From IMG/VR virus record IMGVR_UViG_3300042868_006755, positions 1 through 33,952 of that record: 33,952 bases of DNA. One strand, written 5' to 3'. Below, one piece after another: positions 1-33,952 of the stretch; position 1 is the stretch's first letter; every line of letters starts with the position of its first letter. This DNA is from a virus. The notes beneath the pieces are model-generated. The model was not told the DNA's origin. It did no database searches and saw only the letters and a list, made by a program, of their open reading frames with translations. Made by a program: the position numbers and the translations under genes.

Positions 1-15
1 TAAAACAAAATATAT

Positions 16-23
16 TACCTTTG
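16..23 (+). promoter_or_regulatory. Candidate Bacteroidota promoter, -7 box TACCTTTG
   Basis: TACCTTTG matches the Bacteroidota -7 consensus TAnnTTTG and lies about 45 bp upstream of the first gene. The matching -33 box would fall at or beyond the window edge, so it cannot be judged here. If the window ends are joined, a TTG at 33942-33944 lies 23 nt upstream, which is longer than ideal. The box is short and AT-rich sequence makes chance matches common. Confidence 0.4.
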
Positions 24-68
24 ACTTTGATTTATTGAATACAGAATTAATGAATTATAATTAAAACC

Positions 69-428
69 ATGCCAATACTTAACTGCCTAACAAGCTACAC
101 CCAAGACATTAGCGGCTGCGCTGAGGTATTAGAATTCAGTTCGCCTACATTTACAAACGATACTAACTACGTTATTAAGTTTACCTATTCAAATGGATGG
201 GTGCTTAAAAAAGATGTAACAAGTGGCCTATACGATGCAGTCATTGAAATGAACAACAACGGATTCTGGAACATCGGCACTGGCATCGTAAAGGTTGAAA
301 TACTAAATGGCTGCGATGTTACAACCTTTGACATTTGTGGGACAGTTTATTCATCGATTACACTTAACTTCATAAACATAACTGAAGATGATACTATTGC
401 CATTATCCCTTGTCCTTGTCCTGAATAG
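69..428 (+). CDS. Hypothetical structural-region protein, 119 aa
   Basis: I do not recognise a family. The protein is rich in Thr, Asn, Ile and Val in alternating patterns that suggest beta structure, and it has scattered Cys residues, ending in CPCPE. It has no signal peptide and no membrane segment. It is the first gene behind a candidate promoter and is followed by small proteins and the tail assembly chaperone/tape measure pair, so a minor virion or tail role is a reasonable inference. Its 3' end overlaps the next gene by 41 nt. Confidence 0.6.
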   Translation: MPILNCLTSYTQDISGCAEVLEFSSPTFTNDTNYVIKFTYSNGWVLKKDVTSGLYDAVIEMNNNGFWNIGTGIVKVEILNGCDVTTFDICGTVYSSITLNFINITEDDTIAIIPCPCPE

Positions 429-678
429 CTTAGCGTGTTTAGGTGTTCATTGCCTAACGCGTGAGGGTATGTTATTAGAACAAATAGCAAACTATATTCG
501 CCTTTATGTTGGTGACTATTGGAGTAAACCATTGTTCGATTGCCCGCCTTGTATGGCATCTGTTTGGGGTTTAATAGGTTGGTTATATTTTGTAACCGAC
601 TTGCACTTGATACCTTACTTGTTGATTCTATGTGGCCTTAACGCGTTAACATCTAAAATGTATTACCATGGAGATTGA
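388..678 (+). CDS. Small membrane protein with CPPCMASVWG motif, 96 aa
   Basis: The N-terminal 20 or so residues are hydrophobic (MILLPLSLVLVL) and a second hydrophobic stretch occupies roughly residues 56-85. Between them is a conserved-looking DCPPCMASVWG motif (about residues 50-60). A CxxC followed by a Trp-Gly membrane segment recurs in small phage and DUF1360-like membrane proteins, but I cannot assign a function. The start at 388 overlaps the upstream gene by 41 nt. An in-frame ATG at 469 would remove the overlap but also the first hydrophobic segment, so I prefer 388. A role at the membrane during infection or lysis is only a guess. Confidence 0.6.
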   Translation: MILLPLSLVLVLNSLACLGVHCLTREGMLLEQIANYIRLYVGDYWSKPLFDCPPCMASVWGLIGWLYFVTDLHLIPYLLILCGLNALTSKMYYHGD

Positions 679-868
679 AGATGCACATAAGTTTCTGCTA
701 TCACTTGGCTACACTTACACTGGTCAAACATGCGGGTGTGGAGGCAGCGCAAAGAAGCGCACGTATAATAAAGTAGACAATAAAGTAATAATTAATCTAA
801 GAACTAAACAATACACACACAACAATGAACTTCCGAAACCTATTCAAGAACTTACCACCAACTTATAA
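668..868 (+). CDS. Hypothetical small protein with CGCGG motif, 66 aa
   Basis: Unrecognised. The protein has a Cys-Gly cluster (TCGCGGSAKKR, about residues 21-31) in an otherwise polar, basic sequence. It overlaps both neighbours: 11 nt with the membrane protein upstream and 44 nt with the tail assembly chaperone gene downstream. The CG-rich motif resembles the CKGCGG of the 18-residue microprotein at 10777, although nothing else aligns. A metal-binding or nucleic-acid-binding role is possible but unproven. Confidence 0.5.
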   Translation: MEIEDAHKFLLSLGYTYTGQTCGCGGSAKKRTYNKVDNKVIINLRTKQYTHNNELPKPIQELTTNL

Positions 869-1415
869 ATCTGAATTCCCGCTTGAATTTGCGTTTAAAT
901 GTGGAGGCGTTGACTACTTTGAGTTTGTCGATAAAAATAACCTACCTTATGAGCGTGGGTTAGAAGCTCTGACATTTTATCAAGAAATGCAGAATGGAGT
1001 TACAAACGATTACATAAAAAATTACAACGCAGCAATGAGCAAGTTGTTAAGTGATCCAAAGAAAATAAACCTCAACGAAATCATTAAACTGCAGATGCGA
1101 TTCGAGGAGCGTTGTAACTTCATTATAAGCAAGGATATTATCTACAAGGTTGCTTCGGTTGCGTTTGTGGATAAAAGTGAGCCATTGACACGTTATGACT
1201 TTAAGGCTAACGAAAAAAAGATTAAGAACTGGAAAGAAAACGCGGGAGATAGTTTTTTTTTGTCAATGCCAATAAAGAAATTAATTCCGTTTTTAGCGAA
1301 GTCAGGCGACACTTCCCTGACGTATTTGGCGATAGTGGAAAAAGTCGAACAGATTCAACGGGATATTCTTTCGTTACAGACATTAGGGATGGAATTGCAA
1401 GCCGAGAAAGATTAA
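825..1415 (+). CDS. Tail assembly chaperone, zero-frame product (gpG-like), 196 aa
   Basis: The gene sits directly upstream of the tape measure gene, the standard position of siphovirus tail assembly chaperones, which bind the tape measure protein and recruit tube subunits. It contains a T TTT TTT slippery heptamer at 1253-1259 in the correct phase (zero-frame AGT TTT TTT TTG). A -1 slip there gives an extended product ending at 1534. Without the slip, translation continues 52 codons past the heptamer and ends at 1415. The protein is mostly helical and charged, with no membrane segment. No residue motif identifies it alone; the call rests on position and the frameshift signature. Confidence 0.7.
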   Translation: MNFRNLFKNLPPTYKSEFPLEFAFKCGGVDYFEFVDKNNLPYERGLEALTFYQEMQNGVTNDYIKNYNAAMSKLLSDPKKINLNEIIKLQMRFEERCNFIISKDIIYKVASVAFVDKSEPLTRYDFKANEKKIKNWKENAGDSFFLSMPIKKLIPFLAKSGDTSLTYLAIVEKVEQIQRDILSLQTLGMELQAEKD

Positions 1416-1534
1416 AGATTACCGTATTAAAATATTTACCCGCGAATTATCAAATTAATTTACTAAATTTGTGGGATTTCTTTTTCTTTGCTAATGAGGC
1501 AAAGAAGCCACAACCTAAACAGCCTAAAAAGTAA
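1253..1534 (+). CDS. -1 frameshift extension of the tail assembly chaperone (gpGT-like)
   Basis: The -1 frame is closed by a TAG at 1250-1252 immediately before the T-run, then open without a stop for about 90 codons to the TAA at 1532-1534. It has no ATG near its beginning, so expression would need slippage at the nine-T run 1253-1261. The fused product would be about 236 aa (145 zero-frame residues plus about 91). The extension ends with LPANYQINLLNLWDFFFF and a Lys/Pro/Gln-rich tail. It fills the otherwise empty 126 bp between the zero-frame stop and the tape measure start. This matches the G/GT arrangement of phage lambda. Polymerase slippage on the T-run could give the same product. Confidence 0.75.
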   Translation, partial: FFFVNANKEINSVFSEVRRHFPDVFGDSGKSRTDSTGYSFVTDIRDGIASRERLKITVLKYLPANYQINLLNLWDFFFFANEAKKPQPKQPKK

Positions 1535-1540
1535 TGGCAG

Positions 1541-3823
1541 TTGGAAAACGTAATAATTAAATTCGTTGCAGACACATCAGGACTTGAGCCTGCTATAAAG
1601 CAACTTGAATTACTTGGTAAGATAAGCAAAGATGATGCGGCCGCGTTTGCACAAGTAAACAATGAGCAAAAGGAATTTATCCAAAACTTAAATAAATCCA
1701 CAACCGAAATGGGCAAGTTGTCCAGTGAAGTAGATGGGCTTATGGCTGAAATTCAAGCGGGTGTAATGGAGGGATTTGCTGACCATTTGGCTGAGGTAAC
1801 GAAAGAAACTAAGCAAGCGGGTGGTGGCTTTAAATCAATGAAGCAAGAGTTGAAAGAATTAAAGGCGCAGATTAGTAGTGGGTCATTAGGGGAAAAGGAA
1901 TTAAGAGAAGCTACAAAACGCGCCGCAGAGTTAACCGATACGATTGGCGATGTTAACGATAAGGTTAAGGCATTAGCAAGCGACACAAAGAGAATAGATG
2001 CGGTTGTTACTGCATTTAGAGGAATAGCAGCAGCGGCTTCGGTTGCTGCGGGTGCTGCTTCGTTATTTGGAAGCGAGAACGAGAAGTTAACTAAAACATT
2101 AGCGCAAGCCCAAGGTGCGATGGCATTGTTGCAAGGTGTTCAAGAGTTAGCGAACATAGCCACAACTGAGGGCGCATTGAGAACAATGGTGTTGGATGGG
2201 GCGCAAAAGGCGGCTGCGGTTAGTAGTCGAATTTTAGGTGTGACTATTTCAGCATCAATGGCAATGGCAACTGCTGGCATAAGCGTTTTAATTGCAGGAT
2301 TGGTATATTTAGTTAGCACAATGGATGATACGAGTGAAAGTGCTAAAAATATGGATAGGGCTTTATCTGGAGATGCAGAAGCATATTTAAAAGCTCGAGA
2401 TAAAAGATTACAAATGCTTAAAGATGGCTTAGACAAAGAGTTGTTAATGAATAAGCAAGCGCATGACACTGAGATAAATGAATTAATTAAGAAATTTAGA
2501 AATGGTGAATTGTCACAAACCGCATATCATAAAGCTTATGAAGTTGAGAATGAGTTATTTCTTTTTAACGAACAAAAAATTAGAGATAAGTTTGCAAAGC
2601 AAGAAGCCGATGCAGCAAAAGCCCATCAAGAAAAGTTAGTACAAGATAAAAAGATTGCTAACGATAAAGCATTACAAGCGCAACTTAGACAAATACGTGA
2701 TGAGATAGCAGCAAATGAATTATTGATGCGTAAAACAAACGATATTGATGCTAAGATGGCTTATTATGCTGCAATAACAAAACTAAAGCAAGACCAAGTT
2801 AGACTTGATGATTCATTAACTGCAAATGAAAAGAAATTAGAAATTGCAACACTTAATGACCAACAACGTGCTTACGAAGAGTCATTTAATAAGCGCACAG
2901 AAACAGATATAGAAGCATTTAATGAAGCCAATGAGGTAAAGTTAGAAGCTAATTTAGATTGGTGGGAAAAATACTTTCAAACCGAGGATGAATATAATGC
3001 TCGGTTATTAGAAAAGCGAAAAGAAAACGCTAAAATGTACACTCAATTTGCCATAGACCAAGCGCAAGTTATCTCCGACACTATCTTTACTATCAACCAA
3101 CAAAATAGAGATGCCGAAACGGCATCGATATTAGAAACACTTAGCATGCGTAAAGATGCCGAGTTGGCAAACAAGAATCTAACTGATGCACAACGCTTAC
3201 AGATTGAGGAAAGATACGCACAACAAGAAGCCGAAATCAAAACACGCGCGTGGGAGGCACAAAAGCAAGCATCAATAGCACAAGCAATAATCAATGGAGC
3301 TTTAGCAATTACAAATATACTTGCAACAGTTCCAGGAGGCCCATTAAATCCTGCAACCATAGCATCTTTGGCGGCCGCGACTATATCAACTGCTGCACAA
3401 GTGGCAGTTATTTCTAATACCCAACCTCCAAAGTTTGCCGATGGTGGTATGGTAGGCGGTCAATTGCATTCAAGCGGAGGCACATTGATTGAAGCTGAGC
3501 GAGGCGAATACGTAATCAATAGACAATCAACTTCCGACTATTTGCCATCGTTAAAGGTGCTTAATAGTGGCGAAGTTGAGCCTACATTCGCAAACAATAT
3601 ATTAACTGCATTAGCTAATGGAACATTCGACCTTGCGGCACAATTTCAAACCAAACAAAGTGCGAGTAGTGATGGCATTAACTACGATAAGTTAGATCGG
3701 ATTATGGCCAAGCACAAATCAAACTTGAATGTCAATATTGATGAGCAAGGATTAACAACTTTTTTATTAAAAGAAAATAGCCGCGTTGAATTTAGAAACA
3801 AAAAAATGAGATATAAGGCATGA
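1541..3823 (+). CDS. Tail tape measure protein, 760 aa
   Basis: This protein sets tail length and is packed inside the tail tube. It is the longest gene in the window and has the expected order: an N-terminal segment of the MENVIIKFVADTSGLEPAI type, coiled-coil stretches, a hydrophobic Ala/Gly-rich segment around residues 155-260, long charged Glu/Lys/Gln helices (about 285-560), a second hydrophobic segment (about 575-625) and a Gly-rich FADGGMVGG C-terminal region. The only usable start is TTG at 1541, because a stop lies in this frame at 1532-1534 and the ATG at 1534 is out of frame. At 760 aa it predicts a fairly short tail, roughly 110 nm at 0.15 nm per residue. It shares ATGA with the next gene. 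Confidence 0.9.
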   Translation: MENVIIKFVADTSGLEPAIKQLELLGKISKDDAAAFAQVNNEQKEFIQNLNKSTTEMGKLSSEVDGLMAEIQAGVMEGFADHLAEVTKETKQAGGGFKSMKQELKELKAQISSGSLGEKELREATKRAAELTDTIGDVNDKVKALASDTKRIDAVVTAFRGIAAAASVAAGAASLFGSENEKLTKTLAQAQGAMALLQGVQELANIATTEGALRTMVLDGAQKAAAVSSRILGVTISASMAMATAGISVLIAGLVYLVSTMDDTSESAKNMDRALSGDAEAYLKARDKRLQMLKDGLDKELLMNKQAHDTEINELIKKFRNGELSQTAYHKAYEVENELFLFNEQKIRDKFAKQEADAAKAHQEKLVQDKKIANDKALQAQLRQIRDEIAANELLMRKTNDIDAKMAYYAAITKLKQDQVRLDDSLTANEKKLEIATLNDQQRAYEESFNKRTETDIEAFNEANEVKLEANLDWWEKYFQTEDEYNARLLEKRKENAKMYTQFAIDQAQVISDTIFTINQQNRDAETASILETLSMRKDAELANKNLTDAQRLQIEERYAQQEAEIKTRAWEAQKQASIAQAIINGALAITNILATVPGGPLNPATIASLAAATISTAAQVAVISNTQPPKFADGGMVGGQLHSSGGTLIEAERGEYVINRQSTSDYLPSLKVLNSGEVEPTFANNILTALANGTFDLAAQFQTKQSASSDGINYDKLDRIMAKHKSNLNVNIDEQGLTTFLLKENSRVEFRNKKMRYKA

Positions 3824-6027
3824 ATTGGAAGTTCACATTAATAGACAGTTCAAGTGTTTCAACCGTTGTTGAATCGCCAGTTGGGTGGAATGGTATTGGT
3901 GGCAACTTAACGCGTAACATTGTGCATCATGGCATCAATATAAACATCTCAACTGATTCATTTGAATGGGTTGGTGAAGCTTACGATTTGCTTTATACCG
4001 AGTATCAAACCAATGGCGCTAACGGTCAATACCAGGTGCAAATAGATTACGAATGTGCAGAGGGCGATGGATATACAAACTACTTTATTGGTGCATTTGA
4101 CTTCAATACATTCGAAAGACAATGTGCTGACTATTGCTTTATTAAGTTAAGCGTTACCGCATCGAAGTGCACCGATGTGTTTATGAGTAGAATGGGTCAA
4201 GATGTTGACATTGAGGCAACAACTAACTTTGATGGGCAAGCGATAAGCCCTATGAGTTATACTACTTTAAACATTGAGGGGCAAGATATATTTTTGCAAA
4301 ACACCGCAAACAATAAGGATGGTGCAAATTGGAGTGGACATCACGATGACAATATTGGTATATCTCCTGCTAATAGATACTACTACTTTCCAGTTTATTT
4401 GCCTAATAATCCGATAATGGAGTTTGGAGATAGCAACATTTCAAATGTATCTCCATCACTTGTTTATATTAACAATGCACAATCTAATATAATAGTTTGG
4501 CCAATGGCCCCTAGTCAGTATTTAGGTTATCAAAATTTATCGTTTTACGAAGCAACAACATCTGAAAATATTGTTACTACAATAGATGTTACATGGCGAT
4601 GCAAAGGAACAATGACAATAACTTGTAGTTACGATGCAGACTTTGACCTTTATCTTTTTGCAGAAAAAGCATCAAACTTTGAACTTTTTACAATCTTAGG
4701 AAGCACATACATTGCAACAGGCTCAATAGCTGCAAATACACCATTAGTTGTATCTTTTGATGTAACATTTTCAGGGACAGTTACAAACCCATCGTTTGTT
4801 TTGCAGCAAATAAGTTATTATTTTAACATTGATATTGTAAAAACAACAACTTCAGGTCTTGATACATTTGATGTAAGTGTCGATTATGATGGTGGTGGTG
4901 TTAACTATTTCAATATGGAAGCCAATAGCACCAATCCACCATCAGTTACGCGTTCAGTTCCATTGCCTGACTTGTTAGAGTTCTTACCGACTGCATACAT
5001 GGACACAGATTGTCCATTGTTGGAGGTTGAGGCTGAGTTAAGAGATTGCTTAGATAGATATTCAATAACTAAGGGCTCATTTTTACGTGATGTAACCGAG
5101 CCAAGTGTTCCAAAATTATTTACATCATACGAATATTTATTTGAGCAATGCAGGAAAATATTTAACATCGGGTGGGGGTTTGATAATAACGAAACCGAAT
5201 TAAAGATTGCACGTATTGAGCACTTTTATAAGTCAACAATAGTTGTTGATGTCGGGTTGGTTGACAAAGCTATATTCACAACTGCAAAAGATTTGATTTA
5301 CGGAACGATAATGGTTGGCTATAACAAATGGGAAGCCGAAGAGTTTAACGGGCTTGATGAAATGAATACAGAGCGACAATATCGCAGAAACATCGACTCA
5401 AACCCAACCGAGTTAGACCTAATGGCAGACATCATAAGTGCAGGATATACGATTGAGGTAACACGTAGAAAAAATCAAGCCGAAACGGGAACAAGTGACT
5501 GGCGTTATGATGATGACTTGTTTATTATTAATTCAGAAACTATTGATGGTTTTTTATTTGCAATAAGAGGCATTGACAATGGAGCTGCAAACATCTATTC
5601 GCCTGCAACACGAATGAACTACGTGTTGACACCAGTGCGCAACTTGTTGAGGTGGTTTAAATCGATTGCCGCAGCCACACCCATAGCAACAAATGAATCG
5701 CAAATATTTACAAGTGGCACTGGTAATTACATTGCAACGGGTGAAATGACCGCAACTTGTCAAATAGAAAATCAACCTATAACCGAAAACGCAACGATAA
5801 GCACCGCAATAATGGGCGATGTATATTATGAAACACCGATTTGGAAGACTGAATATGTAACCTTTACCGCACCATTTTCGATGGCAGACTTTGAAGATGT
5901 TAAAGTAAATCCTTATGGTGCGATTAGATTTAGATGCTCAGACACTTACTACATTGGTAACATTGTTGAAATCAATCACGATCCGAACGAGGGATTAGCA
6001 GAATTTAAACTTTTAATAAGAAGATAA
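3820..6027 (+). CDS. Large tail-tip / baseplate-like protein, 735 aa
   Basis: Placed immediately after the tape measure with a 4-nt ATGA overlap, this is where siphoviruses encode the distal tail and tail-hub proteins that close the tube and contact the host. The sequence is rich in beta-type patterns and Tyr/Asn/Thr. The N-terminal part (MNWKFTLIDSSSVSTVVESP) looks like a tail-tip domain that docks on the tube end. The middle (about residues 140-360) looks like an inserted beta-rich, possibly carbohydrate-binding, module. I cannot name a domain. Confidence that it is a tail component is high from context; its exact position in the tip is inferred. Confidence 0.65.
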   Translation: MNWKFTLIDSSSVSTVVESPVGWNGIGGNLTRNIVHHGININISTDSFEWVGEAYDLLYTEYQTNGANGQYQVQIDYECAEGDGYTNYFIGAFDFNTFERQCADYCFIKLSVTASKCTDVFMSRMGQDVDIEATTNFDGQAISPMSYTTLNIEGQDIFLQNTANNKDGANWSGHHDDNIGISPANRYYYFPVYLPNNPIMEFGDSNISNVSPSLVYINNAQSNIIVWPMAPSQYLGYQNLSFYEATTSENIVTTIDVTWRCKGTMTITCSYDADFDLYLFAEKASNFELFTILGSTYIATGSIAANTPLVVSFDVTFSGTVTNPSFVLQQISYYFNIDIVKTTTSGLDTFDVSVDYDGGGVNYFNMEANSTNPPSVTRSVPLPDLLEFLPTAYMDTDCPLLEVEAELRDCLDRYSITKGSFLRDVTEPSVPKLFTSYEYLFEQCRKIFNIGWGFDNNETELKIARIEHFYKSTIVVDVGLVDKAIFTTAKDLIYGTIMVGYNKWEAEEFNGLDEMNTERQYRRNIDSNPTELDLMADIISAGYTIEVTRRKNQAETGTSDWRYDDDLFIINSETIDGFLFAIRGIDNGAANIYSPATRMNYVLTPVRNLLRWFKSIAAATPIATNESQIFTSGTGNYIATGEMTATCQIENQPITENATISTAIMGDVYYETPIWKTEYVTFTAPFSMADFEDVKVNPYGAIRFRCSDTYYIGNIVEINHDPNEGLAEFKLLIRR

Positions 6028-6911
6028 TGGCAGCAATATTAAACATACCTAATAGCTTTGTAACCTTTTACAACTTGGCGAATGACTTAGGCATACCCGA
6101 GTATGTAACTGATACAGAGTGCGGGATTCAAAAAGATTTTTGCTTACCGATTTATGATGAAAAAGATTTAGCTTTTCAAGTAAACATTGCATCAAGCGAA
6201 GTATTGACTTCTGCCAATATAGATGTTCAATTAATACCCGCATCAGGAACGGGAATAACCTTAACTGGGTATAGCATTTCAGTTGTGGCTAATGGCATTT
6301 ATGGAGGCTCAATACCGATTTATAATATTTATATTAACTTTTTGGGGAGTGATTTAACTAATGGAATAAGTGAGGGCGATTGTTTTCAAATAGGTATGCT
6401 TACGGGTGGCAGTATTGATTTAGCATATTTTGTATCTAATCAATGCTTTAAAAAAGTTAACGATAAATGTTTGACAACTAAACTTCAATACATAAACACA
6501 TCTAATGCGTTTGGGTTTGTTTACAGAGCGTTTGGCACGTTTCCATTTATATCATTAACTTATAATTTTATCCGTTTACCATTATACTTTAAAGAGCCAA
6601 ACATTAGCAGCGACAAAACTGTTTACGTTCGACCTGATGGAAGCCGCCAACTATTATCGGCACGATTGGCAAAGCGTTATAAAGGTTATGTCGATGAGGT
6701 GCCAGAGGAAGTGCATCAAAACTTAGTAATTGCATTGAATCACGATGGCATTTACTTCACACCCGAAAACTTTACAACTCAAATACAAGCACGATTTGAG
6801 GATGAGTATAACAATAATTATCCCGAAATAATGCAGAACGTAAACATTTGGAGCTCAGATTTTACTATCTTTGAAACGCCATTTAACAACTTTAATTCTA
6901 ACTGCGAATGA
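6027..6911 (+). CDS. Tail-tip associated structural protein, 294 aa
   Basis: The gene starts on the last base of the previous stop (TAATG), indicating translational coupling in the tail operon. The protein has many Cys, Asn, Tyr and Phe residues and looks mostly beta-structured. A conserved-looking middle section (YFKEPNISSDKTVYVRPDG, about residues 187-205) precedes a more charged region. Position after two tail genes suggests a minor tail or tip component. No enzymatic motif is visible and I do not recognise a named family. Confidence 0.55.
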   Translation: MAAILNIPNSFVTFYNLANDLGIPEYVTDTECGIQKDFCLPIYDEKDLAFQVNIASSEVLTSANIDVQLIPASGTGITLTGYSISVVANGIYGGSIPIYNIYINFLGSDLTNGISEGDCFQIGMLTGGSIDLAYFVSNQCFKKVNDKCLTTKLQYINTSNAFGFVYRAFGTFPFISLTYNFIRLPLYFKEPNISSDKTVYVRPDGSRQLLSARLAKRYKGYVDEVPEEVHQNLVIALNHDGIYFTPENFTTQIQARFEDEYNNNYPEIMQNVNIWSSDFTIFETPFNNFNSNCE

Positions 6912-7777
6912 CAACTGGAATACTCTTAATCGGAATCGGCCATAAAAACTATGGGTGCATGGCTGCAAACCTTGCGATGTCATTGCGTGCAAACGGTTGT
7001 GACTTACCTATAACATTAGTAACGCAAGCCGATACTATCACGCGTTTAGATGAGGATTATAAAGCTTTGTTTACCGATATAAAAGAAATCCCGCCACATT
7101 GTTACACGTTAAAGGACAACGAAACGTGTTACATCAAAGCAAAGGCGCACATGGATGAGTTAACGCCTTATGACTATACGTTATTTATTGATGCCGATGT
7201 GATAATGATTAACAACCATAAAATAAACGAGGTAATCGAATCACTAAAGGGCATTGATTTTGCGGTAAAGAATAGCGGGTTTAAAAACTATGATAGTGAT
7301 GAGATTACTGCCGATTCAAAGCAATGGGCTAACTTATTAGAAGTAAAAGAGGCGTTTGGATTCACAACTGAAAAGATTTGGAATGTGCATAGCGAGTTTA
7401 TATGGTGGAAAAAAGGACATCCATTGTTTGCAAAGTGGGTAGAAAACTTTGAAAACATACGTGTAAAAAACATTGAGTTTGCGGGATGCATACCCGATGA
7501 GTTGCCCTTATGGATTGCAATGTGCCAGTTAGGTGTTGACTGCCATCAAGAAATGTATCACCCTACTTTTTGGCCAATGGATTCAACTAAAACAATGCGC
7601 TTAAAGGATTTAACAGATGATTATTGTGGTGTATCTATTGGAGGTAACAGAATAAGTGAAGTGCAATTAACAATATATAACAACCTTGTGCAAATTCATG
7701 CATTAAGAATGAATATGCGATATAAATTTTTACAACAGCCTAAAAGAAGATGGGCTCCAGAACGCCATACTTATTAA
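6908..7777 (+). CDS. Glycosyltransferase, GT-A fold with DxD motif, 289 aa
   Basis: This is likely a nucleotide-sugar-dependent glycosyltransferase. It begins with a Rossmann-like strand (GILLIGIGHKNYG) and has a hydrophobic strand followed by the metal-binding DxD motif, LFIDADVIM, with Asp95 and Asp97. A conserved Trp/His-rich section follows (EFIWWKKGHPLF). The layout resembles GT8-like and related GT-A enzymes. It lies between the tail-tip genes and the portal with a 4-nt overlap upstream, so it is co-expressed with virion genes and may glycosylate a structural protein or the host surface. The substrate cannot be read from the sequence. Confidence 0.7.
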   Translation: MTTGILLIGIGHKNYGCMAANLAMSLRANGCDLPITLVTQADTITRLDEDYKALFTDIKEIPPHCYTLKDNETCYIKAKAHMDELTPYDYTLFIDADVIMINNHKINEVIESLKGIDFAVKNSGFKNYDSDEITADSKQWANLLEVKEAFGFTTEKIWNVHSEFIWWKKGHPLFAKWVENFENIRVKNIEFAGCIPDELPLWIAMCQLGVDCHQEMYHPTFWPMDSTKTMRLKDLTDDYCGVSIGGNRISEVQLTIYNNLVQIHALRMNMRYKFLQQPKRRWAPERHTY

Positions 7778-9514
7778 ATGGAAACCGAAAACAAATACAT
7801 TATTATTGATGCCGATATCGTTGCCGATGTCGCACGTAATCCACATATAGAAGATGAGGAATATGTTAACTTCCAGTACTATTCCGATGGAGAATATCCG
7901 CGTAAATTAATCGATGAGGTAAGACCTAACGAACACATTATCGTTAAGGAATATCGCAAGAAAACTTATGAGGCGGTGTTTAGCGAAGTTTATGATCGCG
8001 TTTTAAATGCACTAAATAAAATACAACGTGCGGATGGATTCTTTTTAAAGTTTCCCGACACGCAATATCCACGAATTGCTAAAGATGAGGATTTAAAAAC
8101 ATACCTTACAAAAAACTTTACCGCTTCCAAATCATTAATAAATTGGGCTTTTCAAGTTGGGTTAAAACAATATACAATCGATGCTAACGGTGTTATTATT
8201 GTGTGGGCGGAACAAGCTGAGCCAACTGAATACAAGAAGCCAAAACCTTACGTAATTAATTCAAGCAGTATTGTTTACCATTACGAGGGCAATAGCATAG
8301 TTTACAAAGATGATGACAATGGCAATGTATATTATTCAATTGATAAGATTAGTTGGTCCAAGTGGCGCAAGAAAAAGAAAGGCAACGGGTTTGATTTAGT
8401 TGAGGAAACATTGCATGGCCTTGGTGTATTCCCTGGCTTTACAATTGGTGGTGTTGTAGAAGAGGAGGAGGAGTTGGGCCGCGAATATCAAAGTAGATTA
8501 AAGGCAATGTTACCATGGCTTAACGTGGCAACGGTTGAGTTTAGTGATTTGCGTGCTGAGATAACGCAACACATCCATTCAACGGTTTGGATTTACCAAG
8601 ATGAGCAATGTAAAAGTTGCAACGGTCAAGGGTTTACCTTTACCAAAGAGCAAGAGCGTGTGCCATGTACTAATAGCAAGTGTAAAGATGGGCAGATACC
8701 GACATCGCCATACGAAACTATACGTGTAAGACCTGCAAAAACAACGATGGGAGAAGTGCCTGCACCGACTCCACCGATGGGCTACATTCAAAAGCAAACC
8801 GAGATTGCAGAGTTGCAGGACAAACGCATAAACGAAATGCGTTATCGTTCGTTAGCTGCCATCAATATGCAGTTTTTAGAGGCACAACCAGCTGCACAAA
8901 GTGGTGTTGCAAAGGCATACGACCGCGATGAAACAAACAACACTTTTTATGGTGTTGCAGTTGATATAGGAACTATAATGACAAACATTGCGGAGTTATG
9001 TGCGATGTGGAGATATAAAGAGATTTACGATGTTGAAACCATTAAGTCAATGGTGCCCGTTTGCGTTGTGCCTAATCAGTTTGATATCTTAGGCAGTCAA
9101 CTAATATTAGAAGAGATTAAAGCGGCTAAAGATAGCGGTCTAAACGATGCGGTGTTAAGTGCGCAAGAGTTGGAATATATCGTTAAGCGTTTTCCGAATG
9201 ACATTGCAATGCAAGATATGTTACGTGATGCATTCAATCTTGACCCCGCGAGTGGTAAAACGCAAGAGGAAAAAGCGTTGTTGGTAAGCAATAAAATGCT
9301 ATCTAAAACCGATGCGGTTATAAGCACATACATTCAAGACTTTGTGCAACGTGCATACGCTGAGAATGCTGAATTTAACCGCTTAGATAAGTCAAAACAA
9401 CAAGCGGTATTGAATGGATTTGCAGTTGAGAAATTGAAAGAAATAAACACTAAGGACATATTGTTTAATCAGATATTTGGTGCTACTATTGTAGATAATG
9501 GCGCAAGCGAATAA
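7778..9514 (+). CDS. Portal protein with internal zinc-ribbon-like insertion, 578 aa
   Basis: Portal proteins form the dodecameric DNA channel at one capsid vertex and dock the terminase. The identification rests on size, position directly upstream of a MuF-like gene and head genes, and the late helical region with RINEMRYRSL (about residues 350-375) and QSGVAKAYDRDETN typical of portal stem and clip regions. Unusually, residues 278-302 contain Cys278, Cys281, Cys297 and Cys302 with CNGQG and CKDGQ, a DnaJ/zinc-ribbon-like arrangement. The gene starts one base after the glycosyltransferase stop and overlaps the next gene by 17 nt. Confidence 0.75.
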   Translation: METENKYIIIDADIVADVARNPHIEDEEYVNFQYYSDGEYPRKLIDEVRPNEHIIVKEYRKKTYEAVFSEVYDRVLNALNKIQRADGFFLKFPDTQYPRIAKDEDLKTYLTKNFTASKSLINWAFQVGLKQYTIDANGVIIVWAEQAEPTEYKKPKPYVINSSSIVYHYEGNSIVYKDDDNGNVYYSIDKISWSKWRKKKKGNGFDLVEETLHGLGVFPGFTIGGVVEEEEELGREYQSRLKAMLPWLNVATVEFSDLRAEITQHIHSTVWIYQDEQCKSCNGQGFTFTKEQERVPCTNSKCKDGQIPTSPYETIRVRPAKTTMGEVPAPTPPMGYIQKQTEIAELQDKRINEMRYRSLAAINMQFLEAQPAAQSGVAKAYDRDETNNTFYGVAVDIGTIMTNIAELCAMWRYKEIYDVETIKSMVPVCVVPNQFDILGSQLILEEIKAAKDSGLNDAVLSAQELEYIVKRFPNDIAMQDMLRDAFNLDPASGKTQEEKALLVSNKMLSKTDAVISTYIQDFVQRAYAENAEFNRLDKSKQQAVLNGFAVEKLKEINTKDILFNQIFGATIVDNGASE

Positions 9515-10415
9515 AGAAATACAAGCAACATTAAACGCCATTGATAATGGTTTGATTACTTGGAATGAGGCGATGCCAAAAATCCAAGAGCAAATCTATC
9601 GTAGGCTGTTACAATTCCAACGCGAGTTAGGTGTTCAAGGCGATACGATAACGAATTCAGTTAAGAATATCAAACTGCTATCGAGTCTTAAGAGTGATTT
9701 GGAAACAATCATTTTAGATGACTCTGACTATGGCGAAAGTGTAACCAAGTTTGCGAAGCTTTACGATAAGGTAAACGCACTAAACTTTTCTTACTACAAA
9801 GCACTTGAAAAGAAATTCAAACCGCCTAAAGTAGTTGAGGCAATAAGGCAACAATCAATATCGGTTACGTTGGAGGGATTAACAGAATCGGGATTAAATC
9901 AAAACCTCATCACGCCAGTGCGCGAAATGATTAACACCTATGTAACTACGGGTGGAAGTTACTCTAAGCTATCAAAGGAACTAAACAACTACATCAATGG
10001 CACACCAACAATTGATGGCGCGTTAGTTAGATACACTAAATTAATTGCAACTGATTCGATTAATCAATACAACGCAACCGTTAACCAAGCTATAAGCGCG
10101 GATTTGGGTTGGGATTGGTTTCGCTATGTGGGCAGTAATATAAAGACAACACGAACGTTTTGCAAGGCATTAACGCAAAAGCAATACTATCATAGAAGCG
10201 AACTGCCAAAGATTATCAAAGGTAACTTTGCAGAATTTAAAGAAATGAAAGGACAAATCAATCCACGCACTGACTTACCGCAAGGAATGATTGAGGATAC
10301 TAACCCAAGTAATTTTCAAACTTATCGCGGTGGTTATAACTGCGGTCATCAAGCATATCCGATACCCGCTTCGCTTGTACCTAAGAATATAATTGCTACA
10401 TTTGCAAATAAATAA
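9498..10415 (+). CDS. Phage head morphogenesis protein, MuF-like, 305 aa
   Basis: MuF-like minor head proteins are co-assembled into the prohead and often encoded directly after the portal, as here. The N-terminal two thirds are helical. The C-terminal third has the family signature: FRYVGSNIKTTRTFCKAL (about residues 212-229) followed by a GGYNCGHQAYPIP motif near residues 276-288. The start codon lies inside the end of the portal gene (17 nt overlap), consistent with translational coupling. No toxin-like C-terminal extension is visible; the protein ends shortly after the signature. Confidence 0.75.
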   Translation: MAQANKEIQATLNAIDNGLITWNEAMPKIQEQIYRRLLQFQRELGVQGDTITNSVKNIKLLSSLKSDLETIILDDSDYGESVTKFAKLYDKVNALNFSYYKALEKKFKPPKVVEAIRQQSISVTLEGLTESGLNQNLITPVREMINTYVTTGGSYSKLSKELNNYINGTPTIDGALVRYTKLIATDSINQYNATVNQAISADLGWDWFRYVGSNIKTTRTFCKALTQKQYYHRSELPKIIKGNFAEFKEMKGQINPRTDLPQGMIEDTNPSNFQTYRGGYNCGHQAYPIPASLVPKNIIATFANK

Positions 10416-10432
10416 TTAAACCCAATAATAAA

Positions 10433-10777
10433 ATGGAAACAAATCCGACACTATTTAAACTATTAAAGATTACCAACGTGCGAAATGAAGTTAATTACTT
10501 TCCTCTTAACCGCACAAACAAACAATTTCACGAAACTTATAAGCGTTCACTAAGCAATGAAAAACGCGAGAAGTACAAAGTTGAGGAAGTTGAATTGACA
10601 ACCGAGCAAGCGGCAGAGTTAGGTGTTGCCGAAGCACACGCTATTCTTTACCCACCGACACGCAAAGGGCAACCAAATGCAGCAAACACAAACATCATGG
10701 AGATGCTTATTGCGCAAAATGCTAAATTAATGGAGATGTTAGAATCTAAAAACGAAACAACTAAACCAAAGAAATAA
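10433..10777 (+). CDS. Hypothetical protein between MuF-like and scaffold genes, 114 aa
   Basis: Unrecognised. The N-terminal half is mixed alpha/beta (LLKITNVRNEVNYFPL) and the C-terminal half looks like a Gln/Glu/Asn-rich helix ending in a basic tail (ETTKPKK). The position in the head assembly block suggests a head accessory or assembly factor. The stop overlaps the start of the microprotein gene at 10777 (TAATG). Confidence 0.55.
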   Translation: METNPTLFKLLKITNVRNEVNYFPLNRTNKQFHETYKRSLSNEKREKYKVEEVELTTEQAAELGVAEAHAILYPPTRKGQPNAANTNIMEMLIAQNAKLMEMLESKNETTKPKK

Positions 10778-10833
10778 TGGCAAAGCAAACTAAACCCAAA
10801 GGCGGCTGCAAAGGATGCGGCGGTGCACGTTAA
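10777..10833 (+). CDS. Candidate 18-residue CxxC microprotein
   Basis: The reading frame ATG...TAA encodes MAKQTKPKGGCKGCGGAR. Its start overlaps the upstream stop as TAATG, the same coupling used at 6027 and 13888, and it ends 23 bp before the scaffold gene. The composition is strongly non-random for this AT-rich genome: basic N-terminus, then Gly-rich CKGCGG with a CxxC pair that could bind a metal. Its codons are GC-richer than the surrounding leader. A frame this short could still be accidental; coupling and composition are the only support. Confidence 0.4.
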   Translation: MAKQTKPKGGCKGCGGAR

Positions 10834-10856
10834 TTATAATTTAAAACACAAACAAA

Positions 10857-11735
10857 ATGGCAATATTAGCTGATACAATTAAAAAATTACTTACCAAAGC
10901 GGGTTTCGATTTAAACTCTGAAACATACAGACAACTTATAGGCATTAAAGAACTGGTTGCTGAGATACCTGATGAGGTTGACCAATCATTGACAACTCTT
11001 ATGAGTGCAAATGAGGCTAAGAATAACATCGACATTAAGAAACATTTTAAAGCCGAGGCATTAGATCCGTTTAACAATAAAGTATCAACGTGGCTAAAAG
11101 ACAATGGCGCCGATGATGATACTATCAAACTGATTACCGATGACCCAAACACGTATAACAAAGTTGAGGTTGCAATTAAAAAGATTGCTGAATTGAAATC
11201 AAAGCAAATCGATGGCAAAGGTGACAAGGCAGAGTTAGAACGTAAGATTAACGAACTAAGCGCACAACTTTCTAAGGCCGCAACTGATGCCGCATTTGAA
11301 AAGCAAAGTGCTATTGATGCTATTGTTGCAAAGTATGATGGCGAGTTTACAGAAATGGAAATTAACCGCATAATATCATCTAAGAAGTTGCCAGGTCAGT
11401 TTGGTTTAGATGTTGAATCTAAGATTGCACGTGAGTTTTTGAATAAGAAACTTGCTGAAAAAAGTGCGGCAATAAAAAAAATTGATGGCAAGTTAAAATT
11501 AGTTGCAAAAGATGATGATAAAATGCTTATCTTTGACAACGGAAAGGAACTCGACCTTGACACTCTCACAGATATGGCCTTGGCCGACAACAAGTTTTTG
11601 AAAGTATCTGACAATGGAGGCGGTATGCCACCAAAGTCGACACAGAGCCAACAAAGCTCATCTAAACCATCTGCCGCGGCAGCCAACGCTTTAAGCGACT
11701 TAGACATCGCATTGCAAGGTTTCGGGCAGAAATAA
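10857..11735 (+). CDS. Probable capsid scaffolding protein, 292 aa
   Basis: It lies immediately upstream of the major capsid gene, the usual place for a scaffolding protein. The sequence is highly charged and helical, with a predicted coiled-coil stretch around residues 120-165 (KAELERKINELSAQL), and a Ser/Gln/Ala-rich disordered segment before the C-terminus (about 255-280). There is no membrane segment. Scaffolds guide procapsid assembly and are removed before packaging. No protease gene is evident nearby, so removal may be by exit rather than cleavage. Confidence 0.65.
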   Translation: MAILADTIKKLLTKAGFDLNSETYRQLIGIKELVAEIPDEVDQSLTTLMSANEAKNNIDIKKHFKAEALDPFNNKVSTWLKDNGADDDTIKLITDDPNTYNKVEVAIKKIAELKSKQIDGKGDKAELERKINELSAQLSKAATDAAFEKQSAIDAIVAKYDGEFTEMEINRIISSKKLPGQFGLDVESKIAREFLNKKLAEKSAAIKKIDGKLKLVAKDDDKMLIFDNGKELDLDTLTDMALADNKFLKVSDNGGGMPPKSTQSQQSSSKPSAAAANALSDLDIALQGFGQK

Positions 11736-11749
11736 ATACATAAAATATC

Positions 11750-12862
11750 ATGGCATTAGGTTATTGCCCCGCGATGCTCCAACATATGAAATTCATAATT
11801 GGACAAAACGCACCAGAACATAAAATTACTCCTACGGGATTTTTACGCGCAGCCTTAGAAAAAGGCGCAAACGCGACACCAATCGCTGACTCTTTACAAC
11901 TTGCAAACACTGCGGGTCACATTAAAGATTTAAGATTGAAATACTACCAACGTACAACACCTGCACAAATGTCAACCGCTGACAACTGTGATATTGACTT
12001 AGTACAAGCGTATGATGAAATTACTATTGATACAACTTCAATCGTAAAATTCGGATTACATTTTGACCAAGCAACTATCGCACGTTACTGCGATGAGGCT
12101 TCTGCAACTGTATCAATAGGTGGTGCACCAACTCCATTTATGCAAGAGCACTTAGCAGGCTTAATGGCTGCTATGAATGGTTTTGTTGGTAAAATTGACC
12201 AAACATTGTTAGGTCAAGTTACATGGGGTAAGAATGTCGTTACGGGCGCAAACACTGCGGTTACCGTTAACTTCAATGATGACTCTACTGTAAACAACTT
12301 CTCTGAGGGTTGGACAAAAGTATTAACTGATTACAGAAGCAATGAGGGTCAAGGTAGACCAATCGTTGTTGGAAGTGGTTTAGTTGATTCTGCTTACGTT
12401 CAATCTTTAAATCCTGCAATGACTCAATATGCTACGTTAAACAACGCGGCTGCTGCAAGTAACATTGATTACTATCACGATATCTATTCAGGTACATCTT
12501 GGGGGTCAAATCAGTTTGCAGTATTGATGCCTGGAACTTTTGGTATTGTTGAATTAGACAGATACAAAGGATTCAGAGCTCAACAACTTGGTTTATCTAC
12601 TTTTTGGAACATGGCAATGCCATTTGAAATGCCAGGAAGTGAGGGAACATTAGGTATGTTAAACATCGATTTTCAATTAAGAGAGATTGACTGCCCTACT
12701 GAAACCACAGTTGGTTACGAATCTGCAACACTTGGAGCAGGATATTCTTTGATTATGTCTAAGAGATTTGCATTATGGCAAGTGCCAAGTGATGCTTACT
12801 TAGCATCTGACAGATTAACTGGCAACAATGGAAGTTTACGTTACACCGCAACTAACTCTTAA
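11750..12862 (+). CDS. Major capsid protein, 370 aa
   Basis: Size, position after the scaffold-like gene and composition fit a HK97-fold-type major capsid protein of a Bacteroidota phage. The sequence begins MALGYCPAMLQHMKFIIG, followed by a region resembling an N-arm and E-loop (KYYQRTTPAQMSTADNCDID, about residues 64-83). Gly/Ala/Asn-rich beta regions follow. Codons are more uniform than in the flanks, as expected for a highly expressed gene. The gene is separated by 14 bp from the scaffold gene and by 3 bp from the next. I cannot point to a diagnostic residue, so the call is contextual but strong. Confidence 0.75.
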   Translation: MALGYCPAMLQHMKFIIGQNAPEHKITPTGFLRAALEKGANATPIADSLQLANTAGHIKDLRLKYYQRTTPAQMSTADNCDIDLVQAYDEITIDTTSIVKFGLHFDQATIARYCDEASATVSIGGAPTPFMQEHLAGLMAAMNGFVGKIDQTLLGQVTWGKNVVTGANTAVTVNFNDDSTVNNFSEGWTKVLTDYRSNEGQGRPIVVGSGLVDSAYVQSLNPAMTQYATLNNAAAASNIDYYHDIYSGTSWGSNQFAVLMPGTFGIVELDRYKGFRAQQLGLSTFWNMAMPFEMPGSEGTLGMLNIDFQLREIDCPTETTVGYESATLGAGYSLIMSKRFALWQVPSDAYLASDRLTGNNGSLRYTATNS

Positions 12863-12865
12863 TAA

Positions 12866-13888
12866 ATGAGTTGTTTTGACGGAATCGTAAAGTTAAACGG
12901 TTGCTCAATTACAGAGGTGCCGCAGGCTGTTTATTCTTTAAACAGCCTGCCAGGCATTTCATTAAAATCATTTGAGCAAGTTGCCAATAGTGAGCAACAA
13001 AACTACATTGGCGTATGGAATGCTATCAATGAACGTGCTGAGGCGCGAATGAAAAATCAAATCATATCGTATATGTCAACCCGTTACGATATTAAAAGAG
13101 TGCGTAGGACAGTTGATGTGTTTGGAGATGATGAATTACCCTCAACAAGTAACGATTTATTCAAGGGCATCGTTATAAATTCGGCTTACACACTTGTTGA
13201 CAATTGGAAAATATCTCCATTGCAAACAACAATGGTTGACAAAATAAGATTTTACAAGTCAAGCACCACAACTGCAACGACAATTGATGTAAAGTTTTTT
13301 AATTATTTATCTAAGGAAGTACTATTCACTAAGACCTTAACCGTAGCTAATATGGTTAATGGATGGAACGAATTCTCTATACTAAAACAATTCGATTGCG
13401 CTATTTTAGCCATCGGATTTTTAGACACAAACATTAACGGTGTTACTTATTCAACTACCGATTCAGATACGTTTTTTGCAAGTTGTTTTAGCGCCTATTA
13501 TGATTGCGGAACATGCGGCCAAATTAATGGCTTTGTGTCATCAAATTCAAGCGCAAACGGAACACTATCATACAACACAATTGCTGACTCATTACAAGTA
13601 CTATTAACGCTTGGATGCAGTTATGATTCTGCGGTTTGTTCAAATAGAATGCTGTTTGCTGAGGCGTATTGGTATGCATTAGGCATCGAGTTTATGACCG
13701 AGCGTTTATATTCGGAAAGAACTAACTTCTATACAACCGTTAAACGTGAGGAGGCTAACGAGTTGTTAGCACTTTACACTACACGTTATGAGGAGGCAAT
13801 TAAAAATGCTTTAGGCGGCATCAAATTAGAATGTGATGCATGTTTAGAATGCAATAGTCAAGTACAAGTGTTTACACAACTACCTTAA
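12866..13888 (+). CDS. Head-proximal structural / neck adaptor candidate, 340 aa
   Basis: This gene directly follows the major capsid gene. The N-terminal (about residues 1-95) and C-terminal (about 240-325) parts are helical and charged, while the middle (about 100-220) is beta-rich with FYKSSTTTATTIDVKFF, resembling an inserted jelly-roll or Ig-like domain. The C-terminal helices (EAYWYALGIEFMTER) resemble neck adaptor helices. There are Cys clusters near the end (CDACLEC). It may join the head to the neck, with the beta domain exposed. Exact function is inferred from position. Confidence 0.5.
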   Translation: MSCFDGIVKLNGCSITEVPQAVYSLNSLPGISLKSFEQVANSEQQNYIGVWNAINERAEARMKNQIISYMSTRYDIKRVRRTVDVFGDDELPSTSNDLFKGIVINSAYTLVDNWKISPLQTTMVDKIRFYKSSTTTATTIDVKFFNYLSKEVLFTKTLTVANMVNGWNEFSILKQFDCAILAIGFLDTNINGVTYSTTDSDTFFASCFSAYYDCGTCGQINGFVSSNSSANGTLSYNTIADSLQVLLTLGCSYDSAVCSNRMLFAEAYWYALGIEFMTERLYSERTNFYTTVKREEANELLALYTTRYEEAIKNALGGIKLECDACLECNSQVQVFTQLP

Positions 13889-14328
13889 TGGACATAACCT
13901 CAAACATACCATTTGTGATTGGCAATATACTTGCTAAATTCCGCGAACTTGGAAACCCCGAAACGGTTTCAAGGGCTGCGGCAGTTGCAATAGAGCCTGA
14001 ATTGCGTTATAGAATACACGTAGAGGGAAAGAATTCAAGCGGTGCAGCAATCGGAACTTATAGCAATAGTTATTTAAAGATTCGTGAGCAAAACAATAGA
14101 GGCACAAGCACTAAGGTAATCATATCATTAACGCGCCAACTTGAAAATGGCTATACATTAAAGGCCACAGAGAAAGGTTATACAATAGGCAACACATCGC
14201 CCGCAAACGAAGAGATAATCGGTCACTTAACTGAAAAGTATGGCGACATTTGGCAGTTAACAGAACGTGAGCGCGAGATGACTCAAATCGTTGCGCAAGA
14301 AACCGCTTTATTAATTATGAACAAATGA
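13888..14328 (+). CDS. Tail completion / virion morphogenesis protein, 146 aa
   Basis: Likely a Mu gpG / HK97 gp10-like protein that helps join heads and tails. The C-terminal part has HLTEKYGDIWQLTEREREM (about residues 110-128), matching the typical aromatic-and-charged motif of that family, and the length is typical. The start overlaps the preceding stop as TAATG and the stop overlaps the next start as ATGA, so it sits in a tightly coupled neck operon. Confidence 0.6.
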   Translation: MDITSNIPFVIGNILAKFRELGNPETVSRAAAVAIEPELRYRIHVEGKNSSGAAIGTYSNSYLKIREQNNRGTSTKVIISLTRQLENGYTLKATEKGYTIGNTSPANEEIIGHLTEKYGDIWQLTEREREMTQIVAQETALLIMNK

Positions 14329-14876
14329 ATCTTAAGCAAGTAATAACCGAAATTGACAACGCTATTATCGCAGCGTTACCATTAACACCTAACAAGGCGT
14401 TTGGGCTTGCTGAGTTTTATTACGATGGCGAGAAACGTTATCCTGGCATCAACATTAATGGCGAAGTAACTAACTGTTTATTGCAAGATCAATATGCAAT
14501 AAGTTGGTATCATCGCAGCGAGTCATCACGACTAACAGTAATTGAAAATAATTTTGGTGACAAGATGGATAAGGTGGAGGAAACAACACCCGTTACACTT
14601 GTCATTTATGCAAATAAAACATTAACATCGCAAACAATTAAGGATATATTTGTTTCGGCTATTCCAAGTGTATTAAGTAAATTAGTGTGTGAGAGCATTA
14701 ACGTATTTGATTGCACATTCGAGTTAACGGAAACCGAAATGAATTCAACTTTAGTGTTTCGCGAGGAATGTTCAATCCCCGATGTGAGAGTCGGTCTTAA
14801 CCATGGACTGTTAGCAGTTCGATACGAAATCAAACAAACATATCGCAGAGGCTGTACGGTCATCTGTGAATGCTAA
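14325..14876 (+). CDS. Tail terminator-like protein, 183 aa
   Basis: The gene lies between the tail completion protein and the tail tube proteins, the position of tail terminator genes in siphoviruses. The fold looks alpha/beta with an N-terminal helix (LKQVITEIDNAIIAALP) and later strands, which fits the terminator family, but I see no diagnostic residue. It overlaps the upstream stop by 4 nt (ATGA) and is followed by a 12-bp gap. Confidence 0.5.
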   Translation: MNLKQVITEIDNAIIAALPLTPNKAFGLAEFYYDGEKRYPGININGEVTNCLLQDQYAISWYHRSESSRLTVIENNFGDKMDKVEETTPVTLVIYANKTLTSQTIKDIFVSAIPSVLSKLVCESINVFDCTFELTETEMNSTLVFREECSIPDVRVGLNHGLLAVRYEIKQTYRRGCTVICEC

Positions 14877-14888
14877 AAACAAATAATC

Positions 14889-15431
14889 ATGGCATATTAT
14901 CCATCGGGTTGTGATGAAAACATTACCGCCCACACTTGTGGAACTTGTGGCGTTGAGTTATCGCGCGTAAGAGGAACTGCATTTATAAATAAAAGCTATT
15001 ACCCGACACTATCTACTGACTTCGAAGATGAAGCATTGTGGAATGCGGGCATAGCATCAGGCGCAATCATTGTATATCCTGAAACACAAGGCGAATTTGA
15101 TGGTGGAACACCTAACATGGGCCAAGGTTATGGCGATACAGAGGAGAGTTTAAATTCTTACACTTTCTTATTGTCATTCAAAGACCCTAACTATGTAGGC
15201 AACCGTAATCATTACAATAGCGTTAAGGGCTCACGTAATTTTCACGTAGCTTTTAGAAGTGAAACAGTGCTTGCTATTAGTGATGAGCCTTGCACAATCG
15301 TACCAAAGAATCCAATCGCTAACGACTTAAAAGTTGAGCGCACTTGGGATGTAGAAGTTAAATGGACATCTGACAATTTCCCAGAGGAAAGCGCTATTCC
15401 ATCTAACTTGTTTACTTGTTACGTAGTTTAA
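14889..15431 (+). CDS. Tail tube-like protein, copy 1, 180 aa
   Basis: This is the first of two tandem paralogues. It begins MAYYPSGC and shares with the next gene the motifs ELSRVRGTAFINKSYY (versus ELARVRSVALIHKTFY), then IIVYPETQGEFDGG (versus IIVLPQTHGEYNGG), FKDPNYV (versus YKDPDYV), HYNSVKGSRNF (versus HYNSITGSRNF) and a related C-terminal strand region. Position after neck genes suggests a tail tube protein that polymerises around the tape measure. Which copy builds the main tube cannot be told from sequence. A hairpin follows the stop. Confidence 0.55.
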   Translation: MAYYPSGCDENITAHTCGTCGVELSRVRGTAFINKSYYPTLSTDFEDEALWNAGIASGAIIVYPETQGEFDGGTPNMGQGYGDTEESLNSYTFLLSFKDPNYVGNRNHYNSVKGSRNFHVAFRSETVLAISDEPCTIVPKNPIANDLKVERTWDVEVKWTSDNFPEESAIPSNLFTCYVV

Positions 15432-15436
15432 TCATT

Positions 15437-15467
15437 GGCGGTAACACCCCGTAAGGTGGCCGCCTTT
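15437..15467 (+). terminator. Hairpin between the tandem tail-tube paralogues
   Basis: GGCGG at 15437-15441 pairs with CCGCC at 15460-15464, and an inner CACC (15445-15448) can pair with GGTG (15455-15458). A TTT follows at 15465-15467. The stem is GC-rich in an AT-rich genome. It could be a weak terminator or attenuator, or an mRNA-stabilising hairpin that sets different levels of the two paralogues. The short T-run makes a strong intrinsic terminator unlikely. Confidence 0.45.
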
Positions 15468-15481
15468 AATACTTTAAAATA

Positions 15482-16096
15482 ATGGCATTCTATCCATCTA
15501 ATTGTAATACTATTGAAAGTCATTTTGCTTGCGGCTTAAGCGGAAGCGGTGAATGCACAAGCATCGAGCTTGCTCGCGTTCGTTCGGTAGCATTGATTCA
15601 CAAAACATTTTACCAACAGTTAATGACTGACCCCGAATCAACTTTGATTTGGCAAACGGGCATCACTGCGGGAATGATAATCGTGTTGCCACAGACACAT
15701 GGCGAGTATAACGGTGGTAGTCCTATCGTTGGGCGTGGCTTTGGTTGGAGTGATGAAACATTGATTGCCTATAATTTTGAAGTAAATTACAAAGACCCCG
15801 ATTACGTTTCTAATTTACCGCATTACAATTCAATTACGGGAAGCCGCAATTTTTACTTAGCATTTTGCTCTGAAACATTGATGCGAATATCACAAAGACC
15901 AGGCACATTAATAGCAAGTAATCCCGTTGCAAATTCATTAAAGGATGAAGTAAACTTTGTATTAAATTACAAATGGATACACGATAAGATGCCATTGGAG
16001 TTTAGCATTCCAGATGGTGTATTTGTTTGCGCCCCATCAGTGGTGTATGGTGCAAGTTTTGACAATAGTTTTGATGAATCATTTGATATACCTTAA
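15482..16096 (+). CDS. Tail tube-like protein, copy 2, 204 aa
   Basis: This is the second tandem paralogue, starting MAFYPSNC and sharing at least six motif blocks in the same order with the 180-aa protein upstream. It carries extra residues near the N-terminus (LSGSGECTSIE) and a C-terminal extension with a small repeat (SFDNSFDESFDIP) not present in copy 1. Two related tube-like proteins could be main and decorated tube subunits, or tube and tail-tip/collar versions. A hairpin separates the genes, so their expression may differ. Confidence 0.55.
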   Translation: MAFYPSNCNTIESHFACGLSGSGECTSIELARVRSVALIHKTFYQQLMTDPESTLIWQTGITAGMIIVLPQTHGEYNGGSPIVGRGFGWSDETLIAYNFEVNYKDPDYVSNLPHYNSITGSRNFYLAFCSETLMRISQRPGTLIASNPVANSLKDEVNFVLNYKWIHDKMPLEFSIPDGVFVCAPSVVYGASFDNSFDESFDIP

Positions 16097-16098
16097 TA

Positions 16099-17736
16099 AT
16101 GGCACAAAAGAATAGGGCGAATATGCTCACAGATATTGTAAGTAATATCTACAACAATTTAATAAACTTTATAACGGGCCAAAACGCGCAAGATAGGTTT
16201 GTAAATTTGCTCGATAGCAGTCCAAATATATTATCGGATGCAAGTCAAGCAAATGGCTACGTGTCAACGGATGCAAACAATGAAATGTTTTCAAGCTATT
16301 ACGATGAGGAGATTTCAAGAGCTGATTTAATTAGTGACTTAACTGCTAACTTAGCGGTTGGTGGAAAGTTTTACAGAATTAATGATGCGGTTGGTAATAC
16401 CATTACATTGTTAGTTATTGCCGAAAGCAATATAAATTTATATTCAATAGGCACAGACATTACAACGGGTGAGCAAGGAACATATGATATAACAACTGAT
16501 GTATTTACACCCATAGTAGTTAGTGGCACACCAACATTGCAACAAGTAACAACTGCTGGTGATACAACGACAAACAAAATAGAAAGTAGCGATGGTGCTG
16601 GAAACGCAACAACATTAAATAATGGCGTTATAGACATAGCAACGGGCGATGAAACTGTAACTATTGAAGCTTCGTTAGTTACTACTGCTTACACTGCACA
16701 TTTACCCAACAAAGCAACAAGCCCACAAACATTTGCAATGTTAAGTGATGTTACGGGTGTTCCTTATACTGGTGCAACTGCCGATGTAGATTTAGGAATT
16801 CATTCATTAACTGCTGACACAATAGGAATAGGTGTTGCCGCTGGTGCTGAAAAATTGCATATTGATGGGGGGGCTACAACTACACGAGTAAAAATTGATG
16901 CAGATAATGGAGTTAGTAGAATTTTGTCTTTTAGAACTGATGATCTTCAACGATGGGCATTACGTGTTGATGGCATAGAAAGTGGGGCAAATAGTGGGGG
17001 TGATTTTCAATTAAGAAGATATAATGATGCAGGAGCTCATATAGATAACCCAATAGCTATTAATCGTGCCAATGGAAACATTACAACTGCTCAAAATATA
17101 AATGGAGCAACACCAACGGAATTAGGTTATTTAAGTGGTGTAACAAGTGCTATTCAAACGCAAATCAATGGTAAGATTACCAACCCAATGACAACGGGTG
17201 GTGACATTATCTATGGTGGTAGTTCGGGTGCGCCAACAAGATTAGCCAATGGCACTGCTGGGCAGATTTTACAAAGCAATGGCACAACACTTGCACCAAG
17301 TTGGGTGGCTGCGCCAAGTGGTACTAACACGCAAACATTAACTTGCATAGGACTTGTAATTACAACCGTTAACGATGCAACGAATTATCATATTGGAACT
17401 ATTGCAGCCACACCAGCTGGAACTGATGCAAGAAGGGCTTTCAAACCAACCGCAAACTGCACAGTTACCGCAGCATCATTGTCATTGGAACAAGTAACTA
17501 ATGGCAGCAATGATACGGTGTCTATTTACCTTAGAAACGTAACCGATGCAACTGAAACATTGATAGGCACATTTACATCTGATTTCGGAGCAAGTACAAC
17601 TTTAAAAACATTGTTTAGTGGATTATCAATATCATTGGTGACCACTAAGGATTACACTATAAGATTTACAACTCCAACATGGGGAACAAACCCATCACAA
17701 TGGATTCCTGCAGTAACTTTACAAATGACACTATGA
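16099..17736 (+). CDS. Tail fibre-like protein, 545 aa
   Basis: The N-terminal part (about residues 75-110, NLAVGGKFYRINDAV) looks like a virion attachment region. The middle has low-complexity Thr/Ala/Asn/Gly-rich repeats, including ELGYLSGVTSAIQTQINGK (about residues 340-358), a motif seen in phage fibre and tail-repeat proteins. It is followed by GGDIIYGGSSGAPTRL. The C-terminal third is beta-rich and may be the receptor-facing part. No catalytic depolymerase signature is visible. It lies at the end of the structural operon before the small membrane proteins. Receptor binding is inferred. Confidence 0.55.
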   Translation: MAQKNRANMLTDIVSNIYNNLINFITGQNAQDRFVNLLDSSPNILSDASQANGYVSTDANNEMFSSYYDEEISRADLISDLTANLAVGGKFYRINDAVGNTITLLVIAESNINLYSIGTDITTGEQGTYDITTDVFTPIVVSGTPTLQQVTTAGDTTTNKIESSDGAGNATTLNNGVIDIATGDETVTIEASLVTTAYTAHLPNKATSPQTFAMLSDVTGVPYTGATADVDLGIHSLTADTIGIGVAAGAEKLHIDGGATTTRVKIDADNGVSRILSFRTDDLQRWALRVDGIESGANSGGDFQLRRYNDAGAHIDNPIAINRANGNITTAQNINGATPTELGYLSGVTSAIQTQINGKITNPMTTGGDIIYGGSSGAPTRLANGTAGQILQSNGTTLAPSWVAAPSGTNTQTLTCIGLVITTVNDATNYHIGTIAATPAGTDARRAFKPTANCTVTAASLSLEQVTNGSNDTVSIYLRNVTDATETLIGTFTSDFGASTTLKTLFSGLSISLVTTKDYTIRFTTPTWGTNPSQWIPAVTLQMTL

Positions 17737-18044
17737 CTATAAAATTCAAACAACAAGGCGATGGGCGCAAATCGTGGATAGTTGACCAAACAGAATTAAT
17801 CTACGATAGCCCTGCAAACAAGTATCATAACGAAATGATGCAAGAAATATTAACCGATAATAACTATCTATCAATCGGTGAGGTATCAATGTGGGTAAAC
17901 GATGTGGAATTTGGTGCAGAGGCGCAAAGTATTATTGATTGGTGGATTACTACTTGCAAGTTAGTGGCTAATTATGTAGCTTTGAATCCAAATGAAGAAA
18001 CTGCAGCAGAATTTTTAGCAACTTTACCAACTTATCCACTATGA
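17733..18044 (+). CDS. Hypothetical protein after the fibre gene, 103 aa
   Basis: The start at 17733 shares ATGA with the fibre stop, which favours it over the in-frame ATG at 17679 lying inside the fibre gene. The product starts MTIKFKQQGDGRKSWIVDQT and looks mixed alpha/beta with a Trp-rich middle (DWWITTCKLV). I do not recognise it. Position suggests a fibre chaperone or a small tail accessory. Confidence 0.55.
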   Translation: MTIKFKQQGDGRKSWIVDQTELIYDSPANKYHNEMMQEILTDNNYLSIGEVSMWVNDVEFGAEAQSIIDWWITTCKLVANYVALNPNEETAAEFLATLPTYPL

Positions 18045-18247
18045 TAAATTCCCACCATCCCGACAATAGCATATTAGTCATCATTACAAGCGTTATAATT
18101 CAAGCAGGGGTATGGACTTCGGACTGGTTTGGTAATATGAATTTAGTCGGCATCTATGACACTATTTATGACTTTGCCAAACTTGGTGCATTAGTAGTTT
18201 CGATGTGGGCTTCGTATAGGGTAGCCAAGAAAAATAAGAATGAGTAA
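18041..18247 (+). CDS. Small membrane protein, holin-like candidate, 68 aa
   Basis: Hydrophobic segments lie at about residues 10-25 (SILVIITSVIIQAGVW) and 45-60 (LGALVVSMWASY), with a basic C-terminal tail (RVAKKNKNE). This is compatible with a two-segment small membrane protein such as a holin. It overlaps the previous gene by 4 nt and the next by 8 nt. A second holin-like candidate lies on the minus strand at 21256, nearer the endolysin, so the role here is uncertain. Confidence 0.5.
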   Translation: MINSHHPDNSILVIITSVIIQAGVWTSDWFGNMNLVGIYDTIYDFAKLGALVVSMWASYRVAKKNKNE

Positions 18248-18419
18248 TCAAGAAATTGTAGCACTCAAACCATTGATATTAGTTTTATTTGTTTTGTTTT
18301 TTTACCTTATTGCAATGCTATACCAATACCGAGCAATCGCAAAGAATGTAGGCAGATTATTTAAGGGCGGTGTTATAGCCTTGTTGGTGATGCTGGGTAT
18401 CATTGATGAACAAAAATAA
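18240..18419 (+). CDS. Second small membrane protein, 59 aa
   Basis: The frame begins MSNQEIVALKPLILVLFVLFF, has a strong hydrophobic segment at about residues 11-28, a basic patch (about 31-43) and a second hydrophobic stretch (about 44-55). It overlaps the preceding membrane-protein gene by 8 nt and ends 3 bp before the minus-strand cluster. Such pairs of adjacent small membrane proteins are common in phage lysis modules (holin/antiholin). The function remains a guess; the overlap and hydrophobic pattern support it being a real gene. Confidence 0.5.
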   Translation: MSNQEIVALKPLILVLFVLFFYLIAMLYQYRAIAKNVGRLFKGGVIALLVMLGIIDEQK

Positions 18420-18422
18420 AAC

Positions 18423-18641
18423 TTACTTATACATCCTAATGCTATACTTAATAGCCTTAATAATGTCACAATGATACCAGATTGTTTCATTATCTATCAA
18501 CATACAAGTGTGACCCATCATAGACTGATTAAATCTATCCATATCAATAGGATATTCTTTCAATAAATCTTCTATTTCTGCTTTGATAAAACCATACTGA
18601 TACTTGGTTGGGTAGTTGTTTACTCTTTCTGCAATGCTCAT
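18423..18641 (-). CDS. Hypothetical protein, 72 aa
   Basis: Last gene of the minus-strand cluster, ending 3 bp from the convergent plus-strand gene with no visible terminator between them. The product (MSIAERVNNYPTKYQYGFIK) is mixed and helical with an Asp-rich middle. I do not recognise it. It starts 3 bp after the next upstream gene ends, so it is probably co-transcribed with it. Confidence 0.55.
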   Translation of the reverse strand: MSIAERVNNYPTKYQYGFIKAEIEDLLKEYPIDMDRFNQSMMGHTCMLIDNETIWYHCDIIKAIKYSIRMYK

Positions 18642-18644
18642 AAT

Positions 18645-18980
18645 TTACTCTTTGTTTTCGGGAAAATATTCTTTTAACTTTTCTGCGTAATCCTTAAAAA
18701 AAATAAAAATAAATTCAGTTATTTCTAATTTACTTAACAACTCATTGTCATCGGTAAACACAATAACAGTAGTATTTTCCATCGTTTCTTTTTTACCTTT
18801 TTTTATAAGTGTTTTAGTGCTATAAAAAAACTTAATCCTAACCTCTTTAACATCAAACACAAACACCTCATCATTGTATTCGTTGGTCGGAATGTCAATG
18901 TAATCTAACAAATCTTTGTCGAATTCTTTATCAAAAATAGGGTGTATGCAATCCATAATAATGAATGATGTATTATCCAT
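18645..18980 (-). CDS. Hypothetical protein, 111 aa
   Basis: An acidic protein with alternating hydrophobic strands (TVIVFTDDNELLSKLEI) and a Lys-rich loop (IKKGKKETMEN). No family recognised. It overlaps the phosphoesterase gene by 8 nt and lies in the same minus-strand transcript. It has no signal peptide or membrane segment. Confidence 0.55.
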   Translation of the reverse strand: MDNTSFIIMDCIHPIFDKEFDKDLLDYIDIPTNEYNDEVFVFDVKEVRIKFFYSTKTLIKKGKKETMENTTVIVFTDDNELLSKLEITEFIFIFFKDYAEKLKEYFPENKE

Positions 18981-20190
18981 TATCGGCCGAATTAGTGGTT
19001 AGTGAGTGATTTATTATACACTCATTGATAACTTTTCTATCTTCGTAATAGTTGAAACTTATAAAACCGCTAATACCTTGCTGAAAATTAATCTGCACCC
19101 AAGCCGATGATGGACTTAATGCAGGATAATTATAGTAATTAAATCTTTGTGCAGTTGAATTATCAAATAGGTATTGATGGGAGTCACCTTTACTAAATTC
19201 AATGATTCCTTTTAGCCCATTTCTGTCAAGGTAATTATCTATCTTGTTTTCTTGAATCTTATCTAATTTAGGTTTGAAACCAAACTTTAAACTGACAGAA
19301 TCCTTACCGTGACTTAAAACAAAAATGTACTTGCCGACCTTGTAAAATTCAATAAACTTTCGTAAATTAATAACACTAACATTAGGCAGCATCATTTCAA
19401 TGGCAGTTTTAAATGCAGAATTAACGATATAACCAAAACTTCCTGCGTGGTTGTCCTCACATACATTGTGGCATATTATTTTATCATAATATGGAATCAA
19501 TGATTGCACTAATTTTATTTTAAATCTTAAGCCAACATCGAACGCTTTTTGGTTATCCATATTTTGTGGCAAATGATGACCTTTTCTAACAGTTTGACCA
19601 TCATAACCATCAAGAAAATCACCAAGTTCATCTATGTATAATACTTTTGATTTTCTGTTTGCAATCGTGTGTGAAATCATTCTGTCACACATTTTAAATA
19701 ATTCATCCTCATTCCACACACCACCATAAAGTGAGTAGTCTGAAATCATCATTGCAATGTGTGTGTCGGTGTAAACTAACCTATCGAATAAACATTCGTT
19801 AACTGATGGATTTTTCTTGTATTCAAATGGTTTTATTTCGCCAAATAGTTTCTTAAAATCTATGTCTTCAACCTTAACCTCATCTGGCTTTTTATAATTT
19901 GGATTAACAACGAATAGTGATGCTTCTTTATTTTTAATCCACATATTCTTTGTGGAGGTATTCGGCACATCCAAGTTATTTGTCGCTTGGTAAATACCCT
20001 CGTGTTCATCCAGTATTCTTTTCTTATGCCTAAAAATATACTTTCTAAATGAATTTACCTTTGCATCTTGCTCTCTTGTTGCAGTTGTGTTTAATATCTT
20101 AGCAACGATTTCCGCACAAGCCAAACCCTGCTGCAGCATTTCAGCTACAATCGAATCGTATTTGTAGAATTCTGATGTAACTTGTGGCAT
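18973..20190 (-). CDS. Calcineurin-like metallophosphoesterase, 405 aa
   Basis: The two-metal phosphoesterase motifs occur in order: DTH (Asp142, His144), GDFLD (Gly190-Asp194), EDNH (Asn247, His248) in place of the usual GNH(D/E), and SHGKD (His294). The first 65 residues form a separate helical region (about 17-34 and 45-62) that may be a helix-turn-helix DNA-binding domain. Homologous phage enzymes are often linked to nucleic-acid processing, but the substrate cannot be read. The gene lies in the minus-strand accessory cluster, 13 bp downstream of the 73-aa gene. Confidence 0.7.
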   Translation of the reverse strand: MPQVTSEFYKYDSIVAEMLQQGLACAEIVAKILNTTATREQDAKVNSFRKYIFRHKKRILDEHEGIYQATNNLDVPNTSTKNMWIKNKEASLFVVNPNYKKPDEVKVEDIDFKKLFGEIKPFEYKKNPSVNECLFDRLVYTDTHIAMMISDYSLYGGVWNEDELFKMCDRMISHTIANRKSKVLYIDELGDFLDGYDGQTVRKGHHLPQNMDNQKAFDVGLRFKIKLVQSLIPYYDKIICHNVCEDNHAGSFGYIVNSAFKTAIEMMLPNVSVINLRKFIEFYKVGKYIFVLSHGKDSVSLKFGFKPKLDKIQENKIDNYLDRNGLKGIIEFSKGDSHQYLFDNSTAQRFNYYNYPALSPSSAWVQINFQQGISGFISFNYYEDRKVINECIINHSLTTNSADNG

Positions 20191-20203
20191 AGGATTTATG
20201 GTG

Positions 20204-20425
20204 TTAATCTAACGATATAGCGTTGTCCTGCAATATCTCAAAGAATTTTTCTTGGAATCTTTCTGCAAGCTCATACTCCTTGTCGGTTAGGTTGCCATTG
20301 TACTTAATTTCATCACGCATAAATTGTTTGAAATCCCAAAGCACACAGTACATAGCACTTGCTTTGACTGCCAGTTCAAAGTCACCTTTGTCATCAGGTA
20401 GATTAAATTTTAATGTTGCTTCCAT
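20204..20425 (-). CDS. Small acidic hypothetical protein, 73 aa
   Basis: I choose the ATG at 20425 (product MEATLKFNLPDDKGDFELAV) because it follows a Bacteroidota promoter box (20441-20448) and an A/C-rich leader. The longer frame starting at 20491 runs through an intrinsic terminator hairpin and is unlikely. The sequence, with a Trp-rich LWDFKQFMRDEIKY section, resembles a small protein type common in Bacteroidota phages, but no function is known to me. Confidence 0.6.
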   Translation of the reverse strand: MEATLKFNLPDDKGDFELAVKASAMYCVLWDFKQFMRDEIKYNGNLTDKEYELAERFQEKFFEILQDNAISLD

Positions 20426-20440
20426 TGTTGTTAGTTTTAG

Positions 20441-20473
20441 CAAAGATAGTGATTTATTGATATAAAAAACAAA
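20441..20473 (-). promoter_or_regulatory. Minus-strand promoter P2 for the 73-aa gene
   Basis: On the minus strand TATCTTTG (20441-20448 in plus coordinates) matches TAnnTTTG, and a TTTG (20470-20473) lies 21 nt upstream, close to the expected 19. The start codon at 20425 follows about 16 nt downstream. The upstream part of this promoter lies in the T-tail of the terminator serving the preceding transcript. Confidence 0.6.
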
Positions 20474-20496
20474 GCCCTCACATTTCTGCAAGGGCT
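20463..20496 (-). terminator. Intrinsic terminator, minus strand
   Basis: In minus orientation AGCCCT (20496-20491) and AGGGCT (20478-20473) form a 6-bp stem around a 12-nt loop, followed by TTTGTTTTTTATA. The stem plus U-rich tail is a standard intrinsic terminator for the transcript coming from the spanin-like gene, and also for any RNA started at the P1 box at 20522. Confidence 0.7.
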
Positions 20497-20521
20497 ATGA
20501 ACTAACTAACATTGAACGAAG

Positions 20522-20551
20522 CAAAGATAGTAATTTATTTCAATCCCACAA
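20522..20551 (-). promoter_or_regulatory. Minus-strand promoter P1, just before a terminator
   Basis: TATCTTTG (20522-20529 in plus coordinates) with a TTG exactly 19 nt upstream (20549-20551) is one of the best promoter matches in the window. It overlaps the 3' end of the spanin-like gene. The terminator at 20463-20496 begins about 25 bp downstream, so the predicted RNA is only about 50 nt. Confidence 0.55.
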
Positions 20552-21101
20552 CAAGCCACAAAATAAACATAGCCCCACCAACACACCACGCAGCTATCTT
20601 ACCTCTCTTTTGTTGTTTGGTTTCTTGCTTGCTTACTTTTAATAGTAACGAATCCGTTAGGTTTTCCGCTTTGTAAGTAACTATTAAACTATCCTTAATA
20701 GTTGAAACCGAATCACACAACTGAAAGGCATTAAATAACGCTGCATAACTTGAATCCTTTACATTGATTATCTCATCACATAAAACAAAGACTGTGTCAC
20801 ACTCTTTTGGTAATGTGTGACGCAGTTTTTTAAGCAAAGCTATGTTAGTATTAGTTAATGATATTTCACGCTTTCTAATAGAGTCTTTTGCATTATTCGC
20901 AGTTTGTAGTCTTCGGTTAACTGCTTCTAACTGATTTAGTAGAATAGCCTGCTCAATGCCGAATTGTTTTTTCATTAGTTCCGCTTCTGTTTTGTAGTCA
21001 AATGGAATGGTTTTCGGTTTGTCTTTTGCGCATTTGTTAAGACCGATAATTAGCAGTAAGCATAAGACTGCAAATGTGATAAGTTGGTGTTGTGTTTTCA
21101 T
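20535..21101 (-). CDS. Spanin-like membrane protein, 188 aa
   Basis: The N-terminus has a hydrophobic segment (LITFAVLCLLLIIGLNKC, about residues 7-24), followed by a long charged coiled-coil-like region (about 30-160) and a C-terminal hydrophobic segment (WCVGGAMFILWLVVGLK). Two membrane anchors separated by a coiled coil fit a spanin, which disrupts the outer membrane in the last step of lysis. The Cys at position 24 is not in a clear lipobox. It sits near holin-like and endolysin genes, which supports a lysis role. A tail or membrane-anchor role remains possible. Confidence 0.55.
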   Translation of the reverse strand: MKTQHQLITFAVLCLLLIIGLNKCAKDKPKTIPFDYKTEAELMKKQFGIEQAILLNQLEAVNRRLQTANNAKDSIRKREISLTNTNIALLKKLRHTLPKECDTVFVLCDEIINVKDSSYAALFNAFQLCDSVSTIKDSLIVTYKAENLTDSLLLKVSKQETKQQKRGKIAAWCVGGAMFILWLVVGLK

Positions 21102-21115
21102 ATTGTTATTTTTAG

Positions 21116-21239
21116 TAGTGAGGACAAGATTCGAACTTGTATGATAACTTATGAGCAGTCTTAACGGGTCTTTCGAGGTTACTCTCGTTATCCTTACTAT
21201 TAACCTTTATTCATGCGTCTACCATTCCGCCACCTCACT
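21116..21239 (-). tRNA. Atypical tRNA-like gene, Leu-type arms with extra insert
   Basis: Read on the minus strand, AGTGAGG (21239-21233) pairs with CCTCACT (21123-21117) as a 7-bp acceptor stem. A Leu-type D-arm follows (GCGGAATGGTAGACGC), and a T-arm ACAAG TTCGAAT CTTGT sits before the 3' acceptor strand. Between D-arm and T-stem are 74 nt, where a leucine tRNA usually has about 33-35. I found no 5-bp anticodon stem with a 7-nt loop in that section; GTTAAGA may carry a UAA anticodon. It could be a tRNA with an intron or inserted hairpin, or a decayed tRNA. No CCA is encoded. Confidence 0.55.
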
Positions 21240-21255
21240 ATTTATATTGTTTATT

Positions 21256-21510
21256 TTAGCACCCATCACCATCAATAACCGCAGTTCTTGTAGGTTTTTC
21301 GGTTGTGAATTTGGTTAAGAATTTAGTATTAATCAATAAGAACGTAGCTGCCAATCCACCCCAAAAGGCTTGCTTTAAAGTGATTAATCCTTGCGTTTCT
21401 GCGAGTGCTAAAGATGTCTGAATAAATGGCAGCAACACATAGATTAAGTAGTCTGCAATCTTCTTTAGTTGCTTGTTGTCGGGGCTGCGGTATTTCTGTT
21501 TTAGATTCAT
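21256..21510 (-). CDS. Holin-like membrane protein, 84 aa
   Basis: Two hydrophobic segments at about residues 21-38 (YLIYVLLPFIQTSLALAE) and 44-62 (ITLKQAFWGGLAATFLLIN) are separated by a short loop, with charged ends and a basic N-terminus. This topology fits a two-segment holin, which forms lesions in the inner membrane and releases the endolysin. The gene is in the same minus-strand cluster as the M15 endolysin and the spanin-like protein. Confidence 0.65.
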   Translation of the reverse strand: MNLKQKYRSPDNKQLKKIADYLIYVLLPFIQTSLALAETQGLITLKQAFWGGLAATFLLINTKFLTKFTTEKPTRTAVIDGDGC

Positions 21511-21520
21511 ATTGTTTTAT

Positions 21521-21730
21521 TTATTCGTTAGCTTCAACAATGTCAATAGTTATAAATGATTCTTTATCCAAGTAACGCCCATTATTGTATTGATGTAAAA
21601 AAATAATTTGTTCTTCTTTTGTCATCTTTTTGCTAACTGTAAAAAATCCAGTGCCTAAAGTAGAATCGTTTTGCTTACTGGTTATTTTAAATCTATAACG
21701 ATAATTCGATTTTAATTCTTCTTGCATCAT
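21521..21730 (-). CDS. Hypothetical protein, 69 aa
   Basis: A small charged protein (MMQEELKSNYRYRFKITSKQ) that looks beta then helical, with no membrane segment and no motif I can name. It is 1 bp from the next gene upstream and 10 bp from the holin-like gene downstream, so it is part of the lysis/accessory transcript. Confidence 0.5.
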   Translation of the reverse strand: MMQEELKSNYRYRFKITSKQNDSTLGTGFFTVSKKMTKEEQIIFLHQYNNGRYLDKESFITIDIVEANE

Positions 21731-21731
21731 T

Positions 21732-21917
21732 TCAATTAATTATTGCCCATTCAAATTTACCTTTAATATTCCATTCAAGCAAAGGCATAATCAAATCTAC
21801 TTTATCTTTCCTGCGAAAATAAACGTGGTCAATCTTTCGACCACCGATGACAATGAAATCTATTTTGACAAAAGTAATTATTTCTTTACCATTAGTGTAG
21901 CGTGTGTTGCGTGTCAT
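21732..21917 (-). CDS. Hypothetical protein, 61 aa
   Basis: A small basic protein with beta-type pattern (FVKIDFIVIGGRKIDHVYF). No family recognised. It overlaps the endolysin gene by 4 nt and lies 1 bp from the following gene, so translation is probably coupled. Confidence 0.5.
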   Translation of the reverse strand: MTRNTRYTNGKEIITFVKIDFIVIGGRKIDHVYFRRKDKVDLIMPLLEWNIKGKFEWAIIN

Positions 21918-22336
21918 ACGATTGTCATTTTCCAGTTAGTTAATTCATAGTGAGGTAAATCCTTGAACGATTTAAAGTTACCACCCCAAGTCAACTTATT
22001 ACTTACCGATTGCAACATCTCCCAAAACTCTTTAAAGTGCTTTGCTGAATAGTCAAGTTCACGTTTGCCAACCTTGACAAAAGCTATGTCAAAGGCTCTG
22101 GATGGGTAGTAGTTATGCGGTGACTGATTTGCTCGGGCTTGGGTTATCTTTGGTCGCTTATGATAATACACTTCCTGCATTGCATTGTTTCTGTATGTGC
22201 ATACAATGATAACGTGAACATCGTTGTGGATAGCGTTAAATTGCGCTTCTGCTTTCTTATATGCGTTAGCAAGTGTTGGGTGTAGGTCCTCGATTAATCT
22301 CGATTCAAATGGCTTGGTTTCATCTTTGGGTTTCAT
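21914..22336 (-). CDS. Endolysin, M15-type D-Ala/L-Ala peptidase, 140 aa
   Basis: This is a peptidoglycan peptidase that cuts the host wall at lysis. Zinc ligands are visible: SPH with His74, AFDIAF with Asp83 and LPHYEL with His129, in the SxHxxxxAxD plus C-terminal His pattern of the M15/VanY-like family (T5-type endolysins). TYR at residues 47-49 and LTWGGNFKSFKD before the last His are also typical. It has no signal sequence, so release depends on a holin. Its first codons are nearly identical to a segment inside the next gene upstream. Confidence 0.8.
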   Translation of the reverse strand: MKPKDETKPFESRLIEDLHPTLANAYKKAEAQFNAIHNDVHVIIVCTYRNNAMQEVYYHKRPKITQARANQSPHNYYPSRAFDIAFVKVGKRELDYSAKHFKEFWEMLQSVSNKLTWGGNFKSFKDLPHYELTNWKMTIV

Positions 22337-22337
22337 A

Positions 22338-22640
22338 TTAGTCTTGTTTGTTTAGTGAGTTAATGAAATCTTTTAATTGGGTGTGTGGATTTCTATTCCA
22401 ATCATCTTCATTAATTAAAATGTGCATTTCCAGTTTTTCAATCATATCTTCTTGACATTTAGTATATCCTGCAATGTAACTACGTTTTGCAATATACCTA
22501 TTCGACCCTTGTTCATAGTCATCTGACCAACTATTAGCTAACTTTTCTATTTCATCTTTTGGTTTCATATTGTTTTGATTATTACAAAAGCATTCGTGTA
22601 TGTCATTAGAGCCATAACACGCACAACTATTTGTTTTCAT
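22338..22640 (-). CDS. Hypothetical protein with Cys-rich N-terminus, 100 aa
   Basis: The start at 22640 overlaps the preceding stop (TAATG), which favours the 100-aa product. Its first 24 residues contain four Cys (SCACYGSNDIHECFC) and may bind metal. An in-frame ATG at 22568 would begin MKPKDE, the same six residues and nearly the same 22 bp as the endolysin start, and gives a 76-aa protein. Either or both starts could be used. The rest is helical and acidic and not recognised. Confidence 0.5.
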   Translation of the reverse strand: MKTNSCACYGSNDIHECFCNNQNNMKPKDEIEKLANSWSDDYEQGSNRYIAKRSYIAGYTKCQEDMIEKLEMHILINEDDWNRNPHTQLKDFINSLNKQD

Positions 22641-23056
22641 TAGCTTATTTTTAAATTCATTATCTCAATATTTAAAGGCACTTCAACACCATCTACACCA
22701 TCTTTTTCAGCATAAGAATTAAGCAGATACCCAATAGGAAAAGAACACTTCGGAGCAACTCTAAAAGCATAGCCATTGTTAGCCTTACATTCAATGTAGT
22801 ATCCCCAATGTAAACGAACTTTAACGAGTTCACCGATTGCGTATCTACCTAACCGCTGAATGATTCTTTGCCCTTTAATATACGCATAGAAATACAACAC
22901 GCAATAGTTTTCCTCTTTTCTGATGCCCAAACGAATGCTATTCCAATGATGCCAACCGCGTGAAAAACCTATTACTTTTTGAACTCCTTCGCTTTTCGCG
23001 AAATCAGAAATAATGAATTCGCAGGATAGATTTGTCGGTTTGTAGAGCAGTTTCAT
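22640..23056 (-). CDS. Hypothetical protein, 138 aa
   Basis: Rich in aromatic and basic residues with beta-type alternation (GYYIECKANNGYAFRV) and a Trp/His motif (GWHHWNSIRLG). No membrane segment. I do not recognise a family. It overlaps the upstream membrane-protein gene by 4 nt and couples to the downstream gene through TAATG. Confidence 0.55.
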   Translation of the reverse strand: MKLLYKPTNLSCEFIISDFAKSEGVQKVIGFSRGWHHWNSIRLGIRKEENYCVLYFYAYIKGQRIIQRLGRYAIGELVKVRLHWGYYIECKANNGYAFRVAPKCSFPIGYLLNSYAEKDGVDGVEVPLNIEIMNLKIS

Positions 23057-23250
23057 TTCTTAAGCCATTGTTGCATAAAACCAGCACCACAAACCGCACT
23101 GGTTAACGATGCCCATAGTGCAATGCTAAAGGTTAATACTTTGCCATTACCATAGAACATTCCAGACATAGCGAAACCAACAGACCAGCAAGACAAGAAA
23201 ATGCCTGCTGCTGCCCATAGGATTAAAGATAGTTTTAGTTTTGTTTTCAT
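23053..23250 (-). CDS. Small membrane protein, 65 aa
   Basis: Two hydrophobic segments at about residues 7-29 (LSLILWAAAGIFLSCWSVGF) and 38-60 (VLTFSIALWASLTSAVCGAGF) with a basic N-terminus. A third membrane-protein candidate in this cluster; it may take part in lysis or membrane remodelling, but no diagnostic feature is visible. Confidence 0.55.
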   Translation of the reverse strand: MKTKLKLSLILWAAAGIFLSCWSVGFAMSGMFYGNGKVLTFSIALWASLTSAVCGAGFMQQWLKK

Positions 23251-23253
23251 AGT

Positions 23254-23427
23254 TTAAAAGTTTTCGGGATCTAATTCTTCATTTAATAATTGTTCAAGTT
23301 TCGGTGATAAATAAACTGGTGTATTACCATTTGTGATGTCGGTTAATACCCAACCGCCACGAATGTTGTTTTCGCGGTCGGTTTCTTCGTAATCAAAGTG
23401 CAATGTTAATGTTAGTGTTGTTGTCAT
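23254..23427 (-). CDS. First gene of the minus-strand cluster, 57 aa
   Basis: The frame encodes MTTTLTLTLHFDYEETDREN followed by an acidic, beta-then-helical sequence ending DPENF. It lies directly behind the minus-strand promoter at 23451-23481 and 3 bp upstream of the membrane-protein gene, so it should be the promoter-proximal gene of the cluster. Unrecognised. Confidence 0.55.
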   Translation of the reverse strand: MTTTLTLTLHFDYEETDRENNIRGGWVLTDITNGNTPVYLSPKLEQLLNEELDPENF

Positions 23428-23450
23428 AGTTATTTAGTTTTAAATTTTGG

Positions 23451-23481
23451 CAAATATAAAGTAATCTTTTTTAAATACAAA
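23451..23481 (-). promoter_or_regulatory. Main minus-strand promoter
   Basis: On the minus strand TTTG (23481-23478), a 19-nt spacer and TATATTTG (23458-23451) match the Bacteroidota promoter consensus fully. The first start codon (23427) follows about 24 nt downstream behind an A/T-rich leader. The -33 region overlaps the upstream part of the plus-strand promoter. Confidence 0.75.
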
Positions 23482-23482
23482 T

Positions 23483-23513
23483 TTTATTTTTAAAAATATT
23501 ATTAGTAGGTTTG
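23483..23513 (+). promoter_or_regulatory. Divergent plus-strand early promoter
   Basis: TAGGTTTG at 23506-23513 matches TAnnTTTG. At the 19-nt spaced -33 position the sequence is TTTA (23483-23486), three of four consensus bases. The first plus gene starts at 23538 after a G-poor leader. The two divergent promoters touch, so they may compete or share regulation. Confidence 0.55.
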
Positions 23514-23537
23514 TCGAAACTTTTAAACACTAACACA

Positions 23538-23684
23538 ATGAACACAAAATTGTATTACATTCAACTTGAAGAAAAAATAAACAGATATATTACTGTTGAA
23601 AATCCTTTAATATTTACCTTTAATGGTATTGAGTACAGAGGTTATAGAAAAAATGGATTTATTTATATTACAACTAATACCTAA
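23538..23684 (+). CDS. First early-region gene, 48 aa
   Basis: The frame MNTKLYYIQLEEKINRYITV continues to a TAA at 23682-23684 and follows the divergent promoter. It looks beta-rich (FTFNGIEYRGYRKNGFIYI). It is short and unrecognised; the promoter, the leader and the start spacing of the next gene (4 bp after the stop) support it. Confidence 0.5.
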   Translation: MNTKLYYIQLEEKINRYITVENPLIFTFNGIEYRGYRKNGFIYITTNT

Positions 23685-23688
23685 CAAA

Positions 23689-23892
23689 ATGCAAGCAGTA
23701 ATAGAAGAAATATCAATAACATACACCCAAGAATGTGATGAATCAAGCCAAGACTGGCAGTCACTTAAAGTATTTACGGAAGATAATGGAGCAGGTAAAT
23801 ACATAGTTTTTCAAACAGAACGATGGGCTATTGACGGCATTGATGAACTGATAGAGATACTTAACGACTTTAAAACAAGGGCAGGAATATAA
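23689..23892 (+). CDS. Hypothetical early protein, 67 aa
   Basis: I choose ATG 23689 over the in-frame ATG at 23623, because the latter lies inside the upstream 48-aa gene. The protein (MQAVIEEISITYTQECDESS) is acidic with a beta-hairpin pattern followed by a C-terminal helix (IDELIEILNDFKTR). No family recognised. A leader of the type AACTAACAACATG follows it before the next gene. Confidence 0.55.
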   Translation: MQAVIEEISITYTQECDESSQDWQSLKVFTEDNGAGKYIVFQTERWAIDGIDELIEILNDFKTRAGI

Positions 23893-23913
23893 ACTAACAA
23901 AACAACTAACAAC

Positions 23914-24081
23914 ATGAAACAACTTATCCAACGCTTACTATTCGGTTACCGAAATAACCCAGCAGCCTACATACCTAAAGGAGGCGCGAAACTTACTTAC
24001 AAAGGTGGCAATGCAGAGGCCATACATTCTGCACTTGTATTAATGCAATACCAAATTAAACATGCCAAAGGAATCAATTAA
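23914..24081 (+). CDS. Hypothetical early protein, 55 aa
   Basis: The frame MKQLIQRLLFGYRNNPAAYI carries a basic amphipathic start, a Gly-rich middle (KGGAKLTYKGGNA) and a helical end. It is preceded by the A/C-rich leader AACTAACAACATG and overlaps the following HTH-like gene by 20 nt. Function unknown. Confidence 0.45.
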   Translation: MKQLIQRLLFGYRNNPAAYIPKGGAKLTYKGGNAEAIHSALVLMQYQIKHAKGIN

Positions 24082-24439
24082 AACACGCAACCGTAAGACA
24101 AGCCGCTATATTAGTGATGCTTACGTTAATATCATAAGACCCGATGTAATAGACGCTAAACACTGGGATATGTGGCTAAAACATAATGCAGGCCTTACCC
24201 AAGTTGAAATTGCAATGTTATTTCACGTTAAGAAGTTTGAAGTAGTGCAAATACTTGCAACTGTTGTGGAGCTTTTGAAATACAAACCGAAAATAATCGA
24301 AAAGGAATGGACACAAGAATTTCGTGTATGGATAGATGGGCAGTTGTTTCGCGATAAAATAAGGGCCAAACTACATGCCGCGTATAAGGTGGCAAAGAAA
24401 ACGAATACAAATCAGTTATTAATAATGTCAGAAGTATGA
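24062..24439 (+). CDS. HTH-like DNA-binding protein, 125 aa
   Basis: Residues around 43-66 (AGLTQVEIAMLFHVKKFEVV) look like a helix-turn-helix with the pattern of a turn after LTQVEIA. The N-terminus is very basic (KTRNRKTSRY), and a long helical part follows. It precedes a second HTH-like gene with a 4-nt overlap. Together they are the best candidates for early regulators, but there is no clear phage repressor family signature. Confidence 0.5.
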   Translation: MPKESIKTRNRKTSRYISDAYVNIIRPDVIDAKHWDMWLKHNAGLTQVEIAMLFHVKKFEVVQILATVVELLKYKPKIIEKEWTQEFRVWIDGQLFRDKIRAKLHAAYKVAKKTNTNQLLIMSEV

Positions 24440-24684
24440 ACATAACCGCAGAACAACCCCGAATTAAACCAAGCAAAGAACAACTTAAGCAAGAATATAA
24501 ACAGATGTTGGCATTGGTAGAACATAACGGATCAAGACCCGCGAAATGCAACCCGATTACCGAAGCGGCTAAACAATTTGGCTACACTCGGCCCGGAATA
24601 GCCAGACTTATGAATGGTAAAGTTGACCGTTGGAAGCCACAACATTTCATGATTTATGATTTTCTTAAAGCATATTTAACATAA
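24436..24684 (+). CDS. HTH-like small protein, 82 aa
   Basis: The middle (ITEAAKQFGYTRPGIARLMN, about residues 42-61) matches a helix-turn-helix in which the second helix carries the Thr-Arg-Pro-Gly recognition start. The flanks are basic. It overlaps the upstream gene as ATGA. It may regulate the promoter at 24711-24740 directly downstream, which is inference only. Confidence 0.5.
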   Translation: MNITAEQPRIKPSKEQLKQEYKQMLALVEHNGSRPAKCNPITEAAKQFGYTRPGIARLMNGKVDRWKPQHFMIYDFLKAYLT

Positions 24685-24710
24685 ATTAACAATTTAGTTG
24701 AAAATATTAT

Positions 24711-24740
24711 TTTGAGGTAATGAATTTAAGTGTACATTTG
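24711..24740 (+). promoter_or_regulatory. Bacteroidota promoter upstream of the 69-aa gene
   Basis: TTTG (24711-24714), an 18-nt spacer and TACATTTG (24733-24740) fit the promoter consensus. A leader of about 39 nt, nearly free of G and rich in CAA, precedes the start codon at 24780. Confidence 0.7.
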
Positions 24741-24779
24741 CATCAACAAATAACAAACAACAACTAAAAACAAAACAAC

Positions 24780-24989
24780 ATGAACACAGAAATTTTAAAA
24801 ACATTAAATTTACCACAAAGTTATTTAACACAAGCTGAGGCTTTTGAATTTGGTACTGGAGATAGTATTTTTCCTTTACCTGATGGAACTATGATTTGTA
24901 TATCTGAAAATCACGAATTATATATGCAATTAAGAAATGCAGGTTTTAAGACATTAATAATGCTTTATATAGAAAAACATAATCTATAA
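24780..24989 (+). CDS. Hypothetical early protein, 69 aa
   Basis: The product (MNTEILKTLNLPQSYLTQAE) is mixed with a Phe/Gly-rich middle and a short hydrophobic C-terminal helix. It has its own promoter and a CAA-rich leader, which suggests a distinct early transcript. A GC hairpin follows its stop. Unrecognised. Confidence 0.55.
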   Translation: MNTEILKTLNLPQSYLTQAEAFEFGTGDSIFPLPDGTMICISENHELYMQLRNAGFKTLIMLYIEKHNL

Positions 24990-24998
24990 CAAATCAAA

Positions 24999-25015
24999 GG
25001 GGGCTAAACACCCCC
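24999..25015 (+). terminator. GGGGG/CCCCC hairpin after the 69-aa gene
   Basis: GGGGG (24999-25003) and CCCCC (25011-25015) flank the loop CTAAACA. There is no T-run downstream on the plus strand (AATTAC), so a strong intrinsic terminator on this strand is unlikely. It may be a partial terminator, RNA-processing site or mRNA 3'-end stabiliser. On the minus strand it is followed by a T-rich tail, but no minus-strand gene lies there. Confidence 0.5.
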
Positions 25016-25044
25016 AATTACAAACCCAATAAAAACAACTAACA

Positions 25045-25365
25045 ATGCAATCAATTCACATCACAAAACAAATTACAACAGTTACAACTTGGATAAACGA
25101 TGAGCAAAAACAAAAAATTGAACACGAATCAGATTCAGCAACATTCTACTTTTGGGATGATGGCAGAATAGCAGCCTCATTTGAGGAGAAAAATGCTGCC
25201 GACATATTAAAGAAATGCGATGCTTTGGTTTCCGTAGGTTTTAATGAAATGGATTTGCCAGATGGCAACTTCATCCCTAACAATGCATTTCTCTCAATAG
25301 TGTTGTCACAATACTTGCACGTTCCAAAAATCGACACAATACACAATAATTCAAATCATAATTAA
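25045..25365 (+). CDS. Hypothetical early protein, 106 aa
   Basis: The start follows the leader CAACTAACAATG. The product (MQSIHITKQITTVTTWINDE) is beta-rich in its first half and mixed in the second, with several acidic residues. I see no motif. It precedes the DUF3127 gene, so a role in DNA metabolism is possible but unproven. Confidence 0.5.
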   Translation: MQSIHITKQITTVTTWINDEQKQKIEHESDSATFYFWDDGRIAASFEEKNAADILKKCDALVSVGFNEMDLPDGNFIPNNAFLSIVLSQYLHVPKIDTIHNNSNHN

Positions 25366-25378
25366 TACAACAAACAAA

Positions 25379-25702
25379 ATGACAATCAAAGGCACAATCA
25401 AGCGCATAGGCGCAACGACAACAGTTAGTGATGGTAAATTCTCAAAGAGAGAAATAATACTAACCACAAATGACCAGTATCCACAAATAGTATCAGTTGA
25501 ACTACAACAAAAAGCCTGCGCACTTGCAGATTCATTATCAGTTGGTCAAGACATTGAAGCTCACATCAATATTCGTGGGCGCGAATGGACATCACCACAA
25601 GGTGAGGTTAAGGTATTTAATACGATTGCTTGCTGGAAGATAGACTCAAACCCATTTACCGAAGCAGCACCCGAATCGATTTCAACAGATGACCTATTTT
25701 AA
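25379..25702 (+). CDS. DUF3127-family single-stranded-DNA-binding-like protein, 107 aa
   Basis: The sequence follows the DUF3127 pattern: MTIKGTIKRIG at the start, FSKREIILTTNDQYPQIVSV (about residues 21-40), then NIRGREWTSPQGEVKVFNTI with a final ACWKID, which together fit an OB-fold. Such proteins are thought to bind single-stranded DNA in Bacteroidota phages. It sits next to the exonuclease and replication genes. I cannot see an acidic C-terminal tail like that of classical SSB. Confidence 0.75.
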   Translation: MTIKGTIKRIGATTTVSDGKFSKREIILTTNDQYPQIVSVELQQKACALADSLSVGQDIEAHINIRGREWTSPQGEVKVFNTIACWKIDSNPFTEAAPESISTDDLF

Positions 25703-25722
25703 ACATTAATACATAACTAACA

Positions 25723-26187
25723 ATGGAACAAAAAACACATTTTAAAAAATTACGCAACCCAAATTACATCGGTGGTTGGGATTTAACCGATGCCGATAAA
25801 ACAGTTACAATAACCAAAGTTGACAAAGAAAAAGTCCACGATGGTAAAGGTGGCGAATCAGAATGCTGCATCGTTCACTTTGCCGAATGCAAACCGATGG
25901 TTGCTAATGCTACTAATTTAAAGCGCATTTCAAAACTATTGGGCAGTCCATTTATCGAAGATTGGACAAACAAACAAATAGTATTAACAACCGAAAAGGT
26001 AAGAGCATTCGGTGAAATGCACGATGCTGTGAGGGTGTCAACAAAGCCAGTTACGAAACCGACATTAAGCGGTGAAGCAATCGAAAAGGCCAAAGCAGCT
26101 ATCGCAGCGGGATCGGTTACGATTGATGCAATAAAGAAAAAATATAATGTTACTAACGAGGTGGAGGCTCAATTGACAAATGGATAA
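25723..26187 (+). CDS. Phage recombination-region protein, 154 aa
   Basis: This protein sits between the DUF3127 gene and the PD-(D/E)XK exonuclease, a position often held by a single-strand annealing or nuclease-associated protein. The N-terminal two thirds (to about residue 110) are beta-rich (GGWDLTDADKTVTITKV), and the C-terminal third contains a helical AIEKAKAAIAAGSVTIDAI segment that may bind DNA. No family can be named. It overlaps the exonuclease by 8 nt. Confidence 0.55.
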   Translation: MEQKTHFKKLRNPNYIGGWDLTDADKTVTITKVDKEKVHDGKGGESECCIVHFAECKPMVANATNLKRISKLLGSPFIEDWTNKQIVLTTEKVRAFGEMHDAVRVSTKPVTKPTLSGEAIEKAKAAIAAGSVTIDAIKKKYNVTNEVEAQLTNG

Positions 26188-26803
26188 GATATTTAAAATA
26201 CATTGCTCACAAATCGGAAAGATTATGAGCAACGCAAAAACTAAAGGCGAACTTTCAGCAACTTGCAAAACATTCTTGGCCGAATGGTATGCCAATGACC
26301 GCGAGCAGATTCATTCCAAGTACATTATGAAAGGCAACCTTGTTGAGGTTGACCTTATAGACTTTATGGCCGAGCAAATCGGACTTGGGATGGCCGAAAA
26401 AAACGAAGTAACTGTGCATAACGAATGGATGGTTGGAACGTGCGATGTTATTACGAATCACTTAATCGTGGATGTTAAGGCTGCATGGTCACGTAAAACA
26501 TTGCAGCAACAAGCTATGGAGGGAATGAATAGCGATTACGAATGGCAAGGTCGCGGTTACATGGCACTTTATGAAAGGCCTACGTTTATAGTTTTTCATG
26601 GCCTAATGAATACACCAGAGGAGGCGAATTACGATGGCGAGGTTGTTTATGATGACCTACCCGATAACGAGCGTTGGGTGGCTTATCAGGTGCAACGCGA
26701 TGTAACTATTGAGCAATTAATTATTCAGCGTGTAATTCAATGCAGAGAATGGTTGGAGGAATATGATAAAAAAATAGTTGCTACTTTGGGTAAGATTCAT
26801 TAA
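26180..26803 (+). CDS. PD-(D/E)XK exonuclease, YqaJ-like, 207 aa
   Basis: The catalytic core is visible: GTCDVI with Asp89, IVDVKAAW with Asp98 and Lys100, and a helix with QGRGYMALY (Gln123, Tyr127), the QxxxY motif of YqaJ/lambda-exonuclease-like enzymes. An upstream MKGNLVEVDLIDF section (about residues 50-62) supplies the usual early acidic residue. The enzyme would resect DNA ends for recombination-coupled replication. The final TAA lies inside the promoter box of element E1. Confidence 0.75.
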   Translation: MDKIFKIHCSQIGKIMSNAKTKGELSATCKTFLAEWYANDREQIHSKYIMKGNLVEVDLIDFMAEQIGLGMAEKNEVTVHNEWMVGTCDVITNHLIVDVKAAWSRKTLQQQAMEGMNSDYEWQGRGYMALYERPTFIVFHGLMNTPEEANYDGEVVYDDLPDNERWVAYQVQRDVTIEQLIIQRVIQCREWLEEYDKKIVATLGKIH

Positions 26804-26907
26804 GTTTGCATTGTTGTTTCGGTTCGACACTAAAGAAACATAAACTTATTGGCCTATTTAATGGAGTGTAGAAGTCGAACCCTACACAAAGTTAGATAGG
26901 CTTTTTT
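26801..26907 (+). ncRNA. Element E1: promoter box, pseudoknot-forming leader and terminator
   Basis: A TAAGTTTG box (26801-26808, TTG 20 nt upstream) opens the element. GGTTCGAC (26821-26828) is perfectly complementary to GTCGAACC (26874-26881), which lies in the loop of a hairpin GTGTAG (26866-26871)/CTACAC (26882-26887). This hairpin sits inside a stem GCCTAT (26852-26857)/ATAGGC (26896-26901) followed by T6 (26902-26907). The RNA could form a pseudoknot, or a terminator just before the gene at 26921. It may be a small RNA or a regulated leader. Element E2 at 30449 has the same plan. Confidence 0.6.
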
Positions 26908-26920
26908 AATTATTATAACT

Positions 26921-27202
26921 ATGAAATTCCCATTTGGAAAATTTAAAGGCACTTACATTGATGACATTGAAACAAGTTACCTTATTTATGCACTTGAAAA
27001 TTTTGATATGAAAGGAGATTTGTATAATGCAATAAAATTAGTAATTGCATCAAGGTTTAATATAAATCCACCAACAGTTAAAAATGTAAATTTTAAAGCA
27101 ATTTATTTAACTATGGCTAAAAGGTTTCATCCTGATAAGGGAGGAAGTAATGAAGCAATGCAAGCTATAAACGAATTTTATTATTTGTTATGCAACCAAT
27201 AA
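26921..27202 (+). CDS. DUF3820-like plus J-domain fusion, 93 aa
   Basis: The N-terminal half (MKFPFGKFKGTYIDDIETSY) resembles DUF3820 (FPFGKxKG). The C-terminal half contains FHPDKGGSNEAM with the HPD tripeptide at about residues 70-72, the hallmark of J-domains that stimulate Hsp70 ATPase. The J-domain part is short, with only its central loop and end. It could recruit host DnaK to phage complexes. The gene is visibly more AT-rich than its neighbours and lies behind element E1, suggesting recent acquisition. It overlaps the next gene by 13 nt. Confidence 0.6.
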   Translation: MKFPFGKFKGTYIDDIETSYLIYALENFDMKGDLYNAIKLVIASRFNINPPTVKNVNFKAIYLTMAKRFHPDKGGSNEAMQAINEFYYLLCNQ

Positions 27203-28071
27203 CATTCAACTATTACGAAGCCGACATCAAACGTAGCACTCCACTTGGTAGTGTTACGCTTGAATATCTAATTAACGCTATTAGGACACCTAAAAAAGAT
27301 ATCCGCAATGTATTTGAGGAGATAAGAATTGCAGAGGAAAAAAAAGACATGGCCAAAAAGCAAGCATTGAAGTCAAAACTATACTCATTTACTCCATGTG
27401 TTTATGTTAACGGCCCGCGTAAGTATTCCAACATTCAACATTGGACTGGCTTACTTGTTTTGGATTTTGACCATTTGGAAAGCGATGTGGCAGTTGAATT
27501 CAAAGAGTATTTATTTAACGAATACAAATACATCATAACCGCGTGGCTATCGGCTTCGAGGCATGGTGTTCGCGCACTGGTTAAGATTCCTATTTGCACT
27601 TCGGTAGATGAATTCAAACACTATTATGCAGGCATTGAGCGACACCTCAACTGTTATAATGGTTTTGATACCGCACCAAAGAACTGCATTTTACCGATGT
27701 TTATCAGTTACGATGCCGATATTTTACACAGAAACGATGCGCAAACTTGGTCAACAAAACATATTGAAATAGTTAGGCCTGCAGTAAAACAATACATTAT
27801 TGATGACAAAACTTCAACAATTGAACGTATTATTGCAAAAAAAATAAACGTAATTGTTGACAATGGTCATCCCCAATTGAGGGCCGCAGCTTACTTAATG
27901 GGTGGTTATGTTGGTGCTGGTTATATTGACCAACAACATGCCATTTGTGTAATGGAGCAAATGATTGATGGCAACGGTTATCTATCGCAAAAGGCATCAA
28001 TATACAAACAAACTGCAAAAGAAATGATTAACAAAGGAATTACACAACCAACTTATCTAAACAAAGCATGA
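27190..28071 (+). CDS. Primase-like protein, BT4734/VirE_N family, 293 aa
   Basis: The first 200 residues have the pattern of the BT4734/VirE N-terminal domain linked to archaeo-eukaryotic primases: LLVLDFDHL with a DxD pair (about residues 92-100), SASRHGVRALVKI (about 121-133) and the later FISYDADI (about 174-181). The C-terminal part is helical. It is followed directly by a helicase, giving a split primase-helicase pair. The activity is inferred from family and context. It overlaps the helicase by 4 nt. Confidence 0.65.
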   Translation: MQPITFNYYEADIKRSTPLGSVTLEYLINAIRTPKKDIRNVFEEIRIAEEKKDMAKKQALKSKLYSFTPCVYVNGPRKYSNIQHWTGLLVLDFDHLESDVAVEFKEYLFNEYKYIITAWLSASRHGVRALVKIPICTSVDEFKHYYAGIERHLNCYNGFDTAPKNCILPMFISYDADILHRNDAQTWSTKHIEIVRPAVKQYIIDDKTSTIERIIAKKINVIVDNGHPQLRAAAYLMGGYVGAGYIDQQHAICVMEQMIDGNGYLSQKASIYKQTAKEMINKGITQPTYLNKA

Positions 28072-29666
28072 GCGACAAATTTAAAAAACCTGAATCAAAC
28101 CCGCTTTTAAACGCGGTGGATTACTTCAATTTCTTTGGCTCATTTGTGTCAATATTTGAGGGCATAAAACAATGCAACGTAAAATCAGAAACGGAAGTAT
28201 GTTTACTTAACCCCGATAGTTTAGATCCGCAGGAACTTAACAAACCGACTTTTATTCTCAATAAGTTAAACACTATTGATGTGATGAAAAAAAATAGTTA
28301 TCGACTTGGTGTTGGGGCCAAGGTTTCTAAATTTATGGTTTTAGCCGCAGTTAAATTCCAAGGCGATTCATTTGCTGCAATGTCTTATGTTAACTTTGAA
28401 ATAATGAAATCCGATATACCTTATATTAGGGTGGGAACTGATTACTTTAAAGTTATAGCCAAAAAAGACAGATACAAATCTGAAAACACACTTCTTAAAC
28501 CTTGGAAAAAAGATGAAATAAAGCAGGACCATGGCAAACAATTACTTGGAATGATTTACAAGTTTGATGACTTTACTATTTACCCCGACAATGTCGAATA
28601 CACTCCAGTGCTTAACAACTGTTATAACCTTTACGCAAAGTTTTCGCATAAATTCGTTATTGATGAGGTTAACCAAAACGATATACCCGTAACTATGGGA
28701 TTGATACACCACATTTTTGGTGAGCAATGGGAGCTTGGTTTAAAGTATATGAAAATACTTTACGAATATCCGCGCCAAATATTGCCAGTGTTGGCCCTTG
28801 TTTCTACTGAGCGCGAAACAGGTAAAACAACTTTCTTAAATTGGATTCAAATGTTGTTTGGAGAAAATACTACCTTAATCAATCCAAGTGACCTTACAAG
28901 TAACTTTAATGATGCTTACGCAACAAAAAACATTATTATGATTGATGAAACGACCATCGATAAACAACACGCAATTGAAAAGTTAAAATCAATAGCAACT
29001 GCCAAAACAATGTCGGTTTCGCAAAAGTTTGTTAGCCATTATAGTGTGCCATTTTTTGGCAAAGTTATTTTTTGCACCAATAAAGAATCTGACTTTATGC
29101 GAATTGATGAAGAGGAAATTCGCTTTTGGGTGCGCAAAATTAAACTTATTAAAGGCAAAAAGAATACTAACATTGAAAACGATTTGTTTAATGAGATACC
29201 AAGGTTTCTTAAATATCTTATACAACTTCCTGCAATAGACTTTAGCAAATCGCGTATGGTTTTTACCAAAGATGAAATATTAACCGAATCATTGCAAGTT
29301 GTTATGGAGGAAAGCAAAGCTTGGATGCGTAAAGAAATTAAAGAGTTATTTCAGGATTATTTTGATAATAATTCTGGTATTGAATTTATTGAAGTTACTG
29401 CAAAAGATATTAAAGATCGTTGGTTTACTACTAATAATAATGCTCAAATTAATTATATTAGAAAAGTGTTAAAGGAGGAAATGAAACTTATACCATCAGA
29501 ATTGAAACGATATAAGGTTTGGCCCGATTTAGGATTTAACGAAAGAGTTGGGCAAGTGTTTACCTTTTATAATCATAACATGCCTAAAAACCAATCAGTT
29601 AATAACAATAAAGATTGTGTTGATGACCCTAATGATGAAATGCCTAAATTTGCATTTGTAAAATAA
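28068..29666 (+). CDS. Replicative primase-helicase, SF3-like ATPase, 532 aa
   Basis: The ATPase core is visible: ERETGKTT with the Walker A GKT (about residues 248-255), IIMIDE as Walker B (289-294) and later FGKVIFCTNKES, matching the conserved Asn sensor of superfamily 3 (D5/VirE-type) helicases. The N-terminal 200 residues form a separate alpha/beta domain. It unwinds DNA at the phage origin, likely the repeat region just downstream. The C-terminal part contains Asn-rich, less conserved sequence. Confidence 0.75.
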   Translation: MSDKFKKPESNPLLNAVDYFNFFGSFVSIFEGIKQCNVKSETEVCLLNPDSLDPQELNKPTFILNKLNTIDVMKKNSYRLGVGAKVSKFMVLAAVKFQGDSFAAMSYVNFEIMKSDIPYIRVGTDYFKVIAKKDRYKSENTLLKPWKKDEIKQDHGKQLLGMIYKFDDFTIYPDNVEYTPVLNNCYNLYAKFSHKFVIDEVNQNDIPVTMGLIHHIFGEQWELGLKYMKILYEYPRQILPVLALVSTERETGKTTFLNWIQMLFGENTTLINPSDLTSNFNDAYATKNIIMIDETTIDKQHAIEKLKSIATAKTMSVSQKFVSHYSVPFFGKVIFCTNKESDFMRIDEEEIRFWVRKIKLIKGKKNTNIENDLFNEIPRFLKYLIQLPAIDFSKSRMVFTKDEILTESLQVVMEESKAWMRKEIKELFQDYFDNNSGIEFIEVTAKDIKDRWFTTNNNAQINYIRKVLKEEMKLIPSELKRYKVWPDLGFNERVGQVFTFYNHNMPKNQSVNNNKDCVDDPNDEMPKFAFVK

Positions 29667-29914
29667 ACTTTTTACAAAATTATATTAATATGCTGATAAT
29701 CAATATTGTAAAAAATATGTGTAAATTTGCAAAAGCTACCTCGGTTTATATCATAATTGAAAACACCAGAGTTTATTGTAGTTATTACTTATATACTATA
29801 TATAATAATAATAATAATAATATATATAGCTACTGTAAGTAAGCATACAGCGTTGTAAAAAATCTGTAAAAAAGTTGTTAAATCCTTTGTAAAAAACCAA
29901 ATTTGTAAAAAATG
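29655..29914. other. Candidate replication origin: TTGTAAAAAA repeats and AT-rich tract
   Basis: This non-coding region after the helicase holds five copies of (T/C)TGTAAAAAA at 29706-29715, 29853-29862, 29864-29873, 29887-29896 and 29903-29912. An inverted pair TTTGTAAAA (29655-29663)/TTTTACAAA (29670-29678) carries the same core. An ATA-repeat tract (about 29802-29820) is flanked by CTATATATA (29796-29804)/TATATATAG (29821-29829). Iterons beside an easily melted tract, next to primase and helicase genes, fit an origin. Functional proof is lacking. Confidence 0.6.
29722..29729 (+). promoter_or_regulatory. Candidate promoter box TAAATTTG in the origin region
   Basis: TAAATTTG matches TAnnTTTG about 190 bp upstream of the VRR-NUC-like gene. 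No clear -33 box is seen at the right spacing. It could drive the nuclease gene or a transcript used in origin activation. AT-rich context raises the chance of a random match. Confidence 0.35.
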
Positions 29915-30442
29915 AAAATTTACACAATCCCAGAATTCGAACTTTATTACCACAACCAATACAAACGGTCAAACATGAATCAAGCGTTTTGGCAAACCTT
30001 ACCGATTGAACGATTTAACTTGAACAAAAAGAAAGTGGTTAAGAAGCGCAAAGCGGAGCTCACAACCAACCATTTGGATTTGCCAGTGAACAATGTTATC
30101 CAACCGAAAGAAACCAAAGATTCATTCAACACTAATAAGTTTACCGACCTTATTATTGCCTACCTTAAAGCAGTACATAGCTGCAATAGTGCAAGGCGCA
30201 TTAGTAGTGAGGGCAGATATAGAAAAGGCATAGGTTACATTGCAGGATTAAACAAAGGTATGGAGGATATACAATGCATATTAAGAGGCCGATTGTTTGC
30301 CATTGAAGTCAAAAGTGAAAATGATAGGCAAAGTGATGTTCAAAAAAAAAGAATGAATGAGATAAGGGCAGATAATGGAGTTTATATTATTGCAACATCA
30401 TTTGAACAATTTCAAACAGAATTGTTAGGATATTTAGAATAA
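29912..30442 (+). CDS. VRR-NUC / PD-(D/E)XK nuclease, 176 aa
   Basis: The core GMEDIQCILRGRLFAIEVKS contains Asp119, Glu132 and Lys134 in the GxxD...ExK order of VRR-NUC and related PD-(D/E)XK nucleases, followed by Gln144 (QKKRMNEIRADNG). It may process branched DNA or act as a resolvase. The start overlaps the last TTGTAAAAAA repeat. The last 30 codons have a diverged second copy at 31089-31178, beyond the HNH gene, and the end of this gene is more AT-rich than its middle, suggesting its 3' end was exchanged when the HNH cassette arrived. Confidence 0.7.
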   Translation: MKIYTIPEFELYYHNQYKRSNMNQAFWQTLPIERFNLNKKKVVKKRKAELTTNHLDLPVNNVIQPKETKDSFNTNKFTDLIIAYLKAVHSCNSARRISSEGRYRKGIGYIAGLNKGMEDIQCILRGRLFAIEVKSENDRQSDVQKKRMNEIRADNGVYIIATSFEQFQTELLGYLE

Positions 30443-30448
30443 TATTAT

Positions 30449-30562
30449 TATATTTGTACCGCTTACTCACTTATGAAAATATTTAAAAATCCTATCATTC
30501 ACATTGCCAATTGTTGCGACCGCAACGAGTGGGTAAGCCTTTGTGTTTGATAGGTATTTTTT
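30449..30562 (+). ncRNA. Element E2: promoter box, long-range pairing and terminator-like stem
   Basis: TATATTTG (30449-30456) opens the element. GCTTACTCAC (30461-30470) can pair with GTGGGTAAGC (30529-30538) over 10 bp with one G-U. Between them is a hairpin TTGTTGC (30511-30517)/GCAACGA (30522-30528), with one U-G pair and loop GACC. An outer stem CCTATCA (30491-30497)/TGATAGG (30548-30554) is followed by TAT6 ending at 30562. The plan matches element E1. It could be a small RNA or a switchable leader for the HNH gene that starts 4 bp later. Confidence 0.6.
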
Positions 30563-30565
30563 ATT

Positions 30566-31078
30566 ATGGAGAAATTTTATGATATTGATGGATTTAAAGG
30601 CCATCAAATTACAAAAAACGGAATTGTAAAAAGACTTGCTTTTAAAGGGGCAGGAACATTTACTACAATAGATTATTTATTAAAACCTCATAAAAACAAA
30701 TATGGGTATTTAACATTTACAATGAGAAGCGATTGTGGCATTAAAAAATATTTATCACAACACAGATTGTTAGCACTTAATTTTATAGACAATCCAAATA
30801 ACTACAAATGTGTAAATCACATAAATGGTATTAGACATGACAATAGGTTAGAAAATCTTGAATGGTGTAGTTATAGTCAAAATTCAAAACATGGATACGA
30901 TTCTAATGGTCGTAAAAATGCAATGAGAAAATTAACAGAAGCGCAAGTGTCTGAAATAAAAAAAAGATTACAAAATTATAAAATAGGCATGGGAATTGAA
31001 TTGGCAAAAGAGTTTAATGTTTCTGTATGGATTATTTCTTTAATACGAACTAATAAAACATACGCAAACGTAAAATGA
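30566..31078 (+). CDS. HNH homing endonuclease, NUMOD4-like plus HNH, 170 aa
   Basis: Residues 5-25 (YDIDGFKGHQITKNGIVKRL) match the NUMOD4-type start of homing endonucleases. The HNH core includes QHRLLALNFIDNP (His66), VNHINGIRHDN (His85) and ENLEW (Asn97) with a later KHGY (His109). The C-terminal part (KLTEAQVSEIKKRL and FNVSVWIISLI) is a DNA-binding HTH-like region common in such enzymes. The gene is visibly AT-rich and is free-standing between two versions of the nuclease 3' end. The likely target is the adjacent nuclease locus, by inference. Confidence 0.8.
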   Translation: MEKFYDIDGFKGHQITKNGIVKRLAFKGAGTFTTIDYLLKPHKNKYGYLTFTMRSDCGIKKYLSQHRLLALNFIDNPNNYKCVNHINGIRHDNRLENLEWCSYSQNSKHGYDSNGRKNAMRKLTEAQVSEIKKRLQNYKIGMGIELAKEFNVSVWIISLIRTNKTYANVK

Positions 31079-31085
31079 TATAATA

Positions 31086-31181
31086 ATTAAGTTAGCAGCA
31101 ATCGAGGCCGATGGAGGTAATTACATAGTAGCCACATCGTTTGAGCAGATGCAAACTGAAATACTAAACTTATTAAAATAA
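31086..31181 (+). pseudogene. Remnant 3' end of a second VRR-NUC-like gene
   Basis: In frame, 31089-31178 encodes KLAAIEADGGNYIVATSFEQ and continues to a TAA at 31179-31181. It aligns without gaps to the last 30 residues of the nuclease at 29912 (RMNEIRADNGVYIIATSFEQ...), with 17 of 30 identical. It has no start codon and no upstream part; homology begins right after the HNH gene. Codons look more like the phage backbone than those in the intact gene's end, so this may be the original 3' end left behind. Confidence 0.75.
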
Positions 31182-31185
31182 TTCT

Positions 31186-31193
31186 TATCTTTG
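31186..31193 (+). promoter_or_regulatory. Promoter box TATCTTTG before the terminase genes
   Basis: TATCTTTG lies 4 bp upstream of the start codon at 31198, so transcripts would be leaderless or nearly so. No TTTG at the right spacing is present. A similar stop-then-box arrangement (TAA, then TATATTTG) follows the intact nuclease gene, which suggests that the two ends were once the same region. Confidence 0.5.
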
Positions 31194-31197
31194 TGCT

Positions 31198-31554
31198 ATG
31201 AAAGCCGATGACAAAACGACCAAAAAACGACCTCAAAAACTATTTAAAGGCGATGAGGGTGTTAAGTTTAGCAAAGACAATCAACCACCGCCTGAAAACA
31301 AGAGCAAAGGATGGGAGGCAAGGCGCGCGGAAAGGTTACTGACTCAAAAGATTATCGAAAAGTTAACTGGCGCCAATAACCTTGAGGAGTATGTCGATAG
31401 TTTATTTAACAACGCAAAGATGGGCAATGCTAAGGCAATTGACACATTGAATAACGGAATAGAGGAGCAAATAACTAAAACCGAAACAACCATCACCGAC
31501 ACGCGACCACCATCAACGGTCACGATGCCTGATGGCACTAAGATTGAAATTTAA
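31198..31554 (+). CDS. Small terminase subunit-like protein, 118 aa
   Basis: Placed directly before the large terminase with a 1-nt overlap. The N-terminal half is basic and disordered (MKADDKTTKKRPQKLFKGDE), with FSKDNQPP similar to DUF5681-like packaging proteins, followed by helices (about residues 40-90, TQKIIEKLTGANNLEEYVDS). The C-terminus is a short beta-like tail. The small subunit recognises the packaging start; the call is from position and general layout. Confidence 0.55.
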   Translation: MKADDKTTKKRPQKLFKGDEGVKFSKDNQPPPENKSKGWEARRAERLLTQKIIEKLTGANNLEEYVDSLFNNAKMGNAKAIDTLNNGIEEQITKTETTITDTRPPSTVTMPDGTKIEI

Positions 31555-32864
31555 TGAACGTTGACCTACAAGCCAACCCCAAGCAATATGACTTTTACAT
31601 ACAAGCGATGGCAGCGGCGCAAGGCGCGACAGAGAAGCGCAATCTACTTTACGGCGGCGCAATTCGTGGTGGCAAGTCTTTTATTTGTGCCACGATCTGT
31701 TTGCGTTTGGCATCTATGTATCCAGGCAGCAAGTGGCATGTAATAAGGTCAGACTTTCCAAAGTTAGTTAAGACAATCATACCGACCTTTGAAAAAATTA
31801 TCGATGGCTCACCACATTTTAGGTGGTCACGCGATAAATCAAATTACTTCTTAGAAAACACTAAGACCAAATCAAAGATATTCTTTATGGCTGAGAACAT
31901 AAGCCATGATCCCGAGTTGAATGCGTTTCTTGGACTTGAAACAAACGGTATATACTTTGAGCAAATTGAAGAGTTAAGCAAGAAGTTATGGAATATCGGC
32001 AGCTCACGCGTTGGCTCCTGGTATATTGATAAGATGCCAACGCCTTTGATACTTGCCACGTTTAACCCGACTCAAACGTGGATTAAGGATGAGATACACA
32101 TACCTTATTTAAAAGGTGAATTAGGCCCAGAGTTTTATTATCAGTTAGCCTTACCCGATGACAATGCATTCGTAACCGAGGAGCAGCGTAAGGTGTGGTC
32201 ACGTATGGATGAGCGTTATAAGCGGCAGTTTATCGGCGGCGATTGGACTAACTTTGACATGGATGGCAACCGTTGGGCATACGCTTATGATTCGACTAAA
32301 CACTTAAAGCCCGTTGAGTTAAACAAACAACTGCCGATTATACTTTCGTTTGACTTTAACCGTAATCCAATATGTTGCTCGGTGTTGCAAGTTATGCCGC
32401 CATCAACGATAAGAGTAAAAGAAACGATTAAGTTAGCTAATAGCGACATCTATCAACTTTGCGATGTGATTAAAAGCAAGTATGGCAATGCACTTTACCA
32501 AGTAACTGGCGATGCTTCAGGCAAATCATCGAGTGCATTAGTGCAAGATAACCTCAACTATTATGTTGTGATAAGGCAGAAGTTTAACCTTAGCAACAAT
32601 CAAATGTTGGTGCCAAGCGTTAACCCATCACTTGAAGACAACCGAATGTTAGTCAACTCACTTCTTGCGCGTGGCAATGTCGAACTTGACCCTCAGTTTA
32701 CTAAGGGCTTGCAATTTGATTTGGAAAACGTTGCGGTGTTGCCAGATGGCACAATTAAGAAAACAGACCGTAACGATCCGACTCAGCAAGCCGATGCATT
32801 AGACACATTTCGTTATGCATGTAACACTTATTTAAAAAATTTCATATATTTGTCAAATGTTTAG
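31554..32864 (+). CDS. terL: Terminase large subunit, 436 aa
   Basis: The motor that packages DNA into the prohead and cuts it. The ATPase has GGAIRGGKS as Walker A (residues 34-42) and GIYFEQIEE (132-140) as Walker B with the catalytic Glu. The nuclease domain has LSFDFNRNP (Asp267), VTGDASGKS (Asp320) and the final ADALDTFRYA (Asp414/Asp417), the acidic triad of RNase H-like terminase nucleases. Length is typical. The gene ends within a promoter box for the next gene and overlaps it by 8 nt. Confidence 0.9.
   Translation: MNVDLQANPKQYDFYIQAMAAAQGATEKRNLLYGGAIRGGKSFICATICLRLASMYPGSKWHVIRSDFPKLVKTIIPTFEKIIDGSPHFRWSRDKSNYFLENTKTKSKIFFMAENISHDPELNAFLGLETNGIYFEQIEELSKKLWNIGSSRVGSWYIDKMPTPLILATFNPTQTWIKDEIHIPYLKGELGPEFYYQLALPDDNAFVTEEQRKVWSRMDERYKRQFIGGDWTNFDMDGNRWAYAYDSTKHLKPVELNKQLPIILSFDFNRNPICCSVLQVMPPSTIRVKETIKLANSDIYQLCDVIKSKYGNALYQVTGDASGKSSSALVQDNLNYYVVIRQKFNLSNNQMLVPSVNPSLEDNRMLVNSLLARGNVELDPQFTKGLQFDLENVAVLPDGTIKKTDRNDPTQQADALDTFRYACNTYLKNFIYLSNV
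32845..32852 (+). promoter_or_regulatory. Promoter box TATATTTG inside the terminase 3' end
   Basis: TATATTTG lies 4 bp before the ATG of the glycosyltransferase at 32857, within the last codons of terL. There is no good -33 box. It may give extra, leaderless expression of the glycosyltransferase/methyltransferase pair. Weak evidence. Confidence 0.35.
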
Positions 32865-33465
32865 CGTAATTATACCTACGATGTGGAGAAGTCCACGCAT
32901 CATAAAGCTTGTTGAAGACCTTTGCGCTTCTGAATTTGTCGGTGAGATAATCATTATTGACAACGACACAACTGAATATAGACCTTTGCCGCTTAGTGCT
33001 AAGTATGACATACACTTAATGGCTGAAAATATTTACGTAAACCCCGCGTGGAATTACGGAGTTGAGCGCGCTAAGTATGATAACATATTGATTTGCAACG
33101 ATGACATAAACTTCAATCCTGCATTCTTATCGATATTCGATGACTCATTGCAGCACGTTGGTGTTATCGGTATGGCATTTGAAAACTATCAATTAAAAAA
33201 GGATGCTAACATACATTTAAAAGTAATGAAGCAACGCCCATACGGATGGGGATGTATGATGTTGATGCATAAATCAAAATACGTTGCTATACCGGAAGAC
33301 TTATTGATTGCAAATGGCGATGATTGGTTGGCACAAAATTCAACGCCTTACGAGTTGCATGGCTTATCGATTCAATCCGAGATTAGCACAACTTCACAAC
33401 TGCCTGAATTTGGAATAATTCAGTTGAACGATAACGAAATTTATAAGACAAAGTATGCTAAGTAA
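32857..33465 (+). CDS. Family 2-like glycosyltransferase, 202 aa
   Basis: The protein has the GT2 layout: SVIIPTMWRSP at the N-terminus, IIIIDND (about residues 31-37), and NPAWNYGVERAKYDNILICN followed by Asp82-Asp83, the metal-binding acidic pair. At about 200 aa it is a minimal GT-A catalytic domain. It sits between terL and a methyltransferase and overlaps the latter by 11 nt. Together with the GT-A enzyme at 6908 it suggests surface or virion glycosylation; acceptor and donor are unknown. Confidence 0.7.
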   Translation: MFSVIIPTMWRSPRIIKLVEDLCASEFVGEIIIIDNDTTEYRPLPLSAKYDIHLMAENIYVNPAWNYGVERAKYDNILICNDDINFNPAFLSIFDDSLQHVGVIGMAFENYQLKKDANIHLKVMKQRPYGWGCMMLMHKSKYVAIPEDLLIANGDDWLAQNSTPYELHGLSIQSEISTTSQLPEFGIIQLNDNEIYKTKYAK

Positions 33466-33952
33466 CGTAAATAAGTGGGACAATTGGTATAAAGACTTAG
33501 GAACAACACCGAGTGCATATAAGTATTCCGAAACGGAAACATACAAGATAGCTGCCGATTTTTTAAGAGGCTTAGATGTTGTTGAAGATTGGGGAGTTGG
33601 AGCTGGTGGTTTTTTAAATCATTTACCAAATGCAATTGGTGTTGATGGCAGCGATACTCCGTTTGCAGATAAGAAATTTATTGATTTATGTAATTATACA
33701 ACATTGGCAAACGGAATACATCTAAGGCATGTATTAGAACATAATTATAATTGGCAAAAAATATTTATCAACGCTTTATCCTCAGCAGTTAACAAGGTGG
33801 TAGTAACTTTGTTTATTCCATTAAATGATAGTGAAACAAAAGAGTTGGCTCATAATTTAAAACATGGAGTTGATGTGCCTGATTTATCAATTTCAAAAAA
33901 AGAATTTAACGAAATATTAGAATCATTCTCGCCTAAACTTGTTGAAGTTCAA
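33455..33952 (+). CDS. SAM-dependent methyltransferase, at least 166 aa, runs off the window end
   Basis: The frame is open from ATG 33455 to the last base. Residues 43-53 (VEDWGVGAGGF) form the glycine-rich motif I of class I methyltransferases, followed by IGVDGSD (about 61-67) with the SAM-binding acidic residue and IHLRHVLEHNYNW (about 88-100), a typical motif of sugar- or small-molecule-modifying enzymes. It overlaps the glycosyltransferase by 11 nt. Exactly 166 codons fit to the window end; joined to base 1, the next codon is TAA. Confidence 0.7.
   Translation, partial: MLSNVNKWDNWYKDLGTTPSAYKYSETETYKIAADFLRGLDVVEDWGVGAGGFLNHLPNAIGVDGSDTPFADKKFIDLCNYTTLANGIHLRHVLEHNYNWQKIFINALSSAVNKVVVTLFIPLNDSETKELAHNLKHGVDVPDLSISKKEFNEILESFSPKLVEVQ

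Follow-up and report, generated by a model that had tools for sequence, protein, structure and literature searches.

The window, by which we mean the whole 33,952-nt stretch of viral DNA analysed here (IMG/VR record IMGVR_UViG_3300042868_006755), carries on its minus strand a tRNA-like gene of 124 nt (21116..21239), with its 5′ end at 21239, a discriminator A at 21116 and no encoded CCA. A first-pass annotation had placed the gene here without giving a strand, and had described an intact 7-bp acceptor stem with a Leu-like D-arm and a T-arm, all of which was borne out. The acceptor stem is formed by AGTGAGG (21233..21239) and CCTCACT (21117..21123) with 7/7 pairs, the D-arm GCG-GAATGGTAGA-CGC is of the Leu type (21215..21230, 3/3 pairs; D-arm sequence TGGCGGAATGGTAGACGC), and the T-arm reads ACAAG-TTCGAAT-CTTGT (21124..21140, 5/5 pairs). 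Acceptor stem, D-arm and T-arm stand in tRNA geometry, and in a local search the Rfam tRNA model scored 38.7 bits on 21239..21116, with a family cut-off of 29. Between the D- and T-arms lie 74 nt (21141..21214) in which the first-pass annotation had seen no normal anticodon arm, and this also held: the segment is a pseudoknotted RNA domain that replaces the anticodon and variable arms, and default ARAGORN found neither a tRNA nor a tmRNA gene in the window, nor an anticodon arm of 5 bp with a 7-nt loop in this gene. A model that folds the complete 124 nt as a standard tRNA had been named as possible counter-evidence; the Rfam match is not of that kind, since it bridges the insert and contains no full anticodon arm. 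At the gathering threshold Rfam gave no entry over the whole window, and the tmRNA family was matched neither there nor in the local searches. With introns allowed, ARAGORN proposed a tRNA-Leu(AAG) with a 43-nt intron, a proposal weighed below.

The gene begins 16 nt past the stop codon of an 84-aa ORF (21256..21510, minus strand), which flanks the accessory slot described below on its upstream side, and ends 14 nt ahead of the ATG of a 188-aa ORF (20535..21101, minus strand); neither ORF matched PHROG or Pfam. The ORF at 21914-22336 is endolysin-like, with a match to Peptidase_M15_4. Within the 33,952-base record, a query of 181 bases around the gene matched solely at its own place, and promoter-like sites near the gene were not in excess (13 found, 15.4 expected in shuffles). 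A terminase search returned 42 records, 35 of them Vibrio phages, with 21.9% identity for the best of the 12 matches listed. Elsewhere in the window, a plus-strand ORF with a BT4734-like N-terminal domain (PF08800) occupies 27190-28071, just ahead of an ORF that resembles a DNA primase (28068-29666).

The insert is built from four pairings. P1 joins GGTTA (21201..21205) to TAACC (21177-21181) with 5/5 pairs, P2 joins GATAAC (21187..21192) to GTTATC (21143..21148), which ends 2 nt ahead of the T-arm, with 6/6 pairs, P3 joins GAG (21182..21184) to the CTC at 21153..21155 inside a conserved GCTSNTAR with 3/3 pairs, and in P0 the U at 21213 pairs with the A at 21194. Along the minus strand the order is P0 P1 P0′ P2 P3 P1′ .. 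P3′ P2′, so that P1 crosses P0, P2 and P3 and the whole forms a compact pseudoknot. Alignment further marks the conserved unpaired segment GAATAAA (21206..21212) and the segment TCGAAAGACCC (21166..21176), the conservation of the latter being partly set by the search pattern for the core. The first-pass annotation had suggested a tRNA mimic with an inserted folded segment, which these features support, and had listed three complementarities. Two of them, GGTTA/TAACC and GATAAC/GTTATC, are retained and interlock as a pseudoknot, whereas the third, CGAG/CTCG, was read as a local hairpin that is probably not real, since the GAG at 21184-21182 fits the distant CTC at 21155-21153 and covaries with it between copies. 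Rfam 15 held no family for the insert or its core in the loci searched, and a local search of 20900-21500 at E ≤ 10 returned only tRNA, Dicty_Class_I_RNA and snR75, and no ribozyme.

A search pattern for the core, GGTTAAYAGTA..AGTAACCYYGAAANACCC, was derived from the window insert and its BLAST matches, and it matched 86 stretches of viral contigs, many of them outside any tRNA. The window insert belongs to the resulting core, GGTTAAYAGTA..AGTAACC..GAAANACCC..GCTSNTAR, with the P0 U-A pair, P1 5/5, P2 6/6, P3 3/3 and the unpaired segments all present. One count found 63 unique cores, with a GCT[CG] partner present in 52; another count, made with a slightly different pattern, gave 52 distinct cores. 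In this core a variable segment 2 bases past AGTA pairs with a segment behind the conserved GCTSNTAR, which is P2. At a fixed offset P2 is complete (6/6) in 36/52 distinct cores, one of which (L140) looks like a chance match, and the partner lies downstream in 28 of the 36 and upstream in 8, the latter being circularly permuted. The other 16/52 cores lack 6/6 P2 pairs at this offset; L136 and L137 pair P2 at another offset. When partners were swapped between 19 families as a control, P2 reached 6/6 in only 9/342 combinations. The inner P0 pair is standard in 51/52 cores with five pair types, and the next pair outward, which is absent from the window, in 34/52. The outer base of P3 is G-C in 31, C-G in 4 and other in 1 of the 36 cores, and G-C in 40, C-G in 11 and other in 1 of 52 under a second pattern, which restricts the 3′ side to C or G. 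The P0, P2 and P3 helices covary across 52 distinct cores. P1 is GGTTA/TAACC in 51/52 distinct cores and GGTTT/AAACC in the remaining one, a constancy that the search pattern largely fixes and that is weak evidence.

For copies embedded in a tRNA-like gene, the arrangement exceeds chance. Among 29 distinct embedded copies of the insert, 26 have an acceptor stem of 7/7 pairs and a T-stem of at least 4/5 pairs, and three (L012, L029 and L157) have a disturbed 3′ arm. The acceptor stem varies in a compensatory manner among relatives (AGTCAGG/CCTGACT, AGTAGAG/CTCTATT). We aligned 23 full-length relatives, drawn from 25 copies preselected for at least 6 acceptor and at least 4 T-stem pairs (a selection that excludes the three disturbed copies) by omitting L170 and L186, which have D-loop insertions. 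In this alignment, 667/667 cells of the proposed structure pair, the covariation score was reached by 0/500 shuffles, and sliding the partner by 1-3 columns left only 28-44% of cells paired; the further pair types showed no excess over shuffles (334/500). The double changes lie in the acceptor and T-stem, and because P1, P3 and the D-stem are invariant here and P2 changes on one side only, the covariation of this alignment belongs to the scaffold. The two omitted copies (L170 227-382 and L186 12468-12617) carry the same payload together with extra D-loop sequence that looks hairpin-like by eye.

Relatives of this phage were found through the flanking ORFs, and 59 of 68 loci were classified; a second set of 65 loci is unclassified. 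The nine loci left out of the count (L338 and L345-L352) are truncated or have other sequence downstream, and our scanner found no tRNA-like gene in them. In 25 of the 59 relatives, whose contigs were not dereplicated, the slot is empty (13-16 nt). A small ORF fills it in 16, a short spacer in 5 and a tRNA-like gene in 10, and the 188-aa gene is missing downstream of the slot in 3. Eight of the ten tRNA-like genes carry the window payload and two carry another. One of the eight (L288) has AGTCAGG for AGTGAGG, with the opposite strand changed to match, and the two with the other payload (L305 and L312, identical over the slot) combine the same scaffold with an unrelated payload, to which an ORF and one more tRNA-like gene are added. 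The slot therefore looks like accessory cargo with exchangeable contents and not like random decay. Two slot ORFs were checked, one of which corresponds to phrog_21441 (unknown function) and the other has no match; the small ORF in the slot of L289 (1767-2060) is without a PHROG match.

The payload core is also found outside tRNA-like genes. At E ≤ 1, BLAST with the core copy of phage RaK2 retrieved 60 phage records, of which the weakest are unconfirmed, and 0 plasmids, and phages of Cellulophaga, Escherichia, Klebsiella, Proteus, Erwinia and Pectobacterium carry the core. Two tRNAs flank it in phages mogra, G2469, PL1 and pEp_SNUABM_01: in the E. coli Mosigvirus phages mogra and G2469 these are tRNA-Met and tRNA-Arg, in a Proteus Novosibvirus the neighbours are tRNA-Glu and tRNA-Ile, and in an Erwinia Henunavirus tRNA-Gly and tRNA-Glu. 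In Cellulophaga phages the core is situated between genes or at gene ends, and in the Klebsiella Mydovirus VLCpiM5b (L125) a permuted core (match 601-655) lies within a predicted group I intron (459-763). That intron sits between two ORFs annotated as DNA polymerase.

The scaffold is likewise not confined to the window payload. A first scan of IMG/VR for a Leu D-arm and a T-loop 58-88 nt apart matched at least 120 contig stretches, and a second scan in which the D-arm was not required also gave at least 120; the strict D-arm pattern fits 57/106 scaffold RNAs of the second scan, the rest having variant, reduced or missing D-arms. Our own scanner detected 196 long tRNA-like genes in 139 loci, 159 of them unique and 103 of these with the acceptor strand AGTCAGG. 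In seven of the 159 the insert contains a T-loop motif, so that two genes may have been taken for one, as is the case at least for L049 with its 102-nt middle; without these seven, 152 unique long tRNA-like genes remain, 100 with AGTCAGG, and this cleaned set still includes a few entries that have AT-rich acceptors and lack a Leu D-arm. An anticodon-like stem (at least 4/5 pairs, 7-nt loop) was present in 22/150 cleaned inserts, which is below the rate in shuffled inserts (18.9%), and the same test was positive for 156/159 normal tRNAs of these loci. The 3′ half CAGGTTCGAATCCTGTCCTGACTAC (up to 3 mismatches) occurs in 28/30 viral records, with up to 13 copies per record, all on one strand within each record and with 0 matches for the reversed-pattern control; the 30 records were picked for known copies or closeness to the window. 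In such arrays, scaffold RNAs alternate with normal tRNAs. Since one slot holds unrelated payloads in relatives and the array RNAs share one scaffold, scaffold and payload are separable. The strict AGTCAGG pattern was found in 2 bacterial contigs among 84,980 species genomes, and BLAST with one AGTCAGG scaffold RNA (L016) retrieved 68 records of cultured phages, whose matches were short and weak, the best of those listed having E 0.03.

Several other RNAs were noticed in or near such loci. A GOLLD RNA (L216 2366-2783, G012; 262 bits) directly precedes a tRNA and an AGTCAGG scaffold RNA of an array, and a freshwater-1 RNA just under its cut-off (70 versus 72 bits) lies inside another scaffold array (L218 3973-4034). 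Cronobacter phage LPCS28 (L128) has two differing tRNA-like genes at 292-412 and 422-534, with inserts of about 50 nt and a common segment, CGCAAACTGAYAAGTTTGTATTCAGCA; neither gene is annotated in the phage record. Further tRNA-like genes with long inserts are located at L129 598-718, 774-891 and 897-1023 and at L131 769-887, the sources being a human gut phage record and Salicola phage SCTP-2.

By sequence, the 150 cleaned inserts form 107 clusters (before cleaning, 157 inserts formed 114). Compared with dinucleotide shuffles, the best pair of crossing helices in these 107 clusters was stronger, with a mean z of -0.59 (t-test p 5e-8), and 17/107 clusters reached p ≤ 0.05 singly; nested pairs were likewise enriched (mean z -0.39). 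The values before cleaning were -0.64 for crossing pairs, with 25/114 clusters at p ≤ 0.05, and -0.46 for nested pairs. In 59 held-out clusters the crossing mean z was -0.56 (p 1.8e-4), with 14/59 at p ≤ 0.05, and the nested mean z -0.33. A preference of the second helix for the position beside the T-arm was not significant in held-out inserts (26/52 versus 1630/3934 in shuffles). Compensatory helices were observed in 8/22 pairs of related inserts outside the family of the window payload, and L089 and L092 differ by three double changes within one 8-bp helix. Pseudoknots are thus common in the scaffold class, though the proof does not extend to all payloads.

The first-pass annotation had considered a very small intron and decay besides mimicry, and both can be judged against these data. 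A tRNA-Leu with a tiny intron in its anticodon loop, spliced to a decoding tRNA, agrees with the Leu-type D-arm and is what the intron option of ARAGORN returned, but over the 23 relatives no more than 67.8% of the cells in the proposed anticodon stem are paired, one pair being formed in 0/23 and another in 11/23, without covariation, and on this count the reading fails. In addition, the CTC of the proposed 3′ exon pairs with GAG as P3, and the insert occurs free-standing and permuted elsewhere, outside tRNAs; we consider such an intron-bearing tRNA very improbable. A decaying tRNA gene could explain the missing anticodon arm, the unencoded CCA, the presence of the gene in a minority of relatives (10/59) and the disturbed 3′ arm in the three embedded copies, which do speak for it. 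Against it stand the intact arms of the other 26 copies with their compensatory changes in acceptor and T-stem, the wholesale exchange of payloads between intact arms in a syntenic slot, the conservation of the payload core in unrelated phages and the multiplication of the 3′ half in single records. Simple decay fails because of the compensatory changes and the slot exchange, and as a reading it is largely refuted and scarcely credible.

Three further readings accept the structure and assign it another role. A cis-acting element, in which the tRNA-like structure is a leader or a processing site and determines the 5′ end or the translation of the next gene, would fit the start of the 188-aa gene 14 nt downstream and the greater frequency of ORF starts within 30 nt downstream of long tRNA-like genes (46/141) than of normal tRNAs (26/144). 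This enrichment is weak, however, and the role cannot be general: 95/141 copies lack an ORF start in this range, the RNAs form arrays, the same two flanking genes are only 13-16 nt apart in 25/59 relatives, and for a processing signal a conserved pseudoknot payload would be superfluous. We regard the cis reading as unlikely. About as unlikely in our estimate is a payload that acts as a small self-cleaving or otherwise catalytic RNA on tRNA genes, comparable to theta ribozymes, for which the compact multi-pseudoknot fold, the conserved unpaired segments, the circular permutants and the location next to phage tRNAs all argue; yet no ribozyme was among the local Rfam matches at E ≤ 10, the helix order differs from that of HDV-like ribozymes, and cleavage within the scaffold would split the tRNA-like RNA. 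A mobile DNA element that has no RNA function and is tolerated in the loops of RNA genes is suggested by its sites, which are tRNA-like genes, positions between tRNAs and the predicted group I intron, and by the patchy presence in the slot. Base-pair covariation at the RNA level contradicts it, as does circular permutation that preserves pairing and not sequence order, and we give it a low probability.

Among known systems, the nearest precedents are the species 1 (rnaC) and species 2 (rnaD) RNAs of phage T4. They are stable phage RNAs in a tRNA operon, and PMC9697503 refers to them as late RNAs with yet unknown functions. The 3′ end of rnaC resembles our scaffold in its T-arm, CCGGG-TTCGAAT-CCCGG, after which come an acceptor-like 3′ strand and TA, but our scanner finds no tRNA-like gene with acceptor and D-arm in rnaC, so that its domain order differs from that of the window gene; moreover, the window payload core is not visible by eye in rnaC or rnaD, and both are single genes and not arrays. 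We therefore rejected rnaC and rnaD as homologues, the T-arm being common to rnaC and the D-arm scaffold not being found. By eye, the 5′ end of rnaC (L213, complement of 1409-1547), whose T-arm is perfect, shows only a partial acceptor.

Theta ribozymes are small pseudoknotted HDV-like phage RNAs that adjoin tRNAs and cleave (PMC10879173). They lie beside a tRNA, whereas the window knot lies inside a tRNA scaffold, and no HDV-like Rfam family matched the window insert in the local search at E ≤ 10. Group I introns in tRNA genes likewise interrupt a tRNA with an inserted RNA; the window insert has 74 nt, and RF00028 had no match in the window. GOLLD RNA (RF02032) is also a structured RNA of phage tRNA clusters, but it is far larger and, in the instance seen here, not tRNA-scaffolded. 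The bacterial Y RNA YrlA (RF02553) is a ncRNA with a tRNA-like domain that mimics tRNA; it had no match in 20900-21500 at E ≤ 10, and in seven array loci gave one sub-threshold match of 26.9 bits, with a cut-off of 69. The ToxI RNAs of type III toxin-antitoxin systems are likewise small pseudoknot RNAs where phage and host meet, and they are repeated in tandem beside a toxin gene. Here one payload sits in a tRNA scaffold, the flanking ORFs match neither Pfam nor PHROG, and the local Rfam search gave no match to such an RNA. In the laboratory tRNA scaffold, foreign RNA replaces the anticodon arm for processing and stability; that construct is artificial, and the case in the window is apparently a natural one. 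Broadly, we class the window RNA with the tRNA-mimicking stable RNAs, and it shares the defining features of none of the known families tested. No published description of the scaffold class was found in openly licensed literature, which is weak evidence of absence as subscription journals and most preprints were outside its scope.

In our preferred explanation, the gene encodes an accessory phage ncRNA in which a tRNA scaffold would serve processing and stability and a swappable pseudoknot would act in trans, and we put the probability of this reading at roughly 0.6. Nearly all of the doubt concerns function, and the cleaned counts left the figure unchanged. By analogy with tRNA maturation, RNase P and the enzymes that process tRNA 3′ ends would cut the tRNA-like RNA from the operon transcript, and the tRNA-like ends may then protect it, so that the scaffold would be a device for processing, stability and display. 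Free-standing cores could be released by the processing of the tRNAs that flank them. The data show the fold and the class of the RNA, and its function and target are what we infer: acting in trans, the payload may bind a host defence protein or a host component that is conserved. That an accessory slot exchanges its payloads so fast suggests an arms race. More tentatively, as a possibility that we think less likely than not, phages could use the tRNA body as a natural display scaffold, a conserved frame of acceptor, T-arm and, in most cases, D-arm that takes in unrelated pseudoknot RNAs, often in arrays, so that every phage would have a set of stable RNAs of its own. These would work in trans as inhibitors or decoys, aimed at host defence or at host factors that are conserved, and the window payload would be one widely shared member, which T4-like, T5-like and jumbo phages also have as a free RNA with tRNAs on either side.

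Standard tRNA finding misses genes of this kind, as the empty default ARAGORN result for the window illustrates, and a large class of phage ncRNAs may therefore be unannotated. The copy between tRNA-Met and tRNA-Arg in mogra, whose recorded host is E. coli K-12 MG1655, makes the function directly testable. The finding also bears on what the T4 small RNAs C and D do. Should the payloads be trans-acting inhibitors, they would do with RNA, on a modular chassis, what anti-defence proteins do.
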